A stretch of DNA of 64,000 bases from Aliidiomarina soli. GTDB taxonomy: Bacteria > Pseudomonadota > Gammaproteobacteria > Enterobacterales > Alteromonadaceae. The notes beneath the pieces were generated by a model. The model saw only the letters and a program-made list of their open reading frames with translations, was not told the DNA's origin and made no database searches. Of the stretch, positions 1 to 64,000 are shown one piece after another (positions within the stretch are counted from its first letter, which is position 1; each line of letters opens with the position of its first letter). The stretch lies in NCBI RefSeq assembly GCF_003986975.1, contig NZ_PIPO01000001.1, forward strand, positions 558,001 through 622,000. The letters run 5' to 3'. Both the position numbers and the translations under genes were made by a program.

Positions 1-78
1 TGGTCAGACGTACGCAGCCAGCAGTTTGGCTACGATACGCTGGCTGCAGTTCTCGCAGTTGCAGACAAGTTGCGCTAG
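1..78 (+). CDS. C-terminal tail of an unidentified protein (partial, truncated by window start)
   Basis: An open frame runs from the first base to a TAG at 76-78 and would encode the last 25 residues of a protein, ending in an alanine/leucine-rich helix (LAAVLAVADKLR). Composition and frame look coding, but the piece is too short for me to assign a family. It reads in the same direction as the symporter downstream. A 126-bp gap containing an inverted repeat separates them, so they are probably separate units. Confidence 0.5.
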   Translation, partial: WSDVRSQQFGYDTLAAVLAVADKLR

Positions 79-85
79 TATGTCT

Positions 86-138
86 GGGCACTACTTTTTA
101 GGTCGGCGCAAATCGCCTGGCCTTCACTGGTAGTGCCC
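86..138. repeat. Inverted repeat (possible terminator or structured leader)
   Basis: GGGCACTAC at 86-94 pairs perfectly with GTAGTGCCC at 130-138 around a 35-nt loop, and a smaller GC-rich stem can form inside the loop. It lies directly after the stop of the truncated upstream gene. There is no long T-run after the right arm, so classical intrinsic termination is doubtful. It could end the upstream gene or be part of a leader for the symporter. Confidence 0.4.
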
Positions 139-204
139 TTGGCTTAATGACGTAAACCAGTTTATACAAACAATAAATAACGATAATAACAGCAGGGGGC
201 TACC

Positions 205-1881
205 TTGAACTTTATCAACAATATGCTGGACTGGATGGACAGCATTCTCGGCGGAGCGGTCTACTTCCCGTTTCTGCTGCTGGGTGTAGGTCTGTTCTTC
301 ACGATTTATCTGAAATTCCCTCAGATCCGTTTCTTTGCCCATGGTTGGCGCGTTATTACCGGTAAATTTGATCGCAGCCGTGATCCGGGCGACACCACTC
401 ACTTTCAGGCATTGACCACAGCCCTGTCAGGCACCATTGGTACGGGTAACATCGGTGGCGTAGCCCTGGCCTTGTTCCTCGGTGGCCCGGCGGCGTTATT
501 CTGGATGTGGATGACGGCATTTTTTGGCATGACGACCAAGTTCGTTGAGGTCACGCTGTCGCACAAATACCGAGTGAAGACCGAAGATGGCACCATGGCT
601 GGTGGCCCTATGTATTACATGTCCCGTGGCCTGAATATGAAATGGCTAGCGGTGATTTTTGCACTTGCGACGGTATTAAGTTCATTTGGTACCGGCAACA
701 TGCCGCAAAGTAACAATATTGCCCAGGCCATGGAAGCCACCTTTGGTGTTCCAACCATTTGGGTCGGTGGCGTTTTATCTGTCTTGCTGGCACTGGTTAT
801 CCTGGGCGGCATTCGCCGTATTGCGGCGGTAACCTCACGCATCGTGCCGTTGATGTCAGTGCTGTACGTGCTGGGTGCGTTTGCGGTTATTTTTTATAAT
901 ATCGAGAATATTATTCCCTCGTTTATCGCCATTTTCGCTGGTGCCTTTACCGGGACAGCGGCAATTGGGGGTTTCGTCGGTGCCAGTTTCGCCTACGCCT
1001 TTAATATGGGTGTTGCGCGGGGACTTTATTCCAACGAAGCCGGTCAGGGCTCGGCGGCGATTGCGCATGCTTCGGCACGAACTAAAGAACCTGCTGAAGA
1101 GGGTATGGTCTCAATTCTTGAACCTTTTATCGACACCATTCTTATCTGTACGCTGACCGGTCTGGTTATTCTGGCTTCCGGTGTGTGGCACGAAAAGCAC
1201 CAGAACCACTTTGATCGCTCCGATATGAGGATTATTTCAGGTGTTTACGACGACCAGATTGACACTGACCGTGCACAATTGTCGCGTTATCTGAATAACC
1301 AGGACCACAACATCGAAGTGTTCGAGGGACAAATAGATGTCGTTGCTGGCGAGCCTGAGCCTGGTAACTACACTATATTGAATGCGCGCTCAGTGGCTGA
1401 AAATGTCAGCATTCTGATCGGTGGTGATACGCCGTACAATGGTACGCTAGATGTCGCCAACGGACGTTTTACCCGCGATAACGTGCAGGTGTTTGGAGAG
1501 TCATTAATTCACTCAGCTGCATTAACCACGGTTGCTTTCACCCGAGGCTTCTTTGGTGACTTTGGTCAGTACATTGTCGCCGTAGCTCTGCTGATGTTCG
1601 CCTTCTCGACCGCGATTGCGTGGTCATACTATGGCGACAGAGCGATGATTTACCTGGCTGGTCCACGGTCGGTGATGCCATACCGGGTGATTTATGTGGC
1701 AGGCTTTTTCATTGCCGCGATTGCCGACACCACGTTGATCTGGAAGATTGCGGCGGTGGCCATTGTCCTTATGACGTTGCCTAACCTGCTCGGGATTATG
1801 CTGATGCGTCGCGAAATGAAAGAGACAGTGAATAAGTACTGGGCTGAAAACCAGCACAAACTGCCTGATTCGAAAGACTAG
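205..1881 (+). CDS. Sodium:alanine (AGCS family) symporter with a long insertion
   Basis: This 558-residue polytopic inner-membrane protein belongs to the AGCS (alanine or glycine:cation symporter) family, which imports small neutral amino acids with Na+. The family signature region [12 protein letters not shown] is at about residues 79-90, and the C-terminal [14 protein letters not shown] block is at about 467-480. Start: TTG at 205, preceded by AGGGGG at about 193-198; no better ATG fits the N-terminal helix. Oddity: AGCS proteins are usually about 450-500 residues. Here roughly 110 hydrophilic residues (about 328-438) separate two membrane segments that are normally joined by a short loop. 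The insertion is rich in Asp, Asn and Gly and looks like an extracytoplasmic domain. The gene is followed by a strong intrinsic terminator, so it is probably monocistronic. Substrate (alanine, glycine or D-alanine) is inferred from the family only. Confidence 0.93.
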
Positions 1882-1899
1882 GCAAGCGTACTGTGATAG

Positions 1900-1940
1900 A
1901 ACAGCAACAGGTTGAAGCGCTGACTTGTTGCTGTTTTTTT
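1900..1940 (+). terminator. Intrinsic terminator of the alanine symporter gene
   Basis: AACAGCAACA (1900-1909) pairs with TGTTGCTGTT (1926-1935), and the stem extends inward by two more pairs. It is followed by a run of T residues interrupted by one G. It lies 19 nt after the symporter stop codon. Confidence 0.85.
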
Positions 1941-2042
1941 GTTTTTCCGCCTGTTCACGTTAATGGCTACCTTGATATTGTGGCTTATGGCACAATGTAA
2001 CAGTAGTAAGGTCGTAGAGAAGAAATAGGCTAGGAGTGGTTG

Positions 2043-2375
2043 ATGGCAATTGTGAATTGTCCTGAATGCAATAAGAAAATGTCCGATAAGGCCGCGGTTT
2101 GTGAGCATTGCGGATTTGTCGTAGATGGTCTTGATGCAAATACGCTGGAACGAAAGCGTCGCCGCGCCCGCGCTGACTATATCAATAAGCTGACAGCACA
2201 GAGTATGTTAGCGATGCTGGTGTTTGTGGTCGGCATCGGGGGGTTGTTTTATTTTCGCGATGACACCTCGCCTGATCCGACCTGGCAGTCTCAGATTTCA
2301 ATTGGTCTGATGGCGATTGGCTTTATCTGGTATATTGTCAACCGTGTACGATTGTTAAATACGCGACGGAAGTAG
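2043..2375 (+). CDS. Small zinc-ribbon membrane protein
   Basis: This 110-residue protein opens with a zinc-ribbon made of two Cys pairs (CPEC at about residues 6-9 and CEHC at about 20-23). A short basic stretch (ERKRRRAR) follows, then two hydrophobic segments at about 54-70 and 85-100, and a basic C-terminus. I chose ATG 2043 over an in-frame TTG at 2040 because TAGGAG at 2031-2036 gives better spacing. The layout resembles generic zinc-ribbon domain membrane proteins of unknown function. It is the first gene of a compact run (yeaC-like, msrC, orphan, proQ, prc), with only 5 nt before the next start. Function is not known to me. Confidence 0.8.
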   Translation: MAIVNCPECNKKMSDKAAVCEHCGFVVDGLDANTLERKRRRARADYINKLTAQSMLAMLVFVVGIGGLFYFRDDTSPDPTWQSQISIGLMAIGFIWYIVNRVRLLNTRRK

Positions 2376-2380
2376 GCTTG

Positions 2381-2677
2381 ATGCAACCCGAACAACTTAT
2401 TGAAAACATGTCAGAAGCGCTTTACCTGCGTTTGCGAGAAGCGGTAGAAACAGGTCGCTGGCCGGACGGAAATCCGTTAACGGAGCAACAGCGTGAAGAC
2501 AGCCTGAGCTTGGTAATGATGTACCAGGCCCGTCATTTAGACCAGACTGAACCTTTTTCTATTGGCAAAAATGGTCAATTTATTAGTAAATCGAAAGCAG
2601 AAATGCGGCGTGAACGAGAGCAGGAAATTACCCGCTTTAGTATCCAGCCTGAGACCCCGGAGTCTGATAAAACGTGA
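2381..2677 (+). CDS. YeaC-like DUF1315 family protein
   Basis: This 98-residue soluble protein matches the E. coli YeaC (DUF1315) pattern: an N-terminal helix with LYLRLREAVETGRWPDG, a middle segment with QREDSLSLVMMYQARHL, and a FSIGKNGQ strand. ATG 2381 is preferred over the in-frame TTG at 2378. The stop overlaps the next start (GTGA at 2674-2677), implying translational coupling to the free-methionine-sulfoxide reductase gene. The biochemical role of the family is unknown. In E. coli, yeaC sits beside msrB, another methionine-sulfoxide reductase gene, so the pairing recurs with a different Msr. Confidence 0.85.
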   Translation: MQPEQLIENMSEALYLRLREAVETGRWPDGNPLTEQQREDSLSLVMMYQARHLDQTEPFSIGKNGQFISKSKAEMRREREQEITRFSIQPETPESDKT

Positions 2678-3156
2678 ATAGCTATTCAACCCCTGATTAC
2701 CCTTTACTCGTTGAACAAGCCAAGGCCATTGTCAGTGACGAACCTCATCTAATTGCCAACCTGGCAAATCTAAGCGCATTATTAAATGACAATCTGGAAG
2801 ATATTAACTGGGTTGGATTCTATCTGGCTGACAGTGCAGACGAGCTGGTATTAGGTCCTTTCCAGGGTAAAGTTGCCTGTGTCCGCATTGCCATCGGCAA
2901 AGGTGTTTGTGGCACCGCGGCGGCACAAAAGACAACCCAACGAATTGCTGATGTACATGCCTTTGCAGGCCACATAGCCTGTGATGCCGCGAGCAACTCA
3001 GAAATTGTGCTACCGATCGAAGTCGCAGGGCAGGTGGTCGCGGTACTTGATATCGACAGCCCTTCACTGGACCGCTTTAGCGCCGCAGACCAACAAGGTC
3101 TTGAGGCATTATTGCCAGTCATTCAGGGACTTAACTGGGCGGCGTATGTTAGATGA
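2674..3156 (+). CDS. msrC: Free methionine-(R)-sulfoxide reductase (GAF domain)
   Basis: This is a 160-residue single GAF-domain enzyme of the fRMsr family (E. coli MsrC/YebR), which reduces free Met-R-sulfoxide in the cytosol using thioredoxin. The three family cysteines are present at about residues 69 (VACVRI), 79 (KGVCGTA) and 103 (HIACDA), with the same spacing as the catalytic and resolving cysteines of the E. coli enzyme. The following ASNSEIVLPI and VLDIDSP motifs are also typical. Start: GTG 2674, which overlaps the upstream stop and gives full family length. Its own 3' end overlaps the next gene by 11 nt. Proximity to proQ and prc is conserved with enterics. Confidence 0.92.
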   Translation: MNSYSTPDYPLLVEQAKAIVSDEPHLIANLANLSALLNDNLEDINWVGFYLADSADELVLGPFQGKVACVRIAIGKGVCGTAAAQKTTQRIADVHAFAGHIACDAASNSEIVLPIEVAGQVVAVLDIDSPSLDRFSAADQQGLEALLPVIQGLNWAAYVR

Positions 3157-3454
3157 GTTTTTAGTTCACCCGTATCTGGTCACTGTGGCCGATATGGATG
3201 AGTTTGAAGAAGAGGCAGAGTTAGCTGCCGACCAACTGAACGGCATGTTGCATTGTGCTGTGGCGCAAGGTGAGTCGCGCGAATGGACCCACGCTCAGAT
3301 AATTGAGTTGATAGAAGAGCTGTGCTTTATCTGGTTCCGTGAACCAGCACTGACCGAACTGGAAAGTGACGAAATAGACGATTATGTTTTTAGTGTTGCG
3401 CGGCGCATGGAGCAGCAGCGTGATGAAGACAACGAAACCCCTGATGATGAGTAA
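3146..3454 (+). CDS. Highly acidic small protein between msrC and proQ, function unknown
   Basis: This frame encodes 102 residues starting at ATG 3146, inside the last codons of msrC (11-nt overlap, different frame). It ends 13 nt before proQ. It is strongly acidic, with clusters such as DEFEEEAELAADQ near residue 18 and EDNETPDDE at the C-terminus, and appears mostly helical with a central aromatic patch (CFIWFREP). No signal peptide, membrane segment or catalytic motif is visible. The overlap and short spacing place it firmly in the msrC-proQ-prc operon. I do not recognise the family. An acidic partner for the basic RNA-binding protein ProQ is one conceivable role, but this is speculation. 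Confidence 0.8.
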   Translation: MLDEFLVHPYLVTVADMDEFEEEAELAADQLNGMLHCAVAQGESREWTHAQIIELIEELCFIWFREPALTELESDEIDDYVFSVARRMEQQRDEDNETPDDE

Positions 3455-3467
3455 CAAGGTTTAGTAC

Positions 3468-4148
3468 ATGGAAAACCAGCAAACTACCGAGAAATTGCCA
3501 ACAAGCAAAGCAGTTATCGCTTATTTGGCAGAACAATTCCCCCAGTGTTTTAGTGTCGCTGGTGAAGCTAAGCCTTTAAAAATAGGTATTTTTGAAGACC
3601 TGGCGAGTCGTATGGAAGATGACCCTAAGGTTAGCAAAACGCGGTTGCGTGGCGCGCTTCGTCAGTACACCAATTCATGGCGCTACCTGCGCTGTGTCAC
3701 TGCCGGCACCGAACGGGTTGATCTGGATGGCGCTGCAGCAGGTATTGTAGAAGAAGACCATGCCAAACATGCGCAGGAAGAACTGGCTGAGTCTAAAGCC
3801 CGTGCAGCTGAAAAGCGGGTTGAAAAGCGTAAAGCCGAACACGCAGCGAAAGAGCCGGGTGACAAAACAACCAAATCAGCGGCTAAGCGCCCCGCAGCAA
3901 AACGCGCGGCGACTGCTGGCAAGTCGCGCAGCAATAGCAAAGGTAAAGCCACTGCTGCAAAAGCCGATATTAAGTTAGCGCCATTGGCTGACGATGCCAT
4001 TAAAGTGGGGCAATCGGTACAGGTTAAGCTGGGACAATCGCCTATGGCGGGAACTGTTACCGCGATTGAGAAGTCAGAAGTGCAGGTGCAGTTGGTGTCA
4101 GGCATCACTGTAAAAGTTAAAGCTGAGAACCTGTTTACCGAATCTTAG
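3468..4148 (+). CDS. proQ: RNA chaperone ProQ
   Basis: This 226-residue protein has the ProQ architecture. The N-terminal FinO/ProQ RNA-binding domain (about residues 8-110) contains the FPQCF, PLKIGIFEDL and YLRCVTAG segments. A long Lys/Ala-rich flexible linker follows (about 115-170), then a small C-terminal Tudor/SH3-like domain (about 175-226). ProQ binds structured sRNAs and mRNA 3' ends and affects their stability and translation. The stop codon overlaps the Shine-Dalgarno sequence (TTAGGAG, 4146-4151) of prc, so the two are co-transcribed and probably coupled, as in E. coli. Confidence 0.95.
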   Translation: MENQQTTEKLPTSKAVIAYLAEQFPQCFSVAGEAKPLKIGIFEDLASRMEDDPKVSKTRLRGALRQYTNSWRYLRCVTAGTERVDLDGAAAGIVEEDHAKHAQEELAESKARAAEKRVEKRKAEHAAKEPGDKTTKSAAKRPAAKRAATAGKSRSNSKGKATAAKADIKLAPLADDAIKVGQSVQVKLGQSPMAGTVTAIEKSEVQVQLVSGITVKVKAENLFTES

Positions 4149-4158
4149 GAGTTTATGC

Positions 4159-6198
4159 ATGAGTAAGCCATTGTTACGAAGCCTGATCCTCAGTAGCCTT
4201 CTGGTTGCGCCGTTAAGCTTTGCCATTTCTCCGAACTACACGCTGGATGATTTGCCAACGCTGGCCGCTGAGTCTCAGCATGTAACGGCGAGCAAACGTA
4301 TTTCTTCCTATTTTACCCGTTATCATTATTCACGGGTGGATCTGGATGAGTCGATGAGCGAGCAGGTTTTTGAGCGTTATTTCGACCAACTGGATTACAA
4401 CCGCATGTTCTTTTTGCAATCTGACATCGATCAGTTTGCAGAGGCAAAAGGACAGTTCCATAACTATCTGCAGGAAGGCGAGCTCGAGGTCCCATATGAG
4501 ATTTATCAGCTCAGCCTTGAACGCCGTTATGAACGCTATTCGTACGCGCTGGAACTGCTCGATGACGCTGAGTTCGACTTTGAAGTCGAAGGGGAGCGTT
4601 ATTATTACGACCGGACTGAAGAAGCCTGGCCAGAAAGCGAAGATGAGCTGGATGAAATTTGGCAGCAACGGCTAAAAAATGACGCGCTGAATCTTGCCAT
4701 GGCTGGCCGCGAGGCGGACGAAATTATCGATAACCTGGAACGTCGCTATCAAAGTGCGATTCAGCGTTTAACGCAGTCGCAAAGTGAAGACGCGTTCCAG
4801 ACCGTCATGAATGCGTTTGCACGCAGTGTTGAAGCTCATACCAGCTATTTGTCACCACGCAATGCCGAACGCTTCCAGCAGAATATGAACTTGCAACTGG
4901 AAGGTATTGGCGCTGTCCTGCAGGCGGAATATGACTATACCGTTATCCGCTCACTGGTACCTGGTGGCCCGGCCGACCAAACCGGCATGTTGGCACCGGA
5001 TGACCGTATTATTGCGGTCGCCCAGGGCGACAAAGAGTTTGTCGATGTTATCGGCTGGCGACTTGATGATGTGGTTGATTTAATCACCGGACCGAAAGGT
5101 AGCACCGTTCGCTTGCAGGTTTTAAAAGAAAGCGAGGGGTCCGGCGGCGCGCCAGAGACAGTTGAAATTGTTCGCGACAAAGTTCGCCTGGAAGATCGCG
5201 AAGCAAAAGCTGAAGTGGAAACCATGGAAGACGGCGCTTATGCAGGCCGCCGTATGGGTATTATCGAAATCCCAGGCTTCTACAATAATTTATCTGCGGA
5301 CGTCCGCACCCTTATCAGCGAGCTGAAAGAAGAAGACGTCGAAGGGATAGTTGTTGACTTACGTGGTAACGGCGGTGGTTCCCTGAGCGAATCGATTTAC
5401 CTGACCGGGCTGTTTATCGAGCAGGGGCCTGTGGTTCAGGTACGCGATAGTAGTGGCCGGGTTGAAGTCAATGGCGACGACGATGGTCAGGCGTATTACG
5501 ACGGTCCGTTAGTGGTACTGGTTGATCGCTTTAGCGCCTCAGCGTCGGAAATTTTTGCTGCAGCCATACAGGACTACAATCGCGGTCTGATCGTGGGCGA
5601 GCCAACCTTTGGTAAAGGAACAGTCCAGCAACACCGTCCGTTGCAACGCCGCTTTGATTTTTATTCCAACCCGCTTGGCAGTATTCAGTACACCATTGCC
5701 AAGTTCTATCGCATCGATGGTGGCAGCACGCAGCATCGGGGAGTAATGCCTGATATCTTATTCCCGTCTGCTTTAGAGCCGGATGAATTCGGTGAAAGCC
5801 GCGCTGACAATGCCTTACCCTGGGATCAAATTGATTCGGTTGAGTATCAGCGTTTTGACTGGCTGAACGATGAAATGCTGACCCAGTTACAACAACGCCA
5901 TGATGGCCGTATTGTTGATGACCCGGAATTTGCTTACGTTATAGATGATATTGAACGTTTTCGTGAGCGCCGTGACCGCAACTATGTGTCGTTAGTGCAA
6001 AGTGAACGTGAGGCCGAATCGGATGCCGACAGCCAACGCCGTCTGCAGCGCATTAATGAGCGTTTGCAGCGGGCTGGCAAAGAGCCTGTCGAGGCAGCTG
6101 AAGATGCGGACGAGCGGTACCGTGAAGCAGATCCTTATTTGCAGGAGACACTGCGCATCGCTGTGGACTTTATCGAAGCCCGCAAGCAAGATAGCTAA
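4159..6198 (+). CDS. prc: Periplasmic tail-specific protease Prc (Tsp)
   Basis: This 679-residue S41 protease begins with a signal peptide (hydrophobic run at residues 6-23, cleavage near SFA). It then has an N-terminal lid region, a PDZ domain (about 240-330) and the S41 catalytic domain. The Ser/Lys dyad is inferred as Ser461 in FSASASE and Lys486 in GEPTFGKG; their 25-residue spacing equals that of the E. coli enzyme. A DUF3340-like C-terminal extension is present. Prc degrades periplasmic proteins with nonpolar C-termini and processes PBP3 and lytic-enzyme partners. ATG 4159 has TTAGGAG 8 nt upstream. A hairpin terminator follows, closing the operon that starts at 2043. Confidence 0.96.
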   Translation: MSKPLLRSLILSSLLVAPLSFAISPNYTLDDLPTLAAESQHVTASKRISSYFTRYHYSRVDLDESMSEQVFERYFDQLDYNRMFFLQSDIDQFAEAKGQFHNYLQEGELEVPYEIYQLSLERRYERYSYALELLDDAEFDFEVEGERYYYDRTEEAWPESEDELDEIWQQRLKNDALNLAMAGREADEIIDNLERRYQSAIQRLTQSQSEDAFQTVMNAFARSVEAHTSYLSPRNAERFQQNMNLQLEGIGAVLQAEYDYTVIRSLVPGGPADQTGMLAPDDRIIAVAQGDKEFVDVIGWRLDDVVDLITGPKGSTVRLQVLKESEGSGGAPETVEIVRDKVRLEDREAKAEVETMEDGAYAGRRMGIIEIPGFYNNLSADVRTLISELKEEDVEGIVVDLRGNGGGSLSESIYLTGLFIEQGPVVQVRDSSGRVEVNGDDDGQAYYDGPLVVLVDRFSASASEIFAAAIQDYNRGLIVGEPTFGKGTVQQHRPLQRRFDFYSNPLGSIQYTIAKFYRIDGGSTQHRGVMPDILFPSALEPDEFGESRADNALPWDQIDSVEYQRFDWLNDEMLTQLQQRHDGRIVDDPEFAYVIDDIERFRERRDRNYVSLVQSEREAESDADSQRRLQRINERLQRAGKEPVEAAEDADERYREADPYLQETLRIAVDFIEARKQDS

Positions 6199-6211
6199 CC
6201 TGTGAACATTG

Positions 6212-6240
6212 AGCGGGCCCGTGGTGACGCGAGGCCCGCT
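6212..6240 (+). terminator. Hairpin after prc
   Basis: AGCGGGCC (6212-6219) pairs perfectly with GGCCCGCT (6233-6240) around a 13-nt loop. It lies 13 nt after the prc stop and is followed by a moderately T-rich stretch. It is a likely end of the 2043-6198 operon. A second tiny palindrome (CTGACA-CC-TGTCAG, 6250-6263) follows before the next gene. Confidence 0.65.
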
Positions 6241-6297
6241 TACTTGTTTCTGACACCTGTCAGTCACAATAAGAACAAGAACCGCTAAAGGTCTCTC

Positions 6298-7686
6298 ATG
6301 ACAACACCAACAAGACCCGCCACCAGTCAACGCTGGAGTAGCCGTCTTTCATTCGTGCTGGCAGCCACCGCCGCCGCGGTTGGTTTAGGCAATATTTGGA
6401 AATTTCCCTACATTATGGGCGAGAACGGCGGTGGTGCCTTTGTTCTCGTTTATCTGCTCTGTATTTTCGCACTGGGTATACCTGTTTTAATCGGTGAACT
6501 GCTGATTGGTCGGCGCGGGCGCAACTCCCCAGGGTATGCCGCACGTAAACTGGCGGTTGAGTCAGGCCGCCATTGGGCCTGGCAATTAACCGGTTGGGCT
6601 ACTATGCTCGCGGGCTTTTTAATTCTCACCTTTTACGTGGTGATAGCCTCGTGGGCGTTTTCGTATGTATTAAAAAGTGCTCAGGGCACTTTCGACAGCC
6701 CCTCAGCCAAGCTGGTTAACGACGTTTACGAGCAGATGACTGCTTCCGCTGGCGAGATGCTGCTATTTACCGCGTTGCTGATAATCGCAACGGCGGTTAT
6801 TGTCGGTAAAGGCTTCAAGCATGGCCTTGAGCGCACCGTGAAGTGGTTGATGCCATTATTGCTACTGCTGTTGATTGGCATCGCTATCTATTCGGCCAAC
6901 GTGGGTGACTTAGGCGCAGCCCTAAACTTCATTTTCAAGCCGGATTTTAGTCAGCTGACCGTTAACAGTGTGCTGATTGCGCTTGGACATGCCTTTTTCA
7001 CCCTCAGCCTGGCCTCGGGCGTGATGATTATGTATGGCGCTTACCTACCGAAAGAGACCTCGATTGTATCGACCTCAATCTGGATCGCGGTTGCCGACAC
7101 CTTGGTTGCTATCATTGCCGGTCTGGCTATATTTCCACTGGTTTTTGGTTACGGCCTGACCCCGGGCGAGGGGCCTGGGCTTATCTTCCAGACCTTACCT
7201 CTTGCCTTTGCAACCATGCCGGGCGGCATCGTCGTCGGCACGGTTTTCTTCATTATGCTATTGTTAGCGGCCTTTACCTCTGCCATCTCGATGATCGAGT
7301 CGATAGCCGCTTTTGTAGTGGAACGGTTTGCCGTAACACGGTGGCAGGCTGCCGCAGGTTCCTGTGTGATCCTGTTTACTTTCAGCCTGATGACCATATA
7401 CTCGTTCGCCGGAGCAGGGTGGGCCCAGGTCGACTGGGCCTTCATGGGCAAAGAAACGCCGACCTTGTTTCATGTCATTGACCATCTGACGTCCAATATT
7501 ATGTTGCCGTTGGGCGGCCTGGCGGTGGCATTATTTACAGGTTGGGCGATAGAGTCCCGTTACATGCGCGAAGAACTTAACACTAGCACACGGGTATTCA
7601 GGCTATGGCGTTTCGCGGTGCGGTATGTGGCACCGGTCGCTATTACCCTGGTATTTTTGCAACTTATCGGCGTGCTTACTTTTTAA
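6298..7686 (+). CDS. Sodium-dependent transporter of the NSS (SNF) family
   Basis: This is a 462-residue inner-membrane protein with about 11-12 hydrophobic segments. It carries the neurotransmitter:sodium symporter hallmark near the N-terminus: AAVGLGNIWKFPYIMGENGGGAF, at about residues 23-45, where TM1 unwinds around Na+ and substrate. Bacterial members (LeuT, MhsT, TnaT types) import amino acids with Na+; the exact substrate cannot be read here. ATG 6298 follows AAAGG with normal spacing. The NhaC-like antiporter starts 17 nt after the stop and pepN directly after that, so the three probably form one operon that couples Na+ export, amino-acid uptake and peptide breakdown. Confidence 0.92.
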   Translation: MTTPTRPATSQRWSSRLSFVLAATAAAVGLGNIWKFPYIMGENGGGAFVLVYLLCIFALGIPVLIGELLIGRRGRNSPGYAARKLAVESGRHWAWQLTGWATMLAGFLILTFYVVIASWAFSYVLKSAQGTFDSPSAKLVNDVYEQMTASAGEMLLFTALLIIATAVIVGKGFKHGLERTVKWLMPLLLLLLIGIAIYSANVGDLGAALNFIFKPDFSQLTVNSVLIALGHAFFTLSLASGVMIMYGAYLPKETSIVSTSIWIAVADTLVAIIAGLAIFPLVFGYGLTPGEGPGLIFQTLPLAFATMPGGIVVGTVFFIMLLLAAFTSAISMIESIAAFVVERFAVTRWQAAAGSCVILFTFSLMTIYSFAGAGWAQVDWAFMGKETPTLFHVIDHLTSNIMLPLGGLAVALFTGWAIESRYMREELNTSTRVFRLWRFAVRYVAPVAITLVFLQLIGVLTF

Positions 7687-7703
7687 CTCAGGAATAATTT
7701 CAG

Positions 7704-9173
7704 ATGTCGGATTCAATTAAAAAGCCAACTTACATACAGGCTGCGACGCCACTGATAGCACTTATCGTCATGCTGGCGACATCGGTTTTTATGTTTGGTG
7801 CCGATTCGTCGTACGGACCCAACCAACTGGCATTGTTAACCGCAGCCGCACTGGCGTGTATCGTCGCGTTTAGCAATGGTTACAGCTGGGAGCAAATCGA
7901 AGAGGGCATTACCAAGGGAATTTCGGTAGCCCTGGGTGCCATCCTTATTATCCTCATGGTTGGCTCTCTGATTGGTACCTGGTTGCTGTCTGGGATCGTC
8001 CCCACCTTGATTTACTACGGCCTCGAACTACTCAGCCCAAGTTGGTTCTATGCTGCCAGCTGTCTGATTTGTGCCATTGTTGCGATATCTATTGGTAGTT
8101 CCTGGACCACGGCGGCGACTATTGGTGTGGCGTTAATTGGTGTTGCCACCGGAATGGAGCTGAATATAGCGATTGCTGCAGGTGCGGTAGTTTCCGGCGC
8201 CTATTTCGGTGACAAAATGTCGCCTCTGTCGGACACCACTAACCTGGCGCCAGCGGTGTCCGGAAGTGAGCTTTTTGCCCACATTCGGTATATGACACTA
8301 ACCGCAGTACCAGCCTTTGTTATCTCGCTGCTTTTGTTTACCTTCATCGGCTTTACCAGCTCGGCCAGCGCCAATCTGCAAAGCCTTGAAGTGATGCAGA
8401 ATGAGCTGCTTTCCATTTTTAATATTAATATTTTGATGCTGGTGCCGTTGGCGATTTTATTTACCCTTGCGGTGCTGAAAAAGCCGGCATTACCAACTAT
8501 TTTTATCGGAGCCATACTCGGTGGTGTTTGGGCGATTATCTTTCAGCCTGATGTGGTAGCGACGCTAGTCCCAGAATCCGTAGAGGGCAGCTGGTTAGGG
8601 CCGATTGGTGCAGTTTGGGTGGCCCTGTTCGACGGAACCCGGGTAAGTACCGACAACCCAGATTTGGAATCGTTGCTTAGTGGTGGCGGTATGGTCAGCA
8701 TGCTCAACACCGTCTGGCTGATTCTGACCGCAATGACGTTTGGTGCTGTTATGGAATGTACCGGGTTATTGCGCCAGCTGTTGAAAGGGTTGTTGAAAGT
8801 TGTTCATTCAACAGGGGGCTTAATTACGGCCACCTTGTTCACCTGCTTCGGCGTGAATCTGTTGACTGCCGATCAGTATATGGCGATTGTTCTGCCGGGA
8901 CGGATGTTCCGTGAAGAGTATGCAAACCGTGATCTCGACCCCCGGGTCCTGTCACGTACCCTGGAAGACAGCGGTACCATTACCTCCGCATTGATTCCAT
9001 GGAACACCTGTGGTGCCTATATGTTTGCGGTGCTAGGTGTGTTCCCATTAACCTACGCACCATTTGCATTCTTCCTTTACCTGACCCCGTTGATAGCGAT
9101 GATTTTCGCCTTCACTAACTTCAAGATCCTACGTTTAAGTGATAACCAGAGTCGCCAGGAGGCCTATTCCTAA
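7704..9173 (+). CDS. nhaC: Na+/H+ antiporter, NhaC family
   Basis: This 489-residue polytopic protein has the NhaC-type signature region GAYFGDKMSPLSDTTNLAP at about residues 164-183 and repeated hydrophobic segments throughout. The family exchanges Na+ (or Li+) for protons across the inner membrane, although some members exchange organic anions such as malate and lactate. ATG 7704 follows AGGA. The stop codon (9171-9173) abuts the pepN ATG with zero spacing, and the pepN ribosome-binding site lies inside this gene. The operon context with a Na+-dependent amino-acid importer fits maintenance of the sodium gradient. The symbol is assigned by family. Confidence 0.85.
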   Translation: MSDSIKKPTYIQAATPLIALIVMLATSVFMFGADSSYGPNQLALLTAAALACIVAFSNGYSWEQIEEGITKGISVALGAILIILMVGSLIGTWLLSGIVPTLIYYGLELLSPSWFYAASCLICAIVAISIGSSWTTAATIGVALIGVATGMELNIAIAAGAVVSGAYFGDKMSPLSDTTNLAPAVSGSELFAHIRYMTLTAVPAFVISLLLFTFIGFTSSASANLQSLEVMQNELLSIFNINILMLVPLAILFTLAVLKKPALPTIFIGAILGGVWAIIFQPDVVATLVPESVEGSWLGPIGAVWVALFDGTRVSTDNPDLESLLSGGGMVSMLNTVWLILTAMTFGAVMECTGLLRQLLKGLLKVVHSTGGLITATLFTCFGVNLLTADQYMAIVLPGRMFREEYANRDLDPRVLSRTLEDSGTITSALIPWNTCGAYMFAVLGVFPLTYAPFAFFLYLTPLIAMIFAFTNFKILRLSDNQSRQEAYS

Positions 9174-11780
9174 ATGAGTAAGTTACCGACTGCAAAGTAT
9201 CGCCTGGATTACCAGGCTCCCGATTTCCTTATCGACACCGTCGATCTGGATATTGAACTGGATGATCATGCCAGCACCATACGGAATGTCATGCGAGTGC
9301 GCCGCAACGGGCAGCACCAGCGACCCTTAGTACTGGATGGTGAGAATATGCAGTTGCAGGCGGTCGCGATTAACGGCGAAACACTGACCAATGATCAGTT
9401 TCAGCAAACGGATGCCGAGCTGACCATTACCGGGTTACCTGACGAATGTGAGCTGAGTATTGAAACCCTGGTTGACCCGGCAAACAACACTGCGCTGGAA
9501 GGGCTTTATAAGTCAGGCGGCGCTTTTTGCACCCAGTGTGAAGCGGAAGGATTCCGGCGCATTACCTACTATTTAGATCGGCCCGATGTACTGGCCGTGT
9601 TCACCACCACGTTGCATGCTGACAAAAGCAAATTTCCCTATTTACTAGCCAACGGCAACCCGGTTGCTCAGGGTGATGAAGCGCAAGGCCGTCATTTCGT
9701 GACCTGGCATGATCCGCATCCGAAGCCTTGTTATCTGTTTGCTGTGGTAGCGGGCGACTTTGACTTGCTCGAAGATACCTTTACCACCATGGAAGGGCGT
9801 CACGTCGACCTTCAGTTGTTTGTTGATAAGGGTAACCTGGGCCGGGCAACCTTCGCCATGGAATCGCTGAAAGCGTCGATGAAATGGGACGAGGAGCGCT
9901 TTGGGCTGGCCTATGATCTCGATATTTACATGGTCGTGGCCGTTAACTTTTTCAACATGGGCGCAATGGAAAACAAAGGCCTCAACGTTTTCAATGCGAA
10001 GTACGTGCTGGCCGATTCGCGCACTGCGACAGATCAGGATTTTCTCAATATTGAATCGGTGATCGGTCATGAATACTTTCATAACTGGACCGGCAACCGG
10101 ATTACCTGTCGTGACTGGTTTCAGCTGAGCCTGAAAGAAGGCCTGACGGTGTTTCGAGATCAGGAATTCAGTGGTGATATGTCGATGCGGCCCGTACACC
10201 GCATCAACGACGTTCGTATTATGCGCACTCACCAGTTTGCTGAAGACTCAAGCCCGATGGCGCACCCAATACGCCCGGATAAAGTTATTGAAATGAATAA
10301 CTTCTATACCGTGACTGTGTATAACAAAGGTGCCGAAGTGATTCGGATGATGCATACGCTACTTGGCGAAAGCGGTTTTCAGGCCGGCATGAAGCTCTAT
10401 GTTGAGCGTCATGATGGCCAGGCGGTCACCTGCGAAGACTTTATCAGCGCGATGGAAGATGCCAACCAAATCGATTTTACTCAGTTTCGCCGTTGGTACG
10501 AGCAGGCAGGAACCCCCACCGTGCGGATTAAAGAAAGTTACGACGAGACGACTCAGCAATACCGTCTGCACTGTACCCAGCACACGCCAGCAACGCCCGG
10601 GCAGCCTGAAAAACAACCGTTTCACATTCCCATGCGTGTTCAGTTCTATACCGAGCAAGGGGACGCCATGCAGTTGCAATGTGCTGATCTGAAAGATGAT
10701 GTGATCAGTCTGCAGAAAGAAGAACAGACCTTTGTGTTCAGTGGCGCAACGAGCAAACCCGTGGCCGGTTTCTTCGCTGGTTTTTCTGCCCCGGTACGGA
10801 TTGATGCCGGTTACACGGAAGGCCAACTACTGAACTTACTGGCCTATAGTGATGACCCCTTTATTGGCTGGGACAGTGCCCAACAGATCTATCTGCGGGC
10901 GATTAAGTCTGCGGTTAGCAACGATAGCCCGTTGCAGCTCTCCGGCGATGCAATTGAGGCATTGCAGCACCAGCTAACGCAACCGGACCGTGATCCGGCA
11001 CTGCTCGCGCTATTGCTGCAAATCCCAAGTGAAGAAGCGGTCAGCGGAGAGTACGAGCAAATTCCGGTGGAAGCGATTCACAGCGCCTGTCAGCAACTCA
11101 AAGTTCAGCTTGCAACGGAGCTGAAAACGACCTTGTGGCAGACCTGGAAAGCGTTTAAACCAAGCGGCGAGTACCAGTTCAACGCCGACGATATAGCTCG
11201 TCGTATGCTGGCTAACACCTGCTTAAGCTACCTTGCCCTGCACCCGGATGCTGAAATAGAGCAGACCTTAATTGACCATTTTAAAGCCGATAACCTGACC
11301 GATGAACTGGCTGCGCTGCAGGCAGCAGTGATGGCGGACCATCAGTGTGCTGCCGACTTTATCGACCAGTTTGCTGAACGTTGGCAAGGGGAAGCCTTGG
11401 TCATGGATAAATGGCTAGCCGTTCAGGCCGCAGCACCACATGCTAACACCTTAGCTCAGGTGAAAGCGCTGACTGAACACGCTGCCTTTAGCTATGATAA
11501 TCCGAACCGGGTTTATGCCTTGCTGGCGACGTTTACGCATAACCTCGCTCAGTTACATCGCGCAGACGGGGAAGGGTACCGCCTGGTGACTGAAGTTATT
11601 CGTCGCCTTAACGAAAGTAATCCTCAGGTTGCATCACGGTTATTGTCGTCGTTGCTGCAGTGGAAACGTTTTGATCAGCAACGCCAGGATTTACTCAAGA
11701 CTGAATTGCAAGCGTTGCGCAAATTGCCCAACCTGGCCAACGACTTGTTTGAGAAAGTCGAACAAAGTCTGGCCGAATAG
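9174..11780 (+). CDS. pepN: Aminopeptidase N (M1 zinc metallopeptidase)
   Basis: This 868-residue cytoplasmic aminopeptidase has the length of E. coli PepN. It shows the exopeptidase motif GAMEN at residues 263-267 and the zinc motif HEYFH at 299-303. The third zinc ligand is Glu322 in LKEGLTVFRD. The N-terminal saddle domain, catalytic domain and C-terminal helical arch are all represented, and nothing is truncated. It removes N-terminal residues from peptides and is the main broad-specificity aminopeptidase in gammaproteobacteria. ATG 9174 immediately follows the upstream TAA, with CAGGAGG about 10 nt before it. The order pepN, DUF2835, gdhB, pyrD is, as I recall, shared with Vibrio. Confidence 0.97.
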   Translation: MSKLPTAKYRLDYQAPDFLIDTVDLDIELDDHASTIRNVMRVRRNGQHQRPLVLDGENMQLQAVAINGETLTNDQFQQTDAELTITGLPDECELSIETLVDPANNTALEGLYKSGGAFCTQCEAEGFRRITYYLDRPDVLAVFTTTLHADKSKFPYLLANGNPVAQGDEAQGRHFVTWHDPHPKPCYLFAVVAGDFDLLEDTFTTMEGRHVDLQLFVDKGNLGRATFAMESLKASMKWDEERFGLAYDLDIYMVVAVNFFNMGAMENKGLNVFNAKYVLADSRTATDQDFLNIESVIGHEYFHNWTGNRITCRDWFQLSLKEGLTVFRDQEFSGDMSMRPVHRINDVRIMRTHQFAEDSSPMAHPIRPDKVIEMNNFYTVTVYNKGAEVIRMMHTLLGESGFQAGMKLYVERHDGQAVTCEDFISAMEDANQIDFTQFRRWYEQAGTPTVRIKESYDETTQQYRLHCTQHTPATPGQPEKQPFHIPMRVQFYTEQGDAMQLQCADLKDDVISLQKEEQTFVFSGATSKPVAGFFAGFSAPVRIDAGYTEGQLLNLLAYSDDPFIGWDSAQQIYLRAIKSAVSNDSPLQLSGDAIEALQHQLTQPDRDPALLALLLQIPSEEAVSGEYEQIPVEAIHSACQQLKVQLATELKTTLWQTWKAFKPSGEYQFNADDIARRMLANTCLSYLALHPDAEIEQTLIDHFKADNLTDELAALQAAVMADHQCAADFIDQFAERWQGEALVMDKWLAVQAAAPHANTLAQVKALTEHAAFSYDNPNRVYALLATFTHNLAQLHRADGEGYRLVTEVIRRLNESNPQVASRLLSSLLQWKRFDQQRQDLLKTELQALRKLPNLANDLFEKVEQSLAE

Positions 11781-11790
11781 AGGACCGACA

Positions 11791-12024
11791 ATGACCCGGC
11801 AATTTACTTTTGCCCTGGTATTCAGCCCCGCCGAACTGGAACGTCGTTATTACCGGGAGGGGCTCGAAAACATTGTTGTAACAACCGAGCAGGGCCTGCG
11901 TGTGCAACTACCGCTGCGCAGGTTTGTTCCTTTTATTACCGGGCATGGTATACGAGGCCGTTTTCTGCTCACTTTAGATGCCCACAACCGCTTTATTTCA
12001 TTACAAAAAACCAACGATATATAA
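11791..12024 (+). CDS. DUF2835 family small protein
   Basis: This 77-residue protein is downstream of pepN by 10 nt, with AGAGGAC as ribosome-binding site before ATG 11791. It contains the DUF2835-type features LVFSPAELERRYYREGLENIVV and RLRRFVPFITGHGIRGRF-like strands, and looks like a compact beta-rich cytosolic protein. Function is unknown. Its position between pepN and the large glutamate dehydrogenase is conserved in several Alteromonadales and Vibrionales as far as I recall. Confidence 0.8.
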   Translation: MTRQFTFALVFSPAELERRYYREGLENIVVTTEQGLRVQLPLRRFVPFITGHGIRGRFLLTLDAHNRFISLQKTNDI

Positions 12025-12190
12025 CCTTTGATGCGGTCTGGTAAAAGACTCCTCGCACCAGCTAATAAAGCATTGCAATTCCTAACATAACGTCCGAGAA
12101 TACTCATATAACGTATCCCCGTGGCAAGGGGTTTGCGCAAGTCCATTGCTACGGTTTCACTCTCTGCTAGCCCACAAGGAAATTAGCATA

Positions 12191-15100
12191 ATGGCGTTGG
12201 TCGACGGTCAGCCTCCGGTACTCCTTGAAAAAGTCTCTGAAATCATTCGCAAAAAGATGCCGTCTGAAACGGCTGCCACAGTTGATATGTTCGCAAGGCG
12301 ACTATATCGAACCATCTCTTCCGGCGATCTAAAGGATCGCGACGAAAGCAATATGTACGGAGCCGTAGTAGGGCTCTGGCACAGCTTCGCTAAGTATGTC
12401 TCTAATAGTAAAGCGACGATCAAAGTCTATAACCCGGAAGTGAGCAAACACGGCTGGGAATCTCCACATACTATTATTGAAATAATTCAGACGGATATGC
12501 CATTTATGGTCGACTCGGTGCGGATGGTACTGAATCGTCTTGGTATTACCTCGCATCTGTTATTGCATACGCCATTGGCCCATAAGCGCGACAAAAAGGG
12601 CAGAATCACTGAAATCCTGGCGGCCGGAGAAACGGCCAAAGATACCCAGGTTGATACCGTGTTTTTGATCGAAGTGGATCGCCAACACGAAGAGAGCGAC
12701 CTCAAGGCGTTGAAGGAAGAGCTGGTCTCAGTGATGGAAGAAATCACCCTGGCAGTTTCTGACTGGAAGCCAATGCGCGCAAAATTAAAGCAGATTGCTA
12801 ACAACCTTGAGGCGCGTAATTTCCCCGGTAGCAAAGAAAAACTCGAAGAAGCACAACGTTTTTTGTGTTGGCTGGCTGAAGATAACTTTACCCTGACAGG
12901 GTATCGCCACTACCGGGTTGAACCGGTTAAAGGCGACTACCAACTGGTTCAGGATGAAAAGTCCAGCCTGGGTCTGATGAAAAACACCTCGGGTAAGCCA
13001 CCCTTGCTGCTGTCCAAAATGTCAGAAGATGCGCGACATACTGCGTTGGGGCAGGACGAGTTATTACTGTTAACCAAAACCAACACACGTTCGCGGGTTC
13101 ATCGTCCGGCACATGCGGATTACGTTGGAATTAAAGAGTTTGATAAAGACGGCAATGTGATCGGTGAAGATCGCTTTGTTGGCTTATATTCGGCTAGCTT
13201 TTACAACGACAGCGCAATGGATATCCCGCTGGTCCGGGACAAGATCGAACGGGTCATCCGCGATTCAAAATTCCAGCCGGGTTCCCATGCGACCAAAGCG
13301 CTGCTCAATATCATGCAGACGTATCCGCGCGACGAGATTGTTCAGACCAGCGATGACGACCTGTTAAAAATCGGTATGGGTGTGCTGCAAATCCAGGAAC
13401 GCGATATGACGCGGGTCTTTTTGCGCCGCGATATTTTCGGTCGTTTCATTACGGTCATGGTGTATGTGCCACGTGAGCGCTACAACACTCTGTTACGACA
13501 AAAAACACAGGCGATCCTTGCACGAACCCTGCGCAGCGATGAAGAAGTAGATTTCACCACATTCTTCTCCGAATCGGCACTGGCCCGCACGCAGTACACC
13601 GTTCGTGTAAAAGACAGCGAACAAGATATTGATGTAAAAGAATTAGAGGACAACTTAGTGGAAGCTGCTCGTTCATGGGAAGACAATTTAGAACGCGTTT
13701 TAGTCAGTGCGCATGGTGAATCAAAAGCACGCGAACTGGTCCGCCGCTACGCACAGGGCTTTTCCCGCGCATACAAAGAAGAAATATTACCGTCTGTTGC
13801 GCTGGCCGATATCGCTCAACTTGAGCGTCTAGACGACGACCACAAGCTGGGCATGCTGTTTTATCGCGCGCAGGAAGTTCAGGATGACTCCAACCGGGTC
13901 AAACTGAAATTATTCCATAAAGATGAGCCGATTCATTTGTCGGACGTATTGCCGATGCTGGAAAATTTCGGCTTGCGGATCATTAATGAAAGCCCGTATC
14001 AGATTACGACGCATGAAGGTCATGTGTTCTGGGTTCTTGACTTCTTTATGCTGCACACCGCGGGCAAACTGGATCTGGAAAACAGCCGCGATAACTTCCA
14101 GGATGCCTTTGCAAAAGTGTGGGACGGTCATTACGAAGATGACGGTTTCAACCGCTTAATTCTGGGTGCGGGTATGACAGGACGTGATGTCCTGGTACTA
14201 CGAATGTTCGCCAAGTACATGCGCCAGATCGGGGTCACCTTTAGCCAGAGTTACATTGAAAGTACCTTCACTCGTTATCCTCAACTGGGTAAGCTGCTGG
14301 TCAAAATGTTTGCGACCAAATTTGACCCTAAAGGCAAATTTACCGAGAAGAAACTCGAGAACGTGGTTACGAAGCTTCAGGCTGGACTGGAAGATGTCAG
14401 CGGCCTCGACGATGACCGTATTATTTCCCGCTACATGGACTTGATTCTGGCCGCATTACGGACCAACTTCTTCCAGCCTGATCAGGATGGCAACGAGAAA
14501 CCGTATATTTCAGTCAAGTTCTTACCGGAAAACATTCCGGATATGCCGTTGCCACTACCAAAATACGAAATTTTCGTATACTCACCACGAATTGAAGGTG
14601 TTCACCTGCGCGGCGGCAAGGTTGCCCGCGGTGGCTTACGCTGGTCAGACCGTCGCGAAGACTTCCGTACCGAGGTACTGGGTCTGGTTAAAGCACAGCA
14701 AGTTAAGAATGCGGTGATTGTCCCGGTGGGCGCCAAAGGCGGCTTTGTCTGTAAACAATTGCCGGATGATCGGGAAGGCTTCTTTGAAGAAGGAAAGGCC
14801 TGCTATCGCACCTTTATTCGCGCCCTGTTAGACATTACCGATAACATCATTGAAGGCGAGGTTATTCACCCTGACGCTGTGGTTCGCCACGACGACGATG
14901 ACCCCTATCTGGTCGTCGCAGCGGATAAAGGCACCGCAACCTTCTCGGATATCGCCAATGGTATCGCCGCCGAGTACAAACACTGGCTTGGTGATGCGTT
15001 TGCATCTGGTGGTTCAGTTGGTTACGACCATAAGAAAATGGGTATTACCGCACGCGGCGGCTGGGAATCTGTTAAGCGTCATTTCCGTGAAATGGGCGTT

Positions 15101-17038
15101 GACTGTCAGACTACCGACTTCACCTGCGTTGCCATTGGTGACATGGGCGGCGATGTGTTTGGTAATGGCATGCTGTTATCGAAGCACACCAAACTAGTCG
15201 GTGCGTTTAACCATATGCATATTTTTATCGACCCGGATCCGGATGCTGCGAAGTCCTGGAAAGAGCGCGAGCGTTTGTTCAACCTGCCGCGTTCGTCATG
15301 GGACGACTACGATAAAAAACTGATCAGTCAGGGCGGCGGCATTTTCTCGCGCAGTGCTAAGTCGATTGAGCTGTCTCCGGAAATAAAGAAACTGATCGGC
15401 ACGCAGAAAAAGTCGATGGCCCCGAATGACCTGATTAAAGCGTTACTGACTGCTGAAGTTGATCTGGTGTGGAACGGTGGTATCGGTACCTATGTTAAAG
15501 GTGCCAAAGAAACGGATACCGAAGTAGGGGACCGTGCCAACGATGCATTGCGCATTAACGGTAGCGAGCTGCGGGCGAAAATTGTTGGTGAAGGCGGTAA
15601 CCTTGGCTTCACCCAACTTGGCCGTATCGAGTTTGCCAATAAAGGTGGCCGCATCAATACCGATTTCATCGACAACGTTGGTGGGGTCGACTGTTCAGAC
15701 AACGAAGTCAATATTAAGATCCTGCTGAATGGCTTAGTCAACCAGGGCAAGCTAACCCGCGAGCAGCGCGACAAGCTGCTGTATCAGATGACCGATGATG
15801 TCGCGGAACTGGTTTTAGAAGACTGCAATCGTCAAACCCAGTCAATTTCTATCACCGCACTGCGTGGACCGGATCAGATCAAAGAAATGCAGCGCTTCAT
15901 TCACCAGCTGGAACGCGATGGTTTGCTTGACCGCAGCTTAGAGTTCCTGCCGGATGACGATGAATTGGCAGAGCGCACAGCCTCAGGTAAGGGCTTAAGC
16001 CGTCCTGAACTGGCGGTGTTAACTGCCTACGGCAAAATGGTGCTGAAAGAAGAGCTGTTAACCGACGAAATCACTCAGGATCCGTTCCACGGTAAGGAAC
16101 TTCTTGAGTCATTCCCGCAGGTTCTGCGCGACAAATTCAGCGACGCGATGGAAGATCACCCACTGCGTGGACAGATTATTGCGACCAAGCTGGCCAATAA
16201 CATTGTCAACGACATGGGACCGAACTTCGTCAGTCGTAAAATTGAAGCGACCGGAGCCTCGGTTGCGGAAGTTGCCAACGCCTATGTGGTCGCTCGTGAA
16301 GTGTTCGGCTGTGAACGCATCTGGAACGAAATCTGGGCCCTGGACAATGTGGTTCCTGCGAATGTACAGAATGATGTGCTGTTCCAGGTACGCCGTATGG
16401 TTCGTCGCGCCACTCGCTGGATGCTGCGCCATCGTCGCACTGAACTGGCCAATATACAGGCGAGCATTGATTTCTATCGTCCGGCGTTTGATGACCTGCG
16501 TAAAAATGCCTTGAGTTACATGGCAGAGAAAGAAGCCGATGCGCTACGCAAGAACATAGACAAGCTGGTTGAGCATGGCTTGCCAAAAGAGCTGGCAACC
16601 GAGGTCGGCACCTTGAGCACGGTCTTCTCAGCGCTTGATATCGCCGATGTGACCGCGGATGACAAGTCACGCGACATTCCATTGGTGGCGCAACTGTATT
16701 TCCGCCTTGGTGCTCGTGTTGAATTGCATTGGTTCCTTGACCAGGTCAATAGTCAGCCGGTAGCAAACCACTGGCAGGCGTTAGCCCGGGCTGCGTTCCG
16801 TGAAGAACTGGACTGGCAGCAGCGGTCATTGACCCAGACGGTATTCAAACTGGCAAATGGCGAAACCGATGCCGATGCCATGCTGGATAACTGGATGGAG
16901 TTGAACAAAAACGCGATTGAGCGCTGGAAAGGCATTCTGGCGGACTTCAAAACAACCAAGAGCCATGAATTTGCCAAGTTCTCAGTTGCCTTACGTGAGC
17001 TGATGTTACTGAGCCATATCTGTGGCACGCAAAAATAA
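12191..17038 (+). CDS. gdhB: NAD-specific glutamate dehydrogenase, 180-kDa class
   Basis: This 1615-residue protein is the large L_GDH class of NAD-dependent glutamate dehydrogenase, which oxidatively deaminates glutamate to 2-oxoglutarate and ammonium. It has long N-terminal regulatory (ACT-like) segments, a central catalytic domain with [16 protein letters not shown] and the Lys-containing GAKGGFVCK at about residues 820-860, a nucleotide-binding region with [11 protein letters not shown], and a long C-terminal helical region. Length matches Pseudomonas and Streptomyces homologues. I prefer ATG 12191 (AAGGAA upstream) over an in-frame ATG at 12146, which lacks a good ribosome-binding site. 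The TAA overlaps the pyrD start by one base. The 166-bp upstream gap probably holds its promoter; I saw no unambiguous one. Confidence 0.96.
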
Positions 17039-18051
17039 TGGGGCTCTATAGTCTGGTCCGGCGTCAGCTGTTTAAGCTTGACGCCGAAGCTTCACATGAC
17101 TGGACACTGAACTGGTTAGCACGCATCGGGCATAGCCCCTTGCGTGCTTTCTTACGTCAGGGTGTGAAGAATAAGCCGGTGCAGTGCATGGGGATCGAGT
17201 TTGCCAACCCGGTTGGGCTGGCTGCTGGCCTGGACAAAAATGGCACCTGCATCGATGCGTTTGCGCAGATGGGCTTTGGTTTTATCGAAGTGGGTACAGT
17301 GACGCCGCGAGCGCAGCCCGGTAACCCGAAACCGCGGATGTTTCGTTTACCGCAACACGACGCCATTATTAATCGCATGGGGTTTAACAATCAGGGCGTT
17401 GATTTTCTTGTCGAACAGGTCCGCCAAGCACGCTATAAGGGCGTCCTGGGGATCAATATCGGCAAGAATAAAGACACCGCCGAAGCGGATGCCGCGCAGG
17501 ATTACCTGCTCTGCATGGATAAGGTCTATCCCTACGCTGATTACATAACGATTAATATATCGTCACCCAACACACCTGGTTTGCGCGACATGCAACATGG
17601 CGAGCATTTACAAAAGTTGTTGGCGGCCTTGAAAGAACGTCAGGCGGCACTCAAAGAACAACACGGGAAGTACGTCCCACTGGCGGTGAAAATTGCACCT
17701 GACCTGAGTGACGATGAGATTCAAAGTCTGGCTGACACTTTTAATCGCTATGCCGTTGATGCAGTGATTGCAACCAACACCACGTTGAGCCGGGAGGCAG
17801 TAAAAGGACACCCGCATGCGGACGAAGCAGGGGGTCTGAGTGGAAAACCGGTTGCGCCTTTAAGCCTTCATGTGATTACTCAGTTACGCCCGGTGCTTGA
17901 CGCTGCGATCCCGATTATTGGCGTCGGTGGCATTGATAGTTCCGCCCAGGCAAACGCCGTTTTAAAGGCCGGCGCCAGTCTGGTTCAGGTGTATAGCGGC
18001 TTTATTTACCAGGGCCCGCGCTTAGTTAAGGATATTGTTAACGGCTTGTAA
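17038..18051 (+). CDS. pyrD: Dihydroorotate dehydrogenase (quinone), class 2
   Basis: This 337-residue membrane-associated flavoenzyme of pyrimidine synthesis oxidises dihydroorotate to orotate with quinone as acceptor. It has the amphipathic N-terminal helices typical of class 2 enzymes. FMN-site segments are [13 protein letters not shown] (about 57-69) and IIGVGGID (about 295-302). The catalytic serine lies in [11 protein letters not shown] (about 173-183). ATG 17038 shares its A with the last base of the gdhB TAA (TAATG), so translation is likely coupled to gdhB. No separate ribosome-binding site stands out. zapC follows 65 nt later, as in enterics. Confidence 0.96.
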
Positions 18052-18116
18052 TACCTAATATAAGCGGTTAAAGTGTGACCTCGTTACTATCATATGTGTT
18101 TGTTTAGAGGGACAGG

Positions 18117-18662
18117 ATGTCGTACCTGAACTGGTTGTGGATTTTTGATGACGAGCGTCAGTGCTTACAGTTGAGCACCGATGATGTATTACTCGATGTA
18201 AGCTACCGGCGGCGCCAGTTGCAGCAGTATCTGCCTGAGCAGGAAGCGTTCAGCATAGATGACGTGGAACACTTTAACCGTTTCCAGGACTACCTTGAAC
18301 AGTATTCAAGCCTTTCAGTTAGTCAGCAGTTTCAGGCCTGTTTGCATGCCACGGCCGCACTGCATTTTCTGAAGCCCAGTTTACCGCAAAGCTGGCACTT
18401 TCAATTCGCCGATCATGAGCCATGGCCAGAAGACCATCTTAGCTGTGCACTTGATTCAGGGTTGGATTGCTGTGACATGTTGCTACTGGATCAAGATGAG
18501 CGTAGCAGCCTGTGTTTATTGCTCGACCAGTCCATGCGCCTGTCGCCGACCAAAACACTGAACCGTTATGAATGTATCCGGGTTCTCAATGACCGTTTAC
18601 AATTCAGCCGGATGCACCCGCTTGAACGTCCTTTCACCCGTAACTGGTCGTCGTCTGCCTGA
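18117..18662 (+). CDS. zapC: Cell division protein ZapC
   Basis: This 181-residue cytosolic protein resembles ZapC (YcbW), an FtsZ-associated factor that promotes bundling of FtsZ filaments at the Z-ring. The N-terminal NWLWIFDDERQCLQLS block and the C-terminal region with LNRYECIRVLNDRLQF are characteristic. ATG 18117 follows AGAGGGACAGG. The pyrD-zapC adjacency matches E. coli. The gene ends only 16 nt from the convergent cls stop. Confidence 0.88.
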   Translation: MSYLNWLWIFDDERQCLQLSTDDVLLDVSYRRRQLQQYLPEQEAFSIDDVEHFNRFQDYLEQYSSLSVSQQFQACLHATAALHFLKPSLPQSWHFQFADHEPWPEDHLSCALDSGLDCCDMLLLDQDERSSLCLLLDQSMRLSPTKTLNRYECIRVLNDRLQFSRMHPLERPFTRNWSSSA

Positions 18663-18678
18663 GTATAGCCGTGCGCAC

Positions 18679-20115
18679 TTAGAGCAGGGGACTTAAAAAG
18701 AACACCAGCCGCTCCCGAAACCGGGAGAAAATTGAGCGTTTATGCCAGCGCTCCGGGCATATGGTTTCGCTGTCCTCTATATAGGATGCAACCAGGTCAC
18801 AAATAGCTTTGCAGCTGGACGGATGAAACAGGGCCAGGGATATTTCAAAATTGACCTGCAGACTGCGGGCGTCCAGATTCACACTGCCGAAGATTGCCAG
18901 CTGATCATCAATGAGTAAGGCTTTGGTATGCAATAAACCACCGTGGTAATTGCGAATTTCTGCGCCTGCTTGCAATAAATCGTCATAGAACGCCCGACTG
19001 GCCCAGCTAACCAGGCGCGAGTCGTTGCGTCTTGGGACCAGAATGGTCATTTTGACTCCCCGGGCGAGTGCCTGCAGTAAGGCTTCAAACACCGGCTCAG
19101 GTGGGACGAAGTAGGGGGTACAGATGGTTATGCTGGTATCGGCGCGGTAGATTGCACTGAGCATAACTTCGGTAATCAGATCATGACCCAGGCCAGGACC
19201 TGAGGGAATGGTGGCAAGCCATTGCTGGCTTACGTGTTTCTCAACATCGATTGAGGTCGGCAAATGCTCTTCGGTTTCGACCTCCCAGTCCCAGGCAAAC
19301 ACCTTGGCCATACCAACAGCGGCGGCTCCCCGAAATCTTGCCATTGCATCAATCCACTGACCAACATTCGCATTTTTATTGAATTCCGTCGGATCTGCCA
19401 TGTTCATTGAACCCGTGTAGGCAATTTGATGATCGATCACGATAATCTTACGGTGCAAACGGATATCGGCCCGACGCAGAGCTAAGCGCCAGGGCGACAC
19501 TGGCAAAGCGGGTACAATATGAATACCTGCTTCTTTCATCGCTTTATGCCCTTTGCTAAAGAAAAATGGCCAGGAACCAGCGTCATCCGCCAGAATACGT
19601 ACCTCAACCCCGCGCTGGGCTGCTTTGATCAGGGCAGTCTCGATCTCATTAACCTGACCTTTGGAATGCCAGATATAAAATTCCAGATCAATAGTGCGTT
19701 GCGCATTCTCAATGTCTGTTCGTAACGAAGCAAAAATCGCTTGCGGGCTGTTTAACAGGGTAAAGTCGTGATAATTCAGTACTCCAACACCCAGGCGTTT
19801 AATCAATAGCTGTTGGATGGCTTTCGATAGTGACGAGTCGGGTAGAGTATCGCTGTCATCATGCATTTTCTCGGTCATCGATTTAAGCGCGTTCATATAA
19901 GGTTCACGCATCGACTCGGATTTTTCAGCGCGACGCTGCCCCAGCTGCATTTCGCCGAAGAAGAAGTACGCGAAAGCGCCTATCAGAGGCACTATATAAA
20001 TGATCAGAAGCCAGGCAAGTGACGCGCTCATACTTTGACGTTTAAAAATCACACGTAACGTCACGCTGGCGATAAAAAGCCAGTAAAGGATGAAGAGTAA
20101 ATCCGATGATATCAT
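18679..20115 (-). CDS. cls: Cardiolipin synthase (phospholipase D family)
   Basis: This 478-residue inner-membrane enzyme has two N-terminal membrane helices (about residues 5-22 and 30-55) and two HKD motifs. The first is HRKIIVID at about 221-228 with the downstream GSMN; the second is HTKALLID near residue 400 with GSVNLD. It condenses phosphatidylglycerol molecules into cardiolipin plus glycerol, as ClsA does. It lies on the opposite strand to its neighbours, convergent with zapC and divergent from the initiator tRNA. In E. coli a different gene (ycbX) occupies the space between zapC and rlmKL, so cls is an insertion or relocation in an otherwise conserved block. Confidence 0.95.
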   Translation of the reverse strand: MISSDLLFILYWLFIASVTLRVIFKRQSMSASLAWLLIIYIVPLIGAFAYFFFGEMQLGQRRAEKSESMREPYMNALKSMTEKMHDDSDTLPDSSLSKAIQQLLIKRLGVGVLNYHDFTLLNSPQAIFASLRTDIENAQRTIDLEFYIWHSKGQVNEIETALIKAAQRGVEVRILADDAGSWPFFFSKGHKAMKEAGIHIVPALPVSPWRLALRRADIRLHRKIIVIDHQIAYTGSMNMADPTEFNKNANVGQWIDAMARFRGAAAVGMAKVFAWDWEVETEEHLPTSIDVEKHVSQQWLATIPSGPGLGHDLITEVMLSAIYRADTSITICTPYFVPPEPVFEALLQALARGVKMTILVPRRNDSRLVSWASRAFYDDLLQAGAEIRNYHGGLLHTKALLIDDQLAIFGSVNLDARSLQVNFEISLALFHPSSCKAICDLVASYIEDSETICPERWHKRSIFSRFRERLVFFLSPLL

Positions 20116-20218
20116 CCGTTAGAAGGTCCGTTTTGAGAGTGAATAGCTTCCATTTTAGCCGCTTTGGCGAGAAAATCAGCACTTAATCAAGTATTTACTT
20201 AGTTTAGTAAAATCCCGC

Positions 20219-20247
20219 TTGCGCTGGAACAAGGTTATCAGTATAGT
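20219..20247 (+). promoter_or_regulatory. Predicted sigma-70 promoter of the initiator tRNA
   Basis: TTGCGC at 20219-20224 and TATAGT at 20242-20247 are separated by 17 bp, placing transcription start near 20254, a few bases before the tRNA at 20261. The -10 is good and the -35 is partial. Confidence 0.6.
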
Positions 20248-20260
20248 GCACCTCATCGGA

Positions 20261-20337
<77 letters not shown>

Positions 20338-20401
20338 ATTCTCTGTATAGATTCTCATAAGTAAAGACTCAATCAAGGCACATCCAGTGCCAATAGATAA
20401 A

Positions 20402-20430
20402 AAGACTTCTTCCTTCTATTTCGCTATAAT
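20402..20430 (+). promoter_or_regulatory. Predicted promoter of rlmKL
   Basis: A perfect -10 hexamer TATAAT lies at 20425-20430, 30 bp upstream of the rlmKL ATG. The matching -35 position (AAGACT, 20402-20407, 17-bp spacer) is weak. Transcription would start near 20437, leaving a short leader. Confidence 0.5.
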
Positions 20431-20459
20431 CAGCGCACAATTTCAAACCAAGAAACTAC

Positions 20460-22589
20460 ATGCTCAATTATTTCGCGACCTGCGCTAAAGGTCTTGAACC
20501 CCTGCTATTCGAAGAAATTCAGTCCCTCGGTGCATCCGATGTTAAACAAACGCTAGCCGGTTGCTATTTCCGTGGCGAGCAAGAAGTCGGATACCGAATT
20601 TGCCTATGGTCCCGCCTAGCCAGTCGCGTTCTACTGCAACTCGATAAGCAGGACGTTTTCAACCGGGATGACCTGTTACAAGCCTCAACCAATATCGACT
20701 GGCCGTCGCTGTTTTCGGACCGCGCGACCATTGCAGTCGATTTTCGTGGTACCTCCACCGAACTTAATCACACTCAGTTTTCTGCCCGCGTGGTAAAAGA
20801 CGGCGTGGTTGACCGCTTCCGTGAAGACCAGCATGCACGGCCCAATGTCGATCCGCAGCAACCCGATATTCGCATCAATGTCCGTTTATCCCGGGATCAG
20901 GCAACCTTTTATCTCGATCTCAGTGGCGAAAGCCTGCATAAGCGCGGTTACCGTTTGCAGAAAGGGGCAGCGCCATTGCGCGAGACACTTGCAGCGGCGG
21001 TGGTAGCTCGTTGCGGCTTAACCCTGGCGGATGCGCAGAAAGAACAAACTATTCTCGATATTTTTGCTGGTTCCGCAACACTGCTGCTGGAAGCCGCGCA
21101 GGTACTAACCGACCGCGCACCGGGTTTGGCTCGTGAGCGCTGGGGCTTTGAAGGTTGGCGCGGACACCGGCCGGCCGTGTGGCAGGCTCTGCGGCAGGAC
21201 GCGATCGAACGTTTTGAAAGCGGTCGTACACAATGTGCGACCCGTTTTGTTGCGGTCGACTTAGACGCTGAAGTGCTCGATGCCGGACGAGAAAATGCGC
21301 AGGCACTCGAGGTGGAGCATTTATTTCAATTTCACTGTGCAGATGCCCTGGAGTTCGACGCATCCGAGCTTACCCCCGGACTTGTCCTTGGCAACCCGCC
21401 CTATGGCGAGCGCCTCGGCGACGAACTTGCAGTATTGCTGTTGTTCCGTCAACTAGGTCAGCGTTTACGCAGCCACTACCAGGGCTGGCAGGCCGCCTTA
21501 CTGGCACCGGAAGAAGTACTGCTAAAGCGTCTTAAGCTGACCAGCCACAAAAAATACAAACTGTTCAATGGCGCGATTCCAGTGACTCTGGCGCTGTTTG
21601 ATATGAATGAATCGCAAGTTGAGTTTACAAAAACTCACAACGATGATGTCGCCAACCGCCTGCGTAAGAATGCACAAAAGCTGGCGAAGTGGGCGCGCAA
21701 AGAGGGCGTTGACTGCTATCGTCTGTACGACGCGGACCTACCTGAGTACAACGCTGCCATTGATGTCTATGGTGACTATCTGGTGGTTCAGGAGTATGCG
21801 GCGCCCTCAGACATTCCGGACGGGGTCGCTGATGACCGTTTCTGGCATATTCTTGAAACAATTCCTGCGGTGTTGCCGTTTGATGAAGCCCATATGGTGG
21901 TTAAGCAACGCAAACGGCAGGCTGGTAAAGCGCAGTATGAAAAGCAGGAGGCGAAAGAAAGCATCGAGTTCGAAGTCGCCGAATACAATGCGCGCTTTAA
22001 AGTTAACCTGACTGATTACCTGGATACCGGACTCTTTCTTGATCACCGTTTAGTGCGTAAAGAAATTCAACGTCTGGCGAAAGACAAACGGGTGCTTAAT
22101 CTGTTTGCTTACACCGGTAGTGCATCGGTCCATGCCGCTATAGCAGGGGCCGAGCATATTACCACTGTGGATATGTCGCGCACCTACCTGAACTGGGCGA
22201 AAGATAACTTCCGCCTTAACCACCAGACCATCAGCAAACACGACTTTATTCAAGCCGATTGCCTGACCTGGCTAGAGGATGAAGCAACGCAGGGCGAACA
22301 GCAGTGGGATTTGATTTTCCTTGACCCGCCAACGTTTTCGAATTCAAAACGAATGGAAAACAGCTTTGATGTGCAACGTGACCATGTTGGCCTGTTGCAG
22401 CACGCAGCATCGTTACTGGCTGCCGATGGATTACTGATTTTCTCGACCAATAAACGTAAGTTTAAGCTCGATACAGACGCCTTAGCAGCTGCTGGACTGG
22501 TGGCTGAAGACCGCAGTGCCTGGTCGATTCCTGAAGATTTCAAACGTAACAAGCACATTCACCAATGTTGGTTCCTGCGCCATGCCTGA
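20460..22589 (+). CDS. rlmL: Bifunctional 23S rRNA methyltransferase RlmKL
   Basis: This 709-residue fusion enzyme modifies 23S rRNA at G2445 (N2, RlmL half) and G2069 (N7, RlmK half) during 50S assembly. Order: N-terminal THUMP domain (about residues 45-155), RlmL Rossmann methyltransferase with the NPPYGER motif (about 311-317), then the RlmK methyltransferase with the SAM motif NLFAYTGSAS and the catalytic-type DPPTFSNSK. Both halves are intact and length matches E. coli. The stop overlaps the next start, indicating an operon with a glutaredoxin-like gene, uup and a DUF3466 gene. Confidence 0.97.
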   Translation: MLNYFATCAKGLEPLLFEEIQSLGASDVKQTLAGCYFRGEQEVGYRICLWSRLASRVLLQLDKQDVFNRDDLLQASTNIDWPSLFSDRATIAVDFRGTSTELNHTQFSARVVKDGVVDRFREDQHARPNVDPQQPDIRINVRLSRDQATFYLDLSGESLHKRGYRLQKGAAPLRETLAAAVVARCGLTLADAQKEQTILDIFAGSATLLLEAAQVLTDRAPGLARERWGFEGWRGHRPAVWQALRQDAIERFESGRTQCATRFVAVDLDAEVLDAGRENAQALEVEHLFQFHCADALEFDASELTPGLVLGNPPYGERLGDELAVLLLFRQLGQRLRSHYQGWQAALLAPEEVLLKRLKLTSHKKYKLFNGAIPVTLALFDMNESQVEFTKTHNDDVANRLRKNAQKLAKWARKEGVDCYRLYDADLPEYNAAIDVYGDYLVVQEYAAPSDIPDGVADDRFWHILETIPAVLPFDEAHMVVKQRKRQAGKAQYEKQEAKESIEFEVAEYNARFKVNLTDYLDTGLFLDHRLVRKEIQRLAKDKRVLNLFAYTGSASVHAAIAGAEHITTVDMSRTYLNWAKDNFRLNHQTISKHDFIQADCLTWLEDEATQGEQQWDLIFLDPPTFSNSKRMENSFDVQRDHVGLLQHAASLLAADGLLIFSTNKRKFKLDTDALAAAGLVAEDRSAWSIPEDFKRNKHIHQCWFLRHA

Positions 22590-22821
22590 GTTCTATTTAC
22601 TGATCAGGCATCCATGCCCATTGTGCCAACAGGCTCTGGTGATGATCCATCAGACAGAGCTGGAAGAGCCGGTGTCTTTGCACATGGTCGATATTGACGA
22701 ACAACCTGAGTTACAGGATGAGTATGGCTGGCTGATTCCGGTACTGATCCGGCAGCGTGACGATGCCGAATTGAAATGGCCTTTTGATCCACAACGGTTA
22801 GCGGAGTTTTTGCAGCAATGA
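22582..22821 (+). CDS. Glutaredoxin-like protein (DUF836 type)
   Basis: This 79-residue thioredoxin-fold protein has a CPLC active-site motif at residues 12-15 (HPCPLC) and the conserved cis-proline region IPVL (about 52-55). It resembles the glutaredoxin-like DUF836 family. ATG 22582 lies 8 nt inside the end of rlmKL, and its stop overlaps the uup ATG (ATGA), so all are coupled. Redox activity is inferred from the CxxC motif. The role beside an rRNA methyltransferase is unknown. Confidence 0.82.
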   Translation: MPEFYLLIRHPCPLCQQALVMIHQTELEEPVSLHMVDIDEQPELQDEYGWLIPVLIRQRDDAELKWPFDPQRLAEFLQQ

Positions 22822-24749
22822 CAACTTTACTGCAGTTAAAAGATGCACAGCTGAGCTTCGGTTCGGACCCTATTCTTGACCACGCCGATTTTGCTATCGA
22901 GCATGGCGAACGGGTTTGTATCGTTGGTCGAAACGGTGCTGGTAAATCCAGCCTGATGAAAATTATCGATGGCGAAGTCCAGCTCGACGGCGGGAGCCTG
23001 AATAGCAGCGGTTCGAGAGTCGCGCGTTTACCCCAGGACCCGCCCGCCCAGTCGGAAGATACGGTGTATGACTATGTCGCCGAAGGGCTTGCAGAAGTTG
23101 GTGCATTACTAAAACGGTATCATCAGTTAAGTATGCAGCTCGGAGACTGTGATGATCAGGTTCTTGCTGAATTCGGCAAGGTTCAGCAGGGCATCGAAGC
23201 ACAGAATGGATGGCAGTTTACCACCGCCATTGATCAGGTCTTAACTCGTTTAAATCTGGACCCGGATGCCACCCTTGAGCAGTTGTCAGGCGGGTGGCTG
23301 CGGCGGGTGGCATTGGCCCGCGCGCTGGTTACTCAGCCGCAGATACTGTTACTGGATGAGCCTACCAACCACTTGGATATTGAAATGGTCGAGTGGCTGG
23401 AGAGCCAACTGCTTGATTTTAACGGCGCCATTATCTTTATCAGTCACGATCGCGCCTTTATTCGTCACCTGGCGACCCGCATTGTCGACCTCGACCGCGG
23501 ACAGTTAACCAGTTTCCCCGGCGATTACGATGCCTACCTTGAAGAAAAACAACGTTTGCTTGAAGTAGAAGCGAGCCAACGTGCTGAGTTTGATAAAAAA
23601 TTGGCGCAGGAAGAAACCTGGATACGGCAAGGGGTTAAAGCACGTCGAACCCGAAATGAAGGCCGCGTCCGTGCGCTTCAGGCGCTGCGCAAACAACGTG
23701 CTGAACGACGTGAGTTGCTCGGCAGTGCACGGCTGAACGTCAGCGAAGGAAGCCGCTCGGGTAAGATTGTATTTGCCGGTGAGCATATTAATCTGAGTTT
23801 TGCTGACAAGTGCATTATTGATGATCTTGATCTGACTATTCAGCGCGGCGATAAAATTGCGCTGGTGGGTCCAAACGGCTGCGGTAAAAGTACCCTGATT
23901 AAGGTTATCCTTAACCAGCTTGAGGCCGACAGCGGCAAAGTGAAGTTTGGTACCAACCTCAAGGTGGCGTACTTTGACCAGCACCGTGCGGCGCTGGATC
24001 CGCAAAAGTCAGTCGCCGAAAATGTCGGCGATGGCAAGCAGGATGTTATTCATCAGGGGCGCCCGCGCCACATTCTGAGTTACCTGCAGGACTTTTTGTT
24101 TTCGCCGCGACAGGCACAAACCCCAGTTAAAGCGCTGTCCGGCGGGGAGCGCAATCGCGCGCTGCTAGCCAAGCTATTCCTGCCGGAAAGCAATGTGCTG
24201 GTGCTCGATGAGCCCACCAACGATCTCGATGTGGATACCCTCGAGCTGCTGGAACAAATTATCAATGACTACCAGGGCACCGTATTGCTGGTAAGCCATG
24301 ATCGTGAGTTCGTTGATAACACCGCGAGCAGCATATTGTTGTTTGAAGGGGCAGGGCGTATTACTGAGGTAGCGGGCGGCTATGAAGATGTGCAAAACTA
24401 CCTCAAGCATAAAGCGCAACAATCGACGCAACAGGCGTCAAAAAGTGCCGCTGGCAGCGGAACCAAAAGTGCACCGCAACAGTCAGAGGGCAAGGCTTCA
24501 GCGTCTCGCCCGAAAAAGCTATCATATAAGCTGCAGCGTGAACTTGAAGAGCTGCCCGGGCAAATTGAAGCCATCGAAGCTGAACTGGAAAACTTGCAGG
24601 CAGCTATTGCCGAGGCTGATTTTTTTCAGCAAGCGCATGAACACACAGAGCCAGTTCTGAGCCGCGTAGCAGAGTTAGAAGAGGCACTAATGCATGTCTT
24701 AGAGCGTTGGGAAGAACTGGAACAACAACAAGGTAATGAACAGGCATGA
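22818..24749 (+). CDS. uup: ABC-F ATPase Uup
   Basis: This 643-residue soluble ABC-F protein has two nucleotide-binding domains with no membrane segments. Walker A motifs are GRNGAGKSS (about residue 37) and GPNGCGKST (about 351). The signature motifs are LSGGWLRR and LSGGERNR, and Walker B plus switch regions include LLLDEPTNHLD and LVLDEPTNDLD. A coiled-coil C-terminal domain (about 570-640) marks it as Uup rather than EttA or YheS. Uup-type proteins act on ribosomes or branched DNA intermediates and suppress precise transposon excision. The stop overlaps the next start (ATGA). Confidence 0.95.
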   Translation: MTTLLQLKDAQLSFGSDPILDHADFAIEHGERVCIVGRNGAGKSSLMKIIDGEVQLDGGSLNSSGSRVARLPQDPPAQSEDTVYDYVAEGLAEVGALLKRYHQLSMQLGDCDDQVLAEFGKVQQGIEAQNGWQFTTAIDQVLTRLNLDPDATLEQLSGGWLRRVALARALVTQPQILLLDEPTNHLDIEMVEWLESQLLDFNGAIIFISHDRAFIRHLATRIVDLDRGQLTSFPGDYDAYLEEKQRLLEVEASQRAEFDKKLAQEETWIRQGVKARRTRNEGRVRALQALRKQRAERRELLGSARLNVSEGSRSGKIVFAGEHINLSFADKCIIDDLDLTIQRGDKIALVGPNGCGKSTLIKVILNQLEADSGKVKFGTNLKVAYFDQHRAALDPQKSVAENVGDGKQDVIHQGRPRHILSYLQDFLFSPRQAQTPVKALSGGERNRALLAKLFLPESNVLVLDEPTNDLDVDTLELLEQIINDYQGTVLLVSHDREFVDNTASSILLFEGAGRITEVAGGYEDVQNYLKHKAQQSTQQASKSAAGSGTKSAPQQSEGKASASRPKKLSYKLQRELEELPGQIEAIEAELENLQAAIAEADFFQQAHEHTEPVLSRVAELEEALMHVLERWEELEQQQGNEQA

Positions 24750-26449
24750 TCAAGAAGTATTCGGTAAGTCTGCTGGCAGCGTCGATCGCCGCCAGTGTTA
24801 GTTTCGCCAGTAATGCCAATGATAGTATTGAGGTCGTCGACCTCGGCGCCTTAGAGGGTGCCTATGAAACCTATCCAACGGGAATGAATGATGCTGGTAT
24901 CGCTGTTGTCGTCAACCGCAACCTTTGGAACCAGAACATTCGCTTTGAGCTAATCGACCCAGAGCGCTTTGAGGACGAAGATTTAGATAATCCTGATGAT
25001 AATACGTATCGCTTAGTACGCAACGCATTAAATAGTCCAGGAGCTCTTGGCAGTGACCCGGCATCGCAAAAACTGGGCCAGCAAATTTCACATAAGTATG
25101 ACGGCCAGCCAGTTGCACTGGAAGGGTTCGACAGTATTGATGCTGAAACCAACCGGGAAACCGATTCTGTCAATTACATTGGCACGGATATTAATGATCT
25201 AGATGTGATTGTCGGCCAGGCTGGTGAACCTTATGAGCGCCGCGTGACCACAAACCGGGAACAAGAGGAAGTGCAATACTTCATGCGTGATAGCTTTCCT
25301 CGTGCATTTGCCAAAGAAGCAGGTGCTATTACGTTCTTGCCATCGTCTGTTAGTGACCTTTATCAGGGTGGTACCAGCCGTGCCACCGCAGTCAATAACC
25401 AGAACCAGGCGGTTGGTTATGCCGCGGTCGCTAACACGCCCAATCTGACTAATCGCTTTGACGTATGTGCTGAACCTTCAGACGACGAAGCCGAGTCAGA
25501 TCCCAGCTATGAAGAACTCAATGTCTGCATCTGGCGTTATTGGTACAGCCAGGAAGTTGCTACCGTAGCCAATGGAGGCTCTCGCAGCCCGATTTTTGTT
25601 GAACAGGCGCACGCCTGGGAGCAAAGCGAGCAGGGCGAATGGCAAGCGCGTCACCTCGGAGCCTATGAAGCACCAGAACCGACTGACGAAGATGCGCAGC
25701 GAATCCTGCTAACCAGCCGGGCGTACGATGTCAACGAGCAGGGTATTGCCGTGGGTACAGCCCAGCGCGTGGTGACCTATTTCGAAGGGACCGAGAATGT
25801 GCTGGTAAACACCGCTGTGGTTTTCCGCGATGGCGAATTGCAGGATCTGCAAGACGAATACCGTTCGCAGAACAGCCTTGCAACAGCTATTAATGACGAT
25901 AACATCGTAGTTGGTTATACCTCAGAACGAGCCGGACTGTTTAACCGTGACCGGGCGTTCTATGTCGATATCGAGGATCCGTCAGCGGAGCCAACGTATC
26001 CACTAGGCTTTTTCAATACGTCCTCGTGGCGCCCGCGTGCTATCAATAACAACAAGCAGGTGGTAGGTCAGGGTGAAGTGTCAACCTTACAGGCTGCAGT
26101 GCGGCCCACAGTCGGCTTCTTGTACGACATTGAAAGCGATACCATCACCGACTTAAATACCTTGTTACCCTGTGACAGCGGTTACCGGATTATTGATGCG
26201 GTTGATATTAATGACCGTGGTGAAATTCTTGCCGTTGCATTAACCGAGATTGTTATTCCCATCGATGATACTCAAAGCAGTGCGGATCGAATCCGGGCTG
26301 TGCGCCTGCAAGCTGGTAGTGGCGAGGCCTGTGGTGTAGAAGAGGAAGCGCGGGAGCGGCAGGGGGCGAGTATGCATCCGTTGTTAGCAGGCAGTATGGC
26401 ACTGTTTGCCTTACTTATTACACTACGTCGGTTCAGAGCTCGCTCCTAA
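24746..26449 (+). CDS. DUF3466 family exported protein
   Basis: This 567-residue exported protein has a signal peptide (residues 1-24, ending SNANDS) and a repetitive beta-rich body. The body carries recurring motifs around Ala-Ile-Asn-(Asp/Asn) such as ATAVNNQNQAVGY, ATAINDDNIVVGY and RAINNNKQVVGQ, suggesting a propeller-like fold. A C-terminal hydrophobic segment is followed by RRFRARS. The membrane tail resembles GlyGly-CTERM or sortase-like anchoring signals in layout, although the Gly-Gly is missing. Overlap with uup and a strong terminator after the stop make it the last gene of the rlmKL operon. Function is unknown; localisation is inferred. Confidence 0.85.
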   Translation: MIKKYSVSLLAASIAASVSFASNANDSIEVVDLGALEGAYETYPTGMNDAGIAVVVNRNLWNQNIRFELIDPERFEDEDLDNPDDNTYRLVRNALNSPGALGSDPASQKLGQQISHKYDGQPVALEGFDSIDAETNRETDSVNYIGTDINDLDVIVGQAGEPYERRVTTNREQEEVQYFMRDSFPRAFAKEAGAITFLPSSVSDLYQGGTSRATAVNNQNQAVGYAAVANTPNLTNRFDVCAEPSDDEAESDPSYEELNVCIWRYWYSQEVATVANGGSRSPIFVEQAHAWEQSEQGEWQARHLGAYEAPEPTDEDAQRILLTSRAYDVNEQGIAVGTAQRVVTYFEGTENVLVNTAVVFRDGELQDLQDEYRSQNSLATAINDDNIVVGYTSERAGLFNRDRAFYVDIEDPSAEPTYPLGFFNTSSWRPRAINNNKQVVGQGEVSTLQAAVRPTVGFLYDIESDTITDLNTLLPCDSGYRIIDAVDINDRGEILAVALTEIVIPIDDTQSSADRIRAVRLQAGSGEACGVEEEARERQGASMHPLLAGSMALFALLITLRRFRARS

Positions 26450-26475
26450 ATAAAATTCGTCTATCAAAAAACAAC

Positions 26476-26523
26476 GCTCAAATCAGATGCTTAGGCTAGC
26501 CATTCTGATTTGAGCTTTTTTTT
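26476..26523 (+). terminator. Strong intrinsic terminator of the rlmKL-uup operon
   Basis: GCTCAAATCAGA (26476-26487) pairs perfectly over 12 bp with TCTGATTTGAGC (26504-26515). Eight T residues follow. It lies 26 nt after the DUF3466 stop. Confidence 0.93.
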
Positions 26524-26525
26524 CA

Positions 26526-26554
26526 TTGAACTTTCATCGGAATGTCATTATCAA
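26526..26554 (+). promoter_or_regulatory. Candidate rmf promoter
   Basis: TTGAAC (26526-26531) and TATCAA (26549-26554) with a 17-bp spacer each match four of six consensus bases. It begins just past the upstream terminator and leaves a leader of about 60 nt before rmf. In E. coli, rmf transcription depends on ppGpp and cAMP-CRP; nothing here shows that directly. Confidence 0.4.
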
Positions 26555-26624
26555 TTAACTATGACCTGCTGAGAAGCGCTCATCTTCATCTTGCAATATC
26601 TTATACCAAGAAGAGGAAGTGATA

Positions 26625-26798
26625 ATGAAAAGACAGAAACGAGACCGCTTAGAAAGAGCACACGCCCAAGGTTACAAAGCAGGTATCGGAGGTCGTTCTA
26701 AAGAATTCTGCCCCTACAGTACGGGGGATCCCCGCTCTCAATGGCTAGGCGGTTGGCGAGACGCAATAGAAGCTCGCAATGACGGTCATTTCCGCTAA
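26625..26798 (+). CDS. rmf: Ribosome modulation factor
   Basis: This 57-residue basic protein begins MKRQKRDRLERAHAQGYKAG, followed by GGRSKEFCPY and SQWLGGWRDA, a pattern unique to RMF. RMF dimerises 70S ribosomes into inactive 100S particles in stationary phase and protects them. ATG 26625 has AAGAGGAAG as ribosome-binding site. The E. coli protein is 55 residues, so the length is right. The position between uup and a convergent fabA is the same as in E. coli. The gene is short enough to be missed by ORF callers with a 60-residue cutoff. Confidence 0.97.
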   Translation: MKRQKRDRLERAHAQGYKAGIGGRSKEFCPYSTGDPRSQWLGGWRDAIEARNDGHFR

Positions 26799-26872
26799 GA
26801 TTTTACCTCACAGCGTTCATACCACCATTCGATTCAAACTTTAAAAATTCTCCGACATAGGTTATCAGAAAC

Positions 26873-26903
26873 AAGAAAGCCCCTGTTAAGCAGGGGCTTT
26901 CTT
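26873..26903. terminator. Bidirectional terminator between rmf and fabA
   Basis: AAGAAAGCCCCTG (26873-26885) and CAGGGGCTTTCTT (26891-26903) form a perfect 13-bp stem with a 5-nt loop. It lies between the convergent rmf and fabA stops and can serve both strands. Confidence 0.88.
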
Positions 26904-26946
26904 AATTCTGTAGCACGAGTAAAGGCTCAACGGCCTCGACCGCACG

Positions 26947-27459
26947 TTAGAATGAGGTGGTATCAGTAAACAGGCCCACTTTTAAATCTTTAGCGGTATA
27001 AATCGTGCGGCCGTCGACTCGTACTTCGCCGTCACCGACGCCCATATACAAGGAACGCTTAATAACGCGTTTCATATGAATATGATAAGTAACTTTCTTC
27101 GCCGTAGGCAGGATTTGTCCGGTAAATTTAACTTCACCCACACCCAACGCGCGACCGCGACCCGGGCCACCAGAACAAGCCAGGAAAAAGCCAAGAAGCT
27201 GCCACATCGCGTCGAGTCCAAGACAACCAGGCATAACCGGATCGCCGGGGAAATGACAGGCAAAGAACCATAAATCTGGATGAATATCCAATTCTGCTTC
27301 CACGTAGCCTTTACCGAAGTCACCACCGTCGTCATTCATTTCGGTAACCCGGTCCATCATCAGCATATTCGGGGCTGGCAGCTGAGAGTTGCCAGGACCG
27401 AACATCTCGCCACGGCTACATGCCAGTAATTCTTCTTTTGTATAACTTGATTGTTTCAT
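26947..27459 (-). CDS. fabA: 3-hydroxydecanoyl-ACP dehydratase/isomerase FabA
   Basis: This 170-residue hot-dog-fold enzyme dehydrates 3-hydroxyacyl-ACP and isomerises trans-2-decenoyl-ACP to cis-3, the entry step for unsaturated fatty acids. Active-site His69 ([12 protein letters not shown]) and Asp83 (GLDAMWQ) correspond to His70 and Asp84 of E. coli. Full length. Its promoter carries a FabR-type palindrome (27495-27512). The lonH gene lies upstream on the same strand, 78 bp away, as in E. coli. Confidence 0.97.
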
Positions 27460-27489
27460 TCAGCACCAATGGTCAGTAAATCTGGCGCT

Positions 27490-27518
27490 AATCTAGCGTA
27501 CATGTGTAAGCTACACAA
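27490..27518 (-). promoter_or_regulatory. Predicted fabA promoter
   Basis: Read on the minus strand, TTGTGT (27513-27518) and TAGATT (27490-27495) are separated by exactly 17 bp. The spacer is almost wholly occupied by the FabR-like palindrome, so a bound repressor would block RNA polymerase. Confidence 0.55.
27495..27512. promoter_or_regulatory. FabR-type operator in the fabA promoter
   Basis: The 18-mer AGCGTACATGTGTAAGCT closely fits the gammaproteobacterial FabR pattern AGCnTACA-nn-TGTnnGCT. FabR is a TetR-family repressor that senses unsaturated versus saturated acyl-ACP/CoA. The site sits 36-53 bp upstream of the fabA start codon, inside the predicted -35/-10 spacer. No fabR gene is in this window. 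Confidence 0.75.
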
Positions 27519-27537
27519 CTCTGAGCAGTTAATTTTA

Positions 27538-29463
27538 TTACCAAAACTGCCACCAGCGGCGAATTATCTCCTGATGCTGGGCTTGCCGAATGCGCTTGTT
27601 TATTCGGCCAAACAAGGTGTCTTTGGTGCTGTCGGTGGCGTTACCACAAGGGCATTGCATCAACAGATCAAAGGCTTCGCTGACATGTTCAACAACATGC
27701 ACCGAAAATTCACCGGCCGCTACCGACTCAACCAGTTCGTCTGACAAATGCAGGTTAACCTGGTTCGAGCGTGGAATTATCACGCCCTGGTCCTTACCGA
27801 AGCCGCGTTGTTTGCACAGGCGATAGAAGCCTTCGATTTTCTCGTTTACTCCACCAATAGCCTGCACGTTGCCAAACTGGTCAATTGCGCCGGTAACTGC
27901 CAGTGCCTGGCGCACCGGGGTATCAGACAAGGCCGATACCAGACAACACAGCTCAGCCAGTGATGCGCTGTCACCATCCACTTCATGGTACGACTGTTCG
28001 AATACTAGCGTTGCTGACAGTGGCATGGGATCTTTGCCGGCAAACAGGTTGGCGAGGTAAGCCATTAGAATCATCACACCCTTAGTGTGAATGTTGCCAC
28101 TTAGCTCGGATTTACGTTCAATATCAATGATATCACCGTCCCCATAGTGGACTGTCGCGGTGATCCGTGAAGGCTCACCGAATTCACTGCCGCCCATGGT
28201 AACGACTGTCAGACCATTTATTTGCCCGACTACTTCACCTTTGGTTTCAATTTTGACCTGGTTTTCCAGCATTGCCTGACGGCTCATTTCAGCCAGATAG
28301 TGCTCTCGTTGCTGGTCGTTACTCACCGCCTGCAGCAGATGGTCGGTGTTAATTCGTGATTCATGCTCACTGGCTGCAATCGCGTCAGCTTCCTGCAGTA
28401 ACTGGATCAAACGCAAGGTATCCAGACTCAGCTCCTCCTGATGCTCAGTAAAGCTGGAGGACAGGGTCAGCAAACGATGCATGCCATCGTCTGTTAACGG
28501 ACGATGTTCAACCCGTTGCTGAAGGTAACTTAAGTACTGGAAGTAGTTAGCCACCGGGCTTAGTTGTGCTGGGTAATGGTCAGTGAAATCCGCCAGGTAA
28601 GGAAACAAATTGGCAAAATCAGCGTCCAGATCGCGCAACTGAGCGAGTAGGGCGCGGCTACCGGCAAGAATCACCTTCAGATGAACAGGCACCGGCTGTG
28701 GTGCATAAAATGCACCTTGTTCAGGTAACTGCCAGCTAAATTCACCGCGTTTAAGAACGTATTTCAGACGCTGCCAGTAATCGCCCTGGCGTAATAACTG
28801 TTCTGCATCAATAACCAGGGTGCCGCCGTTCGCTTTTAACAGGGCGCCGGGCTGTATTAAATGCAATTCACTACTGACGGTACCAGCGATCGTTTGCAAG
28901 CGGATTTCACCGAACAAATCGGCCTCAGTTACGCGGGGACAGTAATGCCAGGCAACTTTGCTGTCCTGGGTCACGACAATATTGGCCAGTTCATTGCCCG
29001 GCAGATCTTCAAATTTCTTGTCGCTGATACTCTGCAAATAACGATTCAATGGCGGCCAGTTAAACTGCGCTTGTAGACTGTCCAGAAGTGGCGCACGATT
29101 ATCCGGTTCAGTATCAAGCAGCGCCCATAAACGTTCGACCACGGCTCTGGCACTGCCAGCAGGCAAGTGGAGACATATAGGTTGGGTTTCATCGACAGGA
29201 TTTACCACATAAACCCAGTCGTGAAGATCGTGGGCGGGCCATTGCTGTTGCTCGGCAACCGCACTAAACATGGCTTCGGGCTCGCAACCGGCAGGAACAA
29301 TCGCGAACACATGGGCATAATGCCCGGGTACAGCCTGTGCCTGAGCGATTGCCTGTAAAGCACGTTGCTGGCCAACCAGCATGTCTGCGGTTACCCGGCT
29401 TGGTCGTTGTTGCATCCATCGCCCGGCTTGCGCGCGTAGTTGTTCGATAGGTAGCTTGGTCAC
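27538..29463 (-). CDS. lonH: Lon-like protease LonH (YcbZ)
   Basis: This 641-residue protein of the LonH/YcbZ type has a C-terminal Lon (S16) proteolytic domain. The catalytic dyad is Ser499 in DGDSASLAE and Lys542 in GGVNEKIEGF, 43 residues apart as in Lon. The N-terminal AAA-like part lacks a proper Walker A: the corresponding VPAGCEPEAM has no GKS/GKT. A Walker-B-like GGTLVIDA is near residues 213-220. I prefer GTG 29463, because TTAGGA lies 7 nt upstream and gives good spacing; an in-frame TTG at 29493 has none. The lonH-fabA order matches E. coli. Physiological substrates are unknown. Confidence 0.9.
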   Translation of the reverse strand: MTKLPIEQLRAQAGRWMQQRPSRVTADMLVGQQRALQAIAQAQAVPGHYAHVFAIVPAGCEPEAMFSAVAEQQQWPAHDLHDWVYVVNPVDETQPICLHLPAGSARAVVERLWALLDTEPDNRAPLLDSLQAQFNWPPLNRYLQSISDKKFEDLPGNELANIVVTQDSKVAWHYCPRVTEADLFGEIRLQTIAGTVSSELHLIQPGALLKANGGTLVIDAEQLLRQGDYWQRLKYVLKRGEFSWQLPEQGAFYAPQPVPVHLKVILAGSRALLAQLRDLDADFANLFPYLADFTDHYPAQLSPVANYFQYLSYLQQRVEHRPLTDDGMHRLLTLSSSFTEHQEELSLDTLRLIQLLQEADAIAASEHESRINTDHLLQAVSNDQQREHYLAEMSRQAMLENQVKIETKGEVVGQINGLTVVTMGGSEFGEPSRITATVHYGDGDIIDIERKSELSGNIHTKGVMILMAYLANLFAGKDPMPLSATLVFEQSYHEVDGDSASLAELCCLVSALSDTPVRQALAVTGAIDQFGNVQAIGGVNEKIEGFYRLCKQRGFGKDQGVIIPRSNQVNLHLSDELVESVAAGEFSVHVVEHVSEAFDLLMQCPCGNATDSTKDTLFGRINKRIRQAQHQEIIRRWWQFW

Positions 29464-29522
29464 AAATGTTCCTAAGTAATTCTGTTGTCGCAATGATACG
29501 GCAAGCTACCGGGTTCAACAAA

Positions 29523-29553
29523 TTGAACCACAGTAAAATTAGCTGGTTATACT
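29523..29553 (+). promoter_or_regulatory. Candidate promoter of the MipA-like gene with overlapping inverted repeat
   Basis: TTGAAC (29523-29528) and TATACT (29548-29553), spacer 19 bp, point rightward. The -35 forms the right arm of a perfect inverted repeat GGTTCAA-CAAA-TTGAACC (29512-29529). That could be an operator for this gene, for lonH on the other strand, or both. Confidence 0.4.
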
Positions 29554-29620
29554 GAACTTTTTATTCCCCGCTTCGTAAATGATGGAAGCGTTGGCCCGTA
29601 GCATAGGATTTATAATTACA

Positions 29621-30376
29621 ATGAAGATCAAAAAAACAGTCGTAAGACTGTCTGCAATCGCCACCATGTTAGTTATCTCATCAGCTCAGGCGCAATGGAG
29701 TTTAGGGGCAGGGGGCATCAGTTCAGACGCCAGCTATCGCGGTGTTGACCGTGATAATTTTGTCATTCCGGTGGTTGGCTATGAAGGCGAACGGTTTTAT
29801 TTTCGCGGCCTCGAACTGGGCTATCGGTTAAACCAGGCTAGTCGACGTTCTCCACATCAGTGGTCCGTGATAGTCACAGGAGCGCCATTCAGGTTCCGTC
29901 CGAATGACAGTCGCGACCCGCAAATGCGCCAGCTGGATAGTCGTTCTTTTTCCGCTGAACTTGCCTTAGATTACCGGTTCATGACTCCGTTTGGAGTTTT
30001 TGATGCCCGTGTCGGGCATGACATTCGGGGAAATGGCCATCGCTTGAGTGCAAGTTATGCCTATCCGTTGTCGCCCAACCCACGTAAATGGCAGTTGAGC
30101 CCGTCTATTGGTATCGCCTATATCAGCAGCGGTTACACCGACTATTACTATGGTGTGTCTGTAGCCGAAGCTGAACGCAGTGGTCTTGCCGAATACGGCA
30201 GCCAGGATGCCTTTAATCCAAACCTGCGCCTGAGTGGCTATTATCGGATTGACGAACGATGGAATCTGTTTGGAGCGATAAGCGCGTCACGCTTGTCGAG
30301 CAAGATTGCGAACAGCCCAATGGCTGACGGACGCTATATTAGCACCGCGATACTAGCTGTTTCGTACAGTTTCTGA
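29621..30376 (+). CDS. MipA/OmpV family outer-membrane protein
   Basis: Using ATG 29621 the product is 251 residues. It has a clear signal peptide (MKIKKTVVRL to AQA, then QWSLGAGG) and an alternating beta-barrel body that ends in an aromatic residue (SYSF), typical of outer-membrane barrels. The YRGVDRDNFVIPVVGYEGERFYFRG block and the R/D-rich loops resemble the MipA/OmpV family (scaffolding of murein hydrolases, or a porin-like role). An ATG at 29579 in frame would put 14 non-hydrophobic residues before the signal peptide and is less likely. Flanked by a divergent lonH and an unrelated serine hydrolase. Confidence 0.85.
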   Translation: MKIKKTVVRLSAIATMLVISSAQAQWSLGAGGISSDASYRGVDRDNFVIPVVGYEGERFYFRGLELGYRLNQASRRSPHQWSVIVTGAPFRFRPNDSRDPQMRQLDSRSFSAELALDYRFMTPFGVFDARVGHDIRGNGHRLSASYAYPLSPNPRKWQLSPSIGIAYISSGYTDYYYGVSVAEAERSGLAEYGSQDAFNPNLRLSGYYRIDERWNLFGAISASRLSSKIANSPMADGRYISTAILAVSYSF

Positions 30377-30497
30377 AACCAGTGTGCCGGCTCTGACCGG
30401 CCTTATTGCGCTATTTATATGACTTCGCATAATGTATATTATGTTAAATACGGTATTGTAAAGAGAGTCTGAAGTAGAATCGAGAGGAACTGAATAT

Positions 30498-31490
30498 ATG
30501 GCACTAAATACGCGACCAATTCGAGCTCCACTCTTTGTGGTTGGCTGGATGCTGATTTTCAGCACTCCGCTCATGGCCAGTTATGAAGACGACTTAAACT
30601 CGCTGTCCCGATTGCATAACCTGGTTGTCATTCAGGACGGCGAGATTGTGCTCGAGCATCATCAGGCTGGACCCGAGCCAGCAGAGGCTGCAAATATTAA
30701 ATCTCTGTCTAAGTCGATCCTTTCCCTGCTCGCGGGTATTGCTATTGATAAAGGGTATTTCGAACTCAATCAACCAATCTCAGAACTGCTTGGTCGCCAT
30801 CAGCCGGCACAACCACCTGCTGATCTAAGTCAGATTCAGGTCGAACATTTGCTCAGCATGCAGTCTGGTTTACAACGTACATCGGGTCGCCATTACGGAA
30901 GCTGGGTAAACAGCGACAACTGGACCCGTTATGCACTGACCCGCCCGATGGTGGATGAACCGGGCGGCGACATGCTCTACTCGACCGGTAATAGTCATAT
31001 TCTGGCGGCTATTCTAACTGAGCAAACTGGACGTAGCTTGTTGCAACTGATGCGCAACTGGGTCGGCAGTCCATTGAATATTCGTATCTACCCATGGCTG
31101 CAAAGCCCCGAAGGCATTTACTTTGGCGGCAATGACATGCGTATCTCGGCACGCGGCCTGGCCTGGATTGGCCAGCTTTATGTCAATCAAGGGATGGCAA
31201 ACGGGCAACAGGTGGTGAGTGAAAATTGGATTGAGCAAAGCTTTCAGCCGCGAACCAACTCAGTTTACACTGATGATCCCTATGGTCTTGGCTGGTTTTC
31301 CTATCAGTTTAACGACGTCGAGGCGTTTTACGGGCGTGGTTATGGCGGGCAACTACTTTACGTTATACCAGCGTACAAGCTGAGTATTGTGATGACATCT
31401 GATCCAACACCTCCGTCTCAGGGGGGTTACATCAACCGCCAGCACCGTTTTGTTGAAGAGCACATTCTGCCGCGCTTCAGCGACAGATAA
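30498..31490 (+). CDS. Exported serine hydrolase (beta-lactamase/esterase EstB fold)
   Basis: This 330-residue protein has a signal peptide (about residues 1-28) and the class C beta-lactamase fold: the SxxK motif SLSK (about residues 69-72), a Tyr motif in LYSTGNSH (about 157-164), and a C-terminal GYGGQL segment in place of the KTG triad. Such proteins are usually esterases or D,D-peptidase-like hydrolases rather than true beta-lactamases. ATG 30498 has GAGAGGA upstream. It stands alone. The substrate cannot be inferred. Confidence 0.85.
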   Translation: MALNTRPIRAPLFVVGWMLIFSTPLMASYEDDLNSLSRLHNLVVIQDGEIVLEHHQAGPEPAEAANIKSLSKSILSLLAGIAIDKGYFELNQPISELLGRHQPAQPPADLSQIQVEHLLSMQSGLQRTSGRHYGSWVNSDNWTRYALTRPMVDEPGGDMLYSTGNSHILAAILTEQTGRSLLQLMRNWVGSPLNIRIYPWLQSPEGIYFGGNDMRISARGLAWIGQLYVNQGMANGQQVVSENWIEQSFQPRTNSVYTDDPYGLGWFSYQFNDVEAFYGRGYGGQLLYVIPAYKLSIVMTSDPTPPSQGGYINRQHRFVEEHILPRFSDR

Positions 31491-31500
31491 AGGGATTTTA

Positions 31501-31538
31501 TTCATCTCTGGCGAATACATAGCATCGCTAGAGATGAA
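31501..31538. terminator. Inverted repeat between convergent genes, possible weak terminator
   Basis: TTCATCTCT (31501-31509) and AGAGATGAA (31530-31538) form 9-bp arms with further GCG/CGC pairing inside. It lies between the convergent serine hydrolase and MaoC-like genes, and the right arm covers the last codons of the latter. No good T-run follows on either strand. Confidence 0.4.
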
Positions 31539-32379
31539 AGGTACCCTCCAGGAACGTCTTCTCGCCCTGCCCGTCACTTACTATTAAACGGCCGCTGTCT
31601 TTCTGGATATGTGAAACGGCAGTATTGGGCAGTTCCAGAGGCCGTTTGAAGACAATCTCCATGCTGGTCACTTGAGTATTAAACTGTTTCTCAAGATCCG
31701 CCTGCATCCGCGCAACTGAGTACATACCGTGAATAATTGGGTGATCAAAGCCGAACCAACGGGATAACCAGGGGTGAATGTGAATTGGGTTGTAGTCACC
31801 GGATAAGCGCGCATAGCGCCGACCAAGCGATGCATTTAACTGCCAGATATCCAATTGTTGCCAAAGGCTTAACTCCAGCGATTCTGTGCGAACCCGGCGG
31901 CTCGCGGGCGTTCTACCACCAGCCCCGACCTGATAGGTGCTTTCGCAACGTAAAATCGTGTGCCCATTTTGGGTAAAGTCGACAATGTAGACTGGGCGTA
32001 CCCGTTTACGGGTTGAAGCCCGGGCAGGTAGTTCTATACGGACGTTAATAGTGAAACCTTGCTCTGCTTTTAAGGTTCCCAACCACTCCATCCGGTTGGC
32101 AACGTGTACCATCCCCAGAATCGGCCATGGGAAGCGCTTATCAAGCATCGCGGCTAAATGGGCACGTTGTGCAAGCAGGTAAAAATACGTCAATGGGTAG
32201 GCACTAACGAGACCGGGGAACTGACTTTTATAATCGGCTAAGTGCGCGGGGCGGATAGCGTCCAGGCTAAACTGTGCCTCAATCGCCGTCAGGTCTTGTG
32301 CAACCTTGCCTGACCGAACCATGGTGGGCAACGCGCGAACCAGCATACCTGGCAATGGGGGCAAAGCAGATTGCTGCAT
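31528..32379 (-). CDS. MaoC-like hot-dog dehydratase/hydratase
   Basis: This 283-residue protein has a C-terminal MaoC/R-specific hydratase domain. The active-site motif YARLSGDYNPIHIHPWLSRWFGF, at about residues 186-208, supplies the Asp and His of the family. An N-terminal degenerate hot-dog half precedes it. The family acts on acyl-CoA or acyl-ACP 3-hydroxy/enoyl intermediates. Strong ribosome-binding site AAAGGAG before ATG. No acyl-chain genes flank it, so the pathway is uncertain. Confidence 0.85.
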   Translation of the reverse strand: MQQSALPPLPGMLVRALPTMVRSGKVAQDLTAIEAQFSLDAIRPAHLADYKSQFPGLVSAYPLTYFYLLAQRAHLAAMLDKRFPWPILGMVHVANRMEWLGTLKAEQGFTINVRIELPARASTRKRVRPVYIVDFTQNGHTILRCESTYQVGAGGRTPASRRVRTESLELSLWQQLDIWQLNASLGRRYARLSGDYNPIHIHPWLSRWFGFDHPIIHGMYSVARMQADLEKQFNTQVTSMEIVFKRPLELPNTAVSHIQKDSGRLIVSDGQGEKTFLEGTFHL

Positions 32380-32522
32380 GAATGGAACTCCTTTCTAACC
32401 AGTGCCACAGGCTTGGCACCTGCGTATTGTAGCAAATGCAGTATTTGGAAGCGCATTATTTTACACTGGTATGAACTCATCACCTCATCTTTACCTGGTT
32501 TTTGCAACCGCTGAAGGACATG

Positions 32523-32550
32523 AAAAAAACCAGCCATAAAGGCTGGTTTT
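32523..32550 (-). terminator. Intrinsic terminator of the fasciclin gene
   Basis: AAAACCAGCC (32526-32535) pairs with GGCTGGTTTT (32541-32550) around ATAAA. On the minus strand the hairpin is followed by a run of seven T residues. It is 36 nt after the fasciclin stop. Confidence 0.85.
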
Positions 32551-32585
32551 GTTAGTGAGGCACGTCATTTGCTACATCGCCCGCT

Positions 32586-33104
32586 TTATTCGGCCGGTAC
32601 AATCACTGCATCAATTCCGTGAATCACGCCGTTACTGGCTTCGATGTCGGCATGTACCACAGTTGCGGTGTTGACCATGACGTTACCATAGCTGGCCTGC
32701 ACCTGGAGCTGGCCACCATTAATGGTTTCGATCGCGGTTTGTTCTTCAGGGACGTCGCTACTTGCGATTTCGTCGGCCACCACGTGATAGCTTAGTATCG
32801 TACGCAATTGGTCGGTATCGTCGAGTAAAGCATCCAGGGTACCTTCCGGTAGCGCCGCAAACGCATCATTGGTCGGTGCAAACACCGTATAACTACCGTC
32901 TTTGTCCAGTGCGTCGCCCATACCGGCCGCTTCAAGCGCCGTTACAAAGGTGGAGAAACGCTCGTCATGCTGAGCAACTTTAACGATATCATATTCACTT
33001 TTATCATGGTCACCATGATGATTTGCTAACGCAGCGAAGGATACGCTCATGCTCACAACGGCAGCCATAGTTGCTAATTTAGTATTCAGTTTTGTATTTA
33101 ACAT
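32586..33104 (-). CDS. Exported fasciclin (FAS1) domain protein
   Basis: This 172-residue protein has a signal peptide (about residues 1-27, ending ALA before NHHGDHD) and a single FAS1 domain. The diagnostic YTVFAPTNDAFAALP is at about residues 72-86, and ILSYHVV and GVIHGIDAVIVP lie toward the end. FAS1 domains mediate adhesion or low-affinity protein contacts, in the periplasm or outside the cell. The N-terminus repeats LNTKLNTK before the hydrophobic core. RBS GAGGA. Monocistronic, with a downstream terminator. A striking palindrome lies about 100 bp upstream. Confidence 0.92.
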   Translation of the reverse strand: MLNTKLNTKLATMAAVVSMSVSFAALANHHGDHDKSEYDIVKVAQHDERFSTFVTALEAAGMGDALDKDGSYTVFAPTNDAFAALPEGTLDALLDDTDQLRTILSYHVVADEIASSDVPEEQTAIETINGGQLQVQASYGNVMVNTATVVHADIEASNGVIHGIDAVIVPAE

Positions 33105-33201
33105 CGGTCATTCCTCGTGTTGTTGATTCATACATGTTTACGCATCAATCTGAGGAACAGACCTTTTATTGGCTGTTATTTACCCAGCCTTTACACAGGT
33201 G

Positions 33202-33222
33202 CAGGATTTGATTCAAATCCTG
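33202..33222. repeat. Perfect 21-bp palindrome upstream of the fasciclin gene
   Basis: The arms CAGGATTTGA (33202-33211) and TCAAATCCTG (33213-33222) are perfect inverted repeats around one central base. It lies 22 bp after the stop of the solute-binding lipoprotein gene and 98 bp before the fasciclin start, both on the minus strand. There is no T-run, so an operator is at least as likely as a terminator. Confidence 0.7.
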
Positions 33223-33243
33223 TTATAAAAGCAAACTATTGGT

Positions 33244-34134
33244 TTACTGCGCCTGTAACAAGGTAGCTGCCACCTCCTCACCTAAATGCTCCTGCAGCAC
33301 TTGCTGGTAGCGCCCGGTTTTCAGGTACCCACCCTCGGCAGCAAAAAATGCAGTCAGCAACGACTGCCAGTCGTTATCTTTGGGCATAATAATACCAAAG
33401 CGCTCGCCTTCGACACTAAAAGCAGGATGATGGCGAATAGCAACCCCCTGCTCTATGGCTCGATGATAGTTATAGGCGTCGATGTAGCTGTAATGGCCGT
33501 TGACCACGTGATCGATAACCGCCTGGTTGGTATCCACCCGTTGCAAAGGCGTATCACCCTGAAGCTGGTCACGTAGTTCGCCGACCCGCACTTCATGCAA
33601 GGTGCCGGCAAAGGCTACGGGCTCTAAATCAGCCAGCGCGGCCAGTCCTTGGTCACCCTCGATGGTTGCAACCTCCTCCGGGGTTATCAGTACCGCCACA
33701 TTGTGCAAATACGCCGGCGAGAAAGCGACCTGCTCACGACGCTGCTCAGTAATGGTGACATTGCCCAGCCCAAAGACACCACCGTTGCCATTAGCGACTC
33801 GCTGATACATCTGGCTCCAGTCATTTTCGGCGACAAAGTCCAGTTGCAAACGAACGCCATGGTAGCGCTCAAACCAGGCTTTAAAGTCGTTCATGATAGC
33901 AATGCTAACGCCGCTCAGTTGACCTTCTTCATTCTCATACGCAAACCCCGGAGCGGGAACATAAAGGACTTTCAACCTGCCCTGCCCGGTTTCCCTGGCG
34001 TCGCTGAAATAGCTTGCGCTATCCGCTGGTTCGGAAGCCGATGGGCGCTGTACTTTATCCCCACAAGCGCTCAGCGTGAGCAGCGTCATCGCCAGCAACG
34101 CCCAGCGAATCTGGCTTTTAATTATATTAGGCAT
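33244..34134 (-). CDS. Solute-binding lipoprotein (SBP family 3-like)
   Basis: This 296-residue protein has a lipoprotein signal peptide with lipobox LSAC (Cys24) and a type-3 periplasmic binding fold. The fold shows the N-terminal strand LKVLYVPAPGFAYENEEGQLSGVSIAIMNDF and the VTITEQRREQVAFSPAYL segment, and is of the kind that binds amino acids or related solutes. No ABC permease or ATPase gene is nearby. It is divergent from a chemoreceptor gene, so a sensing role is possible. Divergent gap 34135-34330. Ligand unknown. Confidence 0.82.
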   Translation of the reverse strand: MPNIIKSQIRWALLAMTLLTLSACGDKVQRPSASEPADSASYFSDARETGQGRLKVLYVPAPGFAYENEEGQLSGVSIAIMNDFKAWFERYHGVRLQLDFVAENDWSQMYQRVANGNGGVFGLGNVTITEQRREQVAFSPAYLHNVAVLITPEEVATIEGDQGLAALADLEPVAFAGTLHEVRVGELRDQLQGDTPLQRVDTNQAVIDHVVNGHYSYIDAYNYHRAIEQGVAIRHHPAFSVEGERFGIIMPKDNDWQSLLTAFFAAEGGYLKTGRYQQVLQEHLGEEVAATLLQAQ

Positions 34135-34330
34135 CTAACTTATTCCTTTTTAGACTCAAAAAACCTTTATTATTAGTTTTTTCTTAACTGTACTTGCAGT
34201 CGCTTTTAAGTATGATGATAGTCGTAGTCTCCCCGACAAGTACTAATAAGACAGTAACAACTGTCACCTACGAAAACTAGAAAACAACAGATCGGGGTAA
34301 ATGTTCAGGGATTATAGAGGGAAGTTGTAT

Positions 34331-35968
34331 ATGAACCAATGGTTACAGAGAATGCCTATCAGTGTCCGTTTGTTGCTGTTACTGGTAATAGCGGCAACGG
34401 GCACCGTATTAATGGTCACCTTCATGCTGTTTAATTTGCGCACTGTCATTATTGATGGTGAGCAGCAGAAGCTGGATGCACTCAATGATGCCTCGATGAC
34501 AATTGTCGAGGACTACTACAACCGTTTCCGCGACGGTCAAATGACGGAAACAGAAGCCCAGCAAGGCGCCATTGAGCGACTTGATCAAATTCGCTATGAG
34601 GGTCAGGAATACGTTTTCACCCTAAACCGAGCCGGTATACTGATACAGCACCCGTTCTCCGGCCAGCGCGGACGCAACGTACTAAACTTTTCCGACTCCA
34701 ACGGCACTCAGTTATTCAGACTGATGCTCGAGCGCACCGAAAATCAGGAGCGCGCGACGGTAAACTACATCTGGGAATTGCCGAACAGTTCTGAGCTTGG
34801 TCCTAAGATCACCCGTGTGCGGACCTTTGACCAATGGGACTGGGTACTTGGCAGTGGTGTATATATAAATGATGTCGCGAGCCAGCTATGGGCCCAGTTC
34901 TGGCGCCTGGCGATGTTTGCGCTGCTTTTATCCGTCCCCTTATTGCTGCTGTTCCTGGTTATTATTCGCAGTATCGTCAAACCGCTACGTACCACCATTG
35001 CGGCAATGGATGATATTGCTGAAGGTGAAGGCGACCTCACCCACCGTCTGGACGACAGCGGCAATGATGAGATAGCGCGACTAGCCCGCAGCTTCAACAA
35101 CTTCGTTGGCAAAATTCAGGCATTGGTTAAATCGGTTCAGGAAAGTGCAGAACACGAACAGGAAGCCGCCAACCGATTACGCGAGCTGACGGTTTCCAGT
35201 TCTGAGCTGAGCGGTCGATTAGCCACGCAAACCAATTCCGTCGCCACCGCGATCACCGAGCTGTCGTCCTCGGCCAGCGAAGTGGCCAGCCATGCCCGTG
35301 ATGCGGCCGAATCTGCTAACGAAGCCGACAAAGAAGCCGAACGCTCGGCCACTATTGTTCACTCCTCGGTGAGCAATGTCGGCAAGCTGGCTAAACAGCT
35401 GCATACCGCAGCGGAACAGGCAGAAACGCTGCAAAAAGGCTCTGACAAGATCGGTAATATTTTGAGCGTGATTGTTAATATTGCCGAGCAGACCAATCTG
35501 TTGGCACTGAATGCGGCGATCGAAGCGGCCCGCGCTGGCGAAGCTGGTCGTGGCTTTGCGGTCGTGGCTGATGAGGTACGCACGCTGGCAACGCGCACTC
35601 AGGCCTCGACGCAGGAGATTAACGACCTGGTGCAGACCATTCAGAAATCGATTAAGGATGTTTCAACCGTTATCTACGATGTACAGCAGGCTTCTCACGA
35701 AACCCGCGATGAAGCGGCCGAAGCTGAAAACGCTATCGCCGAGATTCGTCGTGCAGTGGAAAATATTTCAGCCATGAACATACAGATAGCCAATGCCACT
35801 GACGAACAGAGCCGGGTCACCATGGAGGTCAACGAAAACGTCACCGATATTAGTGATCTGTCATCAAATAATGAAAGCAACAATGTGTCGCTGCGTGATT
35901 TAAGCGAATCGTTAAATAGCAGTAGTGCGGAACTTAGTAAACTGGTACGCCGCTTCAGAACCGAATAA
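34331..35968 (+). CDS. Methyl-accepting chemotaxis protein with single-Cache sensor
   Basis: This 545-residue transmembrane chemoreceptor has TM1 (about 10-30), a periplasmic sCache_2-like sensor (about 40-175, with [22 protein letters not shown]), TM2 (about 180-205), HAMP (about 206-260) and a long methyl-accepting helical hairpin. The hairpin tip signature ([19 protein letters not shown] and FAVVADEVR) is near residue 390. No C-terminal CheR-binding pentapeptide is seen. I prefer ATG 34331 (AGAGGGAAG upstream) over ATG 34301. Single-Cache domains usually sense small carboxylates. Convergent with the next gene with a 2-nt gap. Confidence 0.9.
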
Positions 35969-35970
35969 CG

Positions 35971-36426
35971 CTAGGGAATATACGACGTAAATGGAACACG
36001 CAGTTGGTACGACTGCCCTGCGTGTTCCACCTCCAGCCGCAGTTCCCAGACCATCTTCGGGTCCGTGCAGGCGCCTAACAGTATATCCGCATACCATAAT
36101 CCATTTTCAGCTTGTTCCCAGTTAACTGGCAGTCGACCCATGTACATGCTTAAACCACGAATTTCGCTTTGCAGGATCTCAACAGGATCATTGCTGACCA
36201 GGCTGATTTTTACGCCCCGTTCAATCGGCATATCGACGTCACTACTGACTAACCACAAAGCAATACCCTGACCTGGCTCAAATAAGCAGTGGTTATCCAA
36301 CTCCGAGGGGTGTCCGCAGAAGGGGTTTTTGCTAACATCGGGCTGCTCTTGCGGGGTGCAGGCTACTAAAGCAGCACCACCAAGCACAAGTAAAAGTAAT
36401 GATTTAATTAGAGAAATCGGCAACAT
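35971..36426 (-). CDS. Unknown lipoprotein divergent from the cbb3 oxidase operon
   Basis: This 151-residue protein has a lipoprotein signal (lipobox LVAC, Cys23) and a small beta-rich body. After the lipidated cysteine there are three further Cys, two of them close together in a motif NPFCGHPSELDNHC (about residues 34-47) and one at about 119. I do not recognise a family. It is transcribed divergently from ccoN across a 150-bp gap that contains an FNR box. The Cys/His spacing could suit metal binding, for example copper delivery to the oxidase, but this is inference. Confidence 0.75.
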   Translation of the reverse strand: MLPISLIKSLLLLVLGGAALVACTPQEQPDVSKNPFCGHPSELDNHCLFEPGQGIALWLVSSDVDMPIERGVKISLVSNDPVEILQSEIRGLSMYMGRLPVNWEQAENGLWYADILLGACTDPKMVWELRLEVEHAGQSYQLRVPFTSYIP

Positions 36427-36480
36427 GGGGTTAACTCACTGAGTTGCAGGCAAAAGATTGCCTATATACTACTCAGCATA

Positions 36481-36494
36481 TTGATAGAAATCAT
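36481..36494 (+). promoter_or_regulatory. FNR box upstream of ccoN
   Basis: TTGATAGAAATCAT matches nine of the ten specified bases of the FNR consensus TTGAT-N4-ATCAA. It lies about 83 bp before the ccoN start. TATATT at 36513-36518 could serve as a -10, placing the box near -38 to -42 as in class II activation. The fnr gene encoding the protein with the matching recognition helix is 7 kb downstream. Confidence 0.8.
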
Positions 36495-36576
36495 TATTTC
36501 ACCCTTTAGCGCTATATTTCCGGCTGTAAAAACCGTAAAATGGCGCTGTTTTTTAACGGTATCGGACTATTAAGTG

Positions 36577-38013
36577 ATGAGCCAAACTATTCCACAGAAC
36601 ACTGAATATAATTTTAAAGTGGTTAAGCAGTTCACTGTTATGACCATCATTTGGGGGATTGTAGGGATGGCCGTCGGCGTGCTGATTGCAGCACAGCTAG
36701 TGTGGCCTGCCCTCAATTTTGACATTCCGTATCTGACCTACTCTCGCCTGCGCCCACTGCATACCAATGCGGTTATTTTTGCGTTTGGTACCAGTGCGTT
36801 ATTTGCTACCGCCTATTATGTGGTGCAAAAAACCTGTCAGGTCAGACTCTTTTCCGACAAACTGGCTGCGTTTACCTTCTGGGGTTGGCAGGCAGTTATC
36901 GTGGCTGCGGTTATTACGCTGCCACTAGGAATGACTACCAGTAAAGAATACGCCGAGCTTGAATGGCCGGTCTCTATTCTGATCGCTGTGGTCTGGATTG
37001 CCTTTCTGATTGTATTTTTCGGAACCCTGGCCATTCGCCGTACCTCGCACATTTATGTAGCGAACTGGTTCTACGGCGCGTTTATTATCGCCGTGGCGAT
37101 GCTTCACATCGGTAATAACCTGGCTATCCCAGTGTCCTTTACCAAGTCATACTCGATCTACTCGGGGGCGGTCGATGCAATGATGCAGTGGTGGTACGGG
37201 CACAATGCCGTAGGCTTCCTGCTGACTGCCGGCTTCCTCGGTATGATGTACTACTTCGTGCCGAAGCAGGCAGAGCGTCCGGTCTACTCCTACCGTTTGT
37301 CGGTGGTCCATTTCTGGGCACTGATTTCAATCTACATCTGGGCAGGTCCTCACCACCTTCACTACACTGCGTTGCCTGACTGGGCTCAGTCGGTTGGTAT
37401 GGTGATGTCTGTGGTTCTGTTTGTGCCGTCCTGGGGTGGTATGATCAACGGTATTATGACCCTGTCTGGCGCCTGGCATAAGTTGCGCACCGATCCGATT
37501 CTGCGCTTCCTGATCGTCTCCCTGTCCTTCTATGGCATGTCGACTTTCGAAGGCCCGATGATGGCAATTAAATCGGTGAACGCGCTGTCTCACTACACGG
37601 ATTGGACCATAGGTCACGTTCACTCAGGCGCGCTAGGCTGGGTAGCTATGATCAGTATCGGTGCTATCTATCATCTAATCCCGGTACTTTTTGACCGCGA
37701 CCGTATGTACAGCGTGAAAATGATTAATACCCATTTCTGGTTACACACCATTGGTGTGGTTCTGTATATCGTTGCGATGTGGATTTCCGGTGTTATGCAG
37801 GGTCTGATGTGGCGTGCGGTGAACTCTGACGGCACCCTGACCTACAGCTTTGTGGAAAGCCTGGAAGCCTCGTACCCGTTCTACTTCGTGCGTTTCTTAG
37901 GTGGTGTGTTTGTTGTCGCTGGTATGTTGCTGATGGCATTTAACACCTACAAGACAATTCGCAGTGATAAAGTTCGCGCAAGCGAGCCGCTGCCAGCTGC
38001 ACAATCAGTTTAA
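36577..38013 (+). CDS. ccoN: cbb3-type cytochrome c oxidase subunit I (CcoN)
   Basis: This 478-residue polytopic catalytic subunit holds the low-spin heme b and the high-spin heme b3-CuB site. It has about 12 hydrophobic helices. Characteristic heme and Cu ligand regions include [12 protein letters not shown], the double-His [10 protein letters not shown], and [12 protein letters not shown]. Start ATG 36577; an in-frame GTG at 36574 is also possible. The enzyme is the high-oxygen-affinity terminal oxidase of the inner membrane and pumps protons. First gene of ccoNOQP, preceded by an FNR box. Confidence 0.97.
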
Positions 38014-38027
38014 GGAGTCGCTGAATC

Positions 38028-38636
38028 ATGAAGAAAAACAAACATGAATTAGTAGAAAAACACGTAGGCTGGTTTGCGATATTGTCTATCATTGCAATTT
38101 CCATCGGTGGTCTGGTGGAAATTACTCCCCTGTTATTTCAGGATCAGGTCAATGAACCAGTAAAAAACCTGCGCCCTTACACCGCACTAGAGCTGGAAGG
38201 TCGTGACATCTATATTCGCGAAGGCTGCGTCGGCTGCCACAGCCAGATGATTCGTCCTTTTCGTGCAGAAACAGAGCGTTATGGTCATTATTCAGTCGCT
38301 GGTGAGTCCGTTTGGGAGCATCCGTTTTTGTGGGGCTCGAAGCGAACCGGACCTGACCTGGCCCGTGTTGGCGGCCGCTACTCGGACGAATGGCACTATG
38401 TTCACCTGATGGACCCGCGCGCAGTGGTTCCTGAATCGAACATGCCTGGCTATCCGTGGCTGGCTGAGCGCACCTTAGATGGCGCCCTGACCGCACAGAA
38501 AATGGAAATCTTCCGCCGTTTTGGGGTGCCTTACACGGATGAAGATATCGCAAATGCGCAGACTGATGTTCAGGGACATACAGAAATTGAAGCCTTGATT
38601 GCGTACTTGCAGTCCTTAGGCACAGCACTTAGGTAA
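38028..38636 (+). CDS. ccoO: cbb3 oxidase subunit II (CcoO), mono-heme c
   Basis: This 202-residue membrane-anchored c-type cytochrome has an N-terminal helix (about 17-35) and one heme-binding motif CVGCH (about residues 67-71). A distal Met ligand is expected in the PESNMPGY region (about 137-144). It passes electrons to CcoN. Excellent ribosome-binding site AAGGAG at 38012-38017. 14 nt after ccoN. Confidence 0.97.
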
Positions 38637-38641
38637 TCACT

Positions 38642-38833
38642 ATGGGCGGTCCAACATTTAATGCGTATTACACACTGTTAGTCTTTGGGGTGATTATTAT
38701 TGTCATCCTGTGGGCTTACAGCAGTAAAAACAAAGATAAATTTGACCACGACGCTAACTCAATCTTCGAAGAAGACGAGAAGGCTGACGACGAAGGTCAA
38801 AACCAGAAACGGGAGTCAAAGAGCGATGAGTAG
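38642..38833 (+). CDS. ccoQ: cbb3 oxidase small subunit CcoQ
   Basis: This 63-residue single-span membrane protein (helix at about residues 9-25) has a charged acidic C-terminus, as in CcoQ, which stabilises the oxidase complex. It starts 5 nt after ccoO and overlaps the ccoP start by 8 nt. Assigned by position and topology as well as sequence (GPTFNAYYTLLVFGVIIIV). Confidence 0.93.
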   Translation: MGGPTFNAYYTLLVFGVIIIVILWAYSSKNKDKFDHDANSIFEEDEKADDEGQNQKRESKSDE

Positions 38834-39773
38834 CTTCTGGAGCGGATGGATTATTGTTCTGACCATAGGTCACCTGATAGCGTTGATTGTGCTGCTGCGC
38901 TGGAACATGAAGAACTACACGGATGTAGCTGAAGGCGATAACATGGGCCACGAGTTCGATGGTATTTCTGAACTCAATAACCCGCTACCCAAGTGGTGGA
39001 CATACTTATTCTGGATCTGTCTGGGTTGGGCGTTCCTCTACCTTGCGCTCTACCCTGGCCTGGGTAACTTCCAGGGCTTGCTGGGCTGGTCGAGTTCCAA
39101 CCAGGACGTGCGTTCACTGGAAGAGTCTGAACAGGCACGTTTGCAAGCCATTGAAGACGGCCAGATTGTTCAGTACGACCGCGAACGTGCCCGTGCTGAA
39201 GACGTGTATGGCCCTATCTTTGCGCAATATGCCAGTATGAGCATTGAAGACATTGCTGATGACAGTGAAGCGCTGCGCATAGGCCAACGTTTGTTCTTGC
39301 AAAACTGTGCTCAGTGTCATGGTTCGGATGCGCGTGGCGGGATTGGCTTCCCTAACCTGACCGATGGTGTTTTCAACTGGGGCCACAACCCTGCTGATAT
39401 CAAAACCACTATCATGGGCGGGCGTGAAGCAGCGATGCCGGCATTCGGTGAGCAACTTGGTGAACAAGGCATTCGCGAAATGGCCGCCTACGTACTGAGT
39501 CTAAGTGGCCGCAATGTGGACCGTGAGCTGGCTCGAGCCGGTGAAACTCAGTTCGCAGTCTGTGCTGCCTGTCACGGCATGGACGGGAAAGGTAACCCTG
39601 CAATGGGCTCACCCGACCTGACCAATAACGTATGGTTGTACGGAGGCTCACAACGAGCCGTCGAAGAGACCCTGCGTCATGGTCGCAACGGTGTTATGCC
39701 ACGCTGGGATAGTATTCTCGGCGAAGACAAAGTTCAGATTCTTTCAGGTTATATTTACAGTTTAAATAACTAA
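38826..39773 (+). CDS. ccoP: cbb3 oxidase subunit III (CcoP), di-heme c
   Basis: This 315-residue subunit has two N-terminal membrane segments (about 5-23 and 57-75) and two c-type heme motifs: CAQCH (about residues 161-165) and CAACH (about 249-253). Met ligands are in AAMPAFGEQL and GVMPRWD. It relays electrons from soluble cytochromes to CcoO and CcoN. ATG 38826 lies within the end of ccoQ. A hairpin terminator follows at 39800. Confidence 0.96.
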   Translation: MSSFWSGWIIVLTIGHLIALIVLLRWNMKNYTDVAEGDNMGHEFDGISELNNPLPKWWTYLFWICLGWAFLYLALYPGLGNFQGLLGWSSSNQDVRSLEESEQARLQAIEDGQIVQYDRERARAEDVYGPIFAQYASMSIEDIADDSEALRIGQRLFLQNCAQCHGSDARGGIGFPNLTDGVFNWGHNPADIKTTIMGGREAAMPAFGEQLGEQGIREMAAYVLSLSGRNVDRELARAGETQFAVCAACHGMDGKGNPAMGSPDLTNNVWLYGGSQRAVEETLRHGRNGVMPRWDSILGEDKVQILSGYIYSLNN

Positions 39774-39799
39774 GTCAAAACAAGGATTTAGTGCTAAGG

Positions 39800-39824
39800 A
39801 AAGCCCCGACAACGGGGCTTTTTT
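39800..39824 (+). terminator. Intrinsic terminator between ccoP and fixH
   Basis: AAAGCCCCG (39800-39808) and CGGGGCTTT (39813-39821) form a 9-bp stem with a 4-nt loop, followed by T residues. It separates the structural genes from the assembly genes, so partial termination may reduce the latter. Confidence 0.85.
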
Positions 39825-39883
39825 ATACGCTTGGCAAGGGGTGCAGATGCCCTGCCCGGCACTTAACGGTGAGGTCTACTACT

Positions 39884-40405
39884 ATGCAATCGTCCATCCA
39901 ACCATCAGCAGAGAACACTCCCTGGTACAAGCATTTTTGGGTTTGGTGGCTCATTGGGGCTAAGGTTGCCGTTATCAGTGCCTGTTTTTATACCGGCTGG
40001 CTTATTTATCACAACCCGGCCTCTATGGTTATCGACGACTACTACAAAGAAGGCCGCACCATAAACCTCCAGCTGACCAAAGTAGCCCGTGCTGAAGAGC
40101 TCGGAATTGCGTTTGATGTCAGTATCAGTGAGCGTCAGTTAATGTTCCGCTTTACCGAGTATGAACCTGAGCAACGGGCCGCCTTGCATGTTGTCATGTA
40201 TCACCCAACGCTGGATGAAAAAGATTTTGAGCTACGCGTACCGCACGCGGGTGAAGGTTGGTATCGGGCAGAACTGCCACGGGAGATTTCCGGTCATTGG
40301 CGGATAATTATCGAGCCTTTCGATGAAGAATGGCGCGTTAGTGACAACATTCACCTGCCTCAGGATGAGAATTTTACCCTGACACCTGAAAACTATGGTG
40401 TTTAA
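39884..40405 (+). CDS. fixH: FixH family cbb3 assembly protein
   Basis: With ATG 39884 (GAGG upstream) the product is 173 residues. It has one N-terminal membrane helix (about residues 16-38) and a periplasmic domain containing DDYYKEGRTINLQLTK, typical of FixH/CcoH-like assembly factors. The C-terminal W-R-I-I-I-E-P strand region is also typical. It acts with the copper ATPase CcoI in maturation of the oxidase. An upstream in-frame ATG (39791) would place codons inside the terminator hairpin and is rejected. Confidence 0.9.
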   Translation: MQSSIQPSAENTPWYKHFWVWWLIGAKVAVISACFYTGWLIYHNPASMVIDDYYKEGRTINLQLTKVARAEELGIAFDVSISERQLMFRFTEYEPEQRAALHVVMYHPTLDEKDFELRVPHAGEGWYRAELPREISGHWRIIIEPFDEEWRVSDNIHLPQDENFTLTPENYGV

Positions 40406-40454
40406 GGTAGCGAGTCAGCGAATACACTAAGGTAACGGAAGGTACGCAAACGAT

Positions 40455-42884
40455 ATGCAGTCCATTACACGCCCGCAAACACAGGAAAGCCAGTGTTTTC
40501 ATTGCCATCAGCCTATCCCCCGCGGGCTCAACCTGACCGTTACCATCCAGGACAGCGAGCAGCCAATGTGCTGTTATGGCTGCCAGAGCGTGGCTCAAAC
40601 CATCATTGATCAGGGGCTTTTCCATTACTACAAATTCCGTGAGGTGGACGCAGATGGAATCCCTCAGGCATTGGTACCTGACCAACTGCAGGCCCTGAAT
40701 GAACAGGTTAAAGCCTATGACGACCCGGATATTCAACGCGAATTTGTACGCACTTCAAATGATAGCAGCACCGCCGAAGTAACTCTGGCCGTTGAAGGCA
40801 TGACCTGCGCGGCCTGTGCCTGGCTAATTGAACGCCAGCTCAATGCGACCCAAGGGGTCGAACATGTCGTTGTGAACGCCTCCACTGACCGGGTGCATGT
40901 AAAATGGGATGCTAATCAATGTCAGTTGAGCGATATACTCGCCGCCATTCACGCCGTTGGTTACCGTGCCCTGCCTTTCCAGCAAGCGGATCTGGAACAG
41001 TCATTTGAGAAGAAACGACGCAGCTATATTCTTCGCTTAGGGGTGGCGGGTCTGGCTTCCATGCAGACCATGATGGTCGCCTTTGGTCTCTACTACGACG
41101 ACATTGATGACATGCACCGGCTTTATTTCTGGTGGGTGTCCCTGCTGTTTACCGCACCAGTTATCGTCTACAGTTGTCAGCCATTTTTTGCCAACGCCAT
41201 TCGTGCCTTGCGGGCCCGTACGGTGAATATGGATGTGCCGGTTTCGCTGGCCATGGCGCTCGCCTTTGTGGCCAGCTTCTATGCCACCATTTTCGATACT
41301 GGCGAGATCTATTACGAGTGCGTTTCAATGTTTGCGTTTCTGTTGTTGTCGGGGCGTTACCTTGAATTGCTGGCAAAACACCGGGCCATCGCCAACGCAG
41401 CCAACCTGATGAAACTTATCCCGGCCATCGCAGAGCGCGAAGAAGACGGCCAGTGGCACAAGGTCATGGTCAAATACCTACAGGCCGGTGACTCTATACG
41501 AGTCAAACCAGGTGAACCACTGCCGGTTGACGGGCGCCTGCAGACCGCAACGGCCTGGTGCGACGAATCCCTGCTAACCGGTGAAAGTCGCCCCGTCGCA
41601 AAACGCGCCGGTGACCAGCTATACGCCGGTAGCGTTAACCAACACAGTCCGATTACGTTGACCGTCACCGGCACTCATCAGGACACCCTGTTATCGAGCA
41701 TTGTCTCATTGCAGGACACCGCGATGGAGCAAAAGCCCCGCTTTGCCCGTTTTGCCGATGTTGTCGGTCGTTATTTTGTTTTTGCCACATTGTTAATCGC
41801 CGCCGTTACCTTTACCAGCTGGATGTTTTTAGACCCGGCCGATGCATTCTGGATTACCCTGTCGGTGCTGGTTGCAACCTGCCCTTGTGCGCTGGCCCTG
41901 GCAGCGCCGACCGCAATGAGCGGAGCCATCAATCGCCTCAACCGCGGTGGGATACTGATTAAGAATGCTACTATTCTCGAAGGTCTGGGACGGATAAAAA
42001 CGCTCTGTGTGGATAAAACAGGGACGCTCACTCAGGGCCGTTTTTCCATAATCGACGCCTGGTACCACCCGGATCAGGACAGCGATCACCTGAAGCAGAT
42101 TGCGCACAGTATTGAGAACTACTCAGAACATCCGTTAGCGCGCCCGTTCCAGCAATTGGCGGAACAGGCCGTCCAACTCAGCGAGGTGGATAACTTGCCC
42201 GGACAAGGCCTTTCAGCAACCTATGCGGACACTGAATTCCGGATTGGTAGCCTGGCCTATATTCGCCAGTGGCACCCGGAGCTTACCTCACCATTGCCGA
42301 AGGCCAACGTGTTGCTGTGTGACCGCAACGGTCTGCTAGCCGCCTTTCAGGTGGACGATGAGCTGCGCCCTGACGCACTGGCGATGATAAACTGGTTCAA
42401 ACAGCGCCGCATCCACGTGGTGATGCTAACTGGTGATGACCAGCGCCGGGCTCAGTTACTGGCCAGCGAATTGGGTATTGAAGACGTCCGTGCCGGACTT
42501 AAACCCGCCGACAAATTGAATGCCGTAAAAGCATTGCAGCAAGATGGACCGGTGATGATGGTCGGTGATGGTATCAACGACGCCCCCGTCCTGGCCCAGG
42601 CAGATGCGTCATTAACCTTCGCCAGCGGCACCGAACTGGCTCAGGCAGGTAGTGATGGCGTGATATTAAATGGTCGTCTTAACGCGCTGCAGAAAGTGTT
42701 TGATGTCGGAGCGCTGACTAAGCGGGTTATTCGGCAAAACTTTATCTGGGCACTGGGATACAATGCGGTGGTGCTGCCAATGGCCGTGACTGGTCATGTC
42801 GGTCCGTTATGGGCTATGTTAGGCATGTCGGCGAGCTCATTGATTGTAGTAACCAATTCGTTGCGCCTGATGCGTAAATCATAA
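40455..42884 (+). CDS. ccoI: Copper-transporting P1B ATPase CcoI (FixI)
   Basis: This 809-residue heavy-metal P-type ATPase has an N-terminal Cys-rich region (CFHCH, MCCYGC) and a HMA domain with GMTCAACAW (about residues 115-123). The membrane Cys-Pro-Cys motif is CPCALALAAPTA (about 475-486), the phosphorylation motif is DKTGTLTQG (about 519-527), and GDGINDAPVLAQAD is near 700. It exports Cu+ into the periplasm for assembly of the CuB centre. It is followed by ccoS after 10 nt. Confidence 0.97.
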   Translation: MQSITRPQTQESQCFHCHQPIPRGLNLTVTIQDSEQPMCCYGCQSVAQTIIDQGLFHYYKFREVDADGIPQALVPDQLQALNEQVKAYDDPDIQREFVRTSNDSSTAEVTLAVEGMTCAACAWLIERQLNATQGVEHVVVNASTDRVHVKWDANQCQLSDILAAIHAVGYRALPFQQADLEQSFEKKRRSYILRLGVAGLASMQTMMVAFGLYYDDIDDMHRLYFWWVSLLFTAPVIVYSCQPFFANAIRALRARTVNMDVPVSLAMALAFVASFYATIFDTGEIYYECVSMFAFLLLSGRYLELLAKHRAIANAANLMKLIPAIAEREEDGQWHKVMVKYLQAGDSIRVKPGEPLPVDGRLQTATAWCDESLLTGESRPVAKRAGDQLYAGSVNQHSPITLTVTGTHQDTLLSSIVSLQDTAMEQKPRFARFADVVGRYFVFATLLIAAVTFTSWMFLDPADAFWITLSVLVATCPCALALAAPTAMSGAINRLNRGGILIKNATILEGLGRIKTLCVDKTGTLTQGRFSIIDAWYHPDQDSDHLKQIAHSIENYSEHPLARPFQQLAEQAVQLSEVDNLPGQGLSATYADTEFRIGSLAYIRQWHPELTSPLPKANVLLCDRNGLLAAFQVDDELRPDALAMINWFKQRRIHVVMLTGDDQRRAQLLASELGIEDVRAGLKPADKLNAVKALQQDGPVMMVGDGINDAPVLAQADASLTFASGTELAQAGSDGVILNGRLNALQKVFDVGALTKRVIRQNFIWALGYNAVVLPMAVTGHVGPLWAMLGMSASSLIVVTNSLRLMRKS

Positions 42885-42894
42885 GGAGGCTTGC

Positions 42895-43077
42895 ATGGAG
42901 ATTTTACATATTGCGGTACCAGCAGCCATTTTACTGGTCGCGTTCGCCATCGGAATTTTCTGGTGGGCCGTACGCCACGGACAGTTTGATGATCTTGAGC
43001 GGCAAGGTATGAATATACTGCTCGATGAAGAGCCCAAAAAGGCAAAAAAAACCAAGAAGCCCGATGCAGAATCTTGA
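42895..43077 (+). CDS. ccoS: cbb3 oxidase maturation protein CcoS
   Basis: This 60-residue single-span membrane protein with a charged, Lys-rich C-terminus matches CcoS. The typical FWWAVRHGQFDDLERQG segment follows the helix. CcoS is needed for insertion of heme and copper into CcoN. RBS AGGAGG. It overlaps the next gene by 14 nt. Confidence 0.92.
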   Translation: MEILHIAVPAAILLVAFAIGIFWWAVRHGQFDDLERQGMNILLDEEPKKAKKTKKPDAES

Positions 43078-43714
43078 TATTGTCTCAGCTTTTCTGATGG
43101 GCCTGGCCGGAAGCGGCCACTGCCTGGCGATGTGTGGCGGGCTTGCCGGCGCCATGGGCTTACATCAGTCCCCTGCCCGCTTACTACTCTACAATTGCGG
43201 TCGTATTCTATCCTACATGCTGGCCGGTGCCATTGTCGCCGGAGCAATTCTTGCCGTGGTTCAGATCCACCAGCAAGCTATGCTCGTGGTTCGGCTTGGG
43301 GCTGGCATTATGATGATTCTGTTCGCTCTCTATTTAACCCGAGTGTGGATGTTGCTGACTTTCCTTGAGCGCGGGGGCGCTGTGTTATGGCGCTATCTGC
43401 AACCGCTCACCCGTCATTTTCCACCTAACGCAGCGGCGCCGAAGTTATTAATTGCCGGGATGTTATGGGGCTGGCTGCCCTGTGGTCTGGTATATAGCGC
43501 GCTGTCCTGGGCTGCGTTGTCCGGCCACCCAGGATACGGTGCACTGACGATGCTCGCTTTTGGTCTCGGAACCTTACCGTCGATGTTGATTTTCGGCATG
43601 TTTAGCCGCACACTAGGGGCGTTTGTCCGTTCTCAGGGATTCCGCTGGGTTGCAGGCGGCGCCTTATTTATCTACGGCGTTATGACTTGTTGGGTTGCAC
43701 TTAAACAATGGTAA
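43064..43714 (+). CDS. TauE/SafE or DsbD-2-like membrane protein, cbb3 locus
   Basis: With ATG 43064 (inside the end of ccoS) the product is 216 residues and about 6 hydrophobic helices. The N-terminal motif GSGHCLAMCGGLAGAMG is near residues 15-31. It belongs to the membrane family placed under sulfite exporter TauE/SafE and related to the DsbD transmembrane domain. The Cys-containing motif and the location between ccoS and fnr, conserved in Shewanella and Pseudomonas as I recall, suggest a role in cbb3 biogenesis, possibly copper or redox handling. Sulfite export is doubtful. Confidence 0.85.
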   Translation: MQNLDIVSAFLMGLAGSGHCLAMCGGLAGAMGLHQSPARLLLYNCGRILSYMLAGAIVAGAILAVVQIHQQAMLVVRLGAGIMMILFALYLTRVWMLLTFLERGGAVLWRYLQPLTRHFPPNAAAPKLLIAGMLWGWLPCGLVYSALSWAALSGHPGYGALTMLAFGLGTLPSMLIFGMFSRTLGAFVRSQGFRWVAGGALFIYGVMTCWVALKQW

Positions 43715-43785
43715 TAGCAACCAGCCAGAAGGGATCTGAACGGCACCTCTTTTATGCAGTAGCGTAAAGCGCAAGGAATGTTGGC

Positions 43786-44523
43786 ATGTCAGATCGAAAC
43801 TGGTTAAATAATATCAATTGTCAGAACTGCAGTATCAGCCAGTTGTGTCTGCCTTATACGCTGGATAATTCATCGCTGGATAAGCTTGATAATATTATTG
43901 AGCGCAAGCGCCCCTACCATAAGGGCGAATTGATTTTTCAGGCTGGCGAACCCTTGCGTTCACTCTATGCAGTGCGTTCAGGAAGCTTTAAAAGCTATAC
44001 CGTCAGCAACGACGGTGACGCCCAGATTACCGCCTTTCATTTACCCGGCGATCTAATTGGTTTCGATTCGGTGCACAGCAATAACTACACCTCTTTTGCG
44101 GAAGCACTGGAAACCTCAATGGTCTGTGAGATCCCCTATTCCAGCCTGGAAACACTAAGCGACCAGCTTCCTTTGCTGCGCCGCCAAATGATGCGCCTGA
44201 TGAGTTCAGAAATCAGTGCGGACAAACAGATGTTGTCCTTGCTCAATAATAAAAGTGCCGAGCAGCGCTTAGCGACCTTCCTGCTTGATTTCTCTGAACG
44301 CTTTAAAAGCCGCGGTCTGTCCTCAAAAGAGTTTCGCCTCAGTATGACCCGGGCTGAAATTGGCAATTATTTAGGTTTAACCGTTGAAACCGTAAGTCGG
44401 CTCTTGAGCAAGCTGCATAAAGAAGCCGCTATTCAGGTGGACGGTAAGTTTATTCTGTTGCGCGACGTCGACCGCCTGCAGAGCATTGCTGGTGTTCAGT
44501 TAAGAGCTTGCGCTACATCATAG
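43786..44523 (+). CDS. fnr: Oxygen-sensing transcription regulator FNR (EtrA/Anr type)
   Basis: This 245-residue CRP-family regulator has the four cysteines for a [4Fe-4S] cluster: Cys12, Cys15 and Cys21 in NCQNCSISQLC, and Cys114. A cyclic-nucleotide-like beta-roll and dimer helix follow, then a C-terminal winged helix with TRAEIGNYLGLTVETVSRLL. The E and SR of the recognition helix are those of FNR, so it should bind TTGAT-N4-ATCAA. That site occurs upstream of ccoN in this window. Active as a dimer when oxygen is low. Confidence 0.97.
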   Translation: MSDRNWLNNINCQNCSISQLCLPYTLDNSSLDKLDNIIERKRPYHKGELIFQAGEPLRSLYAVRSGSFKSYTVSNDGDAQITAFHLPGDLIGFDSVHSNNYTSFAEALETSMVCEIPYSSLETLSDQLPLLRRQMMRLMSSEISADKQMLSLLNNKSAEQRLATFLLDFSERFKSRGLSSKEFRLSMTRAEIGNYLGLTVETVSRLLSKLHKEAAIQVDGKFILLRDVDRLQSIAGVQLRACATS

Positions 44524-44585
44524 CTAATTCGTTGGTCTCGGCTACACTGATAAATAAGTAATAATATCAGCGAGCTGGAGGCCTC

Positions 44586-45512
44586 ATGTATAACCGAATT
44601 TTAGTTGTTCTTGATCCTAATCAGGATCAACAAAAAGCCCTTGCGCGGGCCGTCAAATTAGCCCGACTTGAACACAGTGCACTTACCTTATTTGTTTCGA
44701 TTTACGACTTTTCCTATGAAATGACTACCATGCTGTCCGGGGAAGAGCGTGAGAATATGCGCAAAGCGCTGATTGAAGAACAGCGTGAATGGGCCGCTGA
44801 TTTACTGAAATCTTTTGATGTCCGCGATCTAACAGTCAACATTGAGGTGGTCTGGCACCACCGTCCCTTTGAAGCCATTATCAAGGCCACCTTCGATGGC
44901 GGTCATGATCTGATTATCAAAGGCACCCGCCGTCACGACAAGTTACAGAGTGTTATTTTCACCCCAACCGACTGGCATCTGCTACGCAAAGCCCCATGCC
45001 CGGTGCTGCTGGTTAAAGAGCATGAGTGGCCACCAAACGGTCAGATCATTGGTGCCGTGAATGCAGGCGCAGAGGATGAGTCACATCAGTCATTGAATGA
45101 ACGTATTATTGCTGCGGGTAAACAAATGAGTGAAATTCTGCAGGCCGAATTGCATCTGCTGAACTGCTACCCCACTGCCCCCCTTAACATGGCGATAGAA
45201 ATCCCTGAGTTCGATACCAGTGACTATCAGGCCAATGTTCGTGACTACCACCAGAAGTCGCTCGCCACATTGGCTGATCGACATCACATTGATCATGCAA
45301 ATTTGCACGTGCGTGAGGGGCTTCCTGAAGATCAGGTGCCTGCACTGGCTGAAAAAATAGACGCTGAGCTAGTGGTTCTGGGCACCATTGGCCGCACTGG
45401 ATTTACCGCAGCGTTGCTGGGAAATACCGCCGAGCACGTGATTGAACAACTCAACTGCGACGTTCTGGCTATTAAACCTGAAGGTTTCAAGTCACCGCTA
45501 AAAGCCAGTTAA
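44586..45512 (+). CDS. uspE: Universal stress protein UspE
   Basis: This 308-residue tandem Usp-domain cytosolic protein has a first domain (about 1-145, ending with FTPTDWHLLRKAPCPVLLVKE) and a second (about 155-305) with GTIGRTGFTAALLGNTAEHV, as in E. coli UspE, which affects motility and stress survival. It follows fnr, as in E. coli and Shewanella. RBS CTGGAGGCC. Its end is closed by a palindromic terminator. Confidence 0.94.
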   Translation: MYNRILVVLDPNQDQQKALARAVKLARLEHSALTLFVSIYDFSYEMTTMLSGEERENMRKALIEEQREWAADLLKSFDVRDLTVNIEVVWHHRPFEAIIKATFDGGHDLIIKGTRRHDKLQSVIFTPTDWHLLRKAPCPVLLVKEHEWPPNGQIIGAVNAGAEDESHQSLNERIIAAGKQMSEILQAELHLLNCYPTAPLNMAIEIPEFDTSDYQANVRDYHQKSLATLADRHHIDHANLHVREGLPEDQVPALAEKIDAELVVLGTIGRTGFTAALLGNTAEHVIEQLNCDVLAIKPEGFKSPLKAS

Positions 45513-45525
45513 CACTGGCATTAAA

Positions 45526-45554
45526 TTGTAAGGGCGCTAGTGGAACTGTATACT
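45526..45554 (+). promoter_or_regulatory. Candidate ttcA promoter overlapping the uspE terminator
   Basis: TTGTAA (45526-45531) and TATACT (45549-45554) with a 17-bp spacer are embedded in the uspE palindrome. Transcription would start near 45561, 33 bp before the ttcA start. Confidence 0.5.
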
Positions 45555-45569
45555 AGCGCCCTTTCTTTT
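45532..45569 (+). terminator. uspE terminator (10-bp palindrome with T-run)
   Basis: GGGCGCTAGT (45532-45541) pairs with ACTAGCGCCC (45552-45561) around a 10-nt loop, followed by TTTCTTTT. It starts 20 nt after the uspE stop. The same palindrome spans the candidate ttcA promoter. Confidence 0.75.
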
Positions 45570-45593
45570 GCCCGCAGTTACACAGGTAAAGCC

Positions 45594-46523
45594 ATGTCAG
45601 AGAGCGCCAAGCAGCAATACAGTATGAATAAACTGGAAAAGCGGATACGTCGTTTAACCGGCCAGGCCATTGGCGATTTCAGAATGATCGAAGATGGTGA
45701 CAAGGTGATGGTCTGCCTGTCCGGTGGTAAAGACAGCTATACCTTGCTGTCGGTGCTAATGTATCTGAAAAAGGTGGCACCGATTCACTTTGACATTGTT
45801 GCGGTTAACCTCGATCAAAAGCAACCGGGCTTCCCTGAACACGTGTTGCCTGCTTATCTGGATACCCTGGCAATCGACTATAAAATAGTCGAAGAAGACA
45901 CCTACTCAATTGTCAAAGACAAGATCCCTGCAGGGAAAACCACCTGTTCGCTGTGTTCCCGCCTGCGCCGAGGCATTCTGTATCGCACTGCGGCTGAGCT
46001 TGGCGCGACCAAGATTGCGCTCGGGCACCACCGTGACGATATGCTGGAGACGCTGTTCCTCAATATGTTTCATGGTGGGACACTGAAATCCATGCCGCCC
46101 AAGCTCGCCAGCGACAACGGTGAGCATGTGGTAATTCGGCCTTTGGCCTATGTGAAAGAAAAAGACATTGAGCGCTATGCGCAGGCACAGGGCTACCCGA
46201 TCATTCCATGCAATCTCTGTGGTTCGCAGGAAAACCTGCAGCGTAAGCAAATCAAAGAACTGCTAAGAGACTGGGATCGCAAGTTTCCTGGCCGCATCGA
46301 AAGCATGTTTACCGCAATGCAAAATGTGGTGCCATCTCATTTGGCAGACAAAGCGCTTTTTGACTTTGCCAGCGTCAGCGCAACGGGCGAGCAAACCGTG
46401 AACGGGGACACGGCCTTTGATGCGCCAACGGTACCTGGCAGTCATACGTTTGCTGAGGCGTCAGCGGACCCCTCAGCCAGCGTACAAAAAATTCAGGTCG
46501 TTAACCTGCTGCAGCCGACTTAA
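45594..46523 (+). CDS. ttcA: tRNA 2-thiocytidine synthetase TtcA
   Basis: This 309-residue ATP-pyrophosphatase thiolates C32 of tRNA. It has a PP-loop SGGKDSYTL (about residues 43-51) and iron-sulfur-binding Cys motifs CSLC (about 118-121) and CNLC near residue 208. ATG 45594 is supported by AGGTAAA; an in-frame GTG at 45540 would lie in the terminator. The C-terminus carries an extra Ala/Ser/Asp-rich tail beyond the enzyme core. The gene ends overlapping bax by 4 bp (convergent). Confidence 0.96.
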
Positions 46524-47401
46524 CTGTCGACTGTAGCAGTACCTTCTGCCTCGACTTGCAGGCCTTCATCACGAACATCCTCAATGATCGGACGATTAAT
46601 CCGGATCATCTGGTTTAGCTCATCAATATAATCCTGTCCGCGTTCAGAATAGCTCATTAAACCCGCGGTTAGCGTGGTTGAACTGACACTGTCTTCTTGC
46701 TCTCGCTCTTCGAGCCGCATCTGGCGCAATTCAGCATAGGCAAAATGCGTATTAAGGTTACGAATAAAAGACTCAACCGAGGCTTCCATACTATCAAAGC
46801 GGCGAACTTCATAGCGCTCACCATCAGGTCTCGAGCCCGGCACAATACCGCAACCATCAGTCCAGCACCACTGACCGAAGAAATTCAGACCCTGAGTAGC
46901 GAACCTTGAAGTCCCCCACCCTGATTCATTGGCTGCCTGGATCAATACCAGTGTACCCGGGACAATATCAACCCGGCGATTCAACACCGCGAATTGTTCC
47001 TGCAATTGCTCTTCATCGACACGGTAATAGCTGAGAATGGTTTCCATCCAGCGTTGTTCACGCTGGTTCAGCGATCCGCCCTGTTCCACTTTGTTCTGCA
47101 ATTGATTGAGGTAGGCACGTTGTTCGGTAATGCGTTGGTTTACTTCGTCAATGGCCGGCAGTAAGTAGGCGAAAAATTCGCGCTTGCGCTCTGTGACATC
47201 ATAAATGTCAGCGAATGCCGGCACGAACTTTGTTTGCTGCGATAACGGCTGGTCTATCGGTGGCTGGGATTGGCGCTCAATCTGGCTGGGTGATCCAGCG
47301 GTATCGTCCCGCTGAGCATCCTGACCACTATGCTGAACAAAAGGAACCGCTATGGCGGCGGCGACAACCAGTGCTGCTGCACTTCTGACAAACCATTTCA
47401 T
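46520..47401 (-). CDS. bax: Glucosaminidase-domain protein Bax
   Basis: This 293-residue exported protein (N-terminal signal/anchor about residues 4-24) has a C-terminal glucosaminidase-type domain with the catalytic Glu in [15 protein letters not shown] (about residues 155-169) and FFGQWCW. It resembles E. coli Bax, of the mannosyl-glycoprotein endo-beta-N-acetylglucosaminidase fold, likely acting on peptidoglycan. It is convergent with ttcA. RBS GAGG. The physiological substrate is inferred. Confidence 0.88.
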
Positions 47402-47498
47402 GCATTAACCTCGTTACAAATGAGGCTTTACTATACCAAGGTTATCTTTACAATTCATCTGTCATTCGCACACCCCTGCGACAAGGTTGTCAGCGTCG

Positions 47499-48284
47499 CT
47501 ATGCATCAAAGGTGTTTGAGGATGATCCCCGGTGGCTACTTTCTGACTTAATTCCACGGTCCGGCCCGTCACCCTGCTGGTCCTGCCCCGCTACCACGCC
47601 AAATACCTCGCGGTACATCACTGCTTTGACGTTATAAAAGTACGGCGCAACCACAATTAAAAGAATCCCCAGTGTCAGCAGGCTTAGCAGAAAGAGCACA
47701 AACATAACCACATAGACCAGCAGGAAGGAGCCGAAACGGCGTGTGGTCGCAATAAATGAAGACTTAACGGCTGCGAACGGGCGAAGTTTATAGTCAGCAA
47801 CCAGGGGCAAGGCCATAGATAACGTCAGTAAAATGAACCCCATCACAGGTAACGCCACTAACGGCGGTAAGATCCCGGCAGCGAGTAAAGTGAGCAGCTG
47901 GCTAATGACGGCCACAGTAATAAAGGGAAATGGCTGGCGAATAAAGTTAAAGACATCCATGGGTCGTGTCTTTTCGCCTACGCTATGGCGTAACCCCATG
48001 ACGTGGATCGCAGCAAATAACGGCGGCATGACCAGTGTCTGAGTTAATTGCAGTGTCATGACCGTGCGCGCGTCTTCTGGATCCGGCGTACCAATAAACA
48101 CCTGCATGAGTACCATAGCGATGGCTAAAAAAACCAGAAACCCCAAAAAAATCGCACCGAGCAGACTGAGAAAAGAGACTTTTGTCAGTTGCCAGCCCTC
48201 CACCAGCACATCCAGTGGTTTAAAGCTGTGATTCTCTTGTAGGGCCCGCTCCAGATTGCCACCAACACGCTTGTCCTGCTTCAT
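47499..48284 (-). CDS. Conserved multi-span membrane protein of unknown function
   Basis: This 261-residue protein has about five or six hydrophobic segments (about 37-60, 85-97, 122-160, 195-220) and a hydrophilic, Asp/Gly/Ser-rich C-terminus. The layout resembles the BPSS1780-like or glycerophosphoryl-diester-phosphodiesterase membrane-domain proteins. I cannot assign a function. It is divergent from rluE across 108 bp and not clearly in an operon with bax (97 bp away). Confidence 0.7.
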   Translation of the reverse strand: MKQDKRVGGNLERALQENHSFKPLDVLVEGWQLTKVSFLSLLGAIFLGFLVFLAIAMVLMQVFIGTPDPEDARTVMTLQLTQTLVMPPLFAAIHVMGLRHSVGEKTRPMDVFNFIRQPFPFITVAVISQLLTLLAAGILPPLVALPVMGFILLTLSMALPLVADYKLRPFAAVKSSFIATTRRFGSFLLVYVVMFVLFLLSLLTLGILLIVVAPYFYNVKAVMYREVFGVVAGQDQQGDGPDRGIKSESSHRGSSSNTFDA

Positions 48285-48392
48285 GTATACTTCGCCCAGT
48301 TAAAAAGTTCATTCTCGACACTATTTGTTAGCGCGCATCATAGCATGCAGAACGCCGCAAAATCACAACTGAACAAGCAGAGTTAACCGGTT

Positions 48393-49028
48393 ATGAATAC
48401 AACGCCCCCTGCACAACGACGCCACAAGAGCCGCCGCCCGCGCCCGCAAACCCCACGTTTGCTGTTGTTTAATAAACCATTTGGCGTGCTTTCTCAATTC
48501 AGCGGTGAGCCGGGCGATCAGACGTTAAAAGACTACATCGACCTGCCCGATGTGTATCCAGCAGGACGCTTAGACAAAGACAGCGAAGGCTTGTTGCTGC
48601 TGACCAATGACGGCCAGCTACAAGCCAAAATCAGCAGCCCCAAATTTAAACTGGCAAAGACCTATTTTGTTCTGGTCGAGGGCGAACCTGACGAACAGGC
48701 ACTGCAGCAACTGGCACGTGGTGTTGAGCTAAAGGACGGCATCACCTTACCGGCAGAGGTCGAAACCTGTGCCGAACCAAGCTGGCTATGGCCACGTATC
48801 CCGCCAGTGCGAGAGCGAAAAAGCATCACCGACAGCTGGCTAAAGTTAACCATCCGCGAAGGTAAAAACCGTCAAGTCCGGCGTATGACCGCAGCGGTAG
48901 GCTTGCCGACGCTGCGCTTAATTCGTTATCAGATAGGCCCCTGGAACCTACAAAGTCTGGCCCCGGAAACTAGTCGAGAAGTGCCAGCAAAGCTGCCGCC
49001 AAACATGGCGCGAAGCCTGAAAAAGTGA
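48393..49028 (+). CDS. rluE: 23S rRNA pseudouridine(2457) synthase RluE
   Basis: This 211-residue RsuA-family pseudouridine synthase has the catalytic Asp in [16 protein letters not shown] (about residues 56-71), the [14 protein letters not shown] block and [11 protein letters not shown], all typical of RluE. A basic N-terminal tail precedes the [10 protein letters not shown] motif. Modifies U2457 of 23S rRNA. It is followed 43 nt later by mnmA. In E. coli, rluE, nudJ and mnmA are neighbours; nudJ is absent here. Confidence 0.93.
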
Positions 49029-49071
49029 TAGGATCCGCGCGTTTTAAACTAACCATGAGGTCGTAGGCAAA

Positions 49072-50199
49072 GTGCTAGACGAACGTGATCCTTCTCAAAT
49101 TAAAGTCATTGTCGGCATATCCGGCGGTGTCGACTCTTCTGTCTCGGCGTACCTGCTTATGCAGCAGGGCTACCAGGTCGAAGGGCTGTTTATGAAAAAC
49201 TGGGAAGAGGATGACACCGACGAATATTGCGCAGCAGCAACGGATTTAGCCGATGCTGAAAAGGTCTGCGAAAAACTCGGTATCGAACTGCACACGGTTA
49301 ACTTTGCCGCTGAATACTGGGACAACGTATTCGAGTATTTCCTCGAAGAATACAAAGCCGGACGTACGCCAAACCCCGACATCATGTGCAACAAAGAAAT
49401 TAAATTCAAAGCCTTTCTCGAGTTTGCAGCGGACGCCCTTGGGGCCGACTACATTGCGACCGGGCATTACTGTCAGCGTCGCTTTGACGGCGAGCGGTGG
49501 CAGTTGCTGCGTGGCCTGGATGAAAACAAAGATCAGAGCTACTTCCTGTATACCCTGTCCCATCAGCATATTTCCCAGACCCTGTTCCCCATCGGACACC
49601 TGGAAAAACCAGAAGTACGCGCTATTGCAGAGGCTCAGGGCCTGATCACTCATGATAAAAAGGACTCGACCGGGATCTGCTTTATCGGCGAACGTAAGTT
49701 CAAAGACTTTTTACAGCAGTACCTGCCAGCCCAGCCGGGTGACATTGTCAGTGTTGACGGTGACCTGTTAGGTCAGCATCAGGGCCTGATGTACCACACC
49801 TTAGGGCAACGTAAAGGGTTATTAATTGGCGGCTTAGCCAACGCCGGCGAAGACCCCTGGTATGTGGTTGATAAAGACGTCGAAGCCAATCAACTGATTG
49901 TCGCGCAGGGCCGTGATCACCCTCGTCTCTATTCGAACGGCCTGATCGCCAAGCAGTTACACTGGCTTGACCGGGAGGTATGTGGTGAATCCTTCAGCTG
50001 TACGGTGAAAACACGCTATCGTCAGGAAGACATTGCCTGTCGCCTGGTGCCGCTTGACGATGACAGTGTCGAAGTGCATTTTGACGAGCCTGTTGCGGCA
50101 GTTACGCCCGGGCAGTCAGCGGTTTTCTACCTCAACGAGGTTTGTTTAGGTGGTGGTATTATCGAGGCACGAATTACCGAGCACGAGGTCGCTTTATGA
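49072..50199 (+). CDS. mnmA: tRNA-specific 2-thiouridylase MnmA
   Basis: This 375-residue enzyme makes s2U34 in tRNA-Lys, -Glu and -Gln. It has a PP-loop [12 protein letters not shown] (about residues 14-25). The catalytic cysteines are in [12 protein letters not shown] (about residue 105) and [12 protein letters not shown] (about 202). Start: GTG 49072, since no in-frame ATG precedes the conserved N-terminus; [15 protein letters not shown] is consistent. Overlap with hflD at ATGA. Confidence 0.96.
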
Positions 50200-50837
50200 G
50201 TGAGCTAAGCAGTGGTATCTGGCATCAACGGATGCTGGCGTTCTCCGGCGTCTGTCTGGCCTCGGTCTGTGTCCAGCAGCTTGCCCGACGTGGCCAGGTC
50301 AACCCACCAGAAGCGGCGCAGGTGCTAATTGACTCAACCCTGATTGTGGATGCTGCCGATACCGAAAGCATTTATCAACCGCTCAGCGCCTTGTTACCTG
50401 GTTTAAAAGTCCTGTTACGCCAACTCGACGCTAGCGGCGACAAAGATGTCGAACAAACCCGTTATGTCGTCGGTATGCTGCAACTGGAACGCCGTTTAGC
50501 ACGCAATGACAAAGCCATGAACCAGCTTGGCGCTGCTATTAGCCAGATAAAACGCCAGCGCGAAACCTTTGCCTTTGAGGACAGTGATATCACTGCCAAC
50601 CTGGGTTCGGCCTATTCCGATATCATTAGCGGCATCGGCCCCCGCATTCAGATTCAGGGTGACTCGAACTTTTTAACTCAGCCTCAAATACAAAAGCGTA
50701 TTCGGGCCATGCTACTGGCTGGTATACGAAGTGCGGTGCTCTGGCGCCAGTTGGGTGGCAAACGTCGCCAGGTGGTGCTGAACCGCAAGCAGATGCTAAA
50801 TGCGACACGCGATATACTGAATTCCCTGAGCGTTTAA
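50196..50837 (+). CDS. hflD: High-frequency lysogenization protein HflD homologue
   Basis: This 213-residue helical, peripheral membrane protein resembles HflD, found between mnmA and purB in gammaproteobacteria. In E. coli it interacts with phage lambda CII; the cellular role is unclear. ATG 50196 overlaps the mnmA stop by 4 nt, so an in-frame upstream start at 50142 is not needed. Segments [17 protein letters not shown] and [18 protein letters not shown] are typical. Confidence 0.92.
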
Positions 50838-50866
50838 CCACATAACTAGTGGCCTGTGGCCGCTAG

Positions 50867-53480
<2,614 letters not shown>

Positions 53481-53493
<13 letters not shown>

Positions 53494-53510
53494 CGCCTGC
53501 TCTTTGTTTT
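53481..53510 (+). terminator. Intrinsic terminator overlapping the roxA stop codon
   Basis: AGAGCAGGC (53481-53489, in the last codons) pairs with GCCTGCTCT (53495-53503), followed by TTGTTTT. The loop contains the stop codon. Confidence 0.85.
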
Positions 53511-53537
53511 GACTGAACTGATTTGACTTAACTGACG

Positions 53538-53966
53538 TTAAACCGGGGCATTCTGCCACAAACGTTCGTCATTCCCCACTGCATATAAAAGTTCGGCATG
53601 GCGAATAAGCAATTGCGCCATTTTTAGTTCCGTTGCTCCGGCAGCATCCCCTAAGGCATGAATATTTTCTGCTTTCAATTGCCAGTTGAGGCTAAAATGG
53701 CGAAGCGCTTCACGGGCTGACTTGGCCACGTCGGCGGATACATGATCCATGGTCACAGCACCGTTAACCACCCACACTTTTTTACCGTCCTGCAGCTTAA
53801 ACTTCCAGATAGCCACATCCGGAATCAGGTAACGGGAATCTTTGGTTAAAATACGGTCACTTAGCATGCCGCGTTCAGCCAGATAGCGGTTGGCGTTCTG
53901 AAATTGCTCCCGTACCCACGCCTGGTTTTGTTCTTCTGTCATCGGAGTTGGTTGTTGTTCGCTCAT
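53538..53966 (-). CDS. DUF4826-like family protein
   Basis: This 142-residue soluble protein has an N-terminal MTEEQNQAWVREQFQNANRYLAERGM region followed by IPDVAIWKFKLQDGKKVWVVNG. It resembles a DUF4826-type family of Alteromonadales. There is no signal peptide or membrane segment. Convergent with roxA and divergent from the leucine dehydrogenase gene across a 253-bp gap. Function unknown. Confidence 0.75.
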   Translation of the reverse strand: MSEQQPTPMTEEQNQAWVREQFQNANRYLAERGMLSDRILTKDSRYLIPDVAIWKFKLQDGKKVWVVNGAVTMDHVSADVAKSAREALRHFSLNWQLKAENIHALGDAAGATELKMAQLLIRHAELLYAVGNDERLWQNAPV

Positions 53967-54133
53967 AAGCCTACGTCTTGTTTACATTTCAAAGCTAAAT
54001 CGTACCAATATCCGAGCTGACAAGGAAGCGCCAACCACAGGAAATTCGCGGTCTGCAACAAGTGTAAACTCTAGTTGCTAAACAGATGTTTGAATTACGC
54101 AATATTTCGACACCCTAAACTGGTTTTAGCCAG

Positions 54134-54162
54134 TTGAAAGTGGTAGTTTACGCGCATTTTAA
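54134..54162 (+). promoter_or_regulatory. Candidate promoter of the leucine dehydrogenase gene
   Basis: TTGAAA (54134-54139) and TTTTAA (54157-54162) with a 17-bp spacer. The -35 is good and the -10 is poor. An inverted repeat AACTGG-TTTTAG-CCAGTT (54118-54135) touches the -35, so regulation is possible. The rest of the 253-bp gap (53967-54219) is AT-rich and I see no gene in it. Confidence 0.35.
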
Positions 54163-54219
54163 GGGGCCAGGCAGTTGTCGTGCCCGCAGATACCAACACA
54201 ATGAGGTTGAAAGGAACGT

Positions 54220-55266
54220 ATGTCAGTATTTGATCATCAGGAATTTGATAATCACGAAGAAGTGGTTTTTTGCCACGACGAAGCGACCGGTCTCAAAGCC
54301 ATTATCGCGGTACACGACACAACTATGGGTCCGTCCTTAGGTGGCACCCGGATGTGGAATTATGCATCGTCTGACGAAGCCTTAACCGACGTATTGCGTT
54401 TGTCACGCGGGATGACTTACAAAAGCGCCCTCGCCGGCCTGCCGTTAGGCGGCGGTAAAGCAGTTATCATCGGGGACGCGAAAACCGACAAGTCACCTGA
54501 ACTGTTTAAAGCCTATGGTCGTTTTGTTGACTCATTGAGCGGCAAATATATCACTGCGGAAGACGTTAATATTCGCACCAGCGATATTGAGCTGGTCGCT
54601 ACCCAAACTCGCTATGTCGCAGGTACCGAAGGCAAAGCTGGCGATCCGTCGCCACATACCGCGCTGGGAAGCTACCTAGGCCTGAAAGCGGCAGCCAAGC
54701 ATCAGTTTGGCAGTGATGACATCAAAGGTCTTAAGATTGCGATCCAGGGCCTTGGTGCTGTGGGTTACGATTTTGCCAAGTACCTGGCTAAAGACGGCGC
54801 TATCCTGACTGTCTGTGACGTCAATCAGGACGCTGTTGATCGCGCAGTAAAAGAGCTTGGCGCTACTGCTGTTGGCATCGATGAAATCTACGATGTTGAG
54901 ATGGACATCTATGCCCCTTGTGCGCTGGGTGCGACCATTAATGACGGCACCTTAAAGCGGATCAAAGCGAAAGTTATCGCTGGTAGTGCAAATAACCAGC
55001 TGGCGACCCCTGCACATGACCGTATCGTAAAAGATATGGGTATTTTGTACGCGCCTGACTACGTTATTAATGCGGGTGGTGTTATTCACGTCTGTTCAGA
55101 AGCCGCTGCGATGACCACCGAAGATACCGCTGCCCGTGTGCGTGCTATTTATGACACGCTGGACCGTATCTTCAGCCGGGCTAAAGCGGAAGACCGCCCT
55201 ACCGGTGAAATTGCGGATGAAATGGCGCGGGAAATCCTCAAAGCCAAGGCTGCTAGCCGCGGTTAA
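54220..55266 (+). CDS. ldh: Leucine (branched-chain amino acid) dehydrogenase
   Basis: This 348-residue Glu/Leu/Phe/Val dehydrogenase-family enzyme has catalytic lysines at about residues 68 (TYKSALAGLP) and 80 (GGGKAVI), and a Rossmann motif IQGLGAVGYDFA (about 175-186). SANNQL lies near 262 and INAGGVI near 285. Length and motifs fit leucine dehydrogenase, which deaminates leucine, valine and isoleucine to 2-oxo acids with NAD+. It could equally be named bcd or val dehydrogenase. It is followed by a strong terminator. Confidence 0.9.
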   Translation: MSVFDHQEFDNHEEVVFCHDEATGLKAIIAVHDTTMGPSLGGTRMWNYASSDEALTDVLRLSRGMTYKSALAGLPLGGGKAVIIGDAKTDKSPELFKAYGRFVDSLSGKYITAEDVNIRTSDIELVATQTRYVAGTEGKAGDPSPHTALGSYLGLKAAAKHQFGSDDIKGLKIAIQGLGAVGYDFAKYLAKDGAILTVCDVNQDAVDRAVKELGATAVGIDEIYDVEMDIYAPCALGATINDGTLKRIKAKVIAGSANNQLATPAHDRIVKDMGILYAPDYVINAGGVIHVCSEAAAMTTEDTAARVRAIYDTLDRIFSRAKAEDRPTGEIADEMAREILKAKAASRG

Positions 55267-55290
55267 TCCGCTGCAATCAGTTCGATAGAA

Positions 55291-55317
55291 AAAGGGCTCA
55301 ATTGAGCCCTTTTTTTG
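55291..55317 (+). terminator. Intrinsic terminator of leucine dehydrogenase
   Basis: AAAGGGCTC (55291-55299) and GAGCCCTTT (55304-55312) with loop AATT, followed by four more T residues. The A-run before the left arm makes it bidirectional. Convergent YdiJ ends at 55361. Confidence 0.9.
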
Positions 55318-55360
55318 TGCCTGGTAAACTGTAGCCAGTAAATTGCAGCGGGTAAACGGC

Positions 55361-58300
55361 CTAACTGAGCACTTGCAGCAAATGTTGCAACGGATGCTGC
55401 AAACGCCGCTGCTCCACTCGCTGAGCCTGACAGCGGCACGAGAAGCCGGTCGCCAGAGGCTTTTCGCTGGATGCCAGCTTAGGCTGCCAGCTCATTGCAT
55501 ACAGCTGTTTACTTTTCGCCTGATGCTCAGCTTCATGGCCATACGTCCCTGCCATACCGCAACATCCCGTTTGCAGTGGACGGCACTCAACACCTACTTT
55601 GGCAAAGATCTGTTGCCAGCTAGCGCCACTCTGCGGCAGTTCCGTCTGTTCCGTACAATGCAGCAATAAGTCCACCGGCTGCTCGTGACTGGCTGGTGCT
55701 GGTACGGGCTTAATAAAATCACGCAGGATGCTCTCATCGACATCCTCCTGCAGCCACTGCTGGACTAACTTAACCTTAAAGTTACCGCGTTCAGCACCAA
55801 GGAACTGTTGATATTCATCGGCGTAACATAACACCGTCGATGCATCGAGACCGACCAGCGGTAAGCCCATGTCGGCCGCTTGCTGCAGCTGCTGCGCCTG
55901 AACCCTGGCAAGCTGGCGGAACTCAGCTAAAAACCCTTTCACATGCGCCGCTTTGCCGTTCGCCCGGTACGGCAGGATCACCGCCTGCACACCAAGGCGT
56001 GCGGCCAATTTGAGCAGATCTTCAACCAGCTCTGCCTCGTAGAACGAGGTAAATGGGTCCTGCACGATACCAACAAAATGAGACTGCTCAGCCTCATTCA
56101 GCGCATTACCCTGGCGTAATTCAAGAAACTGCTGCCAGCTGAGTGCCTTACGATAAGCATCCCGACGGGTCAGTGCCGGCACCGACAAATTGGGGGCATC
56201 AACATAACCCAGCAATTCAGCCGAAACCCAGCGTCCGGGCCGTCCACCCATCAGACTATTTATAAGTCGCGGGTGCGCCGCCATGCGCGGTAGCCAGTGT
56301 TCAATATTCTTGACCAGATAATCTTTCAGCGGCCGTCCATAGCGACTATGGTAATGGGCTAAAAACCGCGCCCTATGACTGGGGATATCAACCTTAACCG
56401 GACACTGTGAGCCACAAGCTTTGCAGGCCAGGCATTCATCCATGCTGGCCTTGACCTCATGATTAAAATCATCTGTCTGTTTGCGGTTACGCCAGCGCTG
56501 CCACCAGGACGCACGCGCCTTGGGTTCAATCCCGGCGTCGAGACCCGCAAGACTTGTCAGGCGCAGCCATTCGCGTAAAAGGCTGGCCCTGCCTTTCGGC
56601 GAGTAGCGGCGATCACCCGTGACGCGGTAGGACGGACACATTGGGGTATCTTTGTCGAAGTTAAAGCACAAGCCATTGCCATTGCAGTCCATTGCTGTTT
56701 GGTAAACGCCCTGGGTAGCCAGCGGGATCTGGCGATCAAACCAGCCTCGTTTGGTGGCATCCACACTGACCAAAGCCTGCTGGCTTTGATACGGCGTGCA
56801 TATCTTACCAGGGTTTAAACGGTTTAATGGGTCGAACACCGCTTTTAGCTTACACAGTTCCTGATACAGCAGCTCACCAAAAAACTCGGGGCCGTATTCT
56901 GAACGGAACCCTTTGCCATGCTCACCCCACATCAGGCCTTTGTATTTCGCTGTCAGCGCAACCACTTGATCGCTAATCGTTCGCACCAGCGCTTCGTCCT
57001 CCGGGTCCTGCATATTTAACGCCGGGCGGACGTGCAAGACCCCGGCATCGACATGGCCAAACATGCCGTAGTTAAGCTGGTGCGCATCGAGTAAGTCGCG
57101 AAATTCGCTGATGTAGTCAGCCAGGTGCTCTGGCGGTACCGCGGTGTCTTCGACAAAGGCGATCGGCTTACGCGCCCCTTTGGTCGCGCCGAGTAAGCCA
57201 ACAGCCTTTTTGCGCATCGCATAAATTCGGCCGATGCTGGCGGGGTCATCGCAAATTTGATACCCGATCACCCCATTTTGCTGGCGTATACTGTCGTCCA
57301 GCATGCTGGTTAAACTGGTTAATTTTTTCTCCAGCGCATACTCAGAGGTAGCGGTGAATTCGACCATATTGATGCCATCCATTGGCGTCGCTGAATCACT
57401 TTCCAGCATGTCTTTAACCCCATGCCAGACAATGTCATTGCGGGCCAGGTCAAGCACCTTGCTGTCAATAGTTTCGACTGACGTGGCTTGCGCTTCGACC
57501 AACGCTGGTGCATGGCGCAAGGCCGACTGAAAACTGCTGTAGGTGACGTTGACCAGGACTTTATGCCGTGGAATGCGGGTGATATTAAGTTTGGCCTCAG
57601 TGACCACCGCCAGCGTTCCTTCCGAACCTGCAATCAGCCGACTGAGATCCACCTGTTCACTGTCTGCGTCATAGGCATGCTTGAGGTCATAGCCAGTGAG
57701 GAAACGGTTGAGTGGCGGGAAGCGTTTTACCACTTCACCGCGCAAATCGACACAGCTTTTAATCACCTGCTGGTAGATGCCACCTTCAGGTGTGGCCAGT
57801 TGTGCCAGCTCCCGAGCCTGCTTCAGCGGAATCGGACGGGTGGTTAAGCGTGTACCATGCAGCGTGTAGCTGGCCAGTTCAAGAATATGGTCGCTGGTCT
57901 TACCGTATACCAGAGAGCCCTGCCCTGAGGCATCGGTGTTGATCATGCCCCCCAATGTACAACGGTTGCTGGTCGAGGTGTCTGGGGCAAAAAAGAAACC
58001 GTGGGGCGCGAGTGCCTTATTCAGGGCATCTTTGACCAGGCCACTTTCAACACGCACCCAGCCTTCTTCAATATTGATTTCAAGAACCCGGGTCAGATAG
58101 CGGCTCAAATCAAGCACCAGCCAGCTGGTGAGCGACTGTCCATTGGTGCCAGTCCCACCGCCGCGCGGGGAGAACTGAATCTGCTGGTGAGCGGCCTGCG
58201 CCGCTAGCGCCATCACAATGCCAACATCCTCCTGGGTACGCGGGTAAACCACCCCCTGCGGAAGCTGCTGATAAATACTATTATCTGTTGATGCAATCAG

Positions 58301-58417
58301 ACGACCAGCGTATGTGAGGTCAATATCGCCACTGAACGCTGTGCGTTCCAGGGCTTGAATAAAGGCCTCATACTCAGGTTGCAGGGTTTGCTCAGGCGAT
58401 AAAGTTGGCAGTATCAA
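55361..58417 (-). CDS. ydiJ: YdiJ-type FAD and [Fe-S] dehydrogenase (D-2-hydroxyglutarate dehydrogenase family)
   Basis: This 1018-residue protein fuses an N-terminal FAD-binding PCMH oxidase (about residues 1-560, with the GTGTNGQSLTSWLVLDLSR dinucleotide segment) to a C-terminal Fe-S part with ferredoxin-like CLACKACGSQCPVKVDIP (about 665-685). A Cys-rich CCGMAGTYGHEAE motif (about 955-967) resembles glycolate-oxidase subunit GlpC. E. coli YdiJ is a D-2-hydroxyglutarate dehydrogenase. Start TTG 58417, with AAGGA about 11 nt upstream. Preceded by a ppsA terminator. Confidence 0.9.
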   Translation of the reverse strand: MILPTLSPEQTLQPEYEAFIQALERTAFSGDIDLTYAGRLIASTDNSIYQQLPQGVVYPRTQEDVGIVMALAAQAAHQQIQFSPRGGGTGTNGQSLTSWLVLDLSRYLTRVLEINIEEGWVRVESGLVKDALNKALAPHGFFFAPDTSTSNRCTLGGMINTDASGQGSLVYGKTSDHILELASYTLHGTRLTTRPIPLKQARELAQLATPEGGIYQQVIKSCVDLRGEVVKRFPPLNRFLTGYDLKHAYDADSEQVDLSRLIAGSEGTLAVVTEAKLNITRIPRHKVLVNVTYSSFQSALRHAPALVEAQATSVETIDSKVLDLARNDIVWHGVKDMLESDSATPMDGINMVEFTATSEYALEKKLTSLTSMLDDSIRQQNGVIGYQICDDPASIGRIYAMRKKAVGLLGATKGARKPIAFVEDTAVPPEHLADYISEFRDLLDAHQLNYGMFGHVDAGVLHVRPALNMQDPEDEALVRTISDQVVALTAKYKGLMWGEHGKGFRSEYGPEFFGELLYQELCKLKAVFDPLNRLNPGKICTPYQSQQALVSVDATKRGWFDRQIPLATQGVYQTAMDCNGNGLCFNFDKDTPMCPSYRVTGDRRYSPKGRASLLREWLRLTSLAGLDAGIEPKARASWWQRWRNRKQTDDFNHEVKASMDECLACKACGSQCPVKVDIPSHRARFLAHYHSRYGRPLKDYLVKNIEHWLPRMAAHPRLINSLMGGRPGRWVSAELLGYVDAPNLSVPALTRRDAYRKALSWQQFLELRQGNALNEAEQSHFVGIVQDPFTSFYEAELVEDLLKLAARLGVQAVILPYRANGKAAHVKGFLAEFRQLARVQAQQLQQAADMGLPLVGLDASTVLCYADEYQQFLGAERGNFKVKLVQQWLQEDVDESILRDFIKPVPAPASHEQPVDLLLHCTEQTELPQSGASWQQIFAKVGVECRPLQTGCCGMAGTYGHEAEHQAKSKQLYAMSWQPKLASSEKPLATGFSCRCQAQRVEQRRLQHPLQHLLQVLS

Positions 58418-58458
58418 GATCTCGGGTCCTTTTCTTAAATGTCTCTAAGCGTAAAACA

Positions 58459-58486
58459 AAACAGCCTGGCAAATACCAGGCTGTTT
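58459..58486 (-). terminator. Intrinsic terminator of ppsA
   Basis: AAACAGCCTGG (58459-58469) and CCAGGCTGTTT (58476-58486) form an 11-bp stem. On the minus strand T-rich TGTTTT follows. About 80 bp downstream of the ppsA stop and before ydiJ. Confidence 0.85.
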
Positions 58487-58564
58487 ACTAAATAAGCTTA
58501 ATTTCGATAGTGGTTATCAAAATCCGCCTGATTTGTGCTTGGCATACTGCTGGTAAACCAGCAC

Positions 58565-60958
58565 TTAGGCCTGCTCTTTACCTTGCTCTTTACCCAGCTC
58601 TTTACCCAGGTAAAGCCAGGTATCCAGCACGGTGTCCGGGTTCAGTGATACCGAATCAATGCCCTGCTCGACCAGCCACTTGGCAAAGTCGGGGTGATCG
58701 GACGGGCCCTGGCCGCAAATGCCGACATACTTACCACGTTTTTTCGCGGTCTGTATGGCCATCGATAACAGCGCTTTCACCGCCGGGTCACGTTCTTCGA
58801 ACAGATGCGCGATTAAGCCTGAGTCACGATCCAGCCCTAAGGTTAGCTGAGTAAGGTCGTTTGAACCAATCGAAAAACCATCAAAGATATCGAGGAACTC
58901 ATCGGCCAGCAACGCATTCGATGGCAATTCACACATCATAATCACACGCAGACCATTTTCGCCCTGAACCAGACCGTGCTCAGCCAGGATCTCAATAACC
59001 TGCCGCCCTTCATCCACGGTACGAACGAACGGGATCATAATCTCGACGTTAGTCAGACCCATGCTATTACGCACACGCTTAATTGCTTCACATTCAAGCG
59101 CGAAGCAATCGCGGAAGTCTTTAGAAATGTAACGTGATGCGCCACGGAAGCCGAGCATCGGGTTCTCTTCCTCAGGCTCATACTGACGACCGCCAACCAG
59201 GTTCGCATACTCGTTTGACTTAAAGTCAGACATGCGCACAATGACCCGCTCCGGCGCGAAGGATGCACCAATGGTAGAAATACCTTCAACCAGACGCTGA
59301 ATATAGAATTCAACCGGATCACTGTAGCCCGCCATCATCTTTGTGATCTCAGCCTGCAGTTCGCTGCTTTGCTGATCGAAGTTGAGCAAGGCTTTAGGGT
59401 GAACCCCAATCATTCGGTTGATAATAAACTCAAGACGCGCCAGACCAACCCCGGCGTGCGGCAAACGGGCAAACTCAAAAGCGCGGTCCGGGTTACCCAC
59501 GTTCATCATGATCTTCAGTGGCAGCGCAGGCATCGCACCAACTTCTGACTGAGTCACATCAAACTCAAGCTCGCCGTCATAAATCAGACCGGTGTCACCT
59601 TCAGCACAGGAAACCGTCACCATCTGACCGTCTTTAACTAAGTCAGTCGCATCGCCACACCCAACAACCGCCGGAATACCAAGCTCACGGGCAATAATCG
59701 CCGCGTGGCAGGTACGTCCGCCACGATTGGTCACGATTGCACTCGCCCGCTTCATGATCGGTTCCCAGTCCGGGTCGGTCATATCCGTTACCAGAACGTC
59801 ACCCGGCTGCACCTGATCCATCTCGTCAATTGAACTCAATAAGCGCGCTTTACCACGGCCAATTTTCTGCCCGATCGCGCGGCCACTGGCGACTACCTCT
59901 GATTTACCCTGCAAGGTAAAACGTTCAATCGACTGTGATGACTCGTTGGACCGCACCGTTTCAGGGCGCGCCTGAACAATGTACAGCTTGCCATCGTGAC
60001 CATCTTTGGCCCACTCGATGTCCATCGGGCGGCCATAATGGTTTTCAATGATAACCGCTTGTTTAGCTAACTCTGCGATTTCATCGTCGTTTAATGAGAA
60101 ACGACCACTGCGTTCGGCATCGATGTCCTGAGTTTTGACTTGCTTACCGTGACTGCTGTCATCGGAGTAAACCATTTCAATCTGCTTACTACCTAAGGTA
60201 CGACGAATAACCGATGGCCGTCCGGCCGCTAATGTCGGCTTATGAACAAAGAATTCGTCCGGGTTTACCGCGCCCTGCACCACCATCTCGCCAAGGCCGT
60301 ACGACGAGGTCACGAAGACCACCTGGTCAAAACCTGATTCAGTGTCGATTGAAAACATCACGCCAGAGGCTGCTAAGTCACTGCGTACCATGCGCTGGAT
60401 ACCCGCCGACAGTGCAACACCACGGTGATCGTAGCCCTGGTGAACGCGGTATGAAATAGCGCGGTCATTAAACAATGAGGCAAATACGTGCTTAATAGCT
60501 TCCATCACTGCATCGATGCCCTTCACGTTAAGGAAGGTTTCCTGCTGACCCGCAAACGACGCATCCGGCATGTCTTCAGCAGTAGCTGAACTGCGCACAG
60601 CGAAGCTGGCGTCTGCATTGTCGGTGGTGAGTTCGTTGTAGGCGGTGCGGATGGCTTGGTCTAAATTGGCTTGGAAGGGGGTATCAATAATCCACTGACG
60701 GATTTGTTTGCCAACTTCTGCGAGTTTTTTTACGTCATTGACGTCAAGGGTGTCGAGGAGTTGGTGAATCTTTTCGTTGATCCCGCTTTGTTCTAAAAAC
60801 TCGTTAAACGCGTCGGCAGTGGTAGCAAAGCCCCCGGGAACCGTTACGCCAGCCCCTGCCAGGTTGCTGATCATTTCCCCGAGAGAGGCATTTTTGCCCC
60901 CTACGCGGCCGACATCGTTCATACCCAGCTGCTGGTACCAAAGCACGTAATCTTGCAC
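58565..60958 (-). CDS. ppsA: Phosphoenolpyruvate synthase
   Basis: This 797-residue enzyme converts pyruvate and ATP to PEP, AMP and phosphate, allowing gluconeogenesis from amino acids. Order: N-terminal ATP-binding domain (about 1-340), the phosphohistidine swivel with [15 protein letters not shown] (His at about residue 425), and a C-terminal TIM-barrel pyruvate domain. Start GTG 60958 with AAGGA upstream. The C-terminus ends in a repeat ([12 protein letters not shown]) encoded by a 12-bp tandem repeat. Divergent from ppsR, its regulator. Confidence 0.97.
58571..58606. repeat. 12-bp tandem repeat encoding the PpsA C-terminus
   Basis: Three copies of a 12-bp unit with the constant core GCTCTTTACC begin at 58573, 58585 and 58597. 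Read on the minus strand they encode [12 protein letters not shown]. Such a unit in a terminal tail may vary by slippage between strains without breaking frame. Confidence 0.85.
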
Positions 60959-61067
60959 AATACAGTCCTTATTGAGATTTAATGTATGCGTGGTGAGTGG
61001 CGGCTATTTTACACGGTGTTCACCAACAAGTTAATATCTGTGTCACATTGACTAAGGATTTATACCC

Positions 61068-61874
61068 ATGCGTACTGCGTTTTACATTTCTGATGGCACT
61101 GCACTCACCTCTGAAGCCTTTGGCCACGCCATGCTGTCGCTCTTTCCGATGAAATTCAAACACCGAACTTTGCCGTTTATCGATAGCGCAGAAAAAGCTA
61201 CCCGTTGCTGCCAGCAAATCAACGCCGCAGCCAGTGAAGATGGCGAAAAACCGTTAATTTTCCACACCTTCGTCAACACTGAAATCAAACGCATCATCAA
61301 TCAGAGCCAGGGCATAAGCTATGACTTTCTTGATCATTACGTGGAGCCGATGGAAGCTGAGCTGGGTATCAAAGCGCAGCCGAAAACCAACCGCACTCAT
61401 GGTATTCATCAAGACTATAACTTTCGTATCGACGCGGTAAATTACACCCTGGACAATGACGATGGGGTCAGCACCAAAGAATATGGTCAGGCCGATATTA
61501 TTCTGATTGGCGCCTCCCGCACCGGTAAAACCCCAACCTGCCTGTACCTGGCGTTGCAATACGGGATCAAAGCGGCGAACTATCCGATTACCGAGGACGA
61601 CCTGGATAACCTGCAGCTCAGTTATGATCTGAAAATGCATCGTCACAAGCTATTCGGTCTTACCATCGACGTCGAGCGATTACAGTCAATCCGGCAGGAA
61701 CGGCGCGCCAATAGTCGTTATGCCTCGCTTGAACAGTGTCAGTTAGAAATTAATCAAATTGAGCATTTATTCAGTCAGGAAGCGATTCCGTTTCTTAACT
61801 CAACCCATGCCTCAGTCGAAGAGCTTGCAGCCAAAATCATGGATGAAGCGAAGCTGGAGCGCCACAGATACTAA
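61068..61874 (+). CDS. ppsR: PEP synthase regulatory protein (kinase/pyrophosphorylase)
   Basis: This 268-residue DUF299-family protein has a P-loop-like GASRTGKT (residues 148-155). It phosphorylates PpsA with ADP to inactivate it, and dephosphorylates it with phosphate to reactivate it. Divergent from ppsA across 109 bp, as in E. coli (ppsA-ydiA). RBS AAGGA. Its end is closed by a strong terminator shared with the convergent DUF1338 gene. Confidence 0.95.
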
Positions 61875-61903
61875 GCTTTCCGACCCCATGGGTCGCAACA
61901 ACA

Positions 61904-61934
61904 AAAAACGCTGGCGACATGCCAGCGTTTTTTT
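61904..61934. terminator. Bidirectional terminator after ppsR
   Basis: AAAAACGCTGGC (61904-61915) and GCCAGCGTTTTT (61921-61932) form a 12-bp stem with loop GACAT, plus further A and T flanks. It can terminate both ppsR and the convergent DUF1338/aroG unit. Confidence 0.92.
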
Positions 61935-61980
61935 GATGTAAGCGACTATTGCAGTGCTTGCGTCTCAGCTCGCCTTTGGC

Positions 61981-62781
61981 CTAGCCTTTGGCGTTAGTGC
62001 TTTCAAAGATCTTATCGGCCGAGGCAGCGACAAAGCCAGTATAGAGTTCACCGTCCGCCATTTCGTAACGTTTAGCAAACTCATAAAAACAGCTTGGGAT
62101 CTCAGCAACTTTATCCGCAAAGGACACCGGAATACGGTCAGCCATGGTCGACGACTGCTCAAGATAGACCTCTGGATTTCCTTTGATCTCGCCGCCCGCA
62201 CTATTAAGGGTAAAGCCTTCCTCTTTCAGCTTCGCATTCACCGCCTCAATATCGGTATAACCAGGTAAACGATTAATGCTAACGGTAAAGTGGTTGGCAC
62301 AAAAACCGAACGCGCTCATCCACGCGGCGTACTCACTCTCTTCCAGTAATTTTTCATACTGGGCATGAGTCACCTGCCAATGCGTTCCGGAATACAGGAA
62401 TTCCGGCTGTTCAACCACTGAGGGGTCAATAGACGCCACCATATCGGCGATCACCTGTTGCGTGTCCTCAGAAAACTCTTCTACCAGCAACTCACTGATG
62501 AAAATCTTGGGTAAGTCTTTGTTGGCATGTTCATAGTGCTTCGCACGCAGCTTTTTGGCTTCGAAATGGTAATCGCCATTTGCAAAGTAGCCCATGTTTT
62601 CAAACAGTTCAGCCAGTTTTTCCAAACGCACCGGGGCTATGTTAAAGGTTCTGAAAGCCACGTGATCGTTGATGATCTCAGCACCGCCGCCTAACACCTG
62701 ATGGACCTTTTCGGCACTCGGTGTTTTGCCAATATAGTCTTGCCATAAGTTAGCGAAAAACTGCTCAGCGTCTTGCGACAT
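61981..62781 (-). CDS. DUF1338 family metal-dependent enzyme (HglS-like)
   Basis: This 266-residue protein, starting at ATG 62781 (AAGGA upstream; an in-frame ATG at 62841 adds 20 unlikely residues), belongs to the DUF1338 family. Conserved features are DHVAFRTF with His40 and Arg44, His164 in ANHFTVSIN, and Glu208 in YLEQSSTMAD. These correspond to the Fe-binding His, His, Glu and substrate Arg of HglS (2-oxoadipate dioxygenase/decarboxylase), which makes D-2-hydroxyglutarate. This short form is shorter than HglS (about 460 residues), so the reaction is inferred. Probably co-transcribed with the DAHP synthase gene 66 nt upstream. Confidence 0.85.
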   Translation of the reverse strand: MSQDAEQFFANLWQDYIGKTPSAEKVHQVLGGGAEIINDHVAFRTFNIAPVRLEKLAELFENMGYFANGDYHFEAKKLRAKHYEHANKDLPKIFISELLVEEFSEDTQQVIADMVASIDPSVVEQPEFLYSGTHWQVTHAQYEKLLEESEYAAWMSAFGFCANHFTVSINRLPGYTDIEAVNAKLKEEGFTLNSAGGEIKGNPEVYLEQSSTMADRIPVSFADKVAEIPSCFYEFAKRYEMADGELYTGFVAASADKIFESTNAKG

Positions 62782-62847
62782 GTTAATAATTCCTTGTTCT
62801 GTATGGGAAGCGGTCGGCGTTAACGCCGTACCTGCTTTCACTGCAAA

Positions 62848-64000
62848 TTAAACGCGGCCATTGCGTGCATCACGCAGGGTGTCCGCAATAAGAAACGCCA
62901 GTTCCAGTACCTGGTCGCCGTTGAGACGGGGATCACACTGGGTTTTATAGCGTTTAGCCAGGTCAGATTCACTGATTTGATACGCACCGCCTGTGCACTC
63001 AGTCACGTCCTGCCCGGTCATTTCTAAATGTATACCACCAGCATAGCTGTTTTCGGCTTGATGCACCGCAAAGAACTGCTTTAACTCACGAATGATTGCG
63101 TCAAAATTGCGCGTTTTAAGGCCGTTCTCGGCCTTCACCGTGTTGCCATGCATAGGATCACTGGACCACACCACCTGTCTGCCTTCGCGTTGTACGCGGC
63201 GGATTAGGGCCGGTAGTCGCTCACCCAGCGCATCAGCGCCCATCCGGGTAATCAGTGTGATCCGTCCGGGGACGTTGCCTGGATTGAGTACATCCAGCAG
63301 CTTCATCAGCTCATCGGGCTCCATGGTTGGCCCGATCTTAACCCCAACCGGGTTGTGAATGCCACGAAAGAACTCAATATGCGCATGATCAAGCTGTCGT
63401 GTTCGCTCACCGATCCACAGCATATGCGCAGAACAGTCGTAGGGTAACCCGGTCAGCGTATCGATACGGGTCAATGCTTCTTCATAAGGCAACAATAAGG
63501 CTTCATGCGAGGTAAATAACTCGGTCTCATGAATGGTCGGATGGCTCTGCGCATCGATGCCCAGCACTTCCATAAAATGTAAGGTTTCAGAAATCTGCTC
63601 AGCGACCTGACGGTACTTGTCTTTTAACGGGTTCGCCGCAATAAAACTCATATTCCATTTATGAACCTTATGCAGGTCGGCCAGCCCGCCCTGAGCAAAC
63701 GCACGCAGTAAGTTGAGTGTTGCCGCACTTTGGTTGTAGGCCGTTAGCATACGCTCCGGCTGCGGCTCGCGGGCCTCCGGGGTAAAGTCAATGCCATTGA
63801 TAATGTCGCCGCGATAGCTTGGCAGGGTCACACCGTCAATGGTTTCCATATCACTGGAACGAGGCTTGGCATATTGCCCTGCCATCCGCGCCACTTTGGT
63901 CACCGGGCATGACCCGGCAAAGGTCAGTACCACAGCCATCTGCAGCATGACTTTAAAGGTGTCACGAATTTTCGGCGCATTGAAGTCGGTAAACGACTCA
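62848..64000 (-). CDS. aroG: Class II 3-deoxy-7-phosphoheptulonate (DAHP) synthase, 5' end cut
   Basis: The open frame continues past the window end without a start, so the N-terminus (the first roughly 70 residues, with the RGGDCAE-type motif) is missing. The visible part shows [21 protein letters not shown]-like [28 protein letters not shown] and the metal/substrate motifs of plant-like (class II) DAHP synthases, such as [12 protein letters not shown] and DPMHGNT. It catalyses the first step of the shikimate pathway (PEP plus erythrose-4-phosphate). The symbol is tentative. It lies on the minus strand before the DUF1338 gene. Confidence 0.9.

Follow-up and report, generated by a model that had tools for sequence, protein, structure and literature searches.

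Bacteria break lysine down by several routes, and in a lysine study of Pseudomonas putida the enzyme HglS was reportedly linked with a YdiJ-like enzyme. The fold of HglS and of rice FLO7 has been solved with 2-oxoadipate, and the available portion of PMC9504171 describes production by SerA of D-2-hydroxyglutarate, the substrate of YdiJ. In the literature searched we found no assay of the short DUF1338 clade, no description of a route joining lysine to the arginine succinyltransferase (AST) pathway, no growth or tracer data on lysine for such a route, and no lysine route assigned to marine gammaproteobacteria lacking LysDH or P6CDH. The accessible part of a report on P. haloplanktis TAC125 lists methionine, histidine, asparagine and tryptophan as left unconsumed in a casamino-acid batch.

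The window, a stretch of 64,000 nucleotides from Aliidiomarina soli, carries a short DUF1338 gene and ydiJ in the following setting:

54220..55266, plus strand: Glu/Leu/Phe/Val dehydrogenase-like protein near ydiJ (PF02812/PF00208)
55361..58417, minus strand: YdiJ, predicted D-2-hydroxyglutarate dehydrogenase, 1018 aa (NF049975, 1490.4 bits, cut-off 1350)
58565..60958, minus strand: ppsA, phosphoenolpyruvate synthase (TIGR01418, 1244.3 bits, cut-off 739.75)
61068..61874, plus strand: ppsR, regulator of PEP synthase, between DUF1338 and ppsA (NF049928, 379.9 bits, cut-off 350)
61981..62781, minus strand: short HGLS/DUF1338 protein, 266 aa (PF07063 profile, catalytic residues, fold)
62848..63948, minus strand: class II DAHP synthase (aroF-like), upstream of DUF1338 (PF01474, 588.4 bits)

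The start of the DUF1338 gene was placed at the ATG at 62781, with a GTG upstream at 62841, and 66 bp of intergenic sequence separate this ATG from the end of the aroF-like ORF. The latter scores 576 bits with TIGR01358, just below the cut-off of 614.7; the ORF is truncated, its start lying beyond the window, and so its match is limited to profile positions 84-443. A scan for promoters and terminators returned counts at chance level. The order aroF-DUF1338-ppsR-ppsA-ydiJ-LeuDH is kept in 42 of 80 fetched loci, plus the window. Since this order is confined to the Idiomarinaceae-type layout among the 80 loci, we rejected a recruitment of DUF1338 to aromatic synthesis via aroF. A homologue of the dehydrogenase-like gene at 54220..55266 follows ydiJ in loci L248, L251 and L259.

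The window DUF1338 protein matches the PF07063 HGLS profile with 118.8 bits (gathering cut-off 25) in a Pfam profile search, and no NCBIfam model matched it at E 0.001. Its catalytic positions were placed by alignment with FLO7 and from the residue list in the available text of PMC7286885. The His, Arg, His and Glu expected by the initial annotation correspond to H40, R44, H164 and E234 (numbered from the ATG), which are invariant in 24 closer homologues and in an alignment of 13 sequences picked from the different genomic contexts of the family. Among solved structures, the protein matches PDB 3lho (E 1.4e-106) and FLO7 6w1k (E 2.2e-36). Its AlphaFold2 model has a mean pLDDT of 86.0, low over the last 15 residues, and Foldseek aligns this model with 3lho (TMq 0.91), 6w1k (0.86-0.87) and 6w1h (0.65), so that the modeled fold matches that of HglS/FLO7. 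The long HglS was set aside as a model for the short clade, being a separate and longer form. Family, catalytic residues and fold, read together with PMC7286885 and PMC9504171, indicate that the protein likely converts 2-oxoadipate to D-2-hydroxyglutarate, a reaction that we infer for the window protein itself; the HglS-type chemistry first proposed is therefore retained as a prediction of activity.

The initial annotation also looked to lysine-to-2-oxoadipate genes in the genome, and this expectation fared less well. In the window genome, one LysDH-like query gave no match at E 0.001, and the best P6CDH (NF050084) match reached 272.9 bits with a cut-off of 730. Three class-III aminotransferases were found, one being AstC, another lying in a bio gene region and presumably labeled by that place, and the third being assigned to the class only; no spare one was found in this genome to act as lysine 6-aminotransferase. 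The labels LysDH, Lrp and BioA are likewise presumed from family and context. Five proteins match the saccharopine-DH domain, but a lysine route through the best of them was rejected: its sole NCBIfam match is the carboxynorspermidine synthase model, at 429.9 bits with a cut-off of 800, and the gene that comes after it is decarboxylase-like. That an ordinary HglS member receives 2-oxoadipate from a known lysine route missed in this genome is very improbable. The assembly does consist of 11 contigs (99.68% complete), and the homology search, made at set cut-offs, covered LysDH-like, P6CDH, saccharopine-DH-domain and class-III aminotransferase proteins. Nevertheless, to our knowledge all known routes to 2-aminoadipate require AASADH/P6CDH, and neither a LysDH-like match nor an adequate P6CDH match nor a fourth class-III aminotransferase stands in favor of one.

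The link of the family to lysine is borne out in other bacteria. In our order sample of 148 genomes, where genomes of the same family are not independent, a non-full-length DUF1338 (a PF07063 match short of the whole profile) is present in 89 genomes, two of which (G014 and G059) carry a longer, divergent protein, and the full form in 5. At a threshold of E 1e-80, LysDH-like proteins occur in 12 of the 148, including G014 and G059, and in 12/12 DUF1338 lies 0.1-1.2 kb away from the LysDH-like gene; P6CDH exceeds its cut-off in all 12 and is adjacent in 10. DUF1338 adjoins LysDH-like and P6CDH genes in families f2, f17 and f72, and a LysDH-like gene in f14. A class-wide PF07063 search of 276 genomes gave 22 positives: two belong to this order, ten carry the full form and ten the short form. 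Among the last, three f72 genomes have LysDH-P6CDH-DUF1338, one is ast-linked and six are neither (three of them with the divergent f55 form).

Most relatives place the gene elsewhere. DUF1338 lies downstream of astA, on the same strand and within 4.5 kb, in 65 of the 89 genomes and for 68 of their 92 copies, and astA is found upstream within 6 kb in 38/38 fetched loci outside the Idiomarinaceae layout. Outside that layout, DUF1338 thus belongs mostly to the ast operon. P6CDH is over cut-off in 0/65 ast-linked genomes versus 20/24 unlinked ones, and the 10 ast-linked families do not overlap with the 4 P6CDH families, f23 having neither: ast linkage and P6CDH exclude each other across the relatives. 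For the ast-link, exclusion, YdiJ co-presence, LysDH and AstE-ydiJ counts, positions and names were entered by hand from search tables.

Of the 38 named ast-linked loci, 34 contain AstC, and 20 lack AstD in the cluster (16 astC-astA and 4 astA only); AstD for these would need to come from elsewhere, a point checked in G079 and G083. Among the loci read, neither astB nor astE belongs to an operon that has DUF1338 downstream, and in G023 DUF1338 is divergent from an ast operon that has astB. Ten ast-linked genomes have two AstA matches, with DUF1338 behind each in 3 and one AstA lacking it in 7. In a tree with long branches, AstA of DUF1338-type operons falls in a 63-row group (support 99/92), separate from the AstA that astB-type operons encode; one row labeled as the latter (L075) adjoins DUF1338, its label being wrong, since a second AstA accompanies AstB in that locus. 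An AstB match is present in 49/65 ast-linked genomes and was not found in 16/65, 13 of these being at least 90% complete and 14 having an AstE-type domain match.

These operons are annotated for arginine, which, together with the 49 genomes with AstB, would fit a DUF1338 acting on another dicarboxylic 2-oxo acid from arginine/ornithine breakdown, only the LysDH-linked copies taking 2-oxoadipate. The substrate panel in the available text of PMC7286885 was moreover obtained with HglS, a long form. We consider this unlikely. In that same text HglS is inactive on 2-oxoglutarate. The His-His-Glu metal set and the specificity arginine are identical in the aligned ast-linked, LysDH-linked and Idiomarinaceae copies, 16 ast-linked genomes have no AstB match, and locus L225, outside the order, reads astC-astA-astD-DUF1338-D2HGDH-like, thus including a D-2-hydroxyglutarate dehydrogenase-like gene. 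Apart from 2-oxoglutarate, the arginine/ornithine pathway is not known to contain a 2-oxo acid bearing a distal carboxylate.

The ast operon is a better candidate source of 2-oxoadipate than the lysine genes tested. We propose, with the chances about evenly balanced, that lysine is converted to 2-oxoadipate via AstA/C/D/E and then processed by DUF1338 and YdiJ, the DUF1338 gene having been relocated in Idiomarinaceae. AstA would convert lysine to N2-succinyl-lysine; AstC and AstD would turn the side chain into an acid, yielding N2-succinyl-2-aminoadipate; AstE would remove the succinyl group to give 2-aminoadipate, and an aminotransferase would form 2-oxoadipate from it. The short HglS would then produce D-2-hydroxyglutarate with Fe(II) and O2, and YdiJ would oxidize this to 2-oxoglutarate. 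We infer the substrates of AstA, AstC, AstD and AstE, and the flow from lysine, from gene context. The Glu/Leu/Phe/Val dehydrogenase-like neighbor of ydiJ may at most be a candidate member of the route. Free 2-aminoadipate semialdehyde cyclizes, which an N2-acyl group would prevent, so that neither LysDH nor P6CDH would be needed.

It is distinctly improbable that AstC and AstD bypass succinylation and take lysine and 2-aminoadipate semialdehyde directly in their free form; DUF1338 would still use 2-oxoadipate, but its tie would be to this broad aminotransferase and dehydrogenase and not to AstA. The free semialdehyde would call for P6CDH, which is over cut-off in none of the 65 ast-linked genomes, and the constant neighbor is astA, which stands alone with DUF1338 in four of the 38 loci, while astD is missing from 20. 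On the other side, AstC is present in 34 of these loci, and aminotransferases of the AstC family have a broad range: ArgD of E. coli also takes N-succinyl-diaminopimelate and AstC also takes ornithine, as stated in the available part of PMC9309667.

In the window genome itself, AstA, AstB, AstC, AstD and AstE are all present, AstB being identified by PF04996 and AstE by its PF04952 domain and similarity only. Because AstA, AstC and AstD exceed their NCBIfam cut-offs as ordinary arginine enzymes and AstB is present, this ast operon can serve arginine alone. Both flanks of the locus are kept, DUF1338 is absent, and 76 bp separate astD from the next gene, a check made in the window genome among the Idiomarinaceae. 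In the DUF1338 tree, where LysDH-linked rows sit on long branches, the 11 Idiomarinaceae rows group together (100/99) and join an ast-linked homologue (98/79, just below the support bar). The gene seems to have moved into the aroF-ppsR site, as judged by synteny for the window genome and by the tree for the family: in Idiomarinaceae its place would have changed from the ast operon to the interval between aroF and ppsR, near ydiJ.

The NF049975 equivalog match of YdiJ covers positions 2-1017 of 1018, and the protein likely oxidizes D-2-hydroxyglutarate to 2-oxoglutarate. The 2-hydroxyglutarate link between the two proteins suggested by the initial annotation therefore holds as predicted chemistry. 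Their genes do lie within 8 kb, spanning 7.4 kb, but this proximity, which it had also invoked, looks secondary and not ancestral: ppsA adjoins ydiJ without DUF1338 in 5/10 ydiJ regions of relatives outside families f9 and f20, and on this ground an ancestral operon was rejected. YdiJ is over cut-off in 75/89 genomes with a non-full-length DUF1338 versus 34/59 without (Fisher p 0.0005, kinship uncorrected), a co-presence that we do not take as strong evidence for that reason. The proximity could then be coincidental, YdiJ disposing of the SerA side product (PMC9504171, available portion) in serine synthesis and DUF1338 sharing no pathway with it. The 34 genomes with YdiJ alone, the five ppsA-ydiJ regions and family f7, where DUF1338 is present and YdiJ not over cut-off in 8/8 genomes, agree with such a coincidence, which we nonetheless regard as quite unlikely. 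YdiJ would accept D-2-hydroxyglutarate from any source, and a single random insertion would fall so near in about 0.5% of cases, by a rough estimate that sets 16 kb against 3.1 Mb. The pairing also recurs elsewhere: among 70 genomes with both, AstE directly precedes ydiJ in 12, across two families and confirmed in 6/6 fetched regions (not in the remaining 58, the window genome included), and the long HglS stands beside YdiJ-like genes in 2/9 long-form regions (L240 and L241).

Extending the proposal, we think it possible, at somewhat short of even chances, that many marine gammaproteobacteria have an undescribed succinyl-lysine route, their ast-DUF1338 operon being dual or lysine-specific and mistaken for a purely arginine one. 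The comparison of relatives suggests that the lysine-derived substrate of the window DUF1338 would be made by enzymes hitherto assigned to arginine breakdown. If true, many operons annotated as arginine catabolism would have to be given an additional function or another one. The short DUF1338 clade, to which the structural-genomics entry 3lho belongs, would gain both a substrate and a pathway, and YdiJ would be needed for more than serine synthesis.

Compared with the LysDH/P6CDH route, the proposed one has the same end product, 2-aminoadipate, whereas LysDH-like and P6CDH matches are absent in the window genome. As for the AST pathway, this genome has AstA-AstE, while the DUF1338-type operons of relatives are without astB and astE in the loci read. 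With HglS (Pseudomonas putida) and FLO7 (rice), as described in the available text of PMC7286885, the window DUF1338 has in common the family, the VOC-type fold, the His-His-Glu metal set and the substrate arginine. It is however a short form, at about 267 aa compared with 464 residues in the solved chain of HglS. Among solved structures its nearest relative is 3lho from Shewanella frigidimarina, which bears only the name putative hydrolase. Finally, the window YdiJ is a whole-length equivalog match over cut-off to the YdiJ of E. coli and Pantoea ananatis; in the published case, the available part of PMC9504171 derives its substrate from SerA, and for the window genome we propose a second source.

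The initial annotation had placed a short DUF1338 (HGLS) protein, a putative enzyme making D-2-hydroxyglutarate from 2-oxoadipate, and the D-2-hydroxyglutarate dehydrogenase YdiJ within 55361-62781, and profile searches confirm both:

61981-62781, minus strand: DUF1338 (HGLS) protein, 266 residues from the ATG or 286 from an upstream GTG at 62841; 118.8 bits against the HGLS (formerly DUF1338) profile, cut-off 25
55361-58417, minus strand: YdiJ; 1490.4 bits, cut-off 1350

The genes ppsA and ppsR are situated between the two, and a class II DAHP synthase gene, whose start falls outside the window, lies upstream of DUF1338. At 54220-55266, a Leu/Phe/Trp dehydrogenase-like protein has tryptophan dehydrogenase ScyB as its top NCBIfam model (401.9 bits, below the 600 cut-off). 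The solved chain closest to the window DUF1338 is 3lho from Shewanella frigidimarina, followed by rice FLO7 (6w1k); a predicted model, built from 24 homologues and with a mean pLDDT of 86.0, matches both, and HglS (6w1h) more weakly. The His, Arg, His and Glu residues described as kept (H40, R44, H164 and E234) are indeed invariant in an alignment of 13 DUF1338 proteins from differing genomic contexts. Alignment with FLO7 and PMC7286885 identify them as the predicted metal ligands and the arginine gripping the distal carboxylate of 2-oxoadipate. In that study, where HglS, YdcJ and two plant proteins were assayed, family members having the arginine are predicted to catalyse the same reaction. 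A divergent DUF1338 protein of family f55 (L230:6514-7443; 309 aa, 25% to the window protein), read by eye, apparently has a non-arginine residue at the substrate-arginine position, and its substrate may differ.

The proposed tie to lysine breakdown fared less well in the form first given, as the own genome has no LysDH-like (lysine 6-dehydrogenase) match, no piperideine-6-carboxylate dehydrogenase (P6CDH) over the cut-off (top match 272.9 vs 730) and three class-III aminotransferases only. A saccharopine-dehydrogenase-like protein on its contig C5 (L138:4933-7307) best matches carboxynorspermidine synthase (429.9 bits, below the 800 cut-off), adjoins a decarboxylase-like gene and likely serves polyamine synthesis.

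Across the 148 genomes of the order, LysDH, a label based on family and context (the top solved match is the uncharacterised PH1688), has a match with E below 1e-80 in 12 and of any strength in 22. In all 12, DUF1338 is found at 0.1-1.2 kb and P6CDH exceeds its cut-off, being adjacent in 10. The P6CDH examined in families f2 and f17 score 748.9 and 768.2 bits. The class-wide draw (276 gammaproteobacterial genomes searched for PF07063) adds three f72 genomes with the trio; the P6CDH checked in one of them scores 781.1 bits. Genomes G014 and G059 (L145, L210) carry a longer, divergent DUF1338 (28% in the case of L210) on a long tree branch, with a LysDH-like gene adjoining and P6CDH elsewhere. 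In family f7, a distant LysDH-like gene adjoins P6CDH and DUF1338 lies at another place (L207, L209). A transposase-like gene separates DUF1338 from LysDH in G118; at L141:10815-11558, an OrfB_IS605/Cas12f1-like TNB-domain protein stands between DUF1338 and the LysDH-like gene.

PF07063 matches 94 of the 148 genomes, with the full-length form in 5 and shorter forms, not covering the whole profile, in 89. DUF1338 is ast-linked, i.e. behind astA of the arginine succinyltransferase (Ast) enzymes, co-oriented with it and at most 4.5 kb away, in 65 of these 89 genomes (68 of 92 copies). Among 80 loci fetched, 42 display the aroF-DUF1338-ppsR-ppsA-ydiJ-LeuDH layout of the window, carried by Idiomarinaceae and a few metagenome-assembled genomes. 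The remaining 38 all have astA upstream within 6 kb, in the orders astC-astA-astD-DUF1338 (n=18), astC-astA-DUF1338 (n=16) and astA-DUF1338 (n=4). The AstA of DUF1338-type operons fall in one group of the AstA tree (63 rows, support 99/92), which holds no AstA from astB operons bar one mislabelled row. Where a linked genome has two AstA matches (10 genomes), DUF1338 lies behind each in three (G089, G121, G133) and behind one in seven. A gene which we take to be AsnC/Lrp-regulator-like is divergent from the ast-DUF1338 operons in 25 of 80 loci (L031-L110); its ligand, lysine or arginine, could reveal the role of these operons.

Ast linkage and P6CDH exclude each other. Among the shorter-form genomes, P6CDH exceeds its cut-off in 0/65 ast-linked vs 20/24 unlinked ones (p 2.7e-16, a value that overstates independence); at the family level, 10 linked and 4 P6CDH families show zero overlap (1 in 1001), and one family has neither. 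The four unlinked genomes without P6CDH are the own genome, G023 (DUF1338 adjoining ast, divergent), G061 (at a contig edge beside astD) and G127 (completeness 60%). DUF1338 presence alone is not tied to P6CDH (20/89 vs 6/59, p 0.08), the latter occurring without a shorter-form DUF1338 in those six genomes.

From gene context only, we propose that Ast enzymes may carry lysine towards 2-oxoadipate. AstA would convert lysine to N2-succinyl-lysine, AstC this to N2-succinyl-2-aminoadipate semialdehyde, AstD the latter to N2-succinyl-2-aminoadipate, and AstE would release 2-aminoadipate; an aminotransferase would then yield 2-oxoadipate, DUF1338 D-2-hydroxyglutarate and YdiJ 2-oxoglutarate. In arginine breakdown, the succinyl group prevents glutamate semialdehyde from cyclising. 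On the lysine-derived semialdehyde it would do likewise, and P6CDH may be dispensable for this reason. A precedent for a similar substrate is found in PMC9309667, where N-succinyl-diaminopimelate is also a substrate of E. coli ArgD, an AstC relative.

The final step also has genomic links to ast genes. In G170, from another order, one strand of locus L225 (5520-10384 and upstream) carries astC-astA-astD-DUF1338, followed by the gene of an FAD protein of 468 residues. Among solved chains, this protein is closest to 3pm9 (E 2.6e-81), then to human D-2-hydroxyglutarate dehydrogenase (8.1e-75), with lactate and glycolate enzymes lower-ranked (4.9e-54 and weaker); neither of its two NCBIfam matches exceeds its cut-off. 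An Lrp-like gene adjoins astC in this locus. Of the 70 genomes with an AstE-type match and YdiJ over the cut-off, 12, all f9 or f20, have by table AstE immediately upstream of a co-oriented ydiJ. The pair was borne out in 6/6 loci fetched (L243, L244, L245, L246, L255, L256); in G093, fetched as a near miss, the genes are 6 kb apart. YdiJ-like genes adjoin the long HglS in 2/9 long-form regions (L240, L241). According to PMC9504171, YdiJ of E. coli and Pantoea is strict for D-2-hydroxyglutarate.

AstB bears on the substrate of the ast operons: it is required for arginine use and exceeds its cut-off in 74/148 genomes. It is present in 49/65 linked genomes and in the own genome, outside the 65, where arginine may therefore be a substrate. 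Sixteen linked genomes lack it, 13 of these with a completeness of 90% or more; the AstE-type domain, which also covers shorter relatives, is matched in 14 of the 16. G083 has an astA-astD-astB-astE cluster plus a separate astC-astA-DUF1338. Both observations fit ornithine or lysine as substrate.

The own ast operon (L137) has on both sides the neighbours that flank ast-DUF1338 in, among others, Thalassotalea and Colwellia, one upstream neighbour at only 22-29% identity. Just 76 bp lie between astD and the next gene, so DUF1338 is absent from this operon. In the DUF1338 tree, the Idiomarinaceae rows (11 including the window, 100/99) join an ast-linked Algicola homologue (98/79, just under the bar). 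Among 10 ydiJ regions from relatives outside f9 and f20, ppsA adjoins ydiJ without DUF1338 in five (L248, L251, L252, L257, L259). The simplest account is that DUF1338 was transferred from an ast operon into the ydiJ cluster.

No proposal of a lysine route through Ast enzymes was found in the open-licence literature on DUF1338, hydroxyglutarate synthase, or lysine with the arginine succinyltransferase pathway. The DUF1338/YdiJ enzyme pair is of an already known type; the novel part would be its proposed supply route within lysine catabolism.
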